Below are positions 1 through 64,000 of a DNA stretch of 64,000 bases, piece after piece. A program made the position numbers and the translations under genes. The notes beneath the pieces were generated by a model that ran no database searches, was not told the DNA's origin, and saw nothing but the letters and a program-made list of their open reading frames with translations. Positions within the stretch are counted from its first letter, which is position 1; each line of letters starts with the position of its first letter. The stretch comes from Camillea tinctor (taxonomy: Eukaryota > Ascomycota > Sordariomycetes > Xylariales > Xylariaceae), in NCBI GenBank assembly GCA_022578605.1, contig MU394092.1:124001-188000 (forward strand), given 5' to 3'.

Positions 1-1575
1 CCCTTGTCTCTGGCTCTCTATTATTTTCCTATATTTATCGTCATCAAATTTCCAGACCATCCTGTGCTCATCATGTTCTACAGTCCCTTTAACCCCTATT
101 GATAGGTTGTCGGCTACTGGATCGGCTTTGGCCTGGAAGAAGTACCGCCTTTGCCATGTTTCACCTGCCGCTTTCTATACAATAATCGTTCGTTAGCGTT
201 TAGTTCTACTAGAAGTTGCCTAGGGCCTCTAATGCGGCTGATGTTGGGAATAAGTAGTAGTCTTTCCTAGCCTAGGTGAGGGTTTTTGACCAGTTTTAAG
301 GGGAGACCAGAAAGATAAAAACACCAACCTCTTCTCTTCGTAAAGCCCGCTGTGCGTTCTCAATCTTGCTCTTCTCTATATCAAAGCTCAAGTCAGTAAT
401 CTGAATTTAGTAAGACTCGACGATGAAGAATTGGCACATGTCCCACCATAGATGGAGAGAAATCGTAAAACGTGTCCCTTGAAGTGCGTACCTTGGCCGA
501 CCACGAAAATGTCGTTTGCATTGATAGCATCTGCAACTTGTTTCCATGCCCGTCTAGACTCGAGCGGATGTTGTTTCTCGATAGGTGCAACCTGTAGCGG
601 AGTTTTTTCCAGGGCCACCAAGTTGACTTTGTCCAGCAGCTTCCCCTTTCCACATTTTACTGTGTACGAGTCGCTCCACCGACCTTCAAGAGTATAAAGG
701 GGATTATCCTTGTCGTTGTCTCGGTATAGAGTCGCCGAAAATGAATTGCTTCTGCCTCTAAGCCACCCCTTGCAAGAGTAATCTATTCGCGATGTGTATC
801 CCGATGAGCTGCGGATATAGGAGGTGCCACTAAGTTCTGGGGCTATCTGGAACGTTACAATCCCCTCGATGTGGGCCTTCGGCATAGTGATCCAGTAATC
901 TTCGTCGTATTTGTCGATATGCATAACACTATAGCCTTTACGCTCGATGTTGATGGTTGAGGTGAAGTAAGCCTTGGGAGCGACGTGACCTTCGAGCTAG
1001 AATTGATAATTAGCCGTGGAAACACATGTCATTAAATTGAAGATCTATTACCCTAACACCATGCATATCATTCCATATCTTATATGCAGTTGCTGGAGGG
1101 TGGTGGCTAACTTGCTCGCTCACCAGCTGCGTTGTGCCGGTATGGTCGACCCATTTGCCTAGAAATATCTCGCCTAGAAAGGGATTGAGGGGTTTCAGCT
1201 TTTTTCTCCTGCCATCATCGTCTTTGCTGGCATGCTGACGCTTGAGCGTGCTTAAAAACCATTGCAGTACAAGCAATGCTCTCCTCTCTGCGTTTTCCTC
1301 GTGGGATGGGGCTATGAATAGATGTGGGTGCTCTGCCCAGTATGCGCTATATTCAACGATAGATTGCGGTGCAAGGAGGAATGGCGGCGCTGTCAACGTC
1401 GCAAGATCACCTTTAAAAGTAGCAATTGACTTTCCCCCTCATAAACATCAGCGAATTGATTCTAAATAACATGTGGAAGTGGTGCGTATACCTTTATGAA
1501 TTGGAACCAGGCGGATTTGTTTTGCTGCTCGCCCCCTTTATCATCGCAGTACACACGACTCACGGGTAAAGACAT
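1..1575 (-). CDS. Oxysterol-binding protein, KES1/OSH4 type (C-terminus cut by window edge)
   Basis: Sterol/PI4P-exchange protein of the OSBP-related family, expected to move sterols between membranes at contact sites. I read five exons: 1575-1492, 1429-1052, 996-492, 375-329 and 174 to beyond base 1; all junction phases agree. The family signature EQVSHHPP lies in exon 2, and the lid/N-terminal region (FIKSIATFKGDL, TAPPFLLAPQS) is intact. The join after HGVR to LEGH removes a 55-bp intron with a CTAAT branch site. The intron at 376-491 has a TTACTGAC branch site and restores the conserved EKSKIENAQR segment. There is no PH or ankyrin domain before the lipid-binding fold, so it is the short Osh4-like class rather than a long OSBP. 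The start was chosen because it is the first ATG in frame with conserved sequence. The last residues lie outside the window. Confidence 0.9.
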
Positions 1576-2843
1576 TATGTATATGCCAGATCCGGCTTTA
1601 ACGACGCTCTTGAAATAGAAATGAAATTTATGATCGAAAATGCTTAAAGCGATGCAAATAGAACCCAGATATATTTATTCGCACCGATCCGCCTGTTGTT
1701 GTTATTGTTGGGGGAGGGGGACTCAAGACTACATTGATGGAGGAGAGAGAGAGAGAGAGAACAAGAATATAATCCATTTAGATTCATAGCTATCATTTAT
1801 GTATAGGCTGCTTAGCGACACATTGGACGATTAGGTAACATCATGTTATATGGTATGGTTATCTCAATTAAGACAATTCCTGCATCATCTCCTGCATGTG
1901 TATACAGATCAAGGCACCGGGCACTCTAACTTGAGTTAAAAAGTTGAGACGAAGTCTGCTTCATAATTACCAAGAACGGACAATGATGTGGGGCTAGTGA
2001 AGCTAGCCCGCAAGCCTGTAGGTGCACGATTTGGCCAACCGTACTCGGGCAATGAAATCTAAAGCTAGGACCAAGGGTCAAGTACGTACTTTGTAACTTC
2101 GTAACCTAACCTAGGTAGTCCTATCACCATACTCACAAACTCGTTCCCTAGTGATCTAAAAAAGTAAGTGGCATCGGGAGGTCTTCGTTCCAGCATAGCC
2201 TGCATGCCTTCAGCTTGTTGAAAGGCTGCGTGCGTTTCCCAAGCCCCTTGCTGGGGACCATTTCGTGATAGTACCTAGGTGGTAAAAGATATAAATACAC
2301 ATATGTATATGTGTGTGTAGGTAGTAGGTAGTAGGTAGTTAATCGGATATCGGATCAAATAAACAAACAAAAATATGGAAGAAGAAGAAAAAAAAGGGGG
2401 GGGGGGAGGGGGTTGCAGGGGACAGGGGAACAGTCAAAACCACCTCTTGTTTGATAGGTACTGACTAAATGTTCCTGATCCCCAGGTAGTGGACAGTCAC
2501 AGACTTCCCCAATATGTCGGGATGATCATTGCGTTTCAAACGTCGCAACCATGTCCCACTAGTAGATAAGAACATATGGGGATTTCTACCAAGCTGCAGG
2601 GATATTTTCATATTAAGGGTCCTTTGGCATAGTGAAACCTAATATCAAGCTCCTTTCGTTATTGACCTATTGTTGATGCTACATGATTCAAAATTAAACA
2701 TAATAATCTTCACAAACTAGTACTACCTTGCTTTGCGCTCAACAATATGAGTACACATAGGTTCATTGCTGAGATGACTTCAGGAACCTACATTATTGAT
2801 GTCTATAAGTGAATACAAGTCCCGTTCGCACGATTATATCATT
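1576..2843. other. Intergenic region, no gene seen
   Basis: Presumed promoter of the oxysterol-binding protein gene and downstream flank of the 2EXR gene. It holds a GA-dinucleotide run at about 1743-1760, an A-run followed by a G-run at about 2388-2408, and two copies of the palindrome ACCTAGGT (2109-2116 and 2273-2280). No open frame with protein-like composition was found. Confidence 0.6.
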
Positions 2844-3812
2844 TCAATCATCCAAGGACCACTCGAAGATGTCTGGTCGTCTCGTGATACCACCCCTGAT
2901 GATACCCCACACAACTCTAATACCAGCTTCCTCAAGAGCGCCCACATCGGCTCTCGTTTGGTGAACTGCGGTCAAGATCATCAACTCGATAACGGGGTGG
3001 AGTTTGTAGGGTGATTGTACAACCCATCGAGACTGTTCGTCTTTAGGTTCTGGGTTCTCTGCAATTTGAACTTCGGTCAGCACATCGTCATACCTACCCT
3101 CTAGCAGTGCTATATCTTGAGAGTGGTGCATAACTCCCACTACGATTTTCTTCAAGCTAGGTAGGTTGATGAATGGACCACCCCGTCGGTCATCAGAAAA
3201 GTTGTGGTAGCCCCCTAATACACACTGGAATGCCCGCCTGTCAAGCATCACGTTCCTTAGCCAATCGAGGGTCTCTGGCCACAGTTCATTTCGATGTATC
3301 AATTGGAAGACTTCAATCACGGTTGGCTCATTCATGAAGAAGGTTGTTTCCTCGTGGTATGGCCTCTCACCTACATAGTTGGAGGTCATACGCCTTAGGC
3401 GCAGTCCTTCGTTGATATTGATGACGTTGGCCCCGATATCTGCAATAAGGTGCGTAGGGAGTTCGATACATAGGCGTCTTACCTCGGCTCTGGCCTCGAA
3501 ACTTACCTGCCAGAGACTTCCAGGGTAGCAGGGGGTTTCTATTGTCTTCACCACCAGTGTCCATTCTGTATTCTCATGGCCCTGAACGGTCCCTACAGTA
3601 CGTATTGGTCTCCCAAATGCCCATGTGGCCATTTGATAAACCATAGTACGCAGTTCTAGAGGTAAGTTGAGAAATTGGTGGAACTTTTGCTGGAGTGGCT
3701 GGTGCAGTACTTGAATCGCATCGCTTCTGCTAGTGTCTGTAGAAGAGACTGAGACATCCTCTCTCTGTCTCTTTGAATCTCTATGCATTCTCGTTTTCTC
3801 CTGATTATCCAT
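2844..3812 (-). CDS. 2EXR (F-box-like) domain protein, 322 aa
   Basis: Single-exon protein with the fungal 2EXR motif near residues 44-62 (FHQFLNLPLELRTMVYQMA), the pattern F-x-x-L-P-x-E-[LI]-R-x-x-[VI]-[YW] seen in large lineage-expanded families of ascomycetes. The function of the family is unknown; the motif resembles the F-box core, so a role in protein-protein recognition is often supposed. The N-terminal 40 residues are charged and Ser/Thr-rich. No signal peptide or membrane segment is visible. A second 2EXR protein lies at 20144-21370 but shares only the motif. The start is the ATG at 3812, the first in the frame. Confidence 0.75.
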   Translation of the reverse strand: MDNQEKTRMHRDSKRQREDVSVSSTDTSRSDAIQVLHQPLQQKFHQFLNLPLELRTMVYQMATWAFGRPIRTVGTVQGHENTEWTLVVKTIETPCYPGSLWQVSFEARAEVRRLCIELPTHLIADIGANVININEGLRLRRMTSNYVGERPYHEETTFFMNEPTVIEVFQLIHRNELWPETLDWLRNVMLDRRAFQCVLGGYHNFSDDRRGGPFINLPSLKKIVVGVMHHSQDIALLEGRYDDVLTEVQIAENPEPKDEQSRWVVQSPYKLHPVIELMILTAVHQTRADVGALEEAGIRVVWGIIRGGITRRPDIFEWSLDD

Positions 3813-5673
3813 TGTACCGGAGAGGAGGAGGAGGAAGAAGAAGGAAAGAGAAGGCTATTTGGTGGTAGATTTGACTGGTATAAACTTATGTTGGCTTTTA
3901 ATTTTGTTGGTATGAGATATTGACTTTTAATTGGCTGGTGTTTTGATTTGGTTATTTTTTTCTTTTAATAAACTTCGAGGTTTCGGTCCTAGACTACTAC
4001 ATATAGGTATATATATAGGTATATATAAGAAGTATTGTATATCATATAACTTAATTTGATAACCAACATAATACTTAGGGGACGGATATGTTCTGACAGC
4101 TTCTGAGTCTGAGCAACTAAAATTAGTTGTCATACCGGAATAATACCCTAGTTTGAGTAATTCTTGACTCTTCAAACGTACTTTTCTCGACAGCCAAGTA
4201 TCGGATACAGGAACAGTAACTATGCGTCATTTGCGACAAGGGATTTTAATTCTTCCATAAATCTGAAGTATATTCACTATAATAGTATCTCGCGAATGTA
4301 ATTTCTGGTTAGCATATGATCTTCAAGTTCACAACCGGATCTATGCCGCTATGACAACAAAGAAATAGGCATAGTCGAAATTAGAGGTTAAGAAATGCGG
4401 CTACATGGATGAGAGAAGGTATTACTCGTAAATCTTATACCCCCCCTAAGGTTTTTCTACCGTTTGCTATAGTACTAAGAAGCTCGATGATAGAGTACAA
4501 AGACTTGCTTTGGCTTGTGGTCTAATCACATACTATAGCTACTCGACTATAAACTAGAAAAATCGGTTGTCTTGACCCTAGTCACATTCAGTATACCGAA
4601 AAGGGAGTTAATTGCCAAACATGTTGTAGAGAACAGTAAGCTGAAGAAATAACTTGTTTAACTAAACTAGACTACCTTGGTACACCAGTCGTGTGTACTT
4701 AGCTATCGATCGGCCAACTATAGAGATCAAAAAGGGAGGGGGGAGGGGGGCTCCAGTAATGGCAGGACGAAGTAAATTGCAAGTTACTAATAGTGTCTTC
4801 CAGCACTATGTAGACCTTTGCCCTTACAGATGCTAAGCAGGCTGCCCCTGTCTACAATGACATTACCGTAGAAAGATAACAGTTGTAATATTAACATCAA
4901 TGATCTATCCTTGCCGTTCTTCTCCCTGCGGCACCTAACTTTAAGTTGGTAGTTCAGGCCCAAGTTGCTAACGCTAACTTTATGTCGATCGATTTAAAGC
5001 ATGTTAAGCAGCTCAGTAAAAAAGTACATGTGGTATCATTATAGAGAACAACAACGGTAGTATCTACACCGACTTCGCGTGGAAACGATTTCTACGCTTG
5101 TGTGTATTACCAATATATGATTATATCATATATTTGTTGATAAGTACAGCCTGCCCTGAAAGATATGTATTGGGGGCCACGGGAATAGGGTAATATGTAA
5201 TTCGTGTCAGCATTATTGTCCAGGTTGCAACATATCTGCACCACATGTTGTGAGATTCTAGCTTCAGGATTCGCTAGCGTTAGATTCTGACTAGCCGCAC
5301 ACTCTTCCGCATATGCGCTCACCAGTTCTCGGTGCGGCACGGACAAATCCTACCGTGCCACGAGTCTCGAGGCTATGCTAGTTCTCCCATGTTCATGGAG
5401 TTCTATTCTAGCTAGATATATTCCATTTGTACTTTGACAATACCCACATATCGAGGGTATAATCTACTAATAATATATGCAGGACTCTTACGACTAATAT
5501 GTCCTTGTGCCTCTCAGTCGTTCTTGTCCCCAGTCAGAATGAATTTGACAATGGGCTGAGCTTTTTATACAATACATTGTGGGAATAAATAGAGAGAAGT
5601 GCCCATTTATTTTTGTAGCCGTAGAAAGCACCCTCTACTATAACTACTACTACGAATCATCATATGGTTCGCC
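3813..5673. other. AT-rich intergenic region, no gene seen
   Basis: AT-rich stretch with many stops in all frames. Short open frames here (for example about 5107-5346 on the minus strand) lack recognisable domains. It could be decayed sequence, but I found no transposon remnant, terminal repeat or clear RIP-like pattern by eye. Confidence 0.5.
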
Positions 5674-6900
5674 ATGTCTCGTCTCATTGACGCTCTCCCA
5701 ACACCCAAGGAGGTACGGGAGAAAAAGGTTATCGTCCTTAGTCGAAGTCGGTACGTGTTTATGAAGGTCTTAGTTACGCCTACGTTTAGGCTATGGGTAG
5801 GATGCTCTACTTAATTTCTTCGCTAACTTGAACTTTCTGATGTCACAGAGTGGGAACATTTTCGCTATACCAAGCGTTCAGGATTCTTGGGTATAAGCCG
5901 TATCACATGTACGAGTCTGTTATGAATGGGCGCCAACACATGGGAATCTTCGAGGAAGCGCTGCGGTGCAAGTACCAAGGGGTAGGGAAGCCATACGGGA
6001 AGCCTGAGTTTGACAAATGGCTTGCTGAGTATGATGTCTGTGGTCCCTGGTGATACACTCTCTACGAGATGCCGTATGCTGACGAAGCAACTACGGACAG
6101 TGCGTTATCGAGATTCCTCAATTTTTCATACAAGAGTTCATCGAGTTCTACCCGGATGCAAAGTTTATTCTCACCGAACGAAGCGTAGAATCATGGGTGA
6201 AGTCTCTGGAGAATACTGTTGGACCAATGCTCCAGATGACAAGGAGTTTTCCTAGTGAGTAATTTTTGGAGTTGTTTATTCACCCTTTTGGCCCGTCTCG
6301 AACTGACATGGGAGTCGAAATTCCCTATCATTGTTAAGCGTATGAGTTCATGAGAGTTTTAAGCCTTGGAACAACGGTCTCAAGAGTAAAAACATTACTT
6401 AATATGGAAATTACTGACTCCTATTATCATCACAGTGACTGCTGTACGATGGGTGGATGACTTTACTGATGCGTTTTGTACTCTACACTACGCTCTTGAC
6501 GACGTCATATTCCATGGTAAAGGAATGAAAGGGGGCATGGAAGATGCAGTCAAGGATTATCTCGAGGGGTAAGTATCTGGCCTAGGTTAGGTCAGCCAAT
6601 GTCTACGAGGTGAGAAACTAACGTGTTTAAAGAAACGAAAAAGCAAAGGAAGCTGTGCCAGGCGACCAGCTCCTTGTTGCCAAACTTGAAGATGGGTTTG
6701 GTTGGGAGAAGATATGTCCGTTCTTAGGGGTCGAGATCCCGACAGTGCGGTATCCCAAGGGAAATGCCCCAGCAGAGTTCAAGAAGCTCGGGGATGATCT
6801 CTTTGGCCCGAGGTTTGCTAAGATTGGTGCTATAGCTGTTACTTCAATATTATTACCCATAGCTAGCGTAGTGGCTTGGTATTATATGAAGAGGAGGTGA
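5674..6900 (+). CDS. Fungal sulfotransferase-fold (Sulfotransferase_4 type) membrane-anchored protein
   Basis: Member of the fungal P-loop sulfotransferase-like family, often mislabelled NAD-dependent epimerase; the substrate is unknown. Exons: 5674-5750, 5849-6035, 6101-6254, 6436-6568 and 6633-6900, giving 272 residues with consistent phases. Visible features: start MSRLIDALPTPKEVREKK, the loop SRSRVGTFSLYQAFRILGY near residue 25, the conserved core EFIEFYPDAKFILTERSVE, and a C-terminal hydrophobic helix (GAIAVTSILLPIASVVAWYY) ending in KRR, so it is probably tail-anchored. The usual R-T-G-T of the phosphate-binding loop reads R-V-G-T. Intron 2 (6036-6100) uses a GTCTGT donor with a good CTGAC branch. 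Intron 3 is a repeated element (see 6255-6435). Confidence 0.85.
6255..6435 (+). repeat. Introner-like repeated intron, copy A (sulfotransferase-fold gene intron 3)
   Basis: This 181-bp intron matches the RTC5 intron at 8415-8629 along its length although the host genes are unrelated. Shared blocks in order: GTGAGT plus the next ~18 bases ending GTTTA; CCCTTTTGGCCCGTCTCG; GGAGTCGAAATT; TAAGCGTATGAGT; GAGTTTTA; CAAGAGTAAAAA; and TTAATATGGAAATTACTGAC with the branch site. It sits in phase 1. AGTGA occurs at both ends (6254-6258 and 6434-6438), as a target-site duplication would leave, though splice-site sequence contributes to that match. Confidence 0.75.
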
Positions 6901-7792
6901 GATATTTTAGGTGTGGTTGGTAGGTTAGGCTGGTACTAGATAGTAATAGTAGATAGTCTACGAGTTGCCATCCCGATCTATCCAAGGACGGCATGTTGAA
7001 GCTGGTCTAAGAGAATTATTCTTGTCTTCTACTCCCCCTCATCCTCCCTATGTGTGTTGATGCAGGTATGATGTGACTCTAGTCTGCTCTCCCACAAGGG
7101 TTACGTAAATAATAGGTACTGGTCTAGCAAGATGAGGTAAGTAGAATATATACCTAGGTATATGGATGTTGTAAGTATGTTGGAAACCCAGGTCTCTACA
7201 TACATACCATACTAAGTAGCGTGTGCAACCATAGCTAACTATTTACAATGTGGGGGGTACTGGCTGACACTCCACTAATACCCCTACCTTACTTAATTCC
7301 AAAATAGCAGCTACCTCAGTTGCATACACAATATGTTGCTTCTATCGAATGGGCATGTATACTAATAAACTTAGGTTATGTACGTTAAGCATGCCTAAAG
7401 TTAATAATCGAAGGAAACAATCATGGTACCTACTAGTTAGGTAGGTAGGTAGTAGGTGGGGGCTAGCACATACACTAGTGGGACGAATGGATGTTCGGGA
7501 CTGCTTTAGCCTACGTCACAGGGCTTAGGTACCTACATACCTCGGTAGTACCTAGGTACTGATTACGCAGACAATTAAGGTTCCGTCTAACGATTCTCGT
7601 CAGTATCTGGGTACCTAGTAAGGGATCAGCTTCTAACCTACATGCATCTCAGGTTACTCCTTTGTCTCTCCCTTCTCTTCTTCCCATCGTCGTTATTACT
7701 TACCACTATTATCACCACTGCCACCAATTGCGACGTGAAATTAGTGTCCCCCCCCCACCTTCTTGGTATGGCTTCATGTTTAGTTGAGAAAC
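6901..7792. other. Intergenic region upstream of RTC5
   Basis: Separates two genes on the same strand. Dense in TAGG/CCTA words, including ACCTAGGT at 7152-7159 and 7550-7557 and a (TAGG)n-like run near 7437-7456. A pyrimidine-rich stretch near 7650-7770 may be the RTC5 leader. No gene seen. Confidence 0.5.
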
Positions 7793-9916
7793 ATGGGACA
7801 GACCCTCTCAGATGAAGCCCAACCTGCCTCCAAGGAGGAGATCATAGCAGACCTGGTTTGTCGCCTTCTAAGCACCCGCAAATTCCTGGCCCCATATAGT
7901 ACTGACACAAAGACATCGAGACTACCAGGCCGAAAAGTTCGCTCGAAAATGCTTCGAGCCGCTCGAATTGTATTCCTTCAAGGACAATTTCAAGTCGCTA
8001 GCCGACCATGAGCAGGGGGTCCGTTATCTTAAAGAGGATACAATTGCCCGTTTCCTCGAGCTTCCCGATATACTCGCCGTGTCTCCTGTCTTGTTTCATA
8101 TGCTCTCTTACATCGGTGCATTCCCTTTTCTCAAAGATGCTCCGGTAATACTCGGCTTCGAGCAGATGATTATGGTTGTCGCAATCATGACGGAACGTCA
8201 TTCAAAGATACTAGCCAAGGGTGCTAGCAACCGGAGGAAGCTGCTTTTCAAGAGCCTAGCTGTGTACGACCGTAAGCTATCTGAGATTGAGAAGCAGCTA
8301 CGTCGAGAAGATAATACTGGGCCTGGTATTGCCCACGCTGGTTCTTCACTCCGTGCTCACGGCTTTGCTGTCGACGAAGCTGGTGATGACTACGACGATG
8401 AAGCTGCAGAAGATGTGAGTGACTTTGGGATTCGTTTACCCCCCCCCCCCCCCTTCCCCCCCTTTTAGCCCGTCTCGTCCCGTCTCGTCCCGTCTCGGCC
8501 CGGCCTAGGAGTCAAAATTGTCTCCTATAACTAAGCGAATGAGTCCGTAGGAGTTTTGACTCTCGAGACATAGTCTGAAGAGTAAAAAAAGTTACCCAAT
8601 ATGGCAATTACTGACTCTCAGTGTTGTAGGATGAGCTGGTGTTGGCTGCACTAGAATCTCTTAATCTGGATGATGTCTTTAAGACGGGTGATTCATATGC
8701 TGCAACGACGCATGGTGCGATGATACCAGCGGATAACTTTCGCCGCCTCATTATGCTTCTCCTTCTTGTAGCACCCTTGGATGCGCAGGAGAGCTTGTCT
8801 AATTACGCCTCGAGAGTCACAGGCTCGGAACTCGAAAGCCTGAGAGCTACGGCCGAGAACATTCTTTCTGCTTTTATAAACGTTGAGCGGTCGCCCGGCA
8901 TTACCTTTTCCCAGTTTATCAATGTGATTCCAGTTAACTTTCCTTATCTCTTCAATGGGTTTAACCCGCTTTTCGAACACTTTCTCTTTTCAAAGAATCT
9001 CAATCTCTCTAAACGAAAGGATAGTGCGTCGAAGCCAGCAGCCCCAGTCGTTACTTCGCCCCCACTTCTGCAGGACCAAGGTCAGATATTAAATATTAAT
9101 GTTTTATCGCAGTTGTCCTGCTTTATCGAGGGCAACGAGCTATTTAGGCGACTTCGCCTGCTGTATTCAGGTGCAGAAGCTGGGTTTTCAATGAGAAGCT
9201 TTGAAGCGAAGGTGTTCAATTGGCGCGCACCTACTATTATACTTGTATCTGGAACTAGACTTTCGGATCCTCCGAGCAAGAGCGGGTCAGAAGGTGCATT
9301 CAACGATACGCTGCCTCCAAAAAGGTTCTCTAATGGCGGTGCGTCAGGTGGGGATCGTCTTGTATTTGGGGCTCTGGTAAGACAGCCATGGCGACATACA
9401 TATAAGGAGTGTTTTGGTGGGGATACTATTTTGTTTCAACTCTCTCCCACCCACGACGTTTTTCCCAGCTCGTCGGTGAACCGCGACCATGTAGCGTTTG
9501 CAAAAGCCCCGGTTGCTTACCCGGGGCTCAGCTTCGGTTGTCCGCATCCTAAGTCAAGTCATACATCGCGCCACGAGCCACTTCGACATCCAGGGCCGGT
9601 ATCACTTGTCATCGATTCAAGTTTCGAGTTTGGTGTATTCACTCATGACTATACCTCACGTGGAGGCGCTTACGCTACGAGTGTTTCACGTAGATACGAC
9701 TTCCAGGAGCGATTTTCTATCGATGAAATGGAGGTTTGGGGTTGTGGTGGAGACGAGGAGGCTAGGATACAGAGGGAGAGGTGGGAATGGGAAGCACGAG
9801 AAGCCGAAGCGAGGAGGAAGATAAATTTAGGAACAGGCGACATTGCAACAGATCGGGCTTTGCTAGAAATGGCGGGCATTATAGGCCATAATCGGAGTGG
9901 AGGTTCTATGAACTGA
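7793..9916 (+). CDS. RTC5: Restriction of telomere capping protein 5 (TLD-domain protein)
   Basis: TLD-domain protein of the fungal Rtc5 family; yeast Rtc5 acts at the vacuole with the V-ATPase. Exons 7793-7855, 7929-8414 and 8630-9916 give 611 residues with all junctions in phase 0, close to the usual family length. The start MGQTLS fits an N-myristoylation signal (Gly2, Ser6). The N-terminal half has the family block EKFARKCFEPLEL, FKDNF, and FLELPDILAVSPVLFHMLSY. The TLD domain runs from about residue 330 to the end (LFRRLRLLYSGAEAGFSMRSFE near residue 350, then FSIDEMEVWGCG and a charged tail). The first intron was placed at an acceptor giving ADLAEKFARK, matching the family. Intron 2 belongs to a repeated intron family. 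Transcribed toward RCF1. Confidence 0.9.
8415..8629 (+). repeat. Introner-like repeated intron, copy B (RTC5 intron 2)
   Basis: This 215-bp, phase-0 intron is homologous to the intron at 6255-6435. Relative to copy A it has expanded C-tracts (about 8439-8453 and 8456-8462) and roughly three tandem copies of CCCGTCTCGT at about 8469-8497 where copy A has one. A perfect inverted repeat, GAGTCAAAA at 8509-8517 and TTTTGACTC at 8554-8562, could form a hairpin. The block AATATGGCAATTACTGAC carries the branch site. GATG occurs across the donor (8412-8415) and just after the acceptor (8630-8633), a weak direct repeat. Confidence 0.75.
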
Positions 9917-10339
9917 ATTCATCCTAGGAATACCAAGGAATTCCGGGTGCTACCACCGGGTTGAGTCAGACTAGCTAAATAGGAGGGAGGGTCGAGGGTT
10001 ACTTAAAGAGTATAATACTATTGAAAATATAGACAACCCGTCCTCGTTTATGAACCTGTTGCTTATTAAGTTATGTGAAATGGAGATTCTTGAGTTTTAG
10101 TGCACTTGCTTCTCGGCACTATTGATGCTTTGTATCTGTCGCTATATTTCTATATATACACTGATACGATGTTACATGATAGTGTATGGGCTTAACGCGG
10201 ACCCTTTTACTTCTGGTTTTGACTTGCTGTCCCTAACATTACAAACAAAGAAAAGTAAGGTCATGACCAAACCCTCGACCTACCAGTATCTTGGTATAGC
10301 ATCATTTCACCCTTTGAGTATCTCTGCCCCAAGATTACC
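9917..10339. other. Convergent 3' flanks of RTC5 and RCF1
   Basis: About 420 bp between two stop codons facing each other. AT-rich and presumably holding both 3' UTRs and poly(A) sites. No additional gene seen. Confidence 0.5.
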
Positions 10340-11274
10340 CTATTCGGGCTTTTCCAATCCAGGCTTCTTCTCTTCAGCCGGCTTTGAACTCTCTCCTCCC
10401 TCCCTTTTCTTAGCACCAAACCAACCTCCTGCCTCCGACAGAGTCCCTAGTACAACCGAGCTAGACTTGTCTTCTTGTTTTGAGGGCTGGTCACCTACAT
10501 TAGCAGCGGCCGCTTGAGGTCTTCTATCTCCGGTGTCGGATCCCCCTTTTTCGTGCTTCTGCTTCGGCTCGGCCCCGGCCCCAGCTCCGGCCGTCACCTT
10601 GGTGTCGGCACCGACATCCGCCTCCTCCTTCTCGCGCTCTTTCCTCTCACCAGCACGGCGCTGCTCGACGCGCTCGCGCTTGCGACGCATGGCAGCCTTG
10701 AGCTGCTTGTCCTCCTCATCGCGAACCTCGAGTTCATGCAGCCATTTCTGGTGTCGCTCCTCGGCTCGCTTCTGAGCCTCGAGCTTGAACAACTCCTGGC
10801 GCTTCTCACGGTCGGCGCCGTAGTAAGCGCCACCAGCGACCATGGCCATCACGGTGAAAGCCTGGGCGCCAATACGTGCGCGGAACATGCGCTGTACCTG
10901 TGCATGGTCGCCGCGGCGCATCCCGCGCCAGGCATTATACAAGGCCACGCAGGTCAGGAGCGTGCCTAGGAAAAGATAGATGTAATCGTTAGTCTATTTA
11001 GTGCTTCTTGCTTTTCCCACCCTTGCTTTCCATATGGTCAGTAGCGTAAACGTACCCAGAGGGATGAGAGGCTCTTCTCGCAGCTTGCGGGATATCTTCT
11101 GAAAGCCGGTCTCATTGTATTCCCTATACCGATGAGTAAGTGTTTGAAAACGTCTTAGGAATAGTTTACTTATGCAAATATATATATGTCTGTGTGTTAA
11201 ATATATATGCACAAGTTCGGGATAAAGACGTACTTGTCGTCGTCGAACGACGAGGGCATGGGCCTGTCGGACAT
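10340..11274 (-). CDS. RCF1: Respiratory supercomplex factor 1 (HIG1-domain protein)
   Basis: Inner mitochondrial membrane protein of the Hig1 type-2 family that associates with cytochrome c oxidase and supports III-IV supercomplexes. Exons 11274-11234, 11123-11056 and 10965-10340 give 244 residues; phases 2 and 1 match at the joins. N-terminus MSDRPMPSSFDDDKEYN, then the domain with KLREEPLIPLGTLLTC, the first membrane span, the family motif Q-x3-R-x-R-x3-Q (QRMFRARIGAQ), and a second span (AFTVMAMVAGGAYYGA). The C-terminal 110 residues are a long charged coiled-coil-like segment followed by an Ala/Gly/Lys-rich tail, typical of filamentous fungi. Divergent from ILV1, with about 1 kb between the starts. 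Confidence 0.92.
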
Positions 11275-12306
11275 CGCGGGACGTGGGCTTTACGGGATTT
11301 AACTATGACCTGCGAGAATCCCTTTTCTCTCTCTTTTTAGCATGGAGTAATTAGGGTATTGCCCAAGATTGGGTTTCGTTAAAGAGAAAGGGGGTTCTTC
11401 ACAATGCGGATGCTATAGAGGAGGTATAGTGAGAGTTCAAGGTGTATTCATGATGACATGGATTGATGGATTCTTTGATAAAGCTTGAAGCTTCAGTACG
11501 TTTTAGTGGGGAACTCAACGGCACGGGTAAGGGGGAAACTTATCGGCACGTAGGTAAGTACCGTTTAACCTAAAGACCTGTATAGCGGCAATCTAAAGAC
11601 CTGTATAGCGGCAATCTAAAGACCTGTATAGCGGCAATCTAAAGACCTGTATAGCGGCAATCTAAAGACTGGGTTAAAGTTGCCGGCTTTGATCCCCAAA
11701 CCGACGAGCGACCGGATACACTAGCAAAAGTAAGTGTTGGGTACCTCAAGTGCTACCCAGAGTACTATCATACATCAACACTATGTACCTAACCTAAATT
11801 AGGTGCTACGTAGCTTTTTATACAAAAAAATTTTTAACCCAGAGCTGTCGATAAAGAACTTATTACTAGATAATATATAGGTACTATGTAGGTAGTATAT
11901 GAACCTAGGTACTAAGTAAGGACCTAGTACCTAGGTAGGTACATAGTTGTATTGTATGCACATAATCAGCAACTCGGCTAGTCTAGACCCCGCGATAAAA
12001 GATTCAAGAAAAAAAAAAAATCCAAACATTAAGCACCTGCCCCACCATAACTTGCATTGTGTACCCTGTAACATCCAAAGAGTCATGAAATATTTTATGA
12101 GGTAGATAGATAGATAATCTACTACTAAGTACTACTATATACCCTACATCGCATTCGTCAGTCAGTCATTCGTTGTAATACCTACTACTTAGGTTCCTAG
12201 ATACCACCCTGTGCCATCGCCTTTTCTTCCCTCCCATCTCTTTTTCTTTCCCTCCCTTCCTCTTTGTCTCTTGTTATAATCTTCCTTCTCCTTACCCGCA
12301 AGAGCA
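11275..12306. promoter_or_regulatory. Divergent RCF1/ILV1 promoter region
   Basis: About 1 kb between two divergent starts. It contains the 23-bp tandem repeat at 11571-11669, AT-rich segments near 11810-11880, two ACCTAGGT palindromes (11903-11910, 11929-11936) and a pyrimidine-rich leader just before ILV1 (about 12218-12300). A near-match to a Gcn4/Cpc1 site (AGAGTCAT near 12080) was not counted. Confidence 0.5.
11571..11669. repeat. 23-bp tandem repeat, four full copies plus a partial
   Basis: The unit TAAAGACCTGTATAGCGGCA followed by ATC is repeated four times with no visible difference (starts at 11571, 11594, 11617 and 11640), then a partial TAAAGAC at 11663-11669. It lies in the RCF1/ILV1 divergent promoter. 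Identity of the copies points to recent expansion, and copy number may vary between strains. Confidence 0.95.
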
Positions 12307-14111
12307 ATGTCGGCTCAACCAACAACTCCAGTTGATACCGTCATGGCCAATGGCATCAGGAACGGCGTCAACGGCCATGTCCCGCGCACACCCTCTCGAT
12401 CTGGCCTGTCTTTGACGGAGTATAGCGCAAACCCGTCGCCGCCATCGGAGGAGAAGCAGGCTCGCATGAGAAATATTGTGCCAGAAGAATTCATCTTGCC
12501 CAATGGGTATCCAGATGTTGGTCGCCTATTCGGCATGGCTTTGCGACAGGCTCAATGGCTGACAATTTCTATTTCCACTCATGCTAGTACCTCCGTTTGA
12601 TCCTTACCTCGAGAGTATACGAAGCCTGTAAAGAAACCTCTCTGGCCCCAGCTACCAATCTTTCGAATCGCCTCGAGTGTAATGTATTGCTCAAAAGAGA
12701 AGATGAACAACCTGTCTTCAGCTTCAAGTTACGCGGCGCCTACAATAAAATGGCACATCTCGATCGAAACCTGAGTTGGAAGGGCGTCGTCGCTTGCAGC
12801 GCTGGAAACCACGCACAGGGGGTCGCCTACTCGGCTAGGTTACTCAAAATACCTGCTACTATCGTCATGCCCTCGGGTACTCCAAGTATCAAGCATCGTA
12901 ATGTCTCGAGGCTAGGCGGTTGCGTTGTCCTCCACGGTCAAGACTTTGATGCCGCCAAGGAGGAATGTTCGCGACTTGAAAAACAACACGGCCTCATCAA
13001 CATACCACCTTTCGACGATCCCTACGTCATAGCTGGCCAAGGAACCATAGGCATGGAGCTGTTGCGGCAAACCAACATACAGAAGCTCGAGGCTATATTC
13101 TGTTGTGTCGGCGGAGGGGGCCTCATTGCTGGCATTGGTGTCTACGTCAAGAGAATTGCTCCACACGTCAAAATCATCGGCGTCGAGACCGAAGATGCAA
13201 ATGCTATGGTCCAATCCTTACGGCAGGGAAAACGTATCGTGCTTAAAGAAGTTGGTCTTTTTGCCGATGGTGCTGCCGTCAAGACAGTGGGAGAGGAAAC
13301 GTTTCGCATATGCCAAGAAGTCATCGACGAGGTCATAGAGGTCAACACTGACGAGACTTGTGCGGCTATCAAGGATGTGTTTGAAGATACACGCTCCATT
13401 GTGGAGCCTGCTGGCGCACTAGCGCTCGCTGGTTTGAAAAAATGGGTGGCGACCAACCCATCCAGCGACCGGAACCGGTCACTCATTGCTATCACCAGTG
13501 GCGCGAATATGAACTTTGACAGACTACGCTTTGTTGCTGAGCGTGCCACTCTAGGTGAGGGCAAAGAGGCTCTCCTGTGTGTTAGCATCCCGGAAAGGCC
13601 AGGCTCATTTGCCGAACTGATTAATAACGTCATGCCACATGCGGTGACCGAGTTCTCTTACCGCTATGCTACGAGTGAGACGGCCAATGTACTCATCGGC
13701 ATCTCACTCACAGGCGCAGCGTCACAAAGAGTGCATGAACTCCAGGCACTCATGAACCGCATCACCGATACCGGCATGTCGGTGACGGACCTCTCCGGCG
13801 ATGAGCTAGCTAAGTCGCACATCCGCTACCTAGTCGGTGGCCGGTCAAACGTTGCAGACGAGAGATCGTACATGTTTAACTTCCCCGAGAGACCGGGAGC
13901 TCTAGAGAAGTTCCTACGCACGCTACGCTTACGGTACAATATTAGCCTATTCCAATACCGGAACGGTGGAAGTGATGTCGGCAAGGTCCTCACAGGAATC
14001 CAATGCCCGGACGCTGAAGTACCGCATCTAGAGAAGTCGCTGAAGGAGATAGGGTACCCGTGGGAAGACTGCACACAGAGCAGCGTATTCAAGACATTCC
14101 TGAGAAGTTAA
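12307..14111 (+). CDS. ILV1: Threonine dehydratase (threonine deaminase), isoleucine biosynthesis
   Basis: PLP enzyme converting threonine to 2-oxobutanoate and ammonia, the first step to isoleucine; mitochondrial in yeast. Exons 12307-12516 and 12588-14111 give 577 residues, with a phase-0 intron carrying a GCTGAC branch site. The PLP lysine is Lys117 in [21 protein letters not shown] and the glycine loop [12 protein letters not shown] bind the cofactor phosphate. Two C-terminal ACT-like regulatory domains are visible ([13 protein letters not shown] and [13 protein letters not shown]), so feedback control by isoleucine and valine is expected. The 70-residue N-terminus is Pro/Ser-rich and is not an obvious Arg-rich presequence; import is inferred from the family. 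Confidence 0.95.
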
Positions 14112-14666
14112 CTAATGCGGTAGATGGGGATGTCTGGGTGAGGGTCAGTGTAAAAAGAAGGAGTTCGGGTATGGTGTGGGAATTCCCTATGTATACATAT
14201 AACCTAGGTTAGGTGTTTTGCAGGTAAATGGTATTGAGTATTTTCTTTTGAGCAAGAGATAAAAAAAAATGCAAGAAAGAAATTCTACAGTAGGGAGGTT
14301 AAATAAGATACCTATCTACTACGGAAGGGCTTGGGGGATATATAAAACGAAAGCAATTTAATCGCATGCATGGCGGTTCCTGTCTATAAATAGTGTAAAT
14401 AACGGTTTAGCCTATACGTACTTGACGTACTTGACGTACTACACTAAGTAGTTCAGGTTTAGCCCATATAAGCATTGGCGGGTTTGGTAGAGGACCAATA
14501 GAATTCTGAAGATATATGACCCCCACATTATTTTATTCCATGTAAGTTTGTTTCTGAACCTTGAAATCTCCTCCTCCATTGGAACCCTTTCTTCTCTTCA
14601 TCCACCCTTGCCATAACCTACTGCTTCCAATCCTAGGAGGAATCCCCTTCCGAAATACCTCGGAGA
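14112..14666. other. Intergenic ILV1 to bL36m
   Basis: Presumed ILV1 3' UTR and promoter of the next gene on the same strand. Contains ACCTAGGT at 14202-14209 and a short tandem CGTACTTGA duplication near 14418-14440. No gene seen. Confidence 0.5.
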
Positions 14667-15143
14667 ATGGCGGGCCCGTCACCTTTGCTCGTAGCATCGC
14701 TCCGAGCGCTGTCCCTACGCGCCACCCCAACGATCCGACAGACCCTCCGACTCGGATCACAACCTGCTCGATCCATTTCCCAGAACCTCCTCGCCCCGAA
14801 GTCGGCGATGAGATCAAGCTTAGCGGCTGCAACCAAGATATCCTCAGCGGTTTCACAACAGCAGCAGCAGACAAGGGGTATGAAGGTGCATAGTTCAGTC
14901 AAAAGGCGATGCGAGCATTGCAAGGTTAGTTCGGTTCAGTTAATATGGCTGGTGGAGCAAGTCGAGAGCCCGAGCCCTTGAGATCATTGTCCGAGAGGAG
15001 GGGGATCAGGAAGGGGAAGATCGAATAGCGCTGACTGCAATGGCATTGCGTAGGTCGTACGGAGGAAAACCAACAATCGCCGCCGAGGCTACATATACAT
15101 CATCTGCAGCGCGAACCCGAGGCATAAGCAACGCCAGGGATGA
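14667..15143 (+). CDS. RTC6: Mitochondrial large ribosomal subunit protein bL36m
   Basis: Small protein of the mitochondrial large subunit; the yeast homologue is Rtc6/Mrpl36-type. Exons 14667-14924 and 15054-15143 give 115 residues with a phase-0 join. Residues 1 to about 70 are a basic, Ser/Ala/Leu-rich mitochondrial presequence with a short polyGln (near residue 64). The mature part begins at about GMKVHSSVKRRCEHCK and has the bL36 zinc-ribbon ligands C-x2-C, then C and H (IICSANPRHKQRQG). The ORF alone misses the last 29 residues; they were recovered from the second exon after a TAG acceptor. Convergent with the LYR gene. Confidence 0.93.
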
Positions 15144-15282
15144 TGACGATGAATAAATGGGCAAGGTAGACGATAGATATGATGAGCGGGCGAGAGGTTT
15201 TGGTTTGGTGTGGCTTGGCTTGCACAGGTTGTGTAAAGTAATGAGGGCATAGACCTCGATGCCAATAGAGAGACAAAGAGAC

Positions 15283-15322
<40 letters not shown>

Positions 15323-15596
15323 GAGAGGGTTTGTATAAAATACGACATATGACACCGAAGTAACCATTCAGTATATATGTAAATTTCTTTTTTTTAATAT
15401 CTTTCCTTCCCAGGTGTTCTTGGACTCCTGTTGTCGTGAGGACGGGTACCTTGATGCTCAACACCACGTACCAAAAATACCCGAGGCACTACATACTATC
15501 TACATAACCTTGCTATCTGAGCCAACAACTTGTCCCTCGGGATACATGTAGACAGACAAGCTATGTGACGGCAAGCAGGTTCGTAGGTAGCTAGTC
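15144..15596. other. Convergent 3' flanks with GA microsatellite
   Basis: Region between bL36m and the LYR-motif gene. It holds the GA run at 15286-15319. Open frames here are caused by this simple repeat and were not taken as genes. Confidence 0.5.
15286..15319. repeat. (GA)17 microsatellite
   Basis: An uninterrupted GA dinucleotide run of 34 bases, followed by further GA-rich sequence, in the convergent 3' region between bL36m and the LYR-motif gene. Confidence 0.95.
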
Positions 15597-15986
15597 TTAC
15601 ATGCCACCAATATACCGTTCCATGCTCTCCCACTCGGTCTTGCCGGTAGATAGCAGATAGCGTATGTGGGTCAGGTCCGTGACGCCGCGGTGACGCTCAA
15701 ATTCGGTACGTGCAAAACTGCGCGTCTCAGCCCGGGTGGTCGAGTCATTGATGCGTCGCGTGCCCCGGAGGATGGTGCGGTAAAGCGAGAGGGCTCGTGA
15801 ACGCTGGAGGAACTGTGATGGTCTTCTAGTTAGCTGGCCGATAAGATGATGGGATGATGGGAGGGGATGAAAACGAACATGGTCCAGGCTCAAGGTTGCG
15901 CCCAGTCGGCTCTTAGCGGGGTTCGTGGCATAGCTTCGAAATGCGGTTGCGGAGCGCAGCTTGGACACAGTTTGGATGAGGCGCAT
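15597..15986 (-). CDS. LYR-motif (Complex1_LYR) protein, LYRM2-like
   Basis: Small mitochondrial LYR-motif protein. Family members bind acyl-ACP and assist assembly of respiratory complexes or Fe-S proteins; LYRM2 is linked to complex I. Exons 15986-15879 and 15812-15597 give 107 residues with a phase-0 intron. An N-terminal basic presequence (MRLIQTVSKLRSATAFRSYA) precedes LQRSRALSLYRTILRGTRRI with the LYR tripeptide, then a conserved Arg-rich helix (SFARTEFERHRGVTDLTHIRY). The unspliced frame is also open and would insert 22 residues; splicing is preferred because it joins LDH to FLQRSRALSLYR as in homologues. Assignment to LYRM2 rather than another LYR protein is moderately sure. Confidence 0.85.
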   Translation of the reverse strand: MRLIQTVSKLRSATAFRSYATNPAKSRLGATLSLDHVRFHPLPSSHHLIGQLTRRPSQFLQRSRALSLYRTILRGTRRINDSTTRAETRSFARTEFERHRGVTDLTHIRYLLSTGKTEWESMERYIGGM

Positions 15987-16543
15987 GGGAGATGGGGGAT
16001 GGGAGATGAGAAAGGGAAGAAAGATCCTGGATGGATATACAAGTCAACTCTTTTAAGATGTGGGTTAAGATAGACCTGATACATAGGGACTACTAGTAGT
16101 AGTTAATACATAGGTTACCTACCTAAGCCGTAGCTGTGACTTAAACTTTCGTAGGTATTTTCTTGGTGGGGCAGATGCTTTATGATACATAAGTACATAA
16201 GTACATACAAATAAAAGTATCCGTGTCACCCACCTACACCTAAGTTAGGTACCTAGGTTAGGTTGGGTAGGTAGTGCTAGTAAACTCAAAAACTCATCAT
16301 CTGCAATTATTAAACTTAGTAACCTAAACCCTTTTGACCTACAATTTGACTTACACAATGCACATAACCTAACAGACCTAGCACTTAGGTTAAGGGGTAT
16401 AAAGTACTATTTCTATACATATTCAACTTCTAACTTACTATCGTATACCTAGCATTTTACTCTCTAATAAAGAGTAAGAAGAACGAGAGCAAGAGGCAAC
16501 GAGAATACTACGGCTTTATATATGTTAATGAAAAGAAAACGAA
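15987..16543. promoter_or_regulatory. Divergent LYR-protein/NAA40 promoter region
   Basis: About 560 bp between divergent starts, rich in TAGGT/ACCTA words including ACCTAGGT at 16251-16258 and a tandem ATAAGTAC near 16190-16205. No gene or defined operator recognised. Confidence 0.4.
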
Positions 16544-17371
16544 ATGAAGCACCCTAAGGGAGACATTAAGCAAAGACACGCCGCCGCCGACCCCATCGAA
16601 CGCGTAAATCAGAAGGGTGATGAGATATTCATCAAGGAACACTTATGCCCCAGGTCAGATCTTCCACCTGTCGTGTATCCAATGACATGAGACTAGCATA
16701 CTAATATGATCATCGAATAGCGAGCCGACGTGGAACCAATGGGTAAACCCTAAGTCTCAGGATAGCTTTTCGCTCAGCCTAGTCCGTGCAGGATCTCTAA
16801 GTGACGAGGACTTAAAGGCATGCTTCGATTTGGTGGAGGAGACAAGTCGTGCCGACTATGAGCCTTCATCGTTTGGCTGGAAACCTAGCAAGAAGATAGC
16901 AGAGATGAAGTCCCCCGATCTGAGATACATCCTCGTCAAGGATAGCGAGGGTAGGGTCAAGGCTTTTACTTCACTCATGCCGACATATGAGGAAGGAGAG
17001 CCCGTCGTCTACTGCTACGAAATCCATCTCAAGCCGGAACTCCAGGGGTGGGTGTCTTTTCCGTATCAGTCTCGAATTCATTGGCCAAGAGGCTTTTACT
17101 GATCTATGCCGATATCAGCACTGGGCTAGGGAAGCTTCTTCTAGGACTTCACGAAAGCGTAGCCGCCAATACGCCTCCTATCAAGAAGGTTATGTTGACT
17201 TGCTTCCTGAGTAACATGCATGCTCATGAGTTTTATAAGAAGCGTGGGTTTGAAAAAGATAAAATATCGCCCGAGCCGCGAAAACTCCGATATGGGAAGG
17301 AGTTTATCCCGGATTATCTTATTATGAGCAAAGTCATTGTTCAAGAGCAGTCCTTGGGCACCAGCTCTTGA
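16544..17371 (+). CDS. NAA40: N-alpha-acetyltransferase 40 (NatD), histone H4/H2A N-terminal acetyltransferase
   Basis: GNAT-fold enzyme that acetylates the N-terminal Ser of histones H4 and H2A (yeast Nat4). Exons 16544-16653, 16721-17047 and 17119-17371 give 229 residues; both joins are phase 2. Signature elements are DYEPSSFGWKPSKKIAEM (substrate-binding region typical of NatD), YCYEIHLKPELQG, and the acetyl-CoA loop QGTGLGKLLL, formed only after splicing intron 2. MLTCFLSNMHAHEFYKKRGF is the C-terminal GNAT core. The intron 1 branch site is CATACTAAT. Upstream ATGs at 16522 and 16528 are out of frame and would act as short uORFs, which may lower translation. Confidence 0.9.
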
Positions 17372-19116
17372 CCGCCAGCTCAAATCAGCCGATCTACCAG
17401 CCTAAACGTTAAACAATCGTCTCAGCCTCCTAAATTTATAGCTTATATATATAGCTGGGTGATGATCAAGCATACCGAGATTCATACGCGGTTTACCGTC
17501 CCTGCTGATGAGTTCAAGGACTACTCTGCGGCCTATTAGCTACTGGTGTACGGTACGTCTTCTGTCGCTTCATTTCTCTCTAGGTTAGTGAGAACCGTCA
17601 AAGAATCGAATGGGTATTCAAGGTGTTTTCTCCATTCTTGAAGCCTGGAAGGATTCTGCATCGCAGATACTAGCTTCTGGCATTTTTCAAATACAGTATT
17701 GTGCCGTCGTCCAGCATAAACAACGAAGTCACAAAACGAATACCTGATCTTTAGACAATCATCGAGCGACCAGCCACAAATAGCAGAGGCAATGTCCTTA
17801 GCCAGGACATTATCACATAAGTTAGAACTTTTGGCTCTCTCAAACTCCCTAGGCTCAATGGTCTCTTGGGAGAGGTACTATCGGAACGCCCTGTACACAG
17901 AAGAGATAAGGCTATAAATCTGGTTGTGCCGTGGCTATTAGTATGATTAGGCTGTCCAAGCAACCAATCGTATGGTGTCTTTCATCAGCCGTAAACACTT
18001 CTCTGCTACAGTATCGCGCGAAGTATCTAAATGAATTATCTTAGCAACTGTGAACTTTAACAAAGCATTAGTATTTCACAACTCGGTATGATTTCTCTCT
18101 AACACTTTAGAGTAGGCATATGAAAATCTAAACATTCAAAGAGACGTGGAATATGTTGACATATATCTTGATTGAGACCTCTTTTGAGGCTCTCAAGCTC
18201 GTATCAAATCAAGTTTTGGGGCTGCCTAGGGTCAACTAGCTGCTAACGCACCTAGTTGCGGAACGGACACGAACATGCACACTTCCAAGATTTTGTATTC
18301 TTACTATCAAGCTAAGGCTAATAACATATATGTAGAAACTAACGAGAAACAGGTTGCGTTAGCGTATGCATCGGTTGCGATATAAGAACCCAAAGTACCT
18401 ATACACTAAGGAGGGAAAATAATGAAGTATGCACCTACGTGCGTGAAAATTAGTTTGTCATGTCTTTAGGCTGGCGAAAACTCGTCCTCTATCCTCTTAT
18501 AGTCCCGGGTATTACAGCAAGGGCTGATTTGCATGCTTTAGCTGGATGGCAGAGTTGAAGTAGGTACCTACTATTCTAAGCATACTTACATCATGATGAC
18601 CAGTCGGAAGCCGCAGGATGACGAGTGGTCCGGATTAACCAATAGTAACTAGGTAGTATTCTCAGTTTCTCGTAGCTGAAGATGCCGTGCATCCAAGAAA
18701 CTATCCGGACTAGTTAACGATCTTCAACTTCTGTAGCATGTCACATACCATCCAGTTACGAAATCCTCGGTTGCTTAAGCAGTCAAGTTACAACTACAAA
18801 ACTCCCTATCCCTGAGCCTCGCTAGTATCACCAATAGATAACTCCAGGCTATTGTTACAGTCATGTCGTCATCATATGTACCTATCCCACTGCACGAAGA
18901 AGACAAGATGCAGGCATCTTCTACCACTCACATATTCCCCCTCCCTCTCATTATGACTCGGTCTATTGTCTTCCATAAGTGGCATATTTAACCTTTCCTC
19001 TACCTCTCATTTCAATCAAATCTGGGAGAAGAATTCACCTACTGTACTCTATACTTCCACGAAAAACGAAGAACCGAATACTTGTCGACAAAGGTATTAG
19101 TGCTCGTGGTACCAAA
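17372..19116. other. Intergenic region with a possible decayed gene
   Basis: Apart from the minus-strand coding-like segments at about 17536-18240 listed separately, this stretch shows only scattered short frames. 18250-18978 holds nothing I can name and probably includes the promoter of the membrane protein gene. Confidence 0.4.
17536..18135 (-). CDS. Possible small gene or gene relic, product unknown
   Basis: A spliced minus-strand model is possible: 18135-18106, 18054-17965 and 17877-17536, 153 residues, with phase-0 joins. Both introns have AATACTAATG- or CATACTAATA-like branch sites. The last exon is a 114-codon open stretch with protein-like composition (DNVLAKDIASAICGWSLDD, FEKCQKLVSAMQNPSRLQEW). 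Sequence before the proposed ATG (to about 18240) also looks coding in another frame (ELESLKRGLNQDICQHIPRL) but has stops, so this may be a degraded longer gene rather than an intact small one. No family recognised. Confidence 0.28.
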
Positions 19117-19701
19117 ATGGCCCCTATTATTTCGCTGCCATCAGCCCTAAATAGTCTTGTTAGTCGCCACCTATTTGATTATCACCAGACAACTAGGGAC
19201 GATAAAAGCCATCCGACACAAACACTCCCGCAAGCAGTATCCAATGTCATTTCCGCCCGGCAAGTCGCGACTACGACAGTCATTGCCGATAGCGGCACTA
19301 GCGGAGGAACTACTCTTAGCGGCGGTGCAATCGCCGGCATCGTTATCGGGACCATTGCTGGAACACTCCTTCTCCTCTGGCTCATTCGATCGTGTCTAAA
19401 CTTGGGCTACCCAGGGCTCTGGGGGTCAACGTTCGAACCGGAGCACGAGAAGCCGTCGGTAGCCGCGTACGACTACCCAAGTCGTCATCACCATCACCAC
19501 CACCACCGCCACCGGTCGCACTCGGAGCACAGCCCTCGGCGCGCATCGTTCGTTAGCACGACGACGCGGCCTGTTGTGGTAGAGCCACGGGGGAGAAGCC
19601 CGCGGGCACCCCAGCCGGCTTATTATCCCAGAAAGGGAGAGGTAGTGGACTCGAGGGACCTAAGGAGGTTGAGTGATGGGCGGAGACACCGGGGGTATTG
19701 A
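19117..19701 (+). CDS. Single-pass membrane protein with His-rich cytoplasmic tail, 194 aa
   Basis: Function not recognised. The start ATG at 19117 was chosen for its ACCAAAATGG context; an in-frame ATG at 18979 would add 46 basic residues. A Ser/Thr-rich N-terminal part of about 85 residues lacks a strong signal peptide. It is followed by Gly/Ser-rich sequence and one membrane span (IAGIVIGTIAGTLLLLWLI). The tail has HHHHHHHRHR, many Arg/Ser residues and a charged end. The layout (Ser/Thr-rich, Gly-x-Ile-Ala-Gly span, basic tail) is common in fungal wall-sensor-like and Mid2-like proteins, but no WSC domain is present. Convergent with the 2EXR gene. Confidence 0.6.
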   Translation: MAPIISLPSALNSLVSRHLFDYHQTTRDDKSHPTQTLPQAVSNVISARQVATTTVIADSGTSGGTTLSGGAIAGIVIGTIAGTLLLLWLIRSCLNLGYPGLWGSTFEPEHEKPSVAAYDYPSRHHHHHHHRHRSHSEHSPRRASFVSTTTRPVVVEPRGRSPRAPQPAYYPRKGEVVDSRDLRRLSDGRRHRGY

Positions 19702-20143
19702 TTAGTGGAGCGACAAATCAACTAGGGAAGAGACGAGAAGTATGAAAGAAATCATTTATGATGTATGAATGGATGACCGGGAATGTAAGCAAAATTATTT
19801 GTTAATGGATACACAACATTGATGATATAAAATACGAGAATATGCAAGGGAATTAGGTGTGGTTGGGGAATAATATATGGAAGATTAATTGGATAATGCA
19901 TACACGACTTGACAATGATAACTATCAAGACCATAACAAGTCATGTTATACTATTTAACCAAGCTACGTGAAACTATTGTGTACTTTAACGAAATCTTCG
20001 GTTAATCCTGCTCTCTTATACTACCTAGGTAGTATAGGCATTATAATCGTAAAGTAGTTCTATATCCCCTTGGAAACCCCCTTTCCTCAACGCCCCTTGA
20101 TTCATTTAAACCACCCCATAGCCCTTGTTTATACGAAAACAGA
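19702..20143. other. Convergent 3' flanks
   Basis: AT-rich sequence between the membrane protein and the 2EXR gene, with ACCTAGGT at 20023-20030. No gene seen. Confidence 0.5.
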
Positions 20144-21370
20144 TTACACACCCACCAAAAGTTCCCCCGAATAAGCCCACGGCGCCAGCTCGTCGTCCCT
20201 TGAAAAAGCCTCTGGAGCTATAACCTGAGCCTTCAAGGCCTTGTACTCTTCCTGGTTCCAGGAGTGTAGGGGCTCCCACCGCACTCGTTTCTTTCCCTTC
20301 ACCCCTCTATCAAACTGCCCGCTAGCCTTCTTCTCCTCACGTACGTACACCATGAGCTTCAAGACAAACCGCTCGAGCCCCCCCAGCTGCGCGAGAACAT
20401 CGTGGCCGCGGAGCCACGCCCAAAACTTCTCGGGGTTCTTCGGCTGTCCCCACGCTAACGCAATCTCGACATCGAGCTGGCGCAATGCCGGGAGTGCCTC
20501 GCGGACCGCGTTGACTGTTCCCGCTACGGCGGCAACCCCCTCCGTTCTTTCCCAATTATCCGAGGAGACAAGAAGCACGAGATGCACGTAGCGGACGCGG
20601 GCTAGCCCTTCAGGGCTCGCGTTGCGTAAGAAGTAGTGTGCCATCTCAGCCCCAAATAGGGATACCGTGTTGTGCGAGTATAACAGATCTAGGACGTCGC
20701 CGTAGACGACGTGGTGCGCGCGCATGAGGTTTGTGAAGGGGGCTTGGGGGGTATATCCCTCCCTGCGGCGGATTATGTCTGATATCTCGCGGCGAAATTG
20801 CTCCTGCCGTTGCTGTTCTGGGCTGCCACGGATGAGCACGAAGTCGTGGCCGGAACGCCGCGCCTGCGGGTTAGCTCCCGGGGTCCCGAAGTGCGTGATG
20901 ATGCGGCGGAGGTCGGCGCTCGGGGGATCCGCTTCGGCGCGGATGTGCTGCGCTAAGGACCAGGTATCTGGCCTAGGGCCCCAAGACGGGCGTACTGGGC
21001 CGACCTGTACAATGGCCGGGCCGCGGAGTACGAGCCGGTATATCTGCTGACGGATTTCTAGAGGTAGATCCAAGAATGAGGTGCTTTTTCGAGGGGAGAC
21101 TGTATTCCGGGCTGATAACTCAGGGGAGAGGAGCAGGGGCTGCGATTGCGGCAGTCGGCGACGCTCAATGCGGCGACGAATCTTGGCTCGTCTAATTGCA
21201 CACCGAGTCTCATCGAAGGCACAATAGCCTAGGAAGACAGGCAGAATGGGAACCAGACAGACGCCCCCGAGGACAATAAACCATATCGGGATAATAGCCT
21301 TCTGCATAATTGCGAATGCTGTGAGATAGGAGGTCGTGTGAAGTGTATCTAAGTGATGCTGGACATCCAT
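20144..21370 (-). CDS. 2EXR-domain protein with N-terminal membrane segment, 408 aa
   Basis: Single-exon protein. Residues about 22-48 form a hydrophobic span (AIIPIWFIVLGGVCLVPILPVF), followed by a basic stretch (RRAKIRRRIERRR), a linker, and the 2EXR motif at about residue 98 (FLDLPLEIRQQIYRLVL). The rest is an alpha/beta region with MRAHHVVYGDVLDLLYSHNTVSLFG, typical of this fungal family (motif followed by Y-x-E/D-x-L-x-x-[IL]-[LY] and N-T/x-F). Biochemical function unknown. The GC content is visibly higher than in the flanks. An alternative start is the internal Met at residue 22. It shares only the motif with the 2EXR protein at 2844-3812. Confidence 0.7.
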   Translation of the reverse strand: MDVQHHLDTLHTTSYLTAFAIMQKAIIPIWFIVLGGVCLVPILPVFLGYCAFDETRCAIRRAKIRRRIERRRLPQSQPLLLSPELSARNTVSPRKSTSFLDLPLEIRQQIYRLVLRGPAIVQVGPVRPSWGPRPDTWSLAQHIRAEADPPSADLRRIITHFGTPGANPQARRSGHDFVLIRGSPEQQRQEQFRREISDIIRRREGYTPQAPFTNLMRAHHVVYGDVLDLLYSHNTVSLFGAEMAHYFLRNASPEGLARVRYVHLVLLVSSDNWERTEGVAAVAGTVNAVREALPALRQLDVEIALAWGQPKNPEKFWAWLRGHDVLAQLGGLERFVLKLMVYVREEKKASGQFDRGVKGKKRVRWEPLHSWNQEEYKALKAQVIAPEAFSRDDELAPWAYSGELLVGV

Positions 21371-22727
21371 AGATTGTCAAGAAGGACACGATTGCCTATC
21401 TTAATTAGGGTACTAAGGACATATATAACCCATATATATGATGTATGTATGTATGTTTGTATAATCTCAACTTGATGGTTTGGATATTTCTTCGTTCTGC
21501 CAAGGGGGGCTTGAACATCAATGTAAGAAGTTCGTTGCTCAAAATGCAGGCATCCGAATCCTTGTTCAAGGACCCTTTTCAAGTAGGACTTGAACCACAG
21601 GCTCAGCCTCCTTTTGATACCTATTCATGATCATTAATGACTCAATTACTTAAGTATGCGTTGACCCATTGAACTCACTTTACTCGATCAAGCTTATATG
21701 ATTCCAAAAGAAAACCTTGGCCTAGATAGGACTTCTTCAGCATTGCATAAGTGAATGCGCAAGGAATGCATTATCGTATACGTCCTTGTAAGTCCTATCC
21801 GTCAAGTCGATCAGCCAATACAGTATATCTACGGAGACGAGATCGCATTTGCATGCACCGAAATATTTATTTTTATTCCAGGGTGGGTATGTTGCAGATG
21901 TATTTCGGTTGTAGGTTATAGATATTCAATCACGCTAACTTGCATAATATGAAATCTATGATCTGTTAATTGTCAGCACGAACCTAATAAGTAGATGAGA
22001 TGGAACTCTGACAGATATCACATCCCAAAAGGAGTCATCTCCTCCTACTAGTCTCCCTTGCGTAGCGAAAGATATATTATATAGATATCTATTCCAAGGC
22101 TTTTGGCCTTGTTAGGTTGCGGGTTGTCATTCGGTGGATTGCCATTCTAAGGCGCTTAAAGGTAGGAGAGAAACAGCAAGGCACCAAACACACAAACTGG
22201 TGTCAGGAGGGGCTGAAGGTTGTTTTATTTAACAACCAAAGAAGATCGTAGCCTACATCTCTCCAAAGTGCTCTTGCCTACCGGATCGAATTATATGGCT
22301 CGCAAAACCCTTTCGATGCACGTCAGCGCGTGTAAGTGTATGCAGGCAGGCAGGCTATGTATTTAGCTGCCGAGCTAAACCCTAGCTGATGTTGGAGGAG
22401 CTGAACTAAATCTAGCTGCATCGAGGTCCACTATCCTTGTCTGCCTCTGTCTTTCGATCTGTATTACCTACTACTGTATGTACATACTATCTAGGCTGCT
22501 AGGTACATACTTACAACGTGAGGCGCGCCAAAACACAACGCGCGCGCTCCCCTTTACAACTAACTACCTACCTTTTTTTTTTTGAGGCCCCACCACCAAC
22601 TTTCCCCCATCCCATCCCATCTTCTTAATCCACCAATACCTATCCCATTAATGCGACAACTCTCTCTGATTGTCCCACGGCATGCGCAAACCCGAGTCAT
22701 GGTCTCATAGCACCTACCACCATCACT
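21371..22727. promoter_or_regulatory. Divergent 2EXR/NBS1 intergenic region
   Basis: About 1.36 kb. The NBS1-proximal 250 bp contain a GC-rich patch with an E2F/MBF-like word (22525-22533) and a T-run near 22571-22582. The rest is AT-rich with short frames of no interest. Confidence 0.4.
22525..22533. promoter_or_regulatory. Candidate E2F/MBF-like site (GCGCCAAAA) upstream of NBS1
   Basis: GCGCCAAAA about 200 bp before the NBS1 ATG fits the TTTSSCGC consensus in reverse. Such sites drive G1/S expression of replication and repair genes in other fungi. A single 9-mer match, so weak evidence. Confidence 0.25.
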
Positions 22728-25523
22728 ATGTGGATCTTGGAAAATGAAGCTGGAGCTCTTGAGGGTGAGTGGTGATCTATCTCATTGTGTTCAACCCCGC
22801 CAGCCGGCCAGTGTTAGTAGTTGACAAGTGAATCTACCATTCACCATTCTAGGCAAACGATTATGGCTTCGTCCCGGCAAGCGGTATCTTTTCGGACGAA
22901 CAAGCGCTGAACGTATGCGAACTCCTACCACCCACCTTACCTGATCCGCGAACCCGAACCCATCAAAACTGACACTAACTGTGTGTGCTGTGTGCTGTGT
23001 GTAGCTGGTCAGCTAGCCATCAAGGGACCGGGCGCTGACAAGGTGTCGCGAAAACATGTTACCATCCAAGTCGACCCCGTCGACGAGGGCGATTCGGTAC
23101 GGATTCCGTTGCGGCTCTTATCATAGATTGCTGTTTAGCTGACAGGAACTTGCTAGGAAGTCATGGAGAACCGCCCACGGGTTACCATTGAAGATCTGGG
23201 CTCAAAAGGAGGTACCAAGGTGAATGACTCTAAATACAAAGGCGAATCTTGTGTTTTGTCGCGCGACTCCAACATCCTCCAGATGGGCGCATTTCCTGCC
23301 AAATTCCGGTAATACATCCCTCCTGCTCGTGTTGCAAGTGTTTGAGGATATCGACTGATCGGAGACTAATATTTTTATAGCATTACTTGGGTTCCCGTAG
23401 TATTGAGCTTCTCCTTCACCAAGAACCAACTTAGCACCAACCCCTTGGCCAGATTGCGACAGGATCTCGAGCAACTCGATATAAAGCTGCTGGATCACTA
23501 CGATGTCAAACGCACCACCCACGTCGTCTCTAAGAAGCGAAACAACTCCAAGGGACTGCAGGCCCTCATTAATGGCAAATACATCGTTAACGACGGATTC
23601 GTAGATGCTATAATCACGGCCGCAGCACCCGAACAAACTGGCGATGGAATTGCACAAAGTTTTTTGGAGAGAGACTTTGACGGCTATTGGCCCGATCCCA
23701 TGAAGTATCTCCCTCCTCCGGGCGCGGAGCCTGTCCCGAGACCCCCCGAGGCCTTCTCTCCGAACCCTTCTCGTGCGGAGCTCTTCGATGGCTATACATT
23801 TATATTCTATAATGAGACACAATTCAAGAGTCTTCGAGATCCCATCACAAACGGTAAAGGCAGCGCTCTCTTTCAGGAAGTTGTTGCAGGCGAAACGCAT
23901 ATTGATGATTTCATCCGATATGTGAAGGGCGTCGCAGGCGAAAAGGGATTAGGGGAATTTGAGGATGGGAGTGAAGGTAAAGGCGTGGTCTTGGTCAAGT
24001 GGATGCCCAGTAGTCCAGAAAATGCAGATTGGTTCGCCGAATTCTTTAGGTCTATTGCCTTGAGACTAGATCACCGGCCCATCGATCAAAAGGACTTCCT
24101 TGAGGCGATACTCAGTAACGATGCTAGCGGTTTGCGACGCCCACTCGAGTTTGAAACACCGCCTACTTCTCAACCCCAGCCTCCCCCCGAAGGACCTCCG
24201 GCTGCAGCTCCAGTTGAGGACAAAACAAGGAGGGAAGCCATGGACATCGATGAAGGGGCGCCTGCTGAGAAGCCACCGAATCCCGTACCTCGTAGGAGAC
24301 CGAGAGAACCTATAAAAAGTCGATTCCAAGGTTTTGCTATTACATTGAGTGATAGTGATGACGATGAGACATCCGCCGGTGCTGGCCCTTCTGCGCCATT
24401 TGCCCCGGCTCCCTTACAGGTATCAGAACCCATCGTCGAATCTTCACAGGAAGGCCTTTTTGTCTCCCAGGACATAGATATAGACGAGCCGGAGGAATTG
24501 ATTCGCACGGCTCGGCAGTCTCAACGAAAACGTCCCGCGTCTCCACTGCCTGAGCTAGAAGATTTCATGGATGATTTTGCTCCTACAGCAGCGCAAGTCA
24601 AACGTCGTCGAATTGCGGCGGGTGAAGAACCTGTGCCTCGGAGAGGGGCGACTCCTACATCCATGGCAATGGATTCTGATAAACCGAAACCGCAACCAAA
24701 AGTTAGGAAAGAAATTAACGTACTTGACCTTGCGAGACAACACCGTGAAGAGGCCGAGAAGCGTGCTCAGGAGGAACGCGAAGAACTGGAAAAGGAGCCA
24801 GGCGATATCGACCTGGCGGAACTTCGCCGTTTGCATATAGAAAAGCCAATGAAGATGCGAAATGTGCCGCCTATACAGCGGTCAAGAGAGCAGGATATAG
24901 CTGACGGGCGCTGGAATGCGGCCTGGAATGGGCGAAAGAATTTTAAGCTGTTCCGACAGAGGGGTGCATTACAGGGCCGCCCCCCGGAAAAAATTATCGT
25001 GGCTCTCGAGCCAGTGAAGACGAAAGGTTTCGGCATCGGAGATGACTACTGGCTCGAAGACAGCAATAAGGAACACCAAAAACAGAGCCACATCCGCTCA
25101 CAGTCATCAAGTCACAACTGCACACCTGACCAGAGCACAGCCGGTCGACCAAAAGAATCACTGAAGAAGCAAGAACAGCGGCGCACCCAACGTATTGCGT
25201 CGGCGGATAGCAGCGAGAGTGAAAACAGTGATATGGATTTGGATGGCGACGTTGGCGACATTGTCATGCTCGCTTCGAGGACTTCACGAGCAAGCAGAAC
25301 CCCCGTTAACAACACGACACAGTCGCAACTTCGATCTCTGCGGATGACGGCTACACAGAGCACGTCGCAAAATTCCTCGAGAGCAACATCGAAACGCCCT
25401 GCATCAGTGGTATCGCCGCCAGCCAGAGAACAGCCTGCTAAGAAGCCCAGAGTGGTATCGCTCGATGACGATAGTGACGACGACAGCGATGATGGGTTAC
25501 GATTCCGATTTAGAAGACGGTGA
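22728..25523 (+). CDS. NBS1: Nibrin/Nbs1, FHA-BRCT subunit of the Mre11-Rad50-Nbs1 complex
   Basis: DNA double-strand-break sensor and adaptor. Exons 22728-22764, 22853-22912, 23005-23096, 23157-23308 and 23381-25523 give 827 residues; all five joins keep frame. The FHA domain (residues about 20-115) is split over four small exons and has RYLFGR, KVSRKHVTI and DLGSKGGTKVN. Tandem BRCT-like repeats follow (about 120-345; HYDVKRTTHVVSKK and LINGKYIVNDGFVDAI in the first). A long acidic/Ser-rich middle carries possible Tel1 SQ/TQ sites. KNFKLFRQR near residue 631 matches the Mre11-binding NFKxFxK motif. The C-terminus is acidic then basic (DDDSDDDSDDGLRFRFRRR), as in other fungal Nbs1 proteins. 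Only the last exon is a long ORF. Confidence 0.93.
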
Positions 25524-26156
25524 AGTGCTTTCTTCTCTACTTTCTATGCTATCCCTTGGCTACTTATCCCCCTTTCCTTAATATTATGGGGATGGTCTTA
25601 GATAATCGAAGAAAATAAAAAAATAGGGATGGCCTTTTCTTAGTGCATGATTAGATGTATACCTATATATCTATTTAACGGGGTATCTCTCTAGGTTATA
25701 TCCTTTCTTTCTTTCTTTCTGTTATCTCTCTATTTGCTCCTTAGCGTAGGCGTACGGATAATTATATAGGAATACAAATATAGCCCTCGCTCTCTCCGCT
25801 ACTACTAACCTAGGCTAATATCGTCTGCCTGTGCTCTTCTTTCTCGCTGATCTTATCCCCCCCCGGTAGAGTGAGGGAATTGAGTGGTCGCTGTCCGTTA
25901 ACCTTCCTGTTAGTAAATTAGGAAGAGAGATGGGGAAGGATCCTGATGCTCCTACTTGTCTCCTGTCTGTATGCTTGAAAAGAAAGGAGGGAACTGAAAG
26001 AAACCCCCCCCCCCCCCCCCGAATATTCTAATGCAGTACCAAAACCCACACGGCTTCCTACCGTATATCTTACATAGCTCATCTCCCTAATCAGTATACT
26101 CAATACTCAATACATATGCATACATATATAAACATTCATACGTTACCCCTCTGCCC
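25524..26156. other. Convergent 3' flanks of NBS1 and the cytochrome b5-like gene
   Basis: Pyrimidine-rich and AT-rich sequence with a TTTC-type run near 25708-25722 and a C17 homopolymer at 26004-26020. No gene seen. Confidence 0.5.
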
Positions 26157-27263
26157 TCAATCCATAGCGTCCATCTCCCCCGTGCTCTCCGCTTCCCCCT
26201 CCTCGACCAGCAGACCGACAAGGCAACTCGCGAGCATGGTCTCGTAGTTGACCCAGGGGTGTATCTCGCCGAAGAGACGGGTGCCGTCGCGGCCGGCGGC
26301 ACGGAGGAGCTCGGGCTCGCCACCAGGATGGAAGGGCAGGTAGGGCGTCATGTTATAGACGCGGCCCCCCAGCGCGGTCCAGGCGTCCTTGCCCTTGCGC
26401 CCCGTCTGCCGCCGCAGCATGGTCGGGGTCACGCGCAGGTAGGGCGTGCCGGGGGGGACGCCCCGCAGGTCGGAGGTGGGCTGGTTCGCGAGGCGCGCCC
26501 AGTCGAGGGGCGAGTGCCCCGGGCTGAGGGTCACTTTGCGGGAGGGCTTGGCGGGCTTGCTGCTGTGCGTGGGGGGCGGCGCGAGGGTGGAGGTCCCGGG
26601 CTGGCGGTCGTAGGTCGGGAGACGGTTCGGCAGGGGGCCGGAGGTGCGGGGCGCGGCGAGGAGGGAAGAGCTGGCGTTGGGGGTGGTGAGGACGGGGGGA
26701 CCAGGGCGGGGAGGAGGCGCCATAGATGAAGTCGAGGGTTTGGAAGAGGAGGGAAGTACGGACGAGGCTGTCGGATTGGCGTTGCGCGCTACAGCCGCGG
26801 AGGAGGGAGGAGGGGAGGCGGAGAGGGAGAAGGAGGGTATGCTGCCGTTGCGCTGGGTTGCGCTAGCTTTTGGTGTAGTCTGCGGTGACGGTGTGGATAT
26901 TGTCGGTGGCTCGGGTGGTGTGGTGGCAGCAGTGGTGGTGGTTGTTTTTGCGGTCCCGTTCGGCATCCGGATCGCCGGAGGAGGTGGAGGAGGAGGCATA
27001 GCGGCACGATCGGCGACGGCGCGGCTTGCTGATGCCAGTATCGGTTTCGGTGCTTCTGACACATCTTGACCAGTACGGGTGTTCGCGTGTGATTGATCTT
27101 GAGTGTCTGCAGTCCCCAAAGAGGGAGAAGACCGTATGTTAGGCGGTTGGTCGATGCGAGGATGGCCACACCATAGCGCTAGAAAAGTCTGTATAAAGGG
27201 AGGCCTTCGTATGGCAAAGTAAACAACAGACGCTAAAACGAGCGATAGGCCTATGATCGCCAT
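26157..27263 (-). CDS. Membrane-anchored cytochrome b5-like heme-binding protein, 368 aa
   Basis: Single exon. Residues 1-20 form an N-terminal membrane anchor (MAIIGLSLVLASVVYFAI). Residues about 50-270 are low-complexity Pro/Ser/Thr-rich sequence. The C-terminal 85 residues are a cytochrome b5 fold of the CYB5R4/YPR-type: WTALGGRVYNMTPYLPFHPGG with axial His312 in HPGG, and the second axial His335 in EIHPWVNYETML, then the conserved CLVGLL. Heme binding is therefore likely. No reductase domain is attached, so an electron donor must come from elsewhere. The coding strand is very GC-rich over the domain, which produces long shadow frames on the other strand. Divergent from the gene at 28751. 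Confidence 0.8.
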   Translation of the reverse strand: MAIIGLSLVLASVVYFAIRRPPFIQTFLALWCGHPRIDQPPNIRSSPSLGTADTQDQSHANTRTGQDVSEAPKPILASASRAVADRAAMPPPPPPPAIRMPNGTAKTTTTTAATTPPEPPTISTPSPQTTPKASATQRNGSIPSFSLSASPPPSSAAVARNANPTASSVLPSSSKPSTSSMAPPPRPGPPVLTTPNASSSLLAAPRTSGPLPNRLPTYDRQPGTSTLAPPPTHSSKPAKPSRKVTLSPGHSPLDWARLANQPTSDLRGVPPGTPYLRVTPTMLRRQTGRKGKDAWTALGGRVYNMTPYLPFHPGGEPELLRAAGRDGTRLFGEIHPWVNYETMLASCLVGLLVEEGEAESTGEMDAMD

Positions 27264-28750
27264 CGTCCGCTTCGCGTGGGAGTTAGGTGTCGTATGATCG
27301 GGATTTATCGGTTGATATTATTTAATGGTTCGGGGGAGGGGGTAGAAAGAGGTAAGGCAAAAAAAAAAAAGAAAAAAAAAAAGACAAAAGTAGTAGTAAA
27401 TACTTCGAATTGGAAAAGGAAGAGAAAAAAAACCAGGGTCCAAGAAAAAGGACAAAACAATAGGTACCTATGCTAACCTAGTGGTTTAGAAGTTTTAACG
27501 TTTAGCGTTAGGTGCTAGGTGCTACCGTCGGAACGGATTGGAAATGTTCAAGTTGCAGCACGGCCCCTGGAAAAAGAATGGATGGAAGTTAGGCTGAACC
27601 TTCAGATGTCCCTCGGACCTGGGCTATAGGTAAACTCAACACCTATAATTGGACGGGACGAACACTAGTAAAAGTGCTGGAATATGATGCGGGGAGGGTA
27701 GCGGACTGCTGATAACCAAGGATCATGGTGATACAAGTGCGGGGAATAGCGGTTTGCGAGTAGCGGTGCGTTGTCACCGCAGCAGGTGGGATGAGATTGT
27801 CTTGCACAAACGAACCTGACTGGACGAGAGAGGGGAAACAATACGGTGATCACTCGGCATGGATGGAATTATGTACAGATACATCTGAATGCTATGCTAT
27901 GCAAGGCAAGAGAGAAAAAAAAAACCCCTAGCACCGGCATAACATAAGTAGGTAGGTGCATGGCATGACATATGGAACGAACAGAATATGCCCATTAAGA
28001 CTAAGAGGAAAAAAAGAAAGACAAGAGAAAAAAAGGGGGGGATGGAAAGAGGGGAAAGGGAAATAAATGATTTATTATTTGACCGACGTACATCGAATAC
28101 CATCATCATCACCTTATGTTTTCTCCTTATTTATTTTTATCCCATCTCTTGCTATATACATGTGGATAAGAGTGAGAAAGAAAAGGAATAAAAGAAAGGA
28201 AAAAAAAAAAAAAAAAGAAAAGTGAGAATTACATTTTTATTTCTTTTTCTTATTTCCTTGTTGGTACTCCTATAATTATTATTTTATTACAGTGACAAGT
28301 GTGGAGGAGAGATAAGTGAAGGGAGATCAAGAAAAAAAAGGAGACGAGAGTTAATTGAATTATCAACCAGGGGATATTTCGAGACCCGCAACCACAACCG
28401 AGAAGTATAGTTCTAGGTACGTACAGAGGATGGGTACTTCGATTTACTACGAAAATCAGCTGTCAGCCCATTAGACCGGCGATTTTTATTTTATTTTATT
28501 TTTACTTTAATATTTTTTTTCTGTTACACCACACTAATACCACTAACTCAATAACACTAACGTCTGCATGTACTACCGACGGTAGTAGAGATACATATTG
28601 CAACTGAGACGACGCTACCTCCTAACGCTACCTCCTAACGCTACCTTCTAACGCTACCTACTACCTACCTAACACATCCTCTCTTTTTTTTTTAAACTCG
28701 CTGCAATTCTTTTAGGGGGGGAGAGGGAGCACATATGCACGCACAGCATT
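27264..28750. promoter_or_regulatory. Divergent intergenic region with A-rich tracts and a 13-bp repeat
   Basis: About 1.5 kb with several A-runs (27360-27382, 28200-28216), T/A-rich patches near 28470-28520, and the 13-bp repeat at 28612-28660 close to the downstream start. No gene seen. Confidence 0.4.
28612..28660. repeat. 13-bp tandem repeat ACGCTACCTCCTA, about 3.8 copies
   Basis: Units start at 28612, 28625, 28638 and 28651; the third has one change (TTCTA) and the fourth is partial. It lies about 90-140 bp before the ATG at 28751, probably within the transcript leader or core promoter. Confidence 0.85.
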
Positions 28751-31414
28751 ATGGGCTCGGTTAATCTGGGCAGCAGCAAGAGTAACGCCGCCGCAACAAA
28801 ACCTTCTGGCACCAACCCCAAACTACAGCAGCAGCAACAACAGCAAAAGAAGAAACTCGAGTCACAACCCCCTAAAACCCCGACCACCAGCACTAATACC
28901 CTTACCACCACCACCACTACTACCACTACTACCACCAACAACAACACAACAACAAGGGGCGACCCCTTTACGCGACCACCCTCGCGACTAGCCAACAAAC
29001 GATTATCCTCATTCGAAACATCAGCAGGAGTAGCAAATAGGAGTCTGGGTGGACCGAGGACAAGACCAACAATAATCACGAAGTCGGTTGCCAAGACACA
29101 CCCACATACCACCCACAACAGTGCAGCTGCACCTACGCCCACGGCATCTTCATTCGCCAGAACCACCCGCAAACAAACTGCCTCATCATCCACGGCAACC
29201 GACTCATCGTCATCGTGTTCTTCGTCCACCTCCTCGAGGCCAGTACCTGCGAAGTTGCAGCTGCGAGACCAAAATGCGAGCTCCGGTTCGAGTCCATTGC
29301 TGAAGCCATCAGGAACCGGAACCGGATTAGGAATAGGAATAGGAATAGGAATAGCAACAGGAACAACAGCGACAGCAGCAATTACTTCAGGAGCCGGAAA
29401 CGGGAGTGGGACCGCAAACAACATGTCCTCTTACGACACCAACGGCAGCCGACCGCCGATGCCATCTCTCAGTGCCACGGCCGCCAGAACCATGAACAGA
29501 GGAGCGCCCTTGACGCCTAAGATTGCTTCTAGGGGGCCACAATCTCCCGGCCTAGCCTCCAGCACCAATACTCCCATGAACCGGCGCCCACCGCGCCCAA
29601 CCACCGCCAATTCCAATCGCGATTCTTATCACGATGACATATCGCCCGCCCTCACTCCTCACCTGGCCAGCACGGTCACTCCGCGCTCGGGTGCGAGGCA
29701 GAATCGAGTCGATAGTACCAGCTCCACTCCCAATGGCACACCGAATCCCGACCGCCACCCGGAGGGATGGGACCCCAAGTCCAGTTTCCGGTTATCCAGC
29801 CCGCCATTTGAGGGCGATACCGCCCGACGGCCTGTTGTCACCTTCAGCCTTGTGAACGGCCAGGGTCGCCAGGACGGCCAAGACATGCCCGAATCCAAGT
29901 TCTTCCATGCTAATGATGCGAAACCCTCGCGCCCGGCGAGTGCTCGCCCGCTCAGCACAGGTTCCGTGAAGCCGGTCCAGCAACCAAAGGGACCGACCTT
30001 TTTCTATGCCAATGGGAATACCATAGACGACAAACCGCCCGCTAGTCCGACTACATTCACACCTCCTACGCCGGGCCATGTGCAGGACAACCCGTCTGGT
30101 AGCAAGTTTATGTACGCCAATGGTGCCCCCGAACCCCAGCCGAGACCGGCCCCTCTTGCGTCTCGCCGGTCGGGTTCGACCTCTTCGGTTACTTCCAGGG
30201 CGCACACCAACCGCACAAGCATAAGTCAGGTCCCAAGTGGTAGCTCCAGTGGGCAAAGGCCAAGTTCGCCGGCCAATGCGCCTTCGCCGTCCCATCCAGC
30301 TCCGCCTCGGAGCATCAATCTTCCTCAGGGGGCCATCGGACGGCCCCATGTCGCATCACCGCAGCTGGCCCCATCTCCCCCAGGTCTCCGACGGACCAGC
30401 CATGGCACCTCGCGACCTGCCGGCCATTCTCGCTCCGGAAGTTTGGTCAAGGAAGGATCTAGTGTAGGAAATCCGAGGCCTTTAGTCTCTCCAAAAGCCG
30501 ATGCCTTTCCCCTTACGCCCGGCGCTTCTAAGCCTGCGCCCTTGACATTAGCCTCCATCATTCAAGCGGCCGAAGAGTTTACTGAAAAAGAGGAGCTCAG
30601 CTCGCCTTCCGGCGACGAAGACCAGTCTGGCCTGCAGAGCCCTAAGAGCCCCAAGTCCACTCATTCGACGGAACCTGTAAGCGATCTAGTCGCCAATGCC
30701 CGGCGGGAACGTAAGGTCCAGGACTTGCAGATTACAAATGCTTCTCTCGAAGCCATAAATCGGACACTAGAACGCCAGCTTCGGAAGCAGACAGCGGAGT
30801 TGCGAAGATACAAACGACTATCACGGTCTGGTCGGCTGACGGCAAACCCTTCCACCGCTCCCGCCCCCGAATTATCGGATGATGCACAGACGGAACACCA
30901 GGCATTGGGGTTGAAGCTATCGGACTTGAGCGAGGAGGAGTCGGGCGAGGACAAAGAACCTGGGGAGGAGCCAGAGGAGGAAGAGGAGTCCTTGTCAGAC
31001 TCGACGTCTTCGTCTCTCAGCCCTAGCGTCATTGCAGAGCATGATGCTAAACATCGGCCGCGGGACGAGCAACGATTACAGCTTGACCTCGCCAAGCACC
31101 AGGAATTTCTAGTTGATTCTCAGAAAATCAACCAGAGCATTAGGAGATGCCTCGACTGGACCGAAGAGCTCATTAAAGATGGCAAGAAGGCCCTGGAGTA
31201 TCGCGTCAAAGCCAGTGACGTAGTACTAGGTGGAAGGGTGCTGGATCCCCTAGATGACGACGAAGATGAACGAGGATACAGTGTCGACGGTTCTCCCGAC
31301 GATACTATGACATTGGATGACAAATCCGTAGACGAGGGCGACTCAGCGTCGAACTGGGGTGTTGGGCACCAAGATCGGGACAGCGGAATAGAACTCCGCG
31401 TAGATGGGGACTAA
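28751..31414 (+). CDS. Large low-complexity protein with FxxAN repeats and coiled coil, 887 aa
   Basis: Not recognised as a named family. Residues 1-130 are dominated by polyGln and a Thr/Asn run encoded by CAN repeats; residues 130-600 are Ser/Pro-rich and basic. Three short repeats with core F-[FM]-[HY]-A-N-[DG] occur near residues 381, 417 and 452 (SKFFHANDAKP, PTFFYANGNTID, SKFMYANGAPE), probably linear binding motifs. A coiled coil is predicted by eye at about 650-695 (ARRERKVQDLQITNASLEAI), followed by an acidic Ser/Glu tract. A conserved-looking helical segment near 785-830 (INQSIRRCLDWTEELIKDGK) precedes an acidic end. This layout suggests a scaffold or cytoskeletal adaptor, but that is inference. 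Start ATG at 28751; no introns needed. Convergent with the DnaJ gene. Confidence 0.75.
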   Translation: MGSVNLGSSKSNAAATKPSGTNPKLQQQQQQQKKKLESQPPKTPTTSTNTLTTTTTTTTTTTNNNTTTRGDPFTRPPSRLANKRLSSFETSAGVANRSLGGPRTRPTIITKSVAKTHPHTTHNSAAAPTPTASSFARTTRKQTASSSTATDSSSSCSSSTSSRPVPAKLQLRDQNASSGSSPLLKPSGTGTGLGIGIGIGIATGTTATAAITSGAGNGSGTANNMSSYDTNGSRPPMPSLSATAARTMNRGAPLTPKIASRGPQSPGLASSTNTPMNRRPPRPTTANSNRDSYHDDISPALTPHLASTVTPRSGARQNRVDSTSSTPNGTPNPDRHPEGWDPKSSFRLSSPPFEGDTARRPVVTFSLVNGQGRQDGQDMPESKFFHANDAKPSRPASARPLSTGSVKPVQQPKGPTFFYANGNTIDDKPPASPTTFTPPTPGHVQDNPSGSKFMYANGAPEPQPRPAPLASRRSGSTSSVTSRAHTNRTSISQVPSGSSSGQRPSSPANAPSPSHPAPPRSINLPQGAIGRPHVASPQLAPSPPGLRRTSHGTSRPAGHSRSGSLVKEGSSVGNPRPLVSPKADAFPLTPGASKPAPLTLASIIQAAEEFTEKEELSSPSGDEDQSGLQSPKSPKSTHSTEPVSDLVANARRERKVQDLQITNASLEAINRTLERQLRKQTAELRRYKRLSRSGRLTANPSTAPAPELSDDAQTEHQALGLKLSDLSEEESGEDKEPGEEPEEEEESLSDSTSSSLSPSVIAEHDAKHRPRDEQRLQLDLAKHQEFLVDSQKINQSIRRCLDWTEELIKDGKKALEYRVKASDVVLGGRVLDPLDDDEDERGYSVDGSPDDTMTLDDKSVDEGDSASNWGVGHQDRDSGIELRVDGD

Positions 31415-33252
31415 AGAAAAAGGGGACAGGAGGATAGGAACCCGCCATGGGGGGAAGGAAACCAAAATAACTTTCGGACTGCACATTTCCTTATGTTTAG
31501 ATATGATTCGGACCAGCATCTAGGGCATCGGCGACAGCGGCAACGGCGTTTTCCACCTTTCTTTTTCTTCCTATTTTTTTTTTTTTTTTTGAGATTGGGA
31601 GGCAATATTGAGTAGCAGGGAACTTATAGGACCTGACTGGCAGGTATATTTTCATCTAACTTGGATTTTTGTATTGTCTTTTTCTTCTTCTTTCACGACT
31701 GTATCAGCAACGGATACCCAGGAACGACTCCTCTGGATTCAAGGTCTTAGCAGGATCCCAATCTCCACGCCACTCAGCAGTTGCTATTTATTTATTTTTC
31801 CCTTTCATGTTCTCTCGCTTTCCCACTTGACTTTATTTCAAGAATGATACCCCGATTCAGTTACCAACACAGCAAGAAAAAAAGAGCTAGCATATATCAC
31901 ACAACACATATACCTATATATCATAGACGAGTAAGAGAAAAGAAGGGTTTTTTTTCTTCGCAAGACAAAAAAGATTCGGGTTATGAAAAACAACAAAAAA
32001 AACAAAAACAAAGAGAGCAGATTTGCACCCACACCCGCCTAACGCATACGCATACGCCGACTAGATTGGACCAAATGATCCTCATACCTTCTTTCTTCCT
32101 TCCTTTAATGTTAAATGAATTTCGAATAATAAAGAAAGGAAAACGTGTAAATGTATATATAGAGCTAGCTTGAATCATAAAGCAACAAGAGGACTCACCT
32201 CTGGATCGAGAATATCAAAACATATCACCTTCCATCTCACCCATCATCTTGACCCCTTTTTATACCTGAGTCTCTTTGTTTTCTGTATGTCCTCGGCATA
32301 GTTGGGAAATACATTAACTCTATAAAATGGGTTGGTTTTTTTTAGGGTTTTTTTTGTATAATATGTGTACTACCAGTGGTGAGAATAGTTTGTGGATGGG
32401 GAAAGGGGTACGGAGCTAAGAAATTACATACTGTCTATTGAACGAGAAAGGGGGGGTGGGAAGGGGGGGGAGGGATGATGCTTCCACTTTTTTTTTTCAT
32501 CATAGTTGGGGTACGTATACAATAATGAGAAGACGCAGAAGACCTCAAAGAGAGAGGAGCAGAGAAAGTCTAGAATAAACTAAGTATTTCTACCTTCCTT
32601 ATAATACTAGCAACTTCTTTTGTATCTTTCTCCTTCGTTCTTTTCCTATACTATACCCAAGACCCAACGAACCAACTGAAATCCTAGTCTAGGGATAAAT
32701 TGTAATGAGAAGATAGAAAGAGTAGAGGTATAAAATATTATGATACGAAATTATAAGAACAGGGATAGCAAAAATAAACAGAAAGGGGGAACAACAGATT
32801 ATTGAACGAGAGTTTAGTTACCGCCTCTCCGTATCTCTGTTTCTATCGAATTCAAAAGCGTCCGCCGCCCACTGCCACCCCTATTTCTCTAATCTACGCT
32901 CCCATGTCCTCATCCCTGGTAGTTTTATAACTGTGCCTTTATCTTAATGACCCAGAAAACTGCTGTCTCTTCTACACCTTCTCTTCCTTCTGCTGACAGG
33001 GTGATATAATAAGACCGATAACGCATTTGTCGGCCTTGAATAACCCTATGGGCAAGACAAAGATCCGGAGCATACTGCATGCTACCCCATATCCCATTCC
33101 ATGCTGAGTGGAATAGTAAGAGGACGAGGATAGAGAATGGAAGGAGGCGTCTAGCACCACTCCACCATCCATTTCTCCAGGCTACCACAATATTTAGCTT
33201 CTACACCCTCAGCTACGGAGGCTCGCTCTCCTTTGCATTATTGTTTCCCCTT
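31415..33252. other. Convergent intergenic region, homopolymer-rich
   Basis: About 1.8 kb of T-, A- and G-runs (31576-31590, 32336-32354, 32450-32470). Open frames here follow those runs and are not credible genes. It presumably contains two 3' UTRs. Confidence 0.5.
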
Positions 33253-34925
33253 TTATGACTTGGTATCAACAGGTGACTCGCTTCTCTTGTCCTTCTCCTT
33301 GTCTTTGCCTTTCTTCTTTGAGTCCTTCTCCTTCTCCTTCTTGATTGCAGCTTCAGCCACGAGCTGCTCGAAGGCCATGTAATCGCCTTCTTCTTCCGGT
33401 GATCTCTGAGCCTGTAGGTAAATCACACGTTAGTATCGAATGCCAGTGCTACGGTAACCATAGTTTCAAGATGATTAAAGCATGAAAGGCATGCACGGGG
33501 GATCAAGGTGAACACTTACCTTCTGGAAGATATCGGCGATAATTACGAGAGCCTCAGCGCGCTCTAGGCGCTTGTTGAGAGACACCTTCTTGTCAGTGAG
33601 CACGCTGTCACAGACATCGCGCAGGACGCTGGAGATCTCGAACTTGCTGCCGCGCCAGGCGGCTGTGAGTATCTTTCCTGTGACCCGACGCTCGTACTCC
33701 ATCTTCCTCTCGTCCGTCCAGTCCTCACCACCGGCTTCCTGCATGCGAGCCATTTCCTCCATAGTCTGCTGCGCGTCGATAGCTGACGAGATGGTGTTCC
33801 ACGTATCCTTGATCAACGTGCCCTTATCCTTCATACGGTGGAGCCAGCCGCCTACCCCGAGGTACTTCTGGGACTTGAGGAGCGCGGTTGCCTTAGACAT
33901 GTAGATAGCGCCAATGACGTGTAAGATATCGAGACCGAAACTCTCCATCTTGAGGTTCTCGACCTCCAGGACCATTTTCTCCCGGAAAGATTTGGTGACA
34001 TCTGGACCCTTGTCGGTCTCGGTCCATATTGATATGCGATCAACGAGCTTGCTGGCCAGGGCATCGACACGCTCTTGGCGAGCTTTAGCACGCTCCTGTT
34101 CAAAGGCGGCTAGTTTCTCGCGCTGCTCCTTAGTCAGACCACCCTTTTTCTTTTCCTTCCGGCGCAGCTCTTTCTCTTCTTCCGTCTGGCCAGCGAGCTC
34201 GGTCTCATCCGCTGGGCGGTCCATCAGAGCAGGTCGGATGGGTATGGCATGTCTCGAAGGTGTGGATGTACCGGAGGTAGCTGGGGTAGGAGAAGCACCT
34301 CTAGGCGGCAGAGGAGGGGGGGCTTGTTGATGGTCTGTCGTGGCGGCATCCTTCTCCGAGGCGCTGGCAGGCTTCTCAGGTTCGTCTTCCACCTTTACGG
34401 TTGGTGCGCCCGCGGCACCGGCAGCCTTGGCGCTCTCACGCATGGCTTCTTCGGTGCCGGGGAACTCGGCTTCATCCTTGTTCTCGGCCTCCTCCTCGGC
34501 CATGGTGATATCCATGGTAGCGGTGATATCCTTCATAAGGCTTATCTCGCCAATCCAGTCAACGAAGGCCTCGCCACCGAAGATGCTGCTGAAGAACTCA
34601 GCAGGATCAACGAAACCCTCGCCGGGCTTTGCACTGTCCTTTCCATACTTATCGTAGGCCTTTCGTAATTCTTCATCGGATAGGACCTGGTAGGCCTCGC
34701 CGATGGCCTGGAACTTCTCGTGGGCAGTGGGATCGTTGGGGTTTTTGTCTAGGATGGGAGTGTTAGCATCGGGTCGCAACGAGTCGGGCTGTTGAAACAG
34801 CAGCGCGGGGCGCGCAAACCTGGATGGTGAACGATAGCCAGCTTGCGATAGGCCTTCTTGATCTCTAGCTCGGTCGCAGTAGGCTTGACACCTAGGGCGT
34901 CATAGTATGAGGTGTCGGCGACCAT
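33253..34925 (-). CDS. DnaJ co-chaperone with DnaJ-X domain (CAJ1/DJP1-like)
   Basis: Type II/III Hsp40 of the fungal Caj1/Djp1 group, which assists Hsp70 and in yeast peroxisomal or mitochondrial import. Exons 34925-34820, 34748-33520 and 33411-33253 give 497 residues. The J-domain starts at residue 6 ([20 protein letters not shown]); the catalytic H-P-D is completed across the first splice junction (HHP joined to DKNPND), which supports that intron. A Gly/Phe-poor linker with [20 protein letters not shown] leads to a Pro/Ala-rich segment, then the DnaJ-X domain (about 215-420; [25 protein letters not shown]). The third exon adds [20 protein letters not shown] and a Lys-rich C-terminus. Confidence 0.9.
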
Positions 34926-36138
34926 TTTGGATGTTTGGGAGCTATGGTCAGCAGCCCAATAGTGAATCTCGCAAGATATTAGGCGGCAGAGCGGGTGGGT
35001 AGGTAAGGGTGGGTTTTGTTTTGGCAAAAAGTCGTCGAGATTGTTTCTAGATCTTTCTTCGGGCTTGTTTTAGGGGTGCGGGCAAGGGATAATAGCTGAT
35101 CTCTCTCTCGGAATATAAAGGTTATAGGAACAAGGAGTGAATATATTATACGAACCGGTGCTGAAACCCAAAATGTGAAAGTGTTGTCGCCCTCGTCAAC
35201 ACGTTCGCGGTGACGAACTAGAGGGGGGGAACGAATTACTTTTATTAGGAGTAAGGAATCTGCAGGTAGGAAAGGGTATGACGATTTTTAGTCCCAGTAA
35301 GATTTAAACTAACCCTGTTCATTCATGGGAATCCTTTCCATCCAATCCCATCTATTTTTCGGGGGGTAACGCCACAGCTTTGTCACCCCTCCTCCCCACC
35401 CTCCACTCAGCCACCAAACTACCTCCATCTTGCCCGTAAGTTAGGCACAGGTAGGCTAGTAAACCTTAGATATGTACCTAGGTACCTATCACAAGTCACC
35501 TGGTCCAGGGGCTGAGGGGATCACCCCGAGTCATCTCATACATCATTCATTCTAGCCTTGCATTACGCACATAGTCCTTTACGTATTATCTAAGTGCTTC
35601 AGCAGCTCAGCAAGGTCAAATCAAATTAATCTCGGGTTTCTGGTTAGGTATGTACACAGAGGTAAAGTAAGTAGACAACCAAACTGGTTTTTATTTTTAT
35701 TTTTTTTTACCTTAGGCCAAAATAATGATGCCCAATAATCTAATAATAATTTTAAATATCGTAACCTAGGCAGATATTAATATTAGGCTGTGCTAAGAGG
35801 GAGAGTGCGCTTTTACAGAGGTTACGTGGGAGAAAATGAGGAAGAAGGTAAATGGCGAGCTGATGACATTTATTATAACGACTCAGGTGACTGGGTCCTC
35901 CTTGGTATATACGTACCCCTTTCTCCCTGTTCTTCTTATTTTCTTTTGATATCTACTATACACATTGGCCCATCACGATCCTCCGGATCGGCATCCTACC
36001 CCGGCTGCCCGGTATCTTTAGTACTAAATCGAAGCTTCCATTTTCGTCAGCCTGTGCCGCTTAAGGACCTTGCGGCTCACAGCAACGACACCTTCAGCTC
36101 AAGCCAAAGCTAGAACGCCCAAAGAGCACAAGGTTGGT
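34926..36138. other. Intergenic between the DnaJ and UDP-rhamnose genes
   Basis: Promoter side of the DnaJ gene plus the 3' flank of the epimerase/reductase gene. ACCTAGGT occurs at 35476-35483. The 107-codon plus-strand frame at 35790-36113 has no recognisable domain and was not called. Confidence 0.45.
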
Positions 36139-37101
36139 TTATTTGACCCCCGCAGCCTTCATCCTCTCAAAGCATTGTCGGTAGGCCACGTGAATTTCGG
36201 GCACCGTGTAGCCATACTCCTTTAGTTTGCTCTCCAGCTTGGTCGTGTCAAGTAGACAGTTGCTTCGGCCAGCCTTGATCACCTTGGACTGCTCTTCGAC
36301 CGTGAAGTTTTTCCACGTAAAGTCCGGCCGGACAATCTCCTTGAAGAGACTGAGCACCTCGTTATGGCTAATGGCACCGGGGTTGGTAAAATTGTAAACC
36401 CCCGTGTCCCCATGCTCGGCCATCAACACCGAGGCTGGCAGCAGATCCGTCAGGATCGTGTTGCTGTTGGGGATGTCAACTACTCTCTCATACTTGCTAA
36501 TCTTGGTGACGAAATTGCGTGGATGCAAGTCGTCCGAGACCGGCATACGCAAGCGGAGAATCAAGCAGTTGGTGTAATACTTCATGATCTAGCAGCTAAT
36601 GTCAGCGGGCCTACTATATTCGTCCACTTGTATATGCCTCTAAGCATGGGATCGACGAACCTCTTCAACGTGGCCCTTAGTCTCCGAGTAAAAGCTACCC
36701 GTGAAATTGGCCGGGTCTGTCTCTTTGAACCCCGGGCCGCCAATGGGATGGCTATCGTTGTAGTGGTAGATGCAACCGGTGGCAAACACCGTGCAGTGGA
36801 TACCAGATAAGTAGCAGCAATCGGTCAGGTTCAGGGTTCCGACAACATTAGAACGCATCGTCTCTTCCTTGTGATCCTCGCACCAGTCGACGTTGGGTCG
36901 CCCTGTGCACCCAGCACAGTTCAGGACATGAGTAGGCTTGATCTTGTCCAGTTCGGCCTTGACAGCCTCTCGGTCTTCCATGCGGACAGTCGTGGTGAAG
37001 ACCTCCTTGCCCTGGCTCCTCAAGAGGACTTCGAGGTGGCCCGCAACCCAGCCTTTGCCGCCCCAGATGAGGAAGCGGTGGTTGGTACCGTTAGTTGCCA
37101 T
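36139..37101 (-). CDS. UDP-4-keto-6-deoxyglucose 3,5-epimerase/4-reductase (UDP-rhamnose synthesis)
   Basis: Bifunctional NRS/ER-type enzyme that epimerises and reduces UDP-4-keto-6-deoxyglucose to UDP-rhamnose using NAD(P)H; a UDP-glucose 4,6-dehydratase must supply the substrate and is not in this window. Exons 37101-36661 and 36588-36139 give 296 residues with a phase-0 join (GHVEE to IMKYYTN). Short-chain dehydrogenase features are the nucleotide-binding GGKGWVAGHL near residue 15, LNCAGCTGRPNVDWCEDHK, and the catalytic Tyr and Lys in SFYSETKGHVEE. RMPVSDDLHPRNFVTKISKY is typical of fungal and plant NRS/ER proteins. ATG 37101 is preferred over the one at 37116 because MATNGTNHRFLIWGGKG fits homologues. 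Confidence 0.9.
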
Positions 37102-39421
37102 GGTGAGAGGTAGCAAGTATTGTTGACGAGTCCAGGCGATAGACTACGAAGATGTCAATCGACAGGGAAGATACGAAAAGGGAAAGATGAAATTGAAGAA
37201 CAGCGATAAATAACCGGGTGTTGGTTACGGAGGAGAGGAAGAGGAATGGCGTAGGAGAGAGCTGGAGAGATAGAAATAGGGCAAGAGAGGAGCCAAACCA
37301 GATGGAAAAGGGGGATTGTGCAGGATAAAAAGAAGAAGCAATGGGTTTGTGGTATCTACTCAGTAATGACAGCTAACCTTAGGTGGTTACCTAAGGGGAC
37401 GATGCAGTGGCCCTGGCACCCCCTTTGGCAGCTGGGGAGAGAAAACACGCCGAGGGGTAGAGAGGGGCACAAGGTACTACATACCTACTTGTATGATGAA
37501 GTGCTATATACATCAGCACATGCGTTACCTCCATTTTTGTATGTATTACCCACGTTACACACTACATAGTAGGTAGCTAAGCACTACACCTACAAACATT
37601 CCATGTAACACCTATTTTACCTTTATCATCGTTTTACGATTAGATCTTCCATGAACAGTTCCCGGGGATATAATCGCTAAGCTAGCGTGAAATCCAAAAT
37701 CTAGGTTGCTGAAGATCGAACGCAAGACATCTTTAAATGAATGTACATAGTACCTACTCAGACCACGTAAGGCTAGGTAGAGCTTTAGCGATCTGCTACA
37801 GGGGAAGAATTGGCTAGGTACTCCACCCGGCACCAGGTACCGAGTAGGTAAGTATGTATGCATCAATGTATTGCACAAATCTCACAAGTTGCACATATGT
37901 AGGGACGTACCTACATACCCAGGTAAGTACTGAGTACAGACTGGAGCTGACGGTGAAGAAGTACTAATGTACATGTAAGTCAGCAATCTCTCTTTCCCAG
38001 ATTGGCGTGGTACTGGCAAGTTTTAAGAGGCTATTGGATGTTTCATGTAGCCTTATATATGAGCTAATAAATGTATATTGCGGCACATACTATATCTTTC
38101 GTGGTGTAGATACCTACAACCTGTCCTCCATAACATCGCACATGAATTGCCAGGTCATTGATTTCTCAATCCTTTTCATGCAGCACAAACCAGGACAGTA
38201 TTGGTTGATTGACAAGCCAAGATCACGCTAATAAAGGAGTTGGGTTGGCATCCTTTCTGGAGACATAGCTGGAGCTAGCCATGTGCCATGTTATGGTGAT
38301 GATGCTAGTAGCTTACGACTAGGTACTAGGTAGGTAGGCGGAGGTGCTCCGTACATCTTTCTGCGTAGTTGTATGTAAGAAATATTAGACGTGAAGCTTA
38401 GCTAATTTCAGCATTATGTACCTAGGTTACCCCGTTACAATACTTACATGCTTGCTGTATTTTGATTTTAAACTTGATAAATTGGGACATTCCATTCTTT
38501 CTTTGCCTCTTGTGCTATGAAAACTAGCGTGTCCCATTGGCCAATCAATGTGACATATGATAAATGGCTAAATAAATATGTACGACGTTATAGGTGTAAG
38601 TATCCAGTCCGGCCATCCAATCCGGCAAACCAACGGACGGCTCAAGGGGACCACTTCTGTCCCATAGTATATGCATTTACATAGTAGGCCTAACTTCAAT
38701 TATGAGTCTGAGTCTGTAAGTGTATAACTCTGTATGTATTCAGGGGTGACTGCACTTTACCCAAGCACAGACCTATGTAGCTACTGTCTTCGGGTCCACT
38801 TGCTAGGCTAGGTAGAGCCAATAAAATTGATTCCAAACCGCCCCAAAAGATCGTGCACGCGTTGAGCTCCAATGATATGGTTCAACGATGAAATAAGTAG
38901 TACCTAGCGGCATGTAGGGTTTTGATGAGTGCTCCTGTTTACACTAAAAGCATAATAAGCACAATAAGCATTAGGCTTTGAGGTTCGGATATGCAATTAA
39001 CATGAATTGTGGAATACGGAGTAATGTACAAAGTATTTTCTCCGCCAACCTCGACACCTAGACAGAGAAAACTTATAAATTACATTAATGCAGATTTCTG
39101 TCTAGTTATCCTTCTCGAAAAGGAAACCAAAAAAAGGAAGAGAGAAGCACAAAATTTTTTTATCATTTTAATTTTTTTTCTTTCAATCCTTTTTAATAAT
39201 AACGAATCTGTTGTCTTCTTCAGTCATGAATTCGGTTTAAGTGCGATTACTATCACGTCCAAAGTCATCGCGAAACATCCCCTTTGGGTTTCTTTTTTTT
39301 TTTTTCCCTTTCTTTTTCTTTCTCGAGCTGTGCTGCTAAGCTATATATCTACTACATACTCTCCTTCCAATTCTACCCTCTCCCTCCTAATAAAGACAGA
39401 AGCTATTTCCCGATTGCAAAT
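37102..39421. promoter_or_regulatory. Divergent UDP-rhamnose gene/ERG9 intergenic region
   Basis: About 2.3 kb, AT-rich, with many TAGGTA words and ACCTAGGT at 38420-38427. A/T-tracts and a pyrimidine-rich leader lie just before ERG9 (39290-39420). I did not identify a sterol-regulatory element. Short frames are not protein-like. Confidence 0.4.
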
Positions 39422-41035
39422 ATGGCCGGTCTCAAGGAAATTCTCTACTATATGTTTCACCCGAACCAGCTTCGCTCGATAGTTCAATGGTAAAGAATGA
39501 CTTCACTCTGCACAATATGCGCTTAGTCGAAGACTATCTGCTGACTTCTCTCTTCTTCGCAGGAAAGTTTGGCACGAGCCTGTCCACACGCGCGACCCCT
39601 CTAAGGAGGCTCCGACGTTGCAATCATGTTTCCATTTCCTGAACCTGACTAGTCGCAGCTTTGCTGCTGTTATCCAAGAGTTGAACCATGAAATGCTCGT
39701 CCCCATTGCCCTTTTCTACCTAGTCTTGAGAGGCCTCGACACCATCGAGGATGACATGACCATTTCCGCCGACAAGAAGGAGCCTTTGCTGCGTGATTTC
39801 TACAAATATATGCAGATTGATGGCTGGACCTTTACCGAGAGCGGGCCGAACGAGAAGGACCGGGAGCTTCTCATTCACTTCGACGATGTCATTGTCGAGC
39901 TGAAGAAGCTTAAGAAGAACTACTTCGATATCATCGAGGACATCACCATTAAGATGGGTAACGGTATGGCTGACTATGCCCTGAATGCCGAGTTCCAGGA
40001 GGGTGTCCTTACCGTTCCTCAGTACGAGGAGTACTGTCACTACGTGGCAGGTTTGGTCGGTGAGGGTCTGACCCGCCTGTTCGTCGAAGGCGAATATGCC
40101 AATCCCGCCCTGCTTGACCGCATGGAGCTCACTGAGAGTATGGGTCAGTTTTTGCAGAAGGTCAACATCGTTCGCGACGTGCACGAGGACTTTTTGGACA
40201 AGCGGCGGTTTTGGCCTAAGGAAATCTGGAGCAAGTATGTTGATAGGTGGGAGGATATGTTTGACCCCAAGTACCGCACTCAGGCCGTACATTGCAGTTC
40301 TGAGATGATTCTCAATGCTCTGAAACATGCCGACCAGTGCCTGTTTTACATGGCCGGCATTAAGGAACAGAGCGTTTTTAACTTCGTCGCTATCCCTCAG
40401 ACTATGGCTATCGCCACTCTTGACCTCGTCTTCCAGAACCCTAAGATCTTCTACAGCCACATCAAGATTACCAAGGGTGATGCTTGCCATCTCATGATGC
40501 AGTCCACACAAAACCTGGCCGTAGTTTGCGATGTGTTCAGGCGCTATGCCCGAAGGATAGCGAAGAAGAACGACCCCCGGGATCCCCATTTCCTCGAGAT
40601 CAGTGCTGCGTGTGGCAAGGTAAGGTTTTGGAAATTGGTTGTTACCACATTGAGTCGGATAATCATGCTAACCACCCTCGATGTCCAGATTGAACAATTT
40701 ATCGAAACGCTCTTCCCTACGCAGGACGTCAAGAAAATAAAAGCTGTAGAAGCGGCACAGAAGAGCAGCGAGAATGACCGGAATGACTATTTCGAGGCTA
40801 TCATGTTGATATTTGCCGTGGTATTTGTGCTACTTATTGTATCTGGATTAATGGTACGTTGGCACCCTACTAGCTATACCCACTATCTAAGGACATATAC
40901 TAACGAACTAACTAGATTGGTGCGGCTTGGTTCATGGGAGCCAGGTTCGATGCTGCTTTCGACAAAAACGTGGCATCAAGCCTGAAAGATGCTGCTAAGG
41001 CAACCATCACCTCCATAGACCACGAGGAGTTATAA
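39422..41035 (+). CDS. ERG9: Squalene synthase (farnesyl-diphosphate farnesyltransferase)
   Basis: Condenses two farnesyl diphosphates to squalene, the committed step of ergosterol synthesis, at the ER. Exons 39422-39489, 39563-40619, 40689-40853 and 40916-41035 give 469 residues, the usual length. The two Asp-rich Mg-diphosphate motifs are DTIEDD (from Asp82) and [14 protein letters not shown] (near residue 225). [13 protein letters not shown] and [14 protein letters not shown] are conserved catalytic segments. The C-terminal membrane anchor ([19 protein letters not shown]) is interrupted by the last intron and continues IGAAWFMG. All introns are short with GTAAAG, GTAAGG or GTACGT donors. 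The ORF from 39618 alone misses both ends. Confidence 0.96.
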
Positions 41036-43423
41036 CACCCATGCGTATTAACTAACCTTTGATGATGATGAAGTGTACATTATTGAGAAATAACGGGCGT
41101 TGCAACATTGAAGATAACATTGAAGGTCTATTGAGACGTATAATGTTCTACACGGGCGGGATAATAAGTGTGCAGGTGGAGATACGCAGAAAAGGTCGGT
41201 GCGAGCCCTCGCCTTGTTACTATTGATGGTTAATATTACTACTATAATATCTAATGGCTCATGTTTTTTTTTTTCCGTTTCTGACGAAGCTACCCCCTCC
41301 CTTTCCCCCTTTCCCCCTCCCTAGTCATATCATAGAATATGATGGGGAAGCAAAGCCTATGAGGGTCAACAATAGCGCCCCCTCCCCTCCTAAAAAAAAG
41401 CACGGATGTCAAATTACAGTTCAAGTCTCTCTTCAATGACTGCGGCTGTGCCGAGAAGTGCTGATAGCAAACCAAACATCGCGAGGAGTACCGAGTCCTA
41501 GCGACTCGTAGGCACTTGGTGGTCGTACAAGCACTCTTTCACCTAATGGGGTATTTTGGCCACCGAGGATCGCGAACAAACATGCAAGCCTGCATCTCAT
41601 CTGACCTTTATCAAGTGAGCCAGCTCTTCTCATTGTAAGATGGAATCGTTTTCTTTTCGTCACAAGACCCTTGCTGGCATTGGAGGTGATGACGCGAAAA
41701 AGGGTTACTGTTATTTGCGCACATATTAGCTGCCGTAGCTTGGCAAATACTAGGTTCACGTGGTTCAAGAACTCGAGGGGTCATACGTACAAGTACACCA
41801 AGGCGATAATAGTATCCCGTGGATTCAAAAGTATCTTTTAGTAGCGTTGACGTCAGATACATACGAGGCTACCTAGGTACATATATGTATGCCTTGCATT
41901 GCCTTGCATAAGAAAAGCAAGCCAACGATTACCATGTGGAAATTACAGCGGTACCTATCTACCTACTGGCGAGATACTAAGCAGCTAAGAACCAAAGAAG
42001 CCCAACCGCCCCGTTCGTAGTGTTACAAGAGAAGAAGCAATGCAATGATCACATCTATTTAATTTAGTCTACTAGAACTTAGCCTACCTACGTGTTACGT
42101 CGTGCAGAAAGGAGCCAGTCTGAGCCTGGTGTTGAGACATGGCCGCTTTCTTTCTCTCTTTCGCTCCTCTCTCGGGCTAGGAACACGCTATTCGAGTATG
42201 TACTTGGTTTCACCCTTGTGTGTGTTTTCTCTTCGGTTGTTTCCGTGCCATTTCTTTTCGTCATCATCCTCTTCTCGCTTCCCCTTCGCTTCCTCTTTCC
42301 CTCTCATGGTCCAGTCTGCCAGTACAACATCACTCGCACGAAGTGAGACATGAGGCAGGCAGGATTTCAGCAACATGAACCCATGAGCGGATTGAACTTG
42401 AAACCCGGGGGTAATGGGCTATTATTCTTTTCTACGCCTGTTGGTCTTGGCCTTTGCTTGGCTTGTACCAAAAGGTGAGGTAATAGAAAAGGAAAACCCC
42501 AGGTAAGCTTCATCGTTCGCTCACCCACTTTCCGGAACCTTGCCTACTCGGGTAAACAGAAAGCAGTGTTGTCGTCGTCAGGAGTCTTGGCTGCGAAGAT
42601 GCTTGCGCAATTCCACGTTTGATCTCTCGTGTGCCTGGATCTAACATCTGCTGTGCGGTATTTGGTCCGCCCGTTAATACACATGGTAACGTAACCCCTT
42701 CGAGTAGGCATCGTCGTGAGAGAAATATTTTTAAAACAAAAATCACTAGTCGTGTCTATTTACTTCCGAGGCAAATGATAAGATGTCCACGGGAATAATG
42801 AGAGGCCTTCAAAATTCCAAACGTTGATCGAATAGAATATGCATAGATTGGATTGGATATATGCGTCTATATATTGTATGGCTTGTGATATATGTACTCT
42901 AGTACCAATGCTACTAGGGAGGGTCAAAAAATATACACTAAGGTAGGTTAGATAGATTGGCGAGATAGATGTCTCTTATTCTCATCAATCATGGTCGAAG
43001 ACCCAACTCTTCATCTCCGTCTTCCTCTCTCATCATCCCTCATTTTAATCTTCAGCAATGCTGTGCGTACTGAAGGGCCCTTTTTCGCATGCTGCCATTT
43101 GAAACTCTGGAAAACAACCGAAGCAAAGGAATCAAAATGCAGGAACGTTGCTGTTATTCGTCTTCTCTTGAAAATCATGACATTTTCGCTCTCCTGTTTT
43201 ACCCAATTCAGATATATCAAAGAACAACAAGTACACCTTATATAATATATATGCCCATGCTTGTGAACAGTAAGTTGAAGCATGTGGAACCCAGTATTTC
43301 GTGAGATCTGCCGGAATATATAGAGGGAATGAGGGCAAGACGAGATCATGAATAAGATGTTGGGTCGTGATATAGCCGATTGAAAGGAGTCAGTCGGGGG
43401 AATAGAACGCAAGCAAGGCTACA
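41036..43423. other. Convergent intergenic region, no gene seen
   Basis: About 2.4 kb between ERG9 and the subtilisin gene, with ACCTAGGT at 41871-41878 and T/C-rich patches (42150-42310). Overlapping frames at 41433-41862 and 42092-42353 lack domains. Confidence 0.45.
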
Positions 43424-44865
43424 TCATAGGTTTCCGTTGTTGGCAATAACATCGGTTGTACCCCTAGCGTTCCGACGAACACTTGCGCCCGTTGCAGCAC
43501 CGAGTTCCTTCATACGATCCGAGACGGCAGTAGGGTCAGTGAGGCCCTCGAGAGCCATGAGGTAGGCGGCGAGACCAGCGATGTGTGGCGAGGCTATCCT
43601 CATTGGTTAGCTTTTATGAGTCTAGATGGAAGTATTAGGAAAAAAACATACCCATAGAAGTACCACTAAGGACCTCAGTAGCAGTGTCGCTGGTAATGCC
43701 GACACTCTCAACATTAACGCCTGGGGCATATATGTCCACCACACTACCGAAGTTGCTAAAGCTAGCACGCCTATCTGTCGTTGCATCAATAGCACCGACC
43801 GTGATGGCATTAGGGGAACTGGCAGGGCTGACATTTGCGGCGTTCTGAGCCTCATTTCCAGCAGCTACCACAGGCACGACACCAGCGCGGAAGAGTTTCT
43901 CAATGATATTGTTAGTAGCCTGCGACAGACCACCACCCAGAGACATGTTCATGACAGCAGTGCCATTTAAGCCCTTTGAAGTCGCATCCGAACCCACAAA
44001 GTTGAGTCCATCGATGAGGTCAGCGTTGGTACCACTTCCATCAGCATCTAGGACCTTGACGCCGATTAAGTTGACCTTTTTAGCAACACCAAACGTCGCA
44101 CCGCCGATGGTACCCGATACATGTGAGCCGTGGCCATTCTCATCAGTATCCTAATTCAGGGGTCAGCTTCTATCTTCACAAATTGCTTAATCATATCACA
44201 AGGGCTTAAGTAGCACGTATAACGTATAAATGAGAGGAGAGGATACATACAGCAGAACCTTCGATGGCGTTGAAGCCCATAACAGCTCGACCCTGGAACT
44301 CCTCGTGCGTGGTCATGATGCCTGTATCTACCACGTAGGCCGTGATACCCTCGCCAGCAGAATCATCGAACGTGTAACCCGTCTCACCAGCATCGGCATG
44401 GCTTAACCGTACGAGGCCGTCAGGAGCGTTTGTCTGAGTCTGCAAAGCGGCTGCCTTAATGTACTGGTTTGCCTCGACATAAGACACCATCTCCGAATTG
44501 TTGATCTCGCTCATCATTAGATCGTCCGACTCCATAGCCAGGGCGCGCCAGCCGCCCATAGCAAACGAACGTACTCTGGTCGAGAGTAGCTTTCCGGATA
44601 GACCACGCTTTCCTAGGTTGCGCTTCTTGATAGCTACCTTGATCGACGCCTCGTGTGCGTCTATATCATCATCCGTAAAACTGTTGTTGTAGACCACGAT
44701 ATATGAATTCGGGACAACATCTTTGGCATCTGGGTTGTTCACGAATGTTCCTATAGCCGTGCCAGCCTCCGCACTTGGCCTCCATATATTGAGCGGGCCA
44801 GCAAGCGTGCCTATCGGCGTGAGCGCTAGGATGGTAGTGAGGGCGGTAATAAATCTCGGAGCCAT
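43424..44865 (-). CDS. Secreted subtilisin-like serine protease (S8, proteinase K type)
   Basis: Extracellular or vacuolar alkaline protease. Exons 44865-44251, 44150-43652 and 43593-43424 give 427 residues in frame. A signal peptide ([23 protein letters not shown]) is followed by an inhibitor-I9 propeptide ([20 protein letters not shown] to about residue 135) and the catalytic domain. The triad is Asp180 in VVDTGI, His212 in NGHGSHVSG and Ser370 in GTSM, joined by splicing to [11 protein letters not shown]. The oxyanion Asn lies in [11 protein letters not shown]. The propeptide-mature boundary is probably just before [17 protein letters not shown]. No C-terminal extension or GPI signal. Likely a nutritional or pathogenesis-related protease; the sequence does not show which. 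Confidence 0.93.
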
Positions 44866-47622
44866 GGTTATTGAAGTTTAAGTGAAATAGAATATAATAT
44901 TGAATAGATTCTGCTTCTCCCTTTACAGATATCCGAGCGTAGGAAGCAAAGTAGTCGAAAGGAAGAATGAGAACGAAAAAGCCACTCCGAAGATCGATGG
45001 GACAGACGTCTAATACTTGCGGATGAAGACTGCTGAGTGAAATAAAATATAGCAACTGGCCAAACTAGGACCAAGAGAGAATAGAATGCCAAAAGTTTGT
45101 CGAATTCCTGATTCTTAGAAAGTAAGGGGTATAAAAGTCAACGAGTCGAGAAACGAAGTGACAAATAAGAAAGTGGTGAAGGTGTAAGTAAGTAGGTATG
45201 GTATACACAATCAACCACAGTGACTTGGCACAGAAAAGAAGAACAAGGAAGCTTATTGTCGTTCAAAGGGCCCGTCTAGAACCACTGGGGGGGAAAAGAA
45301 ATGAACAATAGAAGGGAACAAACGGCGTATAAAATAAGAACAAGTTGAAAAGAAGAGACTGAGGCATAAGAAGACAAAGTTTGATATTCCTCGTGCTACC
45401 TTTTTAAGGTAGACATGATTACCCGCAGCGATCTCCGTCTATGTATGCAGCTGTACGCAGTAAAGGGGGACCTTGTCATCGCCAAGCTTAAAAATTAAAG
45501 AGGGATGCGTACCTCTCGTCTGGGGCATGAATCTAGAGTAAGGCCCCAGAATAGAATCTAGGGTGTAGATGGTTGGATGGGACGATTCTATTGGGCGCTT
45601 AAGGGGTAGAGGTGCTTGGTGTTGCCGCCAAGTCAAACGACCACCTCCCTGAAGAGCCGCGTCAATTGACTAGACCAGGGCTCCGACCGGGGTCTTACAG
45701 CACCTGAGGTCCTTTTCTAGTATTTTACCCTTCGTGAACACCCGACGGGGCTTATGACAGGCCAGCTGGGAAAGTGGAAAGGGGTCCGTCGCCATATTAG
45801 GGACGGCAACACGGTACACGATCTAGGATTAGTTAGGTAGGTAACAGTTGCATCTAAGAAGGAGAATAATAGTTCCAGACGACATGCTCCAGGGCTAGGA
45901 CCGATATGCGGTATTAGGTCCTTCAGAGACCTACAACAATGGTATGGTGTAAATAAAGAGATTCTCTTGGCTGCCTCTAGGCCACACAAAGAACTAAACT
46001 AAAGAAGGATGCTGGATATCGTATATCGAGTGTAGTGTATAGAATAGACAATAACTCTATTTTTGCGACATGCGAGGGCTATGCAACCAATGCCGCCAGA
46101 GCATCGTCTGCGATCGACACGAACTTACAACCTGTTGAAGGAAAATATCAAATTAATGCTGCGAGGTCGCATGACTCTGAATACGTATTAACTAAGCGGC
46201 TGAGCGGTAGACATGACCATTTTCAGCTTCGGTTATCGGGCCAAGGATGGGCTACAACCGAAAAACAGGGCGCTTGGATTCGTAAGTCGATCAATGTTTC
46301 CGCATGCGTGAGCTACGCCGAGGGGAAATATCTAAGAGGACCCAGGACCTGATGGTGGTTTGTGAGGTAGATGATCTGCTGATCCCCAGACCGTGATCAA
46401 ACTGGTAAACATGTTGGTATCTGGGAATAGCGAGAGAGGGAAAAAAAACAATGGTCCGACGGGCACTAGGATCAAACAAACGGCCAGCCAGAGACCCCGG
46501 AAGCAATCTCAGGGTAGAAGATCTTGGGGGCTAGGCCAAGTGGCAAGGAACAAAGACAGATAGACGGAACAAAGAATAGAAATTCGTGATCCAGCCAAGA
46601 CTTAAAGGGGCCGAAAAGGCGTTTTCGATTGTGATACATGAAGCTTCGAAGCAAGAAGGATGTAGCAGGGTCACCAGATGTCTGTCTAGGTTAGGTATAT
46701 GAACGGATACGACGAGAATATTCTGGGGAGGTTTTATTATTGAACATTGTAGGGGAAAAAAATCGATGAATAAAGGAAGGTTAGGAACTGAAAATAATGC
46801 ATAGATGATCTAGATAACAACATACATAGTAGTGGTAGATTATAACCTATACCTAGTAGTAACCTAAATAATACAGCCTATTAGTAGGTACCTAGTAAGG
46901 TATTGATGTCAGGTACATGATGAAGTACGCACCTGTAGCGCTAGTTCTAGTGTACCGAGCAGCCCCACTCGGAAGAAACCATTTCACGTTGGAAAAGCGT
47001 TTCAACAAACACAACTTGTGATTGGTACAAAATTGAGATTTGAGATCAAGTGAAACAAAAGGAAAAAAAAGAGAAAAAAAAAAAAAAAAACTCGATAAAA
47101 GTGACAGCAAATGACACCGGCGCAAAAGATAAATTACAGTATACTAGTACATAAGTACTACTTAAGTACGTATGGTAAACACTAGGTAGGTTAGTAGTGC
47201 ACAGAAGGTACATAGTAGATAAGCACTCTAATCTAAGGTGAGGTAGGTAGGTATAGGTATGTGTACCTAGTACACCTCTCCGGGGGTACTTAGTGCAGTT
47301 CACATATAACAACATGTATGCACATGGCAGGTAACCTAGATCAACTTGATGGATTTGAGCCTTACCTACGTAATTATACCACAATGTGCAATATATTATA
47401 TAGGTAGGCAATACGGAGGACCTAGGCATATGGAAGTGTATAGGCTGTGGTGTGGGTTTTAAGCAATAAAAAGTCTTTTGCAGTGTAGTGTAAGCGAAGT
47501 AGGTCTGACGATTCCGGAAATTCAGGGATTCAAACCATGATCCCACCCCATCGTCCTCATTAATATGCTACCAAGCGAACCATACTTTAACATAGTCCTT
47601 CTCCAAACAAGGTTCGGCAAAA

Positions 47623-47906
47623 CTATCCGAAAAGGTCTTCGTCAATATCGTTCGATCTGGTCTTTGCCATCGATGTTATTGGGGCCGGACCACTACCGGT
47701 CGTAAGCCTAAAGCAGAGCCTCTCGACATTCCAGATAACCTACATATCACCTAATACACCATAACTTGGAAGACAGGCAGAGCAAGGATTGAGACTACAT
47801 ACGTACATACTTAAGTTCGCAAAAAGCGGACATACCAAGGAATCCCCATGATGCAAGCAAGCAATGCAGACAGTATCAGACACATGAACCATTCATTAGG
47901 ATCCAT
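47623..47906 (-). CDS. Candidate 51-aa single-span membrane microprotein
   Basis: Two short exons, 47906-47836 and 47707-47623, fit a spliced small gene. Exon 1 reads MDPNEWFMCLILSALLACIM then GIPW, a strong hydrophobic helix. The donor is GTATGT, the acceptor CTCTGCTTTAG, and the join is phase 2 (Trp codon). Exon 2 reads LTTGSGPAPITSMAKTRSND then IDEDLFG and stop. The transition from hydrophobic to polar/acidic sequence is natural. No family is recognised, and no strong branch site was seen in the intron, so this remains a hypothesis. Confidence 0.33.
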
Positions 47907-48321
47907 CCCAGTTATTGAACAGCCTAGACTAGTGAGGAATACCTAACCCAGGCCATCAAGGTTCTAGGCAGGATATAGTATATGTATACTAGTATATATA
48001 TATAAATATAAATGAGATGTACACTTGTTGCAATGTATGTAATCAATCCTATATGATATTGAGCAGCAGATCCCTGGGCTGGCCGGATTTGCCAAATATT
48101 GCATGTACATATAACCAGCAACCTTCAGAGGTATGCCGCAACCAGTAAGAACATCATGCCATATACTCATTATTTTACGAAGCATACCTATTGGCAAGTG
48201 CAGACGAGTATATATTGATAGAGACAGTCGACACATGTGGCTCTACAATACGGGTATACTGATTAGAGAACACACAATGGCAGGCAGGACGAAGTATTCG
48301 ATATGCAAGTAATCCCGGATT

Positions 48322-48534
48322 CTAACCATCATCAGTAAGGCGACATTGTTGAACGCCAATCGAATGGCGGAGATAACCTGCAGCTGTCGATCTATCTGGC
48401 TTAAAAAAGGGTATTGAGGCGCGTGAGGCGACTATGGTCTCGTATCTTGCCATTTCACCACGGCATTTTAAAGATTCTTCTAGACAGGTCAGGAGAAGGA
48501 CAAAAGAGAGGAGTGTGAGATTCTTGGTGCTCAC
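48322..48534 (-). CDS. Weak candidate small secreted protein, 70 aa
   Basis: Open frame beginning MSTKNLTLLSFVLLLTCLEE, which resembles a signal peptide (short basic start, hydrophobic core). The remaining 45 residues are basic with two Cys. No homology recognised; the frame is short enough to be chance. Confidence 0.2.
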   Translation of the reverse strand: MSTKNLTLLSFVLLLTCLEESLKCRGEMARYETIVASRASIPFFKPDRSTAAGYLRHSIGVQQCRLTDDG

Positions 48535-50031
48535 GAACCGATAGAAGTAGATATCAATAGTGAGAAGAAATGAATCGAGACGGAACTAGACCAGCCAACC
48601 ATTTCTCATATGTGTTGAGTAGTAGCTGTGAGATTGATTGAGTAGGGTGCCGGCCGATCTTGACTCGTGTCTCGCGTGTAAATCATCAACTCTCGGATTC
48701 AAATCAACGATTGACACGTTACACACACAGACGAACACAGACAGCGTACGTGGTCTCGCCCAATCCAGCCCAAAAAAAGTGTATAAAAACCAACTTGAAA
48801 TAAAACGAATAAATACCTACCTAGGTAAATAAAGTATTAAGACAAGCAAAAGAAGAAAATTTTTATTAAAAAAAAAGTAAATATAAAAAGTGTGAGATAA
48901 TAATGAGTACCTAACTGCTCATATTTCTTTTTCTTCTTCCTTTTTCTTTTTTTTCTTTTTTTAATATATATATGTCTCTGGCATCAATCAATAACCTGAG
49001 TGGCGGTTCACGAATAGCTGGCGCAACAACTCAACAATATTTGATAGATAACTTAATACTCAAGATAAAAAAGGGGGGGAGGAGGGGGAGGAGAGGGTTA
49101 AGTTTAAAAGGCTAACTTAGCACCTAATCTGGCACCTAACCTGATTAATGTAAGCATGTATGCATTGAACTACCTAGGTACGTAGGTAAAAAATATGTAT
49201 GGAGGGTAATATAGTGTACATAGGTACAGTAGTGTAAGATGGAATAAGATGACGGAAGCGCCGTTTATCTACAGTATAGGGAAAGATAGCGTGGAAATTA
49301 AGAGAGTTTTAAGCGTGCATGAGTTGCATTGTAAGTGGTCCAAGCCAATTTTATCAACAGCAGTGGCTTTTATTAGTTATGGAATAACCTTTGTGAACCA
49401 AGAGAAAGCTGAGAAAGCCTGAGAAAGTTCACTAAACCTTAAGTATCACCTTAACACATGCCGCCCAACTAGCCCCCCTCCTACACTAGAAAATCTGCCT
49501 GGATCATTATCATCACCCAATCCTCAACCCATACGATATACATGAAATCCTCACATCAGGTAGGTGACCAACACTACTTTGTCCGCCTCATTCACCAGAC
49601 AACTTCATCTCCATAACCAAAATACAACCTAAGAAAATAAAAAATAAAAATAAAAACAAAAAAGGAAAAAAGGAAAGAGAAATAAAAACAGACCATCGCA
49701 CACATCATATTACCCCCTCGACTACAATCTCCTCTTGGTATTTTCCAATCCGAGTCTTTCTTGCACCCTCTTCCATCTTATTCTTTCTACCGACCTGTCA
49801 GCCTTTTTTCTCAGTTCATCTGATTCCGCACACGACGGAGTAATTCCCGCCCAAGCACGCGACCACACGTCAGACAATTATACCATCTCGCCTCTTACTC
49901 TCCAGCCCTCGTTTCGGTACCCATCTTTTCACTCGAGCGCCCGGTAGTCAGCGAGCCCAGATTGACCACCGAGTCCATCTGTCATGATCACGAGGACATC
50001 ATAGCTCGCCCAACAGAATCCGAACCACAAG

Positions 50032-51938
50032 ATGATTACAGTAGGAGTAAGGGACGCAACCATTTTTCGCGATGAGGACGTCCCCATAGTCACCAATTCC
50101 TTCGAAACCCACTCCCAATCTCTCCATCTTACGAGAGAATCCTACATGCAGAGAGAGAGAGAAATGCCAATCGATAGAAATGGCGATAGCGACGAGAACG
50201 AGGATGAAGGCACCGCGACTGTCGAGCTGGCTGCCATCATGACTACTGTATCGACTCCGGTTACGCCCGGCCCCTCGAGCCCTCCTCTAGACCCGCCCAA
50301 GCCTGTCGATTTCGTGCCACCCACGCGACCCAGCAGTACTCCCTTTCCCAATGCCCAGCAAGGTCAAACTGATATTCGATGTTTGACTTGCCAACCTGAT
50401 GATCTCGACCCTGATAGCTGTATGCTTGCGAGCCCCGTATCTGCCCCAAACGCCGACCAGAGCCCAGCTATGACGCTGAACAAACTACCCGCCGAGATTC
50501 ATGAGTGCATTCTAGATCACTTATTCGGTTACCGCGTCTCCACTTCCTCCCCGAGTTCCCTCAGCATACCCAGTGTGAACGCCCGGAGTTGGAGCACGGC
50601 CCTGCGGCATTCGAGGCGGAAGGAGTTGGCCAATCTTGCCTTGGTGAGCCCGCTGTGGCGGGATATGATTCAACAGCGACTCTACCGGCATATCAAGCTA
50701 AAGGCCACCGTCCGTAGCGGCAATGACGTTATGACCTTCTTTGTACACCACCCTCATCTTCGGACCTACGTCAAGCATATTGAAATATGGTTTCCCGTCT
50801 TTCAACCCAAGTATCCCACCGGCCTGGGGGATACCTCTCTTGCCCTGCCCACCGTTTCCCCCGAGGGGATTGCCAGTGCCACTTATGCCCTGCCTACGGA
50901 TAACGCAACCTTGGAGGAAGTATTTTATCTTGTGAGCATGACGTTCCCTGAAGTGCGCATTATGACGCTTGAGGGCGGGGAGCGGAAGAAGGCACCGCGT
51001 GTCAGGTTCAACGTCCCTGGACCCCTGTGGGCAAATCGGGATTTGCCTCTGGTTCCTTCCATCCGAACCCTTATAGTGAAGGGTCAATGGAACATCATCC
51101 GCCAGGCTAAGGACTGGGAGGTTATCTCTAGGGCACTGCCTAACCTAGAAGAGTGGCATGGGACCTATGCCAAGCCTAAATCTAAGAGCTATCTGAGCAT
51201 GGCAAACACCCTAGAGACGCTGGACCCCAAGATCACCAAGCTGAATCTTTGCCTCGAGTGTGACTATCGGCGGGAGATGACGTGCCCTCCGTATTACCTC
51301 AAAGTATGCAAGCAACTTCACTGGTGCGAGAAGATGGCAAAGGCTGCGAGTAATCTGGAACATCTCTCCTATACGGGCCGCGTCTGTCATGGCTTCTTCG
51401 ATGTGTTAGCTAAGTTTTCGAATCCCCGAACCACCCGGCTTAAGACCATCGACCTTACCGTCAAGAACTGCTGCCGGAAGAATGCACAGTGGAACGAATC
51501 AGGTTCTGGTATCACCGATATGCATTTTATCAATGCCTTTGAGCAACTCGTTCTTAGTGGCATACGAGCGTTAGAACGCCTAAAGTCCGTGGAACTCTTG
51601 CGAATCAGATACGTTGATCTTGGTACGTGTTATCATGCGTCTATTATGAGTGCCTATTTGCTAACTTGTCATATCAAGACTCGCCTGTCCCGCCCCTCAA
51701 CCCCTATTTCATGATCAGAGATGGATGGTGCTCCGGTGTTTGGAGTGATGAGATTGTGGCCGAGATCAACCGCGTACGACCGGATATCCATTTCGAAGAG
51801 ATGGTGGAGAGCTTCGGCGAAGTAGGCTACAATAAAGAAGGTCGACTGGTTATTAGCCCGGACTTTCCAAAATCGCGAGTGCTCTCTCTGAAATTAGCAA
51901 ATTATGCTATGCTCTCAGGGGGGATCACGATCCTATAA
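50032..51938 (+). CDS. F-box protein, 616 aa
   Basis: Putative SCF ubiquitin-ligase substrate receptor. Exons 50032-51622 and 51679-51938 join in phase 1 (YVDLG to DSPVPPLN). The Pro/Ser-rich N-terminal 140 residues lead to the F-box at about 147-200 (LNKLPAEIHECILDHLFGY, then LANLALVSPLWRDMIQQRLYRH). The remainder looks like the leucine-rich-like repeats common in fungal F-box proteins (LRTYVKHIEIWF, LVPSIRTLIVKG, LPNLEEWHGTY, ASNLEHLSYTG). The substrate is unknown. The start was taken as the first ATG of the frame; an internal Met at 50143 is also possible because the first 37 residues are unremarkable. Convergent with GPI14. Confidence 0.8.
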
Positions 51939-53172
51939 AAAAAAAACAGGCATATATATATATATGCGACGACATCAATCCGACGACTATATGATTACGA
52001 AAACACAGCAATAAAAAACGTTCATCTTTGGCGCGGCTGCCTCACCAAAAGCCGTGTATGCTGGAGTGTTATTGTGCTCATTCGACTGCGAGGGTAGAGG
52101 TTTGGCCCAATAACGTCCGCAAGGACGATTCTAATTACGGAGTTCCCACACAACAGATGTTCTCTTTCTGTCTCTCTTTCTATCTTTTCCCCATTCCTTT
52201 TTCGTTTTTTTTTTCAGTGCGGTACCAATCACTTGATGGGCATATATTTGGCATGGTTGGAATGGGTGGCGGATCACAACTTTGCATTTATTGGACGTGT
52301 TTTCCTCTGCAATGCTCGGAAAGGAAGGGGGTAAGAAGAAGGGGGAGAGGGAGGAAAGGAGGCCGGGGCAAACGTGCATCATTGACTTGTGTTCTTTTCT
52401 TTATTTGTGGAGGCCACATAATACCCATCGCGACGGTTTGCTTGAATGGCGTTCCGAGGTCGAATTTTCTTTCCTTTTTCTTTCGACGGAGTTCTGACTG
52501 TCTGTAATTAAATGTGTTATCATATTGGGGAGATGAATATGTAACATAGAATCGCTCGTCTAGAATGGAAAGAAAGGCCACTACTACCACCAAAAAGAAA
52601 AGGCAAAAGCACAAAGACTATATGTATGCTTAATCTTTAATGACTTTCTTGCCTATTCTCTTGGGTAAAGAGCGGCAGTACTAACAAGTAGAGAACATAC
52701 GAAACCATCCATATTGTTGAGTAGAGGCGGTGGATGAGGTGGTTTCTAGAAGTTATCCAAGTGTCCACGCATCCGTTTGTTTATAAAACCCAGCAGTCAT
52801 AGGATATCAAGTTCTTATTATTGTGAGAGAGAGCAGAGGGCCGTGAACTTCATAAGGGATGTGTATTTTAGGAACCTGGTATTTCATTGAATGAAAAATC
52901 ATGGTTTATGTAAATGACGTTTTTGATATGCTGGGCACTTACTAAGGTTGATAAGTCAGTAAGGTTAGCTACTGCACTAACCTACATAAATGTATTCACA
53001 CTCAATATCATCTCCCTCCCCCCCCCTTTTACATATAAGCAGGTCATAGTATAGAGCACACCCCTACCCGAAATTCTTTCTATCCGTCCTCCACCCACAC
53101 ATATTGAAATGCGCCATCCAACGCCAGCCTCAGAAATCCCCTTTCCCTTCCCCCCTCTGAATGATATGACAT
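51939..53172. other. Convergent 3' flanks of the F-box gene and GPI14
   Basis: About 1.2 kb with an AT dinucleotide patch (51952-51964), T-runs near 52206-52215 and purine-rich sequence. Short frames only; none supported. Confidence 0.5.
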
Positions 53173-54630
53173 TTACTGTCCCGGCAGTGCTAGGTCCTCG
53201 ACGATGATACCAAGGATCCAGCAGTTGACGAGAAAGAAGGTTTGGGCGGCAGCCCACAGGCCGGGGACGAAGGTGCTGTGGCCGAGGAACTCGAGCTCAT
53301 AGCCCTGTTGCAGCCAGAGGGCCTGTCCGGCGACCCAGAGGGCAAGGGCAGGGACGCCACGGGTAGCGGGCCGGTGCAGGAGTGATGATCTTGGTAGGTA
53401 CAGCGGCAGGAAGACCATGTACCAGAGGAAGTACTAAAAAGCCAGGTTAGTTGGCTCGTATTTGGTTTCGAAGAGGGAAGAAAAGGAGGTATAGAGAGAA
53501 GGCAGAAAAGGGGGTATAGTAAGATAAGGGATAGTGAGGTAGTGCAAAGGTAAAAAACGTACCTGGCTAGTGCAGACCTTGTTAAAGGTGACGAACGCGA
53601 AGGTCTGCGCCAGCATTGTGGTGGGAAGGTCCTTCTTGGCGCCGACAAGGGGGATCAGCACAGTCGAAAGCAGCAGTTGCGGCAGGAATGCAATGGACTC
53701 TATCCGTAGCGGCGCAGCTGATGTGGCGCCCGGCACCGAAGTCATGTATAGGAGCACGTTGTAAGGGCTGAAGTTGTGCCGGTGGTCGATACGCGTGACG
53801 TGGTGTAGGAATGTGTGTGCTAGGAAGGGCATCCCGTAGATCATATACATGGCAGCATTCAGGCCAGCGAATGTCGCTAGGCTGACCAGAGTCAGCTTGA
53901 CGCGGTCGGTAGTGATAAATCCCTTCGCCTTCTGCATCAGGGTCCTATCGCTCATCGCCTCCGATTCTGCTTTTCTCTCACGGTCTTGGGGTGTAGTAGA
54001 GGCTACTGGTGCCATCCTCATGTGCTCCACGTCCATCCACCAGATTACTGCCGGTGCATATACAAACGGGTAGATCTTGAAATGCACACCAAACCCTAGT
54101 AGGGCGCCGGCGAGCACAACTCTACGTTCGAGGACAGCCCATAGGAGGGCTGTGACAAGCACGCCCAGCAGTCCTTCCGAGCTACCCCTCGTGCTGATAG
54201 TAGCAACCATGGGATTCAGAAGCCATATGCTAGCGAAGCGGCATGCTCGGTCAGTAGGCATGTGCAGATGCTGCTGCAGTACGAGCATGACGAGATACCC
54301 AGCCAGCAGGTCGGCGGCAGCGAAGAGCATCTTACCCCACGAGAACCAAAAAGTGCCAGACCAGGTGGTTGGGTACATGAGCCAGGCGAGCAGGGGCGTA
54401 TACCGGTAGGTCTCGCGCGTATAGGGCGATGCTTCAGCGCCCCATGCTGACGAGGATGAGAAGGTAAATCGTGCCGCGTCGGTGAAGACTAGGTAGTCTA
54501 TGTCGGTATACTTGAGTGGCGAGTTGGCATCCTGCCAGAGCCCGTAGAGAAGCATGCCCACTCGTAAGATAGCCGCCGCCCCAAATAGTGGGAGTGGCCG
54601 GGACACGACGGCTGAGATTCCAGACGCCAT
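53173..54630 (-). CDS. GPI14: GPI mannosyltransferase 1 (PIG-M/Gpi14)
   Basis: ER multi-pass enzyme adding the first mannose to the GPI-anchor precursor from dolichol-phosphate mannose (GT-C family). Exons 54630-53563 and 53433-53173 give 442 residues in phase 0 (KVCTSQ to YFLWYMVFLPL). The luminal DxD-type motif is in KYTDIDYLVFTDAARF near residue 40, followed by ETYRYTPLLAWLMYP as in PIG-M. Further landmarks are NPMVATISTRGSSE, GFGVHFKIYPFVYAP, and DHRHNFSPYNVLLY. About ten hydrophobic spans. The start MASGISAVVSRPLPLFG is preferred over the ATG 30 codons upstream. Divergent from the translin-family gene, sharing a 0.5-kb promoter. Confidence 0.94.
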
Positions 54631-55125
54631 ATTGTTGAAGCAAGTATATATCGTGGAACGATCCTTAATGAGATTAAGGGGCAACAGTTGAACGCTACTC
54701 AACCCAGAAACACACCACACTTGAAGGACTCTCTAGGTATAAAATAGCAAACCTCATTCATATGATATCCTAGGTCCCTATATCCATTTTAGCTAGAATA
54801 ACTGTACTGGAAATATAGGTGAGGGAGAGGAATTGGTGAAAAAGGAGTTGAGATGGCGATAAAAAGGAGATGTAACAACTAATAACTACTTGGGTTAGTA
54901 CTTAGCATCTGTCCCTAAAGTAAGTACTAACCTAGTATATAGGTTAGGGGTTAGGTAAGTAGTACACGTCGGCCTTACACCGGCTAATCTGCTGTTACAG
55001 ATGACAAGAGCCGACAACAGCCCAGAGACAGCTGGCTCAACTCTTGGGTCCTACAAGTCACATCGCCGCACCAATACTGGGGCAACTCTCCATTCAACCA
55101 TCGACAACACCCAAGACAACAACAA
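54631..55125. promoter_or_regulatory. Divergent GPI14/translin-family promoter
   Basis: About 500 bp between starts. AT-rich TAGG/CCTA words lie in the middle and a CA-rich leader (about 55040-55125) before the translin-family ATG. No defined element recognised. Confidence 0.4.
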
Positions 55126-56227
55126 ATGTCTGAAGTTATTGTTCCCAAAGGTCGAGGAGGCGCCATGGCGGGAGTTAAGAGAGACCACCAGGGCAGAGAG
55201 AAGCCTGAGACCAAGTCCACCAACCAGGATAAGCCCCGCAATGCCTACACTTCCATGTTCGAGTCCTTCCGCGATGAGCTCGACGAGAGCCAGGCCCGGC
55301 GCATGAAGGTTGGCACTGTATCACGGGATGTTACAGCGCTTAGCAAGAAGATGTAAGTACATGATTATAAGTAAGAGAGAAAAAAAAGGAACAGGGAAAG
55401 AAAAGAGAAAGAAGAAGAAAAAAAAGAATATTTATGCTAACAGTAAAAAAAATAGTATCTTCTCCTTACAACGGTAAGAAAAGGGGACTAGAGGAAAAGA
55501 ATCGTCACTCTCTCCCACTTTTACTTACTCAACTCACCTCTTCTTTAACCTTTCGTCCCATTTCTCTATTTCATCCCTCGAAAAAATTCATATCTAAAAT
55601 ACAAACTCATATTTATGTTATCGCACTAGAGTCCGCACCTTAGGCCAGCCGATTCCAGAGCGCATCCAGGCCGAGGTAGATCAGCGCCTTCGCGAGATCG
55701 CCAAGTTACTCGCTACCATTGAACTTGATCTTAGCGGCATGAACCGCTATCGGTACTCGCCCATCTGTCTGGAAGAACTGGTTGAGGCGCTCTCATTCGC
55801 ACACTATCTACGACACCAAGCCTTAATTACTCCTGCGCAGACCCAGGATGCCATGCCAACCACCGGCATCCCTTTGACCGCCGCTGACTACGTCTTCGGC
55901 ATCTTCGACCTCACAGGAGAGATGATGCGCTTCGCAACCGCCGTCACAGCGCTAGCGGGTGCGGTGCCTACGGGCGAAGCTAGTCAAGGGGAGGCTGCTG
56001 ATGATAGGACCATCGTCAACGATATGCAAGAAGTCAGCTCTATGTTCCAGATCTGCCCACCCGTCGGAGGAAAACCCACCAACTACTCTAAGAAGATGGA
56101 CGTCATGATCGAGCAGGTTCTCAAGGTTGAGCGTCTTGGTTACGGAGTCACGGTACGGGGCACGGAGCGACCTAAGGGGTGGATGCCGGATTTAAAGGAG
56201 CCCCTACGAGACGGAGATGCCGAGTAG
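55126..56227 (+). CDS. Translin-family protein (TRAX-like)
   Basis: Translin/TRAX superfamily, whose members form the C3PO ribonuclease that removes passenger strands in RNAi and processes tRNA fragments. Exons 55126-55352 and 55630-56227 give 274 residues; the 277-bp intron is the longest in the window and A-rich. The N-terminus is basic with KRDHQGREKPETKSTNQDK. The translin fold begins at NAYTSMFESFRDELDESQAR and continues through RYRYSPICLEELVEALSFAH and LTAADYVFGIFDLTGEMMRF. FGIFDLTGEMMRF carries the conserved Asp and Glu near the TRAX active site, so this is more likely TRAX than translin. No partner translin gene lies nearby. Confidence 0.88.
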
Positions 56228-56756
56228 CCAGGAGTACGAGAGTGGGATGACGATACGACTAACCCTAAGTACTTGATGCTGTTGGAATAGGATTTGGTGT
56301 CGACTATTACCCTCTTGCCTCCTTAATTCATCTGTCTGTCTTGTTATGGAGTAGTTCAATCATAGAGTGATCAGATGTGCGAGGTCGGACGATTGTCACG
56401 GCGAATGAGCAGTAATTTTCAAAGTGAAGGTATCAATATCCGGTCGGAGGATACATGTATAACACACATGCATACTCATTACTCTCGTACAAAAGCTATG
56501 GTATACCTACATAAAACCAGAGTATCCCGAACTGATAGATAGCAGCCATCGTCATCGAAGAATCCCTCACCAAGAATATATTAGCGCTGAACATGCTCCT
56601 CTATGATACCTCTAATTATTTAATAGATGTTTTGTTTCAAAGTATATCACCTAAGAGCGCTTACTGCAAAAGAAATACGTGCCATAACCTCCCTTTCTTA
56701 AGCCCCCAACGCTATTCAGCACCATTAACCAACCCACCTCGCACCCCCTAACCCCC
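56228..56756. other. Convergent 3' flanks
   Basis: About 530 bp between the translin-family gene and the Zn2Cys6 gene. No gene or repeat of note. Confidence 0.5.
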
Positions 56757-58229
56757 TCATACTTCTTCAACCACATCCCTCGCTCCCCCTCCACCCACCA
56801 CCTCCTCATCCCCCTCAACCTCTCCCATAACCCAGCCCATAAGCTCCTCCGCTTCCGGATCCCCCCGGACCTCCCTCCACACCGCATCCACGATCCACCC
56901 CGCCCACCCCCTAACCCACCACACGTGCCTCACCCCCCTCAGCGCCCCCGCCGCCCAGTGCGCCACCAGCACGAGCGCAAGCCGATCGCGCGCCCGCACC
57001 CGCTCCGCGAACCCCTCCCCTACCGCCCCGAGCCACATGCACGCCACGCCGTACGCCCCGGGCTGGCCCGCGGCGCGGCGCAGCGCCGTGCGCAGCGTGC
57101 GCCCCGCCTCCGCCAGCACGCGCTTGCGTTCCCCCTCCCCTAAGCTACGGGCCGCGCCCAGCGCCCGGGCGAGCGACGCTTCGGCGGCGCAGGGGACCGC
57201 GCGGGAGGAGGCGCGGAGAACCGACCGGCGCAGCCGCCGCACCGTGGGCGAGGGCGCGTGCTGCCGCCCCAGCCGGAAGAGGGCCGCGGTCCCGCGGTGC
57301 AGCGAGATGATCTGCGCGAGGAGGTCGAGGGACGCCGGGCACCCGGCGCGCGGGAGGGCGAAGGCGCATGCGGCGAGGAGCCCGGAGGCCACGAGCGCGG
57401 GCTCGTAGGTCGGGGACGTGATGGTGCGCATGGTGGCGCTGAGGGCGGCGAGGGCGGAGGCCTGGTGTGAGAGGGCGGTGATGAGGAGATTTGGGGGTCC
57501 GGCCGTGAAGGGGGGGGATGCTAAGGAGGCGAGGTGAAGCGCGGAGAGCGAGAGCACGGCATAGTGGATAGGGGGGTACGCTGAGGCGTGGCGGGTGATG
57601 GCGGCGTGGAAGCTTTGTAGGACCTCTTCCGTCTCGGTGTGGGTTGAGAAGAGAAGCAAGGTGAACTGGGTGGTGTAGTGTTCGAGGAGCTGACGGGTTG
57701 CTGGATCGAGCCCTAGGGGCCTGGCTAAAGGAGGAGAGGGGATTCTATCCCCCGCCAATGATGATGCAAGAGAGTTCTGTATCGGCGGTGGAGTTGAAGT
57801 TGTCGATGGGTTGGAGGACGTCGGAGTTGCCCCCAAAACGAACGGAGATGTTGGCTGAGCATATTGGGAGATTAAGATTTGCCTCCTGCTCGTATATGGA
57901 CGTGGGCCGGATCTGCGAGAGAGTGGTTCCGGAGTTGCGAAACGGGTTGTGAGATGACAAGAGGCGTGTATAAGCGCAGTCCTGACCCCGTCTGCTACAC
58001 CTTGTACAGATCGGTTGCGTTTGGTCGCACTACATTAGCTGTTAGCTTAACCAGTTACTCCTCTTAAGCCATAATTTACAGCTTGTTTACTTTGACCCTT
58101 CTTATTTTACATTGAGTACAGCCTATTTTTAGGGGGAAGTTCGTAAGACATAGGGCATCTCCAGCTAGCAAGGTTTATTGTTCTTCTCATACCGTGATGT
58201 GACTTGGTATGCGATCTTCGGGACGGCAT
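56757..58229 (-). CDS. Zn(II)2Cys6 transcription factor, 424 aa, four exons
   Basis: Fungal binuclear-cluster regulator. Exons 58229-58193, 58122-58091, 58029-57844 and 57776-56757 join in frame. After splicing the N-terminus reads MPSRRSHTKSHHGCTQCKIR, then RVK joined to CDQTQPICTRCSRRGQDCAY: a complete C-x2-C-x6-C-x6-C-x2-C-x6-C zinc cluster. Introns fall within the cluster, the second just before CD, a classic position in this family. The middle part is a Ser/Pro linker. From about residue 110 (RQLLEHYTTQFTLLLFSTHT) the protein resembles the UPC2-like Fungal_trans_2 region, GC-rich and Ala/Arg-rich. Target genes are unknown; there is no adjacent biosynthetic cluster. The unspliced 3' exon alone lacks an ATG. 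Confidence 0.88.
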
Positions 58230-61200
58230 ATCACCAGCTTGGCCCTGGTTGAATTGAGAGTAATGTTTTTATTTGATAAACAAACGTTCGATTGTAACCA
58301 GACTTATTGAAGCATCATTTGAGCTCTTTACTTATTGTTTTTGGCCCTGTAGCGAAGTTAGTAAGTTGCCATTATTTTAAGCTGGCGTTATCATTGCTAG
58401 ATTATTAGTGTGATATAAACATAGCCCGTAGAAATGGATATTGCCCTCGAAAATTCCGAACCCCTTCATCGAATGGTGACGACGGCTTTATATTTGATGA
58501 TGCCGTGATATTTAAGTCAGATGAGTAAAAGGCAGTGTTTTCACATACTAATATATTCTATCCTCGTTCGACTTTAGGTCAGATAACTCCCGAGCACAGA
58601 TCTCATATATTGCCTTCTCCGTAAGATAGATGAGAAAACGTTTTTCTTGCTATCGTATGGTGCTGATATTGCGACATGAAGTCCTGATTTGGACCAATCA
58701 GGAATATATGGTGTTTAGCATCGAATGATCTGTAGGACCAGAGATACTTAAAACATCAAATATAGGTTTGGTCAGAGGTAACTATCCGTCTGTTACTGAA
58801 TTATGGTATCGGTAATCAATATGGTTCTTACCCGCGTATCGGGAATGAGATAGATCTTGAGGCTTCCTTATTAGTAATGAAGATGATCAATATCCGATGA
58901 AACTCAGGCCAACGCAGTTCATACCAAAATAAAACAGTCTTATTATCAGGAAGTTCCCAAGGATGCTAATGTGGTAACGAATCAGATACGGTACATTTCT
59001 AGATTTGCTCAAAAAGAGACCCACTGGCCCCTGGGGCATATATACATAAACATGTCGTTCGGTAGAAGCACTGGCTCGAAAACGTAGGATTGGTGCTGTT
59101 ATACTTAGTGAAGTATATTCACAGATGAATTGATTCAGGCCATGTTTTGCAGGACTTCGGTGTACTGGACATCCAGGCAATGTGGTTCCTTACAGGTACT
59201 CAAATGATCCTTCAGTCCTGCTACATGATTCTTCAAAAGTTCCGTCTACTACCTACTCTCAGATGAACGGCCTGTGCCTAAGGCTCAGTTTAACTTCTAG
59301 TGAGAATATGTGTCGGTATTTCGCTCGCAGTAAGCCTTTGCATTTCGAAGATCTGTAGCATTAGACAGCCGACTGCGTTGCAATGTTTGGAAGCCATCAT
59401 CGAAGAGTAATGGTAGGCAGTAACCATTATAATCTGTTTCTCCTTCCTCCCTCTCTCACTCTCTCACTTATACGCACATATAAAGAACTACTAGGTTAGA
59501 GCTTGGCCTGAGCTAAGTGAATCAGCTCAAAGTGCGATTGTTCGGTAAAGGCATTCTGGCGCCAAGTAAACTTCGCAGGGAATGTTGTTTCGCCCGTCGA
59601 CGTGATGGTATGCAAAAGTCGCACCGAGCGATGGCCAAGAATCTACGGGAGACCCGACCTAGATATGTTGTATTAAGAACAGGAGGACGCATTCACATGA
59701 CTCTTAGTTTCCGAGCCAGCCGTAGGATGGGTAGTGGTTAGCTAATTGGGTAGGGTATTTGATATAAGCGATACAAACCAAGACAGGGCAGGGCGTCGAC
59801 TTGATGCCAGGTGGTAGTGTACATAGGATCTTTTTACTTCCATTTCTCCGGCTTGGCCCAATACCTATCTAGTTGAAATAGCCTTGGAGCTACGGATCCC
59901 GTGCGATCTGACGGCGCGAGTCTCCGATTATGGGATCACGGTAAGTTCTGGCGGCTTCGGCAAGGCTTTGAGAAGAGGTGCTAAAGGACTTGTTTTGGTG
60001 ATCAGGCGGATTGAAAAAAAAAGGGGGGGGATGGTCATGACGTTGAAGAATGTCATAGTTTGAATTCTAGCATTACGCCAATTAGTAGAAGGATGAACTA
60101 GTTGCTTGGTATCCACCACTTGCTCGTTCTCAATTGGATTGGCATTCCTGGGTATTCAACACAGTTGGTGCAAAGTTGTCGAAGCAAATGATGTCTATGT
60201 AGTTTTGGATGGATTAGATAGTTACATTATGTATGTAGTTAGGGTTTAGGTGCCTATAATAACAGGGTATAAAAGAAAGGTAAAAGGAAAAAAAGAAAAG
60301 CAAAACTTTAGGCGGTATTGGCGGGGGATTTGCTGGGGAGCCAAGACTTATCCCCAGATGTTGCCCCGCACAGAGACTCCAAAACAACCTTGGAACCCCG
60401 AAATTGTAATTACACTACATACCTATATGCCTAGGTACTGCTAGGTAGGTACCTACTGAACAGAAGGTGCAATTACCTACAACCTTCTCCTTATTCCCTT
60501 TACATATCAACAAAACACCATCGCCATGATCAACATCGACGACCTGTGGATTTAACTAAGCTCACCGACATTCAGACAACAACTAGGTACTACTACTACC
60601 CCAAACGCAACTCAACTTAAATAACAAGGAATTACGTCTCCAGATTTTCATCTTGTGGGGTACGGGCCAAAGGAGCCCGCTTCTAGGATCCCACCAGCTG
60701 GAACTAAGAAGGCCAAGTAGTCTTGGTTCTTGGTAGGAGTTGTGTGTGCCAGTTGTGCTTAGGAGCTGCTAAGTACTGTACAACAAAGTAGTACATTGTG
60801 CAGATGAGGGGAGGGAGCCTCGGCCAACCACATCATACTTTCTTTCAATATGGCAAACCCGAGTGTAACGTCCATCCCGATGTGTTGGATAGGACTAGAT
60901 GTGATGCTATAATCTATTGCGTGTGGGGGGACCAACACTAGCTTAGGTACCTATGTAGGTAGGTACCCAAGATGAGGATCAAAGGTGTAGGAAGCATATG
61001 TTGTAGAATAAATAACCTTATTTCTTCCTCCTCTGTGTTCTTTTCTCTCTCTTCTTATTAGCAGACATACTAAGCTTTTGTTACCAGTTGGCAAGCAGCA
61101 CAGGTATACTACCACACCCTTGTAGTTTTTAGTGGTAGCAGTGGGTATAGGTAGCATCAATAGTGTACAATATCCTGGGGATATTCTTGTGTCAGTTGTC

Positions 61201-63913
61201 AACGAAAGCTTGGTGAGGCTTGGCAGAGAAACAACATTGAAGCATAGTAGGAAAAGAGAAGAAAAGAAAAGAAGTACGAAAAAAAGAATAAATAAAAAAA
61301 TAGGAGAATATATCACTAGTAAGGATATCCTAGTCTAGCCTCTAGTGCTAACCATCATCCACTCACAGCTCCGGAAATATCCATGAGCTTTTATAACTAC
61401 ACAACTTCTTTCTGGATCAATATCCATATGTTAGGTCGTGAATATACAACCACAGTCTGGTAGTAGTACTATGTATGTACTACGTATTTGTAAGCTGCAC
61501 AGAACTAGTCACCGAGATTGTTAATAAGTTACCTAACGAATCCTATGGCCAACAGTTCTTCAACACATTCGCTAGTTGACGGAATACCACTTACTACTTC
61601 ATAGTCTATTGGAGTGGTGCGGAGTGGAGGCGGGGAATAACTGTTCTACTGTAGCGGGAAACCTAGCTGGCATAGTTGTTGAGGTTGTACGTACCACGAT
61701 TGACAATTGATTCATTGCCATTTCAACAGGTAAATATATAATGTTGACTGAACAATTTCGGTATACTATCCCTAAAAGATAGATCACTATACCCAAATGA
61801 TATTGGACACATGATGACGAGCATGCAACTGCCACATTCATCCATCTACAGTAGAAAGATTAATTAACCATTGGATATCGGACTCTTCCTCTCTCCGAGA
61901 GAGAAAAGAAGAAAAAAAATTGAATAACAATCAAAATCAATCAAAATTGCAAGAAAGGGGTTGTGAACACGGTAGGCTCTGTCCCGTATACACAGAGTAC
62001 TAAAATGTAACGTAATCATACCACTCACCATGGCTATAGTGGGTATTGCAGCGTCTTAGGCTGCAGGGATCATGCATGCCCATGCATGCCCATGCTCACC
62101 TCCCAGGCAAATAACAGGGGACCCCTCAAAAACTAAATCGGGGGATTTGGGGGCGTCTTCAACCGAACCAGTAAGAGCGGGGTCGGGAACCATAGAACCA
62201 CCAATCGCCCCACGTTTCATGCTTCCCCAACCGAGATTTACGTACATACCTCCATCGTCTATGCCTGGCCACCGACCTTTACACGTACTCCCGGTTTTGT
62301 TTTCCATTGAATTTTGCCTTTTTCCTTTCCCTCATCGAACTTACGCCATTGCCTCACCAGCAGCCTGCCCGAGCACACGCACATTCAAACAAACTTGAGG
62401 CTCGTGTTTCAGCTACTACCACAGCATGACCTTTTCCCCTCGTGATCTGAGGGGACAGAAAAGAAAACAGAGAATAGGTCCTTTCTGTCGATCAGCATAT
62501 GTCTTGCCTTTTGTCTGTCTGTCTTCTCCATAGAAGTTGTGAATCCCGGATGCTGTCAGCACATCCTATCATGGGCAGCTAAAAGACGGCACGGAGCATT
62601 TACTATGTAGGTATAGGGCGTCTTGTGTGTACCGTGAAAAGGAACAGAAAAAAAACCAATATTGCAACAGCACCCTGGGATTGGCTCACACGAGTTATCA
62701 AAGGTCCCTTGGAGTACCATACCTTAATTAACGATACGGCAACCAGTGCCAGTGGTATGGAATGCCTGCTCCTCGTTTCCGGTCCAAGACTTAGCTAGTG
62801 CTGAGCTACCAAACGAGGTATGGTCAAAGAATGAATATCTATAGGTTAGATATTCTCTGTTGGCTGTAGGTGTCTATTACACGAGGGTCCCGGCTCAACG
62901 TCCAACTCAACGTCCAACCCGGTCGGTGCCATTCCCAAGCTTCGTCTCGGGTCTCGCACGTACCGGGTAACGGTTCCTACTTACACTACTTGACCATCTG
63001 GTCCCATTCATTATTATCCGCGCGGGGAAAACATCGTCATCTAAGGATTAGAAAGACATGGCTAGAACAGTTATTGTTGTGTGTGATGGCTTCGAAGCCA
63101 AAGGGTGAGAGAGACACACACTCTCTCTAGAAGCAGCCTTGTCTCTGTTTCCCTCTCCCTCATCTCATGTACGCATATTCACTACAGTTATCTTGTCTCT
63201 CGCTTCTTCCCCCCTTCCCGGTTCAGACAGATTATGCCCAGATATGCCCAGGTATACAGTTGGATGTGACCCTACTTCTTGTTGGAGCTGCAAGGTGCGA
63301 GGGTAGCTGTTCTAACCCTGGCCGGGCCGAAATTTCACACAAGCTGCGATTTGTTGTGGGTGGGAAATGATGAACAAGTGAGTGAGCATCATCCAGACAC
63401 GGCAACCTATTATGGGTAAGTGATTACACGCTAGGTAAGGATTATAGCGCCTCTCCTCATCCGTCTTCTGTCTCTCCCCCCTCTCAAGCTTAGCACGGTA
63501 CACTATAAACCTATGTATGTACTGTACATTACATGTGTGATGAATATCTCCATTTCCCCGTCCTCCCCATTCACCCCCCAGTCGGCTCATCTTCCTTATT
63601 CATCCATCTCCTTCTTGGTCCTACATGCCATGTACTGAGTTCATTCACCACGCATATTTTATTTATTTATAACCCCCCTACCCTCCTCCCCCCCCAGCGC
63701 CTTTGCGCTAGGGTCCATTCCTCTTCCCGTCCGTGTTCGAGAATCGCGCTGAGGCTTGACCTGGTTCCACTACAGCATTGGGTCATTTTAACCGCGTCCA
63801 CCCCCAACCTTCACCCACACCCAACTCAGACATATAAACCAAAAGGACAAGCTGGACTACTGGTAGTCTCTTTTCCCATCCTCTCAATTGACAACCTCTA
63901 AGAAGGAATCACC
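58230..63913. other. 5.7-kb divergent intergenic region, no convincing gene
   Basis: The longest empty stretch. 58230-59450 is AT-rich with stop-broken frames and may be decayed. TAGGTA-rich patches lie at 60418-60458 and 60940-60968, and purine runs at 61250-61305. A short coding-like piece at about 60643-60720 is discussed in the findings. 63480-63910 is a pyrimidine-rich leader of the last gene. No tRNA or rRNA recognised. Confidence 0.4.
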
Positions 63914-64000
63914 ATGTCGAACTCCGATACGACAGCGCCCATCGCCGAGAAAGACATGGCTGCCACCACCGGTACAGATGCCAATGGTGTCCACGCCGTT
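63914..64000 (+). CDS. Start of a coding region cut by the right edge, product unknown
   Basis: ATG in good context (CACCATGTCG) after a pyrimidine-rich leader. It opens MSNSDTTAPIAEKDMAATTG and stays open to the window end (29 codons). The Ala/Thr/Asp-rich N-terminus is not diagnostic of a family; many fungal transporters and regulators begin this way. A partial gene is likely, but no product can be named. Confidence 0.6.
   Translation, partial: MSNSDTTAPIAEKDMAATTGTDANGVHAV

Follow-up and report, generated by a model that had tools for sequence, protein, structure and literature searches.

Introns of unrelated genes are expected to differ, and the origin of new introns is an old open question. 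Why, then, do introns in two neighboring genes of Camillea tinctor, a fungus placed in the Xylariales, share their sequence from end to end? The window analyzed is a stretch of 64,000 nucleotides (contig MU394092.1, positions 124,001 to 188,000 of the forward strand). The features that concern us are the following, in window positions (^ marks the insertion point in the exon).

5674..6900, + strand: host gene A, a Sulfotransfer_4 domain protein (272 aa by the splicing made here)
6253..6254, + strand: TA, the part of the YA^TG target in the exon upstream of copy A
6255..6435, + strand: introner copy A, found as intron 3 in host gene A (Sulfotransfer_4), with 181 nt and in phase 1
6255..6260, + strand: donor GTGAGT of copy A
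6411..6418, + strand: branch-site block TTACTGAC of copy A
6436..6437, + strand: TG, the part of the YA^TG target in the exon downstream of copy A
7793..9916, + strand: host gene B, an RTC5/TLDc-domain protein (deposited protein P0121, 611 aa)
8415..8629, + strand: introner copy B, found as intron 2 in host gene B (RTC5), with 215 nt and in phase 0
8608..8615, + strand: branch-site block TTACTGAC of copy B

The two introns of the window

A sequence-only reading of the window had described two introns at these positions that resemble each other block by block. Their full-length alignment bears this out, with a local score of 85 (1000 dinucleotide shuffles: mean 16.6, sd 2.3, maximum 31). Both donors are GTGAGT and the acceptors are CAG and TAG. 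The phases given in that reading (1 for copy A, 0 for copy B) are correct, and its two hosts, a sulfotransferase-fold gene and RTC5, contain the domains Sulfotransfer_4 and TLDc/RTC5; the rank of copy A as intron 3 agrees with the exon model made here. Copy A splits an ATG codon (exon TA^TG), and the junction of copy B is AT^GA, not the YATG motif. With a poly-C tract and a CCCGTCTCGT tandem repeat, copy B is larger than most copies. No Rfam family is found in the window at the gathering score.

At the level of the junctions, the splicing is matched by two deposited proteins, P0121 and P0247, and contradicted by a third, P0049. P0121 is identical to the splice of copy B over 590 of 590 aligned residues. 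P0049 matches the exons of host A upstream of copy A but places the end of the intron inside the element, leaving a truncated protein of 179 aa. Because of this disagreement, the support for the end of intron A comes from frame, homology, and fit to the family, and not from a deposited model. Frames, homology, P0121, and P0247 are in line with splicing of the family members as predicted GT..AG introns, with P0049 against. Gene models can miss such introns, as the broken model deposited for host A illustrates.

A family of related introns

The sequence-only reading took copies A and B for members of one introner-like family and proposed a genome-wide search, in which the lack of further copies would speak against it. 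The merged genome searches give at least 109 distinct places on 57 of the 154 contigs, pattern-only matches included, and the two introns do belong to one family. In the merging, two weak opposite-strand matches (E=1.28; E=0.013) were left out, and one of the searches contributed 6 of its 40 matches, the remainder being already listed. The reversed control gives 0 matches for each of four ungapped patterns. A rough capture-recapture estimate is ∼102 places. Neither the GTDB genome contigs nor the viral contigs contain an exact 24-mer of the 3′ end (0 matches), which says little since neither set collects fungal genomes.

In a first set, nhmmer found 67 copies in 168.5 kb of fetched sequence, 62 of them full length by the rule applied here. 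The five left out for partial profile coverage (C10, C113, C2:1058814, C51, and C64:207412) stand outside the frame-tested set; C10 and C2:1058814 appear diverged although of full length, and the copy at C64:207412 is a mini copy. In a held-out set, 19 of 22 loci are full length (L107, L108, and L112 were dropped as partial or doubtful), and their mean score is lower. In total, 81 full-length copies were read (62 plus 19), and 20 of the 109 places lie outside the read sets. For introners as broadly defined by Gozashti et al. 2022, the summary given in PMC12403724 asks for at least five introns similar over their full length in one species, a number well exceeded by the 81 full-length copies and 109 places. 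It also asks for splicing from transcripts and for a recent gain, with the intron absent at orthologous positions of close relatives; the relatives covered here, Biscogniauxia among them, entered as proteins.

The copies are predicted GT..AG introns with a median length of 177 nt (first set), and most begin with GTGAGT and end with YAG; one copy has ATGAGT in the place of the donor. An ends-only mini copy is present in the family, and at several places two or three copies lie close together. Some of the best-conserved columns are those of the donor and branch blocks, as would be the case for ordinary, unrelated introns with a likeness confined to splice and branch motifs. However, the likeness spans the whole element, and a 30-base pattern from its middle finds, on its own, 20 places with 0 control matches; the chance that the introns are unrelated is negligible. 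The full-length copies read have the look of introns in unrelated genes, a point that the sequence-only reading had wished to see checked.

The closest pair of copies is 88% identical and the tree of copies is star-like (median tip, 0.12 changes per site); the burst of insertion looks past its peak. The same reading had named gene conversion or local copying between the two loci as an alternative. Copies A and B are indeed 2 kb apart and clusters of two or three nearby copies do occur. But A and B are only 69% identical, and their mutual similarity ranks 47th and 49th of 61; likewise, all 11 close pairs examined (within ∼1.2 kb, pairs in triplets counted separately) rank 39th to 61st. Since A and B are not mutual nearest relatives, local copying is excluded for the window pair, and copying between neighboring loci is a most improbable explanation.

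Insertion looks seamless

With the exact join, the reading frame is longer than with any shifted join in 68 of the 81 copies (51/62 in the first set and 17/19 in the held-out set), and a shifted join does equally well or better in 13. The sense frame is longer than the antisense frame in 54 of 62 copies (antisense longer in 7), and stops occur in all three frames within the element in 60 of 62. Nearly all copies read are in coding sequence and in sense orientation.

In six host proteins there is no gap against homologs at the split codon: host A (17 of 17 chosen homologs), RTC5 (13 of 13), and the GH13, GST, SDR, and methyltransferase hosts (two PDB homologs each, with the GST alignments starting just three to four residues ahead of the split). 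Insertion therefore looks seamless. There is no sign of a target duplication in the flanking direct repeats, with a mean of 0.98 nt versus 0.97 nt with shuffled partners.

The split residue of the methyltransferase host is Met in 109 of 118 motif-bearing homologs, the record of C. tinctor itself excluded (110 of 119 with it), and Val in the methyltransferase of Biscogniauxia sp. FL1348. In the GH13 host, the split residue is aligned with Met in both structures shown, and in the SDR host in one of the two shown. At copy A, 5 of 17 homologs have Met, so that this residue is not universal. By these alignments, some hosts had the split Met before the intron was inserted. An ATG borne by the element, with the intron bringing A and TG as extra exon letters, is rejected for the hosts checked, because the homologs are gapless there and several have the same Met.

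A preference for YA^TG

The choice of insertion sites departs from chance: of the exon positions up to 20 bases on each side, those from −2 to +2 alone exceed the 99.9% null level. T occurs at +1 in 70/81 copies, A at −1 in 44/81, and TG in 57/81. The exact YATG is found in 30/81 copies versus 0.7% of host positions (first set, 26/62 with 0.41 expected; held-out set, where the motif is weaker, 4/19, p=7e-6), and is absent at the other 51, copy B among them. In 32 ordinary introns of the same genome, taken from a simple frame-based finder made here and not from annotation, T+1 occurs in 11, TG in 4, A−1 in 7, and YATG in 1; in a stricter, earlier control run, 4 of 19 introns have TG and 2 have A|TG.

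Could insertion be random, with YA^TG the context of those insertions that were kept through some splicing or codon advantage? The YATG copies are in phase 1 in 21 of 26 cases versus 13 predicted from the host sequences (p=0.005), and this excess of phase 1, or in-frame ATG, which a purely DNA-level choice of sites does not explain, would fit such retention. Ordinary introns of the genome, however, lack the context (YATG 1/32), and neither A at −1 nor T at +1 is known to strengthen U2 splice sites. Further, the bias is no weaker near the family profile than in the most diverged copies (10/20, 10/21, and 6/21 from nearest to most diverged). We regard random insertion as rather improbable.

Other candidates were tried. 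An altered U5 snRNA loop as guide to YA^TG is ruled out, since the U5 loop, GCCUUUUAC, is ordinary. A YAGTG repeat at both ends, read as a target duplication, is rejected: in the 31 YA copies, the exon −2 base and the intron −3 base match in 17 and differ in 14. Crypton-like recombination at TATG, as outlined for Cryptons in passages of PMC3212892, was dropped because the exon −2 base is independent of the intron −3 base and the flanking repeats are at the shuffled level.

The YA^TG preference is the new element of the finding; together with the terminal inverted symmetry described below, it goes beyond what the sequence-only reading saw. So clear a preference for C/T-A-T-G hints that a sequence-reading step helps intron birth.

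Inverted ends and a transposon alternative

The family consensus shows inverted symmetry, both against its own reverse complement and in its fold (−58.6 kcal/mol), and the folding z-score follows closeness to the family profile (rho −0.61). Covariation does not rise beyond that of shuffled columns, the shuffles being at least as high in 274/500 cases (cells paired) and 136/500 (covariation score). On the alignment, RNAalifold retains just a 7-pair donor/branch stem with zero double changes. With pairing but no covariation, the symmetry may be no more than the trace of a palindromic master copy.

Such ends raise the main rival explanation, a DNA transposon, non-autonomous and bounded by terminal inverted repeats (TIRs), that inserts without target duplication at the palindromic site CA^TG, as Spy does at AAATTT. 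Genic copies in sense orientation would then be tolerated as introns because the transposon ends double by chance as donor and acceptor. The inverted foldback ends, the roughly palindromic site (C/T-A | T-G), and the absence of target duplication all agree with it, and the account of Spy drawn on here offers a precedent for duplication-free DNA transposons (PMC4482050). Yet most copies read are coding and sense (54/62 by frame length), and a transposon should also have left neutral intergenic copies; no autonomous partner was noticed in passing. A search for Helitron domains gave 0 matches, but so did its controls, and it is hence uninformative. On balance, we consider a DNA transposon unlikely, if the most serious of the alternatives.

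Proposed origin

What is found, then, is ∼100 related introns copied into unrelated genes, scar-free and favoring C/T-A-T-G. The likely reading is an introner family that probably spread as excised intron RNA, with an integration step that reads or favors YA^TG, in a burst that looks past its peak. Excised intron RNA is probably the route of spread. Its near-terminal stem would bring the donor and acceptor ends together, and a transcribed gene with a break, nick, or open strand may then take up the excised intron by joining or by copying, where the integration step would read or favor YA^TG. Each copy brings its own donor and acceptor.

A stronger version is conceivable, although we hold it to be somewhat less than probable: either a truly sequence-specific, duplication-free integration, in which expressed genes are nicked or broken at YA^TG, the excised intron fills the opening, and a nuclease, a topoisomerase-like, or an RNA-guided activity chooses the site, or a new group of duplication-free transposons with ends that form a complete donor and acceptor.

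The papers considered here describe ascomycete introners as free of target duplications, and the introners of this order as free of an exon bias, which leaves the integration step with no handle. A four-base target preference, ∼100 copies, an ends-only derivative, and inverted ends lead to concrete predictions: empty sites should contain YATG, and stem and target can be varied separately.

Comparison with known systems

Helitrons have 5′-TC ... CTRR-3′ ends and insert between A and T. The family has GTGAGT ... YAG ends in most copies and only a partial exon A^T (A 44/81, T 70/81). Introner-like elements of Dothideomycetes were reportedly described by van der Burgt et al. 2012. Like the family, they are multiplying ascomycete introns (Collemare et al. 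2015, PMC4457414) and, as quoted in PMC8469720, have stable predicted folds. The preference quoted for them in PMC8469720 is for AG/GY sites. By these descriptions they are set apart by their fungal class and by their sites, YA/TG in C. tinctor.

The DNA-transposon introners of algae and other organisms (PMC9860276) also form families of like introns across genes, in part with inverted ends. Introners of this Huff/Gozashti type have a target duplication, from which one splice site is borrowed, whereas the C. tinctor family does neither and has both splice sites in the element. Terminal inverted repeats are present in its consensus, with no covariation supporting a function. In the portion of Gozashti et al. 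2022 drawn upon, ascomycete families are outliers without TIRs and target site duplications (PMC9860276); the C. tinctor family, in contrast, has inverted repeats at its ends. Spy DNA transposons (PHIS superfamily), as sketched from PMC4482050, share the lack of target duplication and a short palindromic target, which is AAATTT for Spy and YATG here.

The nearest likeness in taxonomy is with the [D1,2] sister stwintrons of the same fungal order, Xylariales, which are similar introns in unrelated genes, inserted seamlessly in the coding strand without target duplication, with near-terminal inverted repeats from donor nucleotide 5 and a symmetry weaker in diverged copies; an internal-deletion derivative is known, as is one ends-only mini copy here (PMC8469720; PMC12403724). 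Exact forms of the stwintron words, the WTTCTAGAAA palindrome and the 5′-NTIRE-10 GUAUAAAAAC (PMC8469720; PMC12403724), were searched as TTCTAGAAA and GTATAAAAAC, respectively, with 0/62 copies each. These stwintrons have a nested intron in the donor and their sequence starts with GGT, whereas the C. tinctor copies are single GT..AG introns, the exact join of which keeps the frame in most copies, and the exon base before the donor is G in 17/81 and A in 44/81. Finally, no nucleotide bias is reported in the exons bordering the sister (stw)introns (PMC8469720; PMC12403724), whereas the C. tinctor family has a strong exon preference for YA^TG.

The intron family

The intron at 6255-6435 of the window (copy A, in the Sulfotransfer_4 gene) and that at 8415-8629 (copy B, in RTC5) can be aligned over their full length, with all the blocks listed in the sequence-only reading; their local alignment scores 85 (maximum of 31 over 1000 dinucleotide shuffles of copy B). 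As that reading had claimed, the hosts, a Sulfotransfer_4 protein and the TLDc-domain protein RTC5, share no relationship, and the phases are 1 for copy A and 0 for copy B. Camillea tinctor is a sordariomycete (Xylariales), and three protein searches give Biscogniauxia species as its closest relatives. The RTC5 protein matches at 100% the deposited C. tinctor "TLD-domain-containing protein" (P0121). In some other Xylariales records (P0165, P0190, and P0201), TLDc and Sulfotransfer_4 occur within a single annotated protein, which suggests that the two genes adjoin there too and that these records are annotation fusions. The window also holds two short tandem arrays:

11567-11681, short tandem array with a 23-base unit
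28612-28663, short tandem array with a 13-base unit

The proposal of one family of introns is borne out by copies in at least 109 distinct places on 57 of the 154 contigs, merged from BLASTN, a typed consensus, a consensus variant, four patterns, and nhmmer copies; the figure is a lower bound, as every DNA search covers its 40 best candidates. In BLASTN of the genome, copy A gives at least 40 matches and copy B at least 42 (the weakest of the latter with E = 1.28), and the match starts at the donor in 38 of the 40 listed matches of the first intron. With up to three mismatches, the four patterns occur at 34, 30, 20, and 71 places in the genome, where their reversed controls occur at none. Run on 168.5 kb of fetched sequence, nhmmer detects 67 copies; by our own rule, 62 are full length, with a median of 177 nt. 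The donors are GTGAGT (54/62), GTAAGT (6), GTAAGC (1), and ATGAGT (1); the acceptor is CAG or TAG in 61 copies, and 60 contain stops in all three frames. By this anatomy, the elements are an introner family.

Behavior in genes

The exact GT..AG join beats shifts of 1 or 2 bases in open-frame length in 51 of the 62 copies; among 19 full-length copies held out, it gives the longest open frame in 17. The sense frame exceeds the antisense frame in length in 54/62 copies, falls short of it in 7, and equals it in 1. By eye, several of the exceptions seem to encode known proteins in sense (among them a pirin-like protein, an ammonium transporter, and an acetyltransferase); those without a recognizable protein include C34:32103, C45:67611, and C2:1702183 (contig and position). 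The splice junctions of deposited P0121 and P0247 (a methyltransferase whose record itself lacks the N-terminus) coincide exactly with the predicted family ends. In P0049, the deposited sulfotransferase, the intron ends inside copy A at an internal AAG, translation enters the element, and the protein is truncated (179 aa). All 17 aligned homologs, unlike P0049, run on through the C-terminal part, and the P0049 gene model is probably wrong at copy A. Judged on sequence, the copies look like introns of genes, and they could escape annotation-based intron screens, as P0049 illustrates.

The target word

When the 20 exon positions flanking either end are compared with the 99.9% null, the signal rises above it at just four: -2 (0.20 bits), -1 (0.37), +1 (1.40), and +2 (0.73). 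The preferred word is YA^TG (Y, C or T; ^, the insertion point). Exact YATG occurs in 26/62 copies versus 0.41 expected from the host-frame rate. Of the 42 places outside motif discovery, 22 were fetched and 19 were full length; position +1 is T in 15/19 of these, and exact YATG occurs in 4/19 (p = 7e-6). Over all 81 full-length copies, position -2 is C in 35 and T in 21, -1 is A in 44, +1 is T in 70, and +2 is G in 58; exact YATG occurs in 30. Ordinary introns from the same sequence, picked by a simple frame rule (n = 32), have T at +1 in 11, TG in 4, A at -1 in 7, and YATG in 1. From the copies nearest to the family profile to the most diverged, YATG occurs in 10/20, 10/21, and 6/21; the bias is no weaker in the nearest than in the most diverged. 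Against a simple target-word reading stand the 51/81 copies off exact YATG, the site of copy B among them (AT^GA), and the excess of phase 1, with the Met codon split, among YATG copies (21/26 vs. 13 predicted from host sequence, p = 0.005).

The insertions look seamless. The split codon aligns without gaps to 17/17 homologs of the sulfotransferase (chosen from 145 found, P0049 set aside) and to 13/13 of RTC5, where length differences lie at least about 4 residues upstream. The same holds against two displayed PDB homologs each for the alpha-glucosidase, short-chain dehydrogenase, methyltransferase, and glutathione transferase, the last a weak test because its alignments reach back from the split by just three to four residues. 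No target duplication was found (flanking direct repeats average 0.98 nt vs. 0.97 nt with shuffled partners). The split residue of the methyltransferase is Met in 110 of 119 motif-bearing homologs (120 listed), Leu in 8, and Val in 1 (Met in 109/118 without C. tinctor's own record); it is Met in B. mediterranea and Val in Biscogniauxia sp. FL1348. At copy A, Met is present in C. tinctor, Biscogniauxia sp. FL1348, and four more of 17 homologs, with Leu in B. marginata. Since homologs share the Met, the split ATG, or at least Met, predates the intron in several hosts.

Fold and history

The family consensus closely resembles its reverse complement, and its folding energy is -58.6 kcal/mol. In this predicted fold, GUAAU (positions 5-9) pairs with AUUAC immediately before the terminal AG, which would bring the donor and acceptor ends together. 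The folding z is below -2 in 29/62 copies and drops as copies near the family profile (rho -0.61). No column pairs of the family alignment covary beyond shuffled columns, and therefore the symmetry is best seen as a property of a master copy, decaying after insertion, rather than ascribed to selection. One copy is reduced to its ends:

G000:C64:207412-207466 (C. tinctor genome, locus L080), minus strand, mini intron of 55 nt, the two family ends alone

It still folds (-22.9 kcal/mol) and is inserted at CA^TG of a GH13 alpha-glucosidase gene, 340 bases from a full copy at TA^TG. A gapped exact pattern search of the genome gave no second mini intron.

The tree of the 62 copies is star-like (7/59 inner branches well supported, median tip 0.12), and the closest pair is 88% identical. 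Local copying between copies A and B, raised earlier as the main alternative, does not hold up: they are 69% identical and rank only 47 and 49 of 61 for each other. In 11 close same-contig pairs, the partners rank 39 to 61. With such low ranks, neighboring copies look like separate insertions. By eye, two or three family introns cluster within one gene at loci L002, L006, L016, L009, L019, L021, L080, and L088; an acetyltransferase-like gene and an alpha/beta-hydrolase-like gene hold three each. To the eye, this clustering seems above random insertion.

A possible route and known systems

An RNA route, the most likely way of working, agrees with the intact ends, the lack of duplications, and the mostly sense, coding location of the copies. 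Every copy is a complete intron, so that the host protein would survive a landing in sense inside an exon. The excised intron RNA would fold as a hairpin, its ends held together, and would enter transcribed DNA at an opened target, by joining or by copying. The U5 snRNA loop is ordinary:

G000:C11:683780-683910 (locus L113), U5 snRNA gene with an ordinary loop, GCCTTTTAC

As U5 loop 1 is ordinary (GCCUUUUAC) and YA^TG is unlike the AG^GY of proto-splice sites, we infer that integration would include a further, sequence-preferring step. A Spy-like DNA transposon that leaves no duplication (PMC4482050) would account for both the target word and the inverted ends. However, it predicts intergenic copies, and no clear case occurs among the full-length copies read, the class covered here (a few are without a placed host).

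For the RNA route, a comparable model has been proposed for Xylariales stwintrons; that model (PMC12403724) supplies no target word. Titles and opening lines of the listed literature on introners, Xylariales, Camillea, Biscogniauxia, and Graphostromataceae, subscription papers and preprints being outside this scope, do not report the family. Gozashti et al. 2022 (PMC9860276) describe ascomycete families as outliers that lack both TIRs and TSDs. In Hypoxylaceae and Xylariaceae, Fekete et al. (2021, PMC8469720; 2025, PMC12403724) report sister stwintrons and cropped introns that are seamless and symmetric and show no exon bias. The stwintron palindrome and NTIRE-10 words given there have exact matches in 0/62 C. 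tinctor copies. Unreported for its nearest relatives in these papers, the new feature of the C. tinctor family is its target preference.
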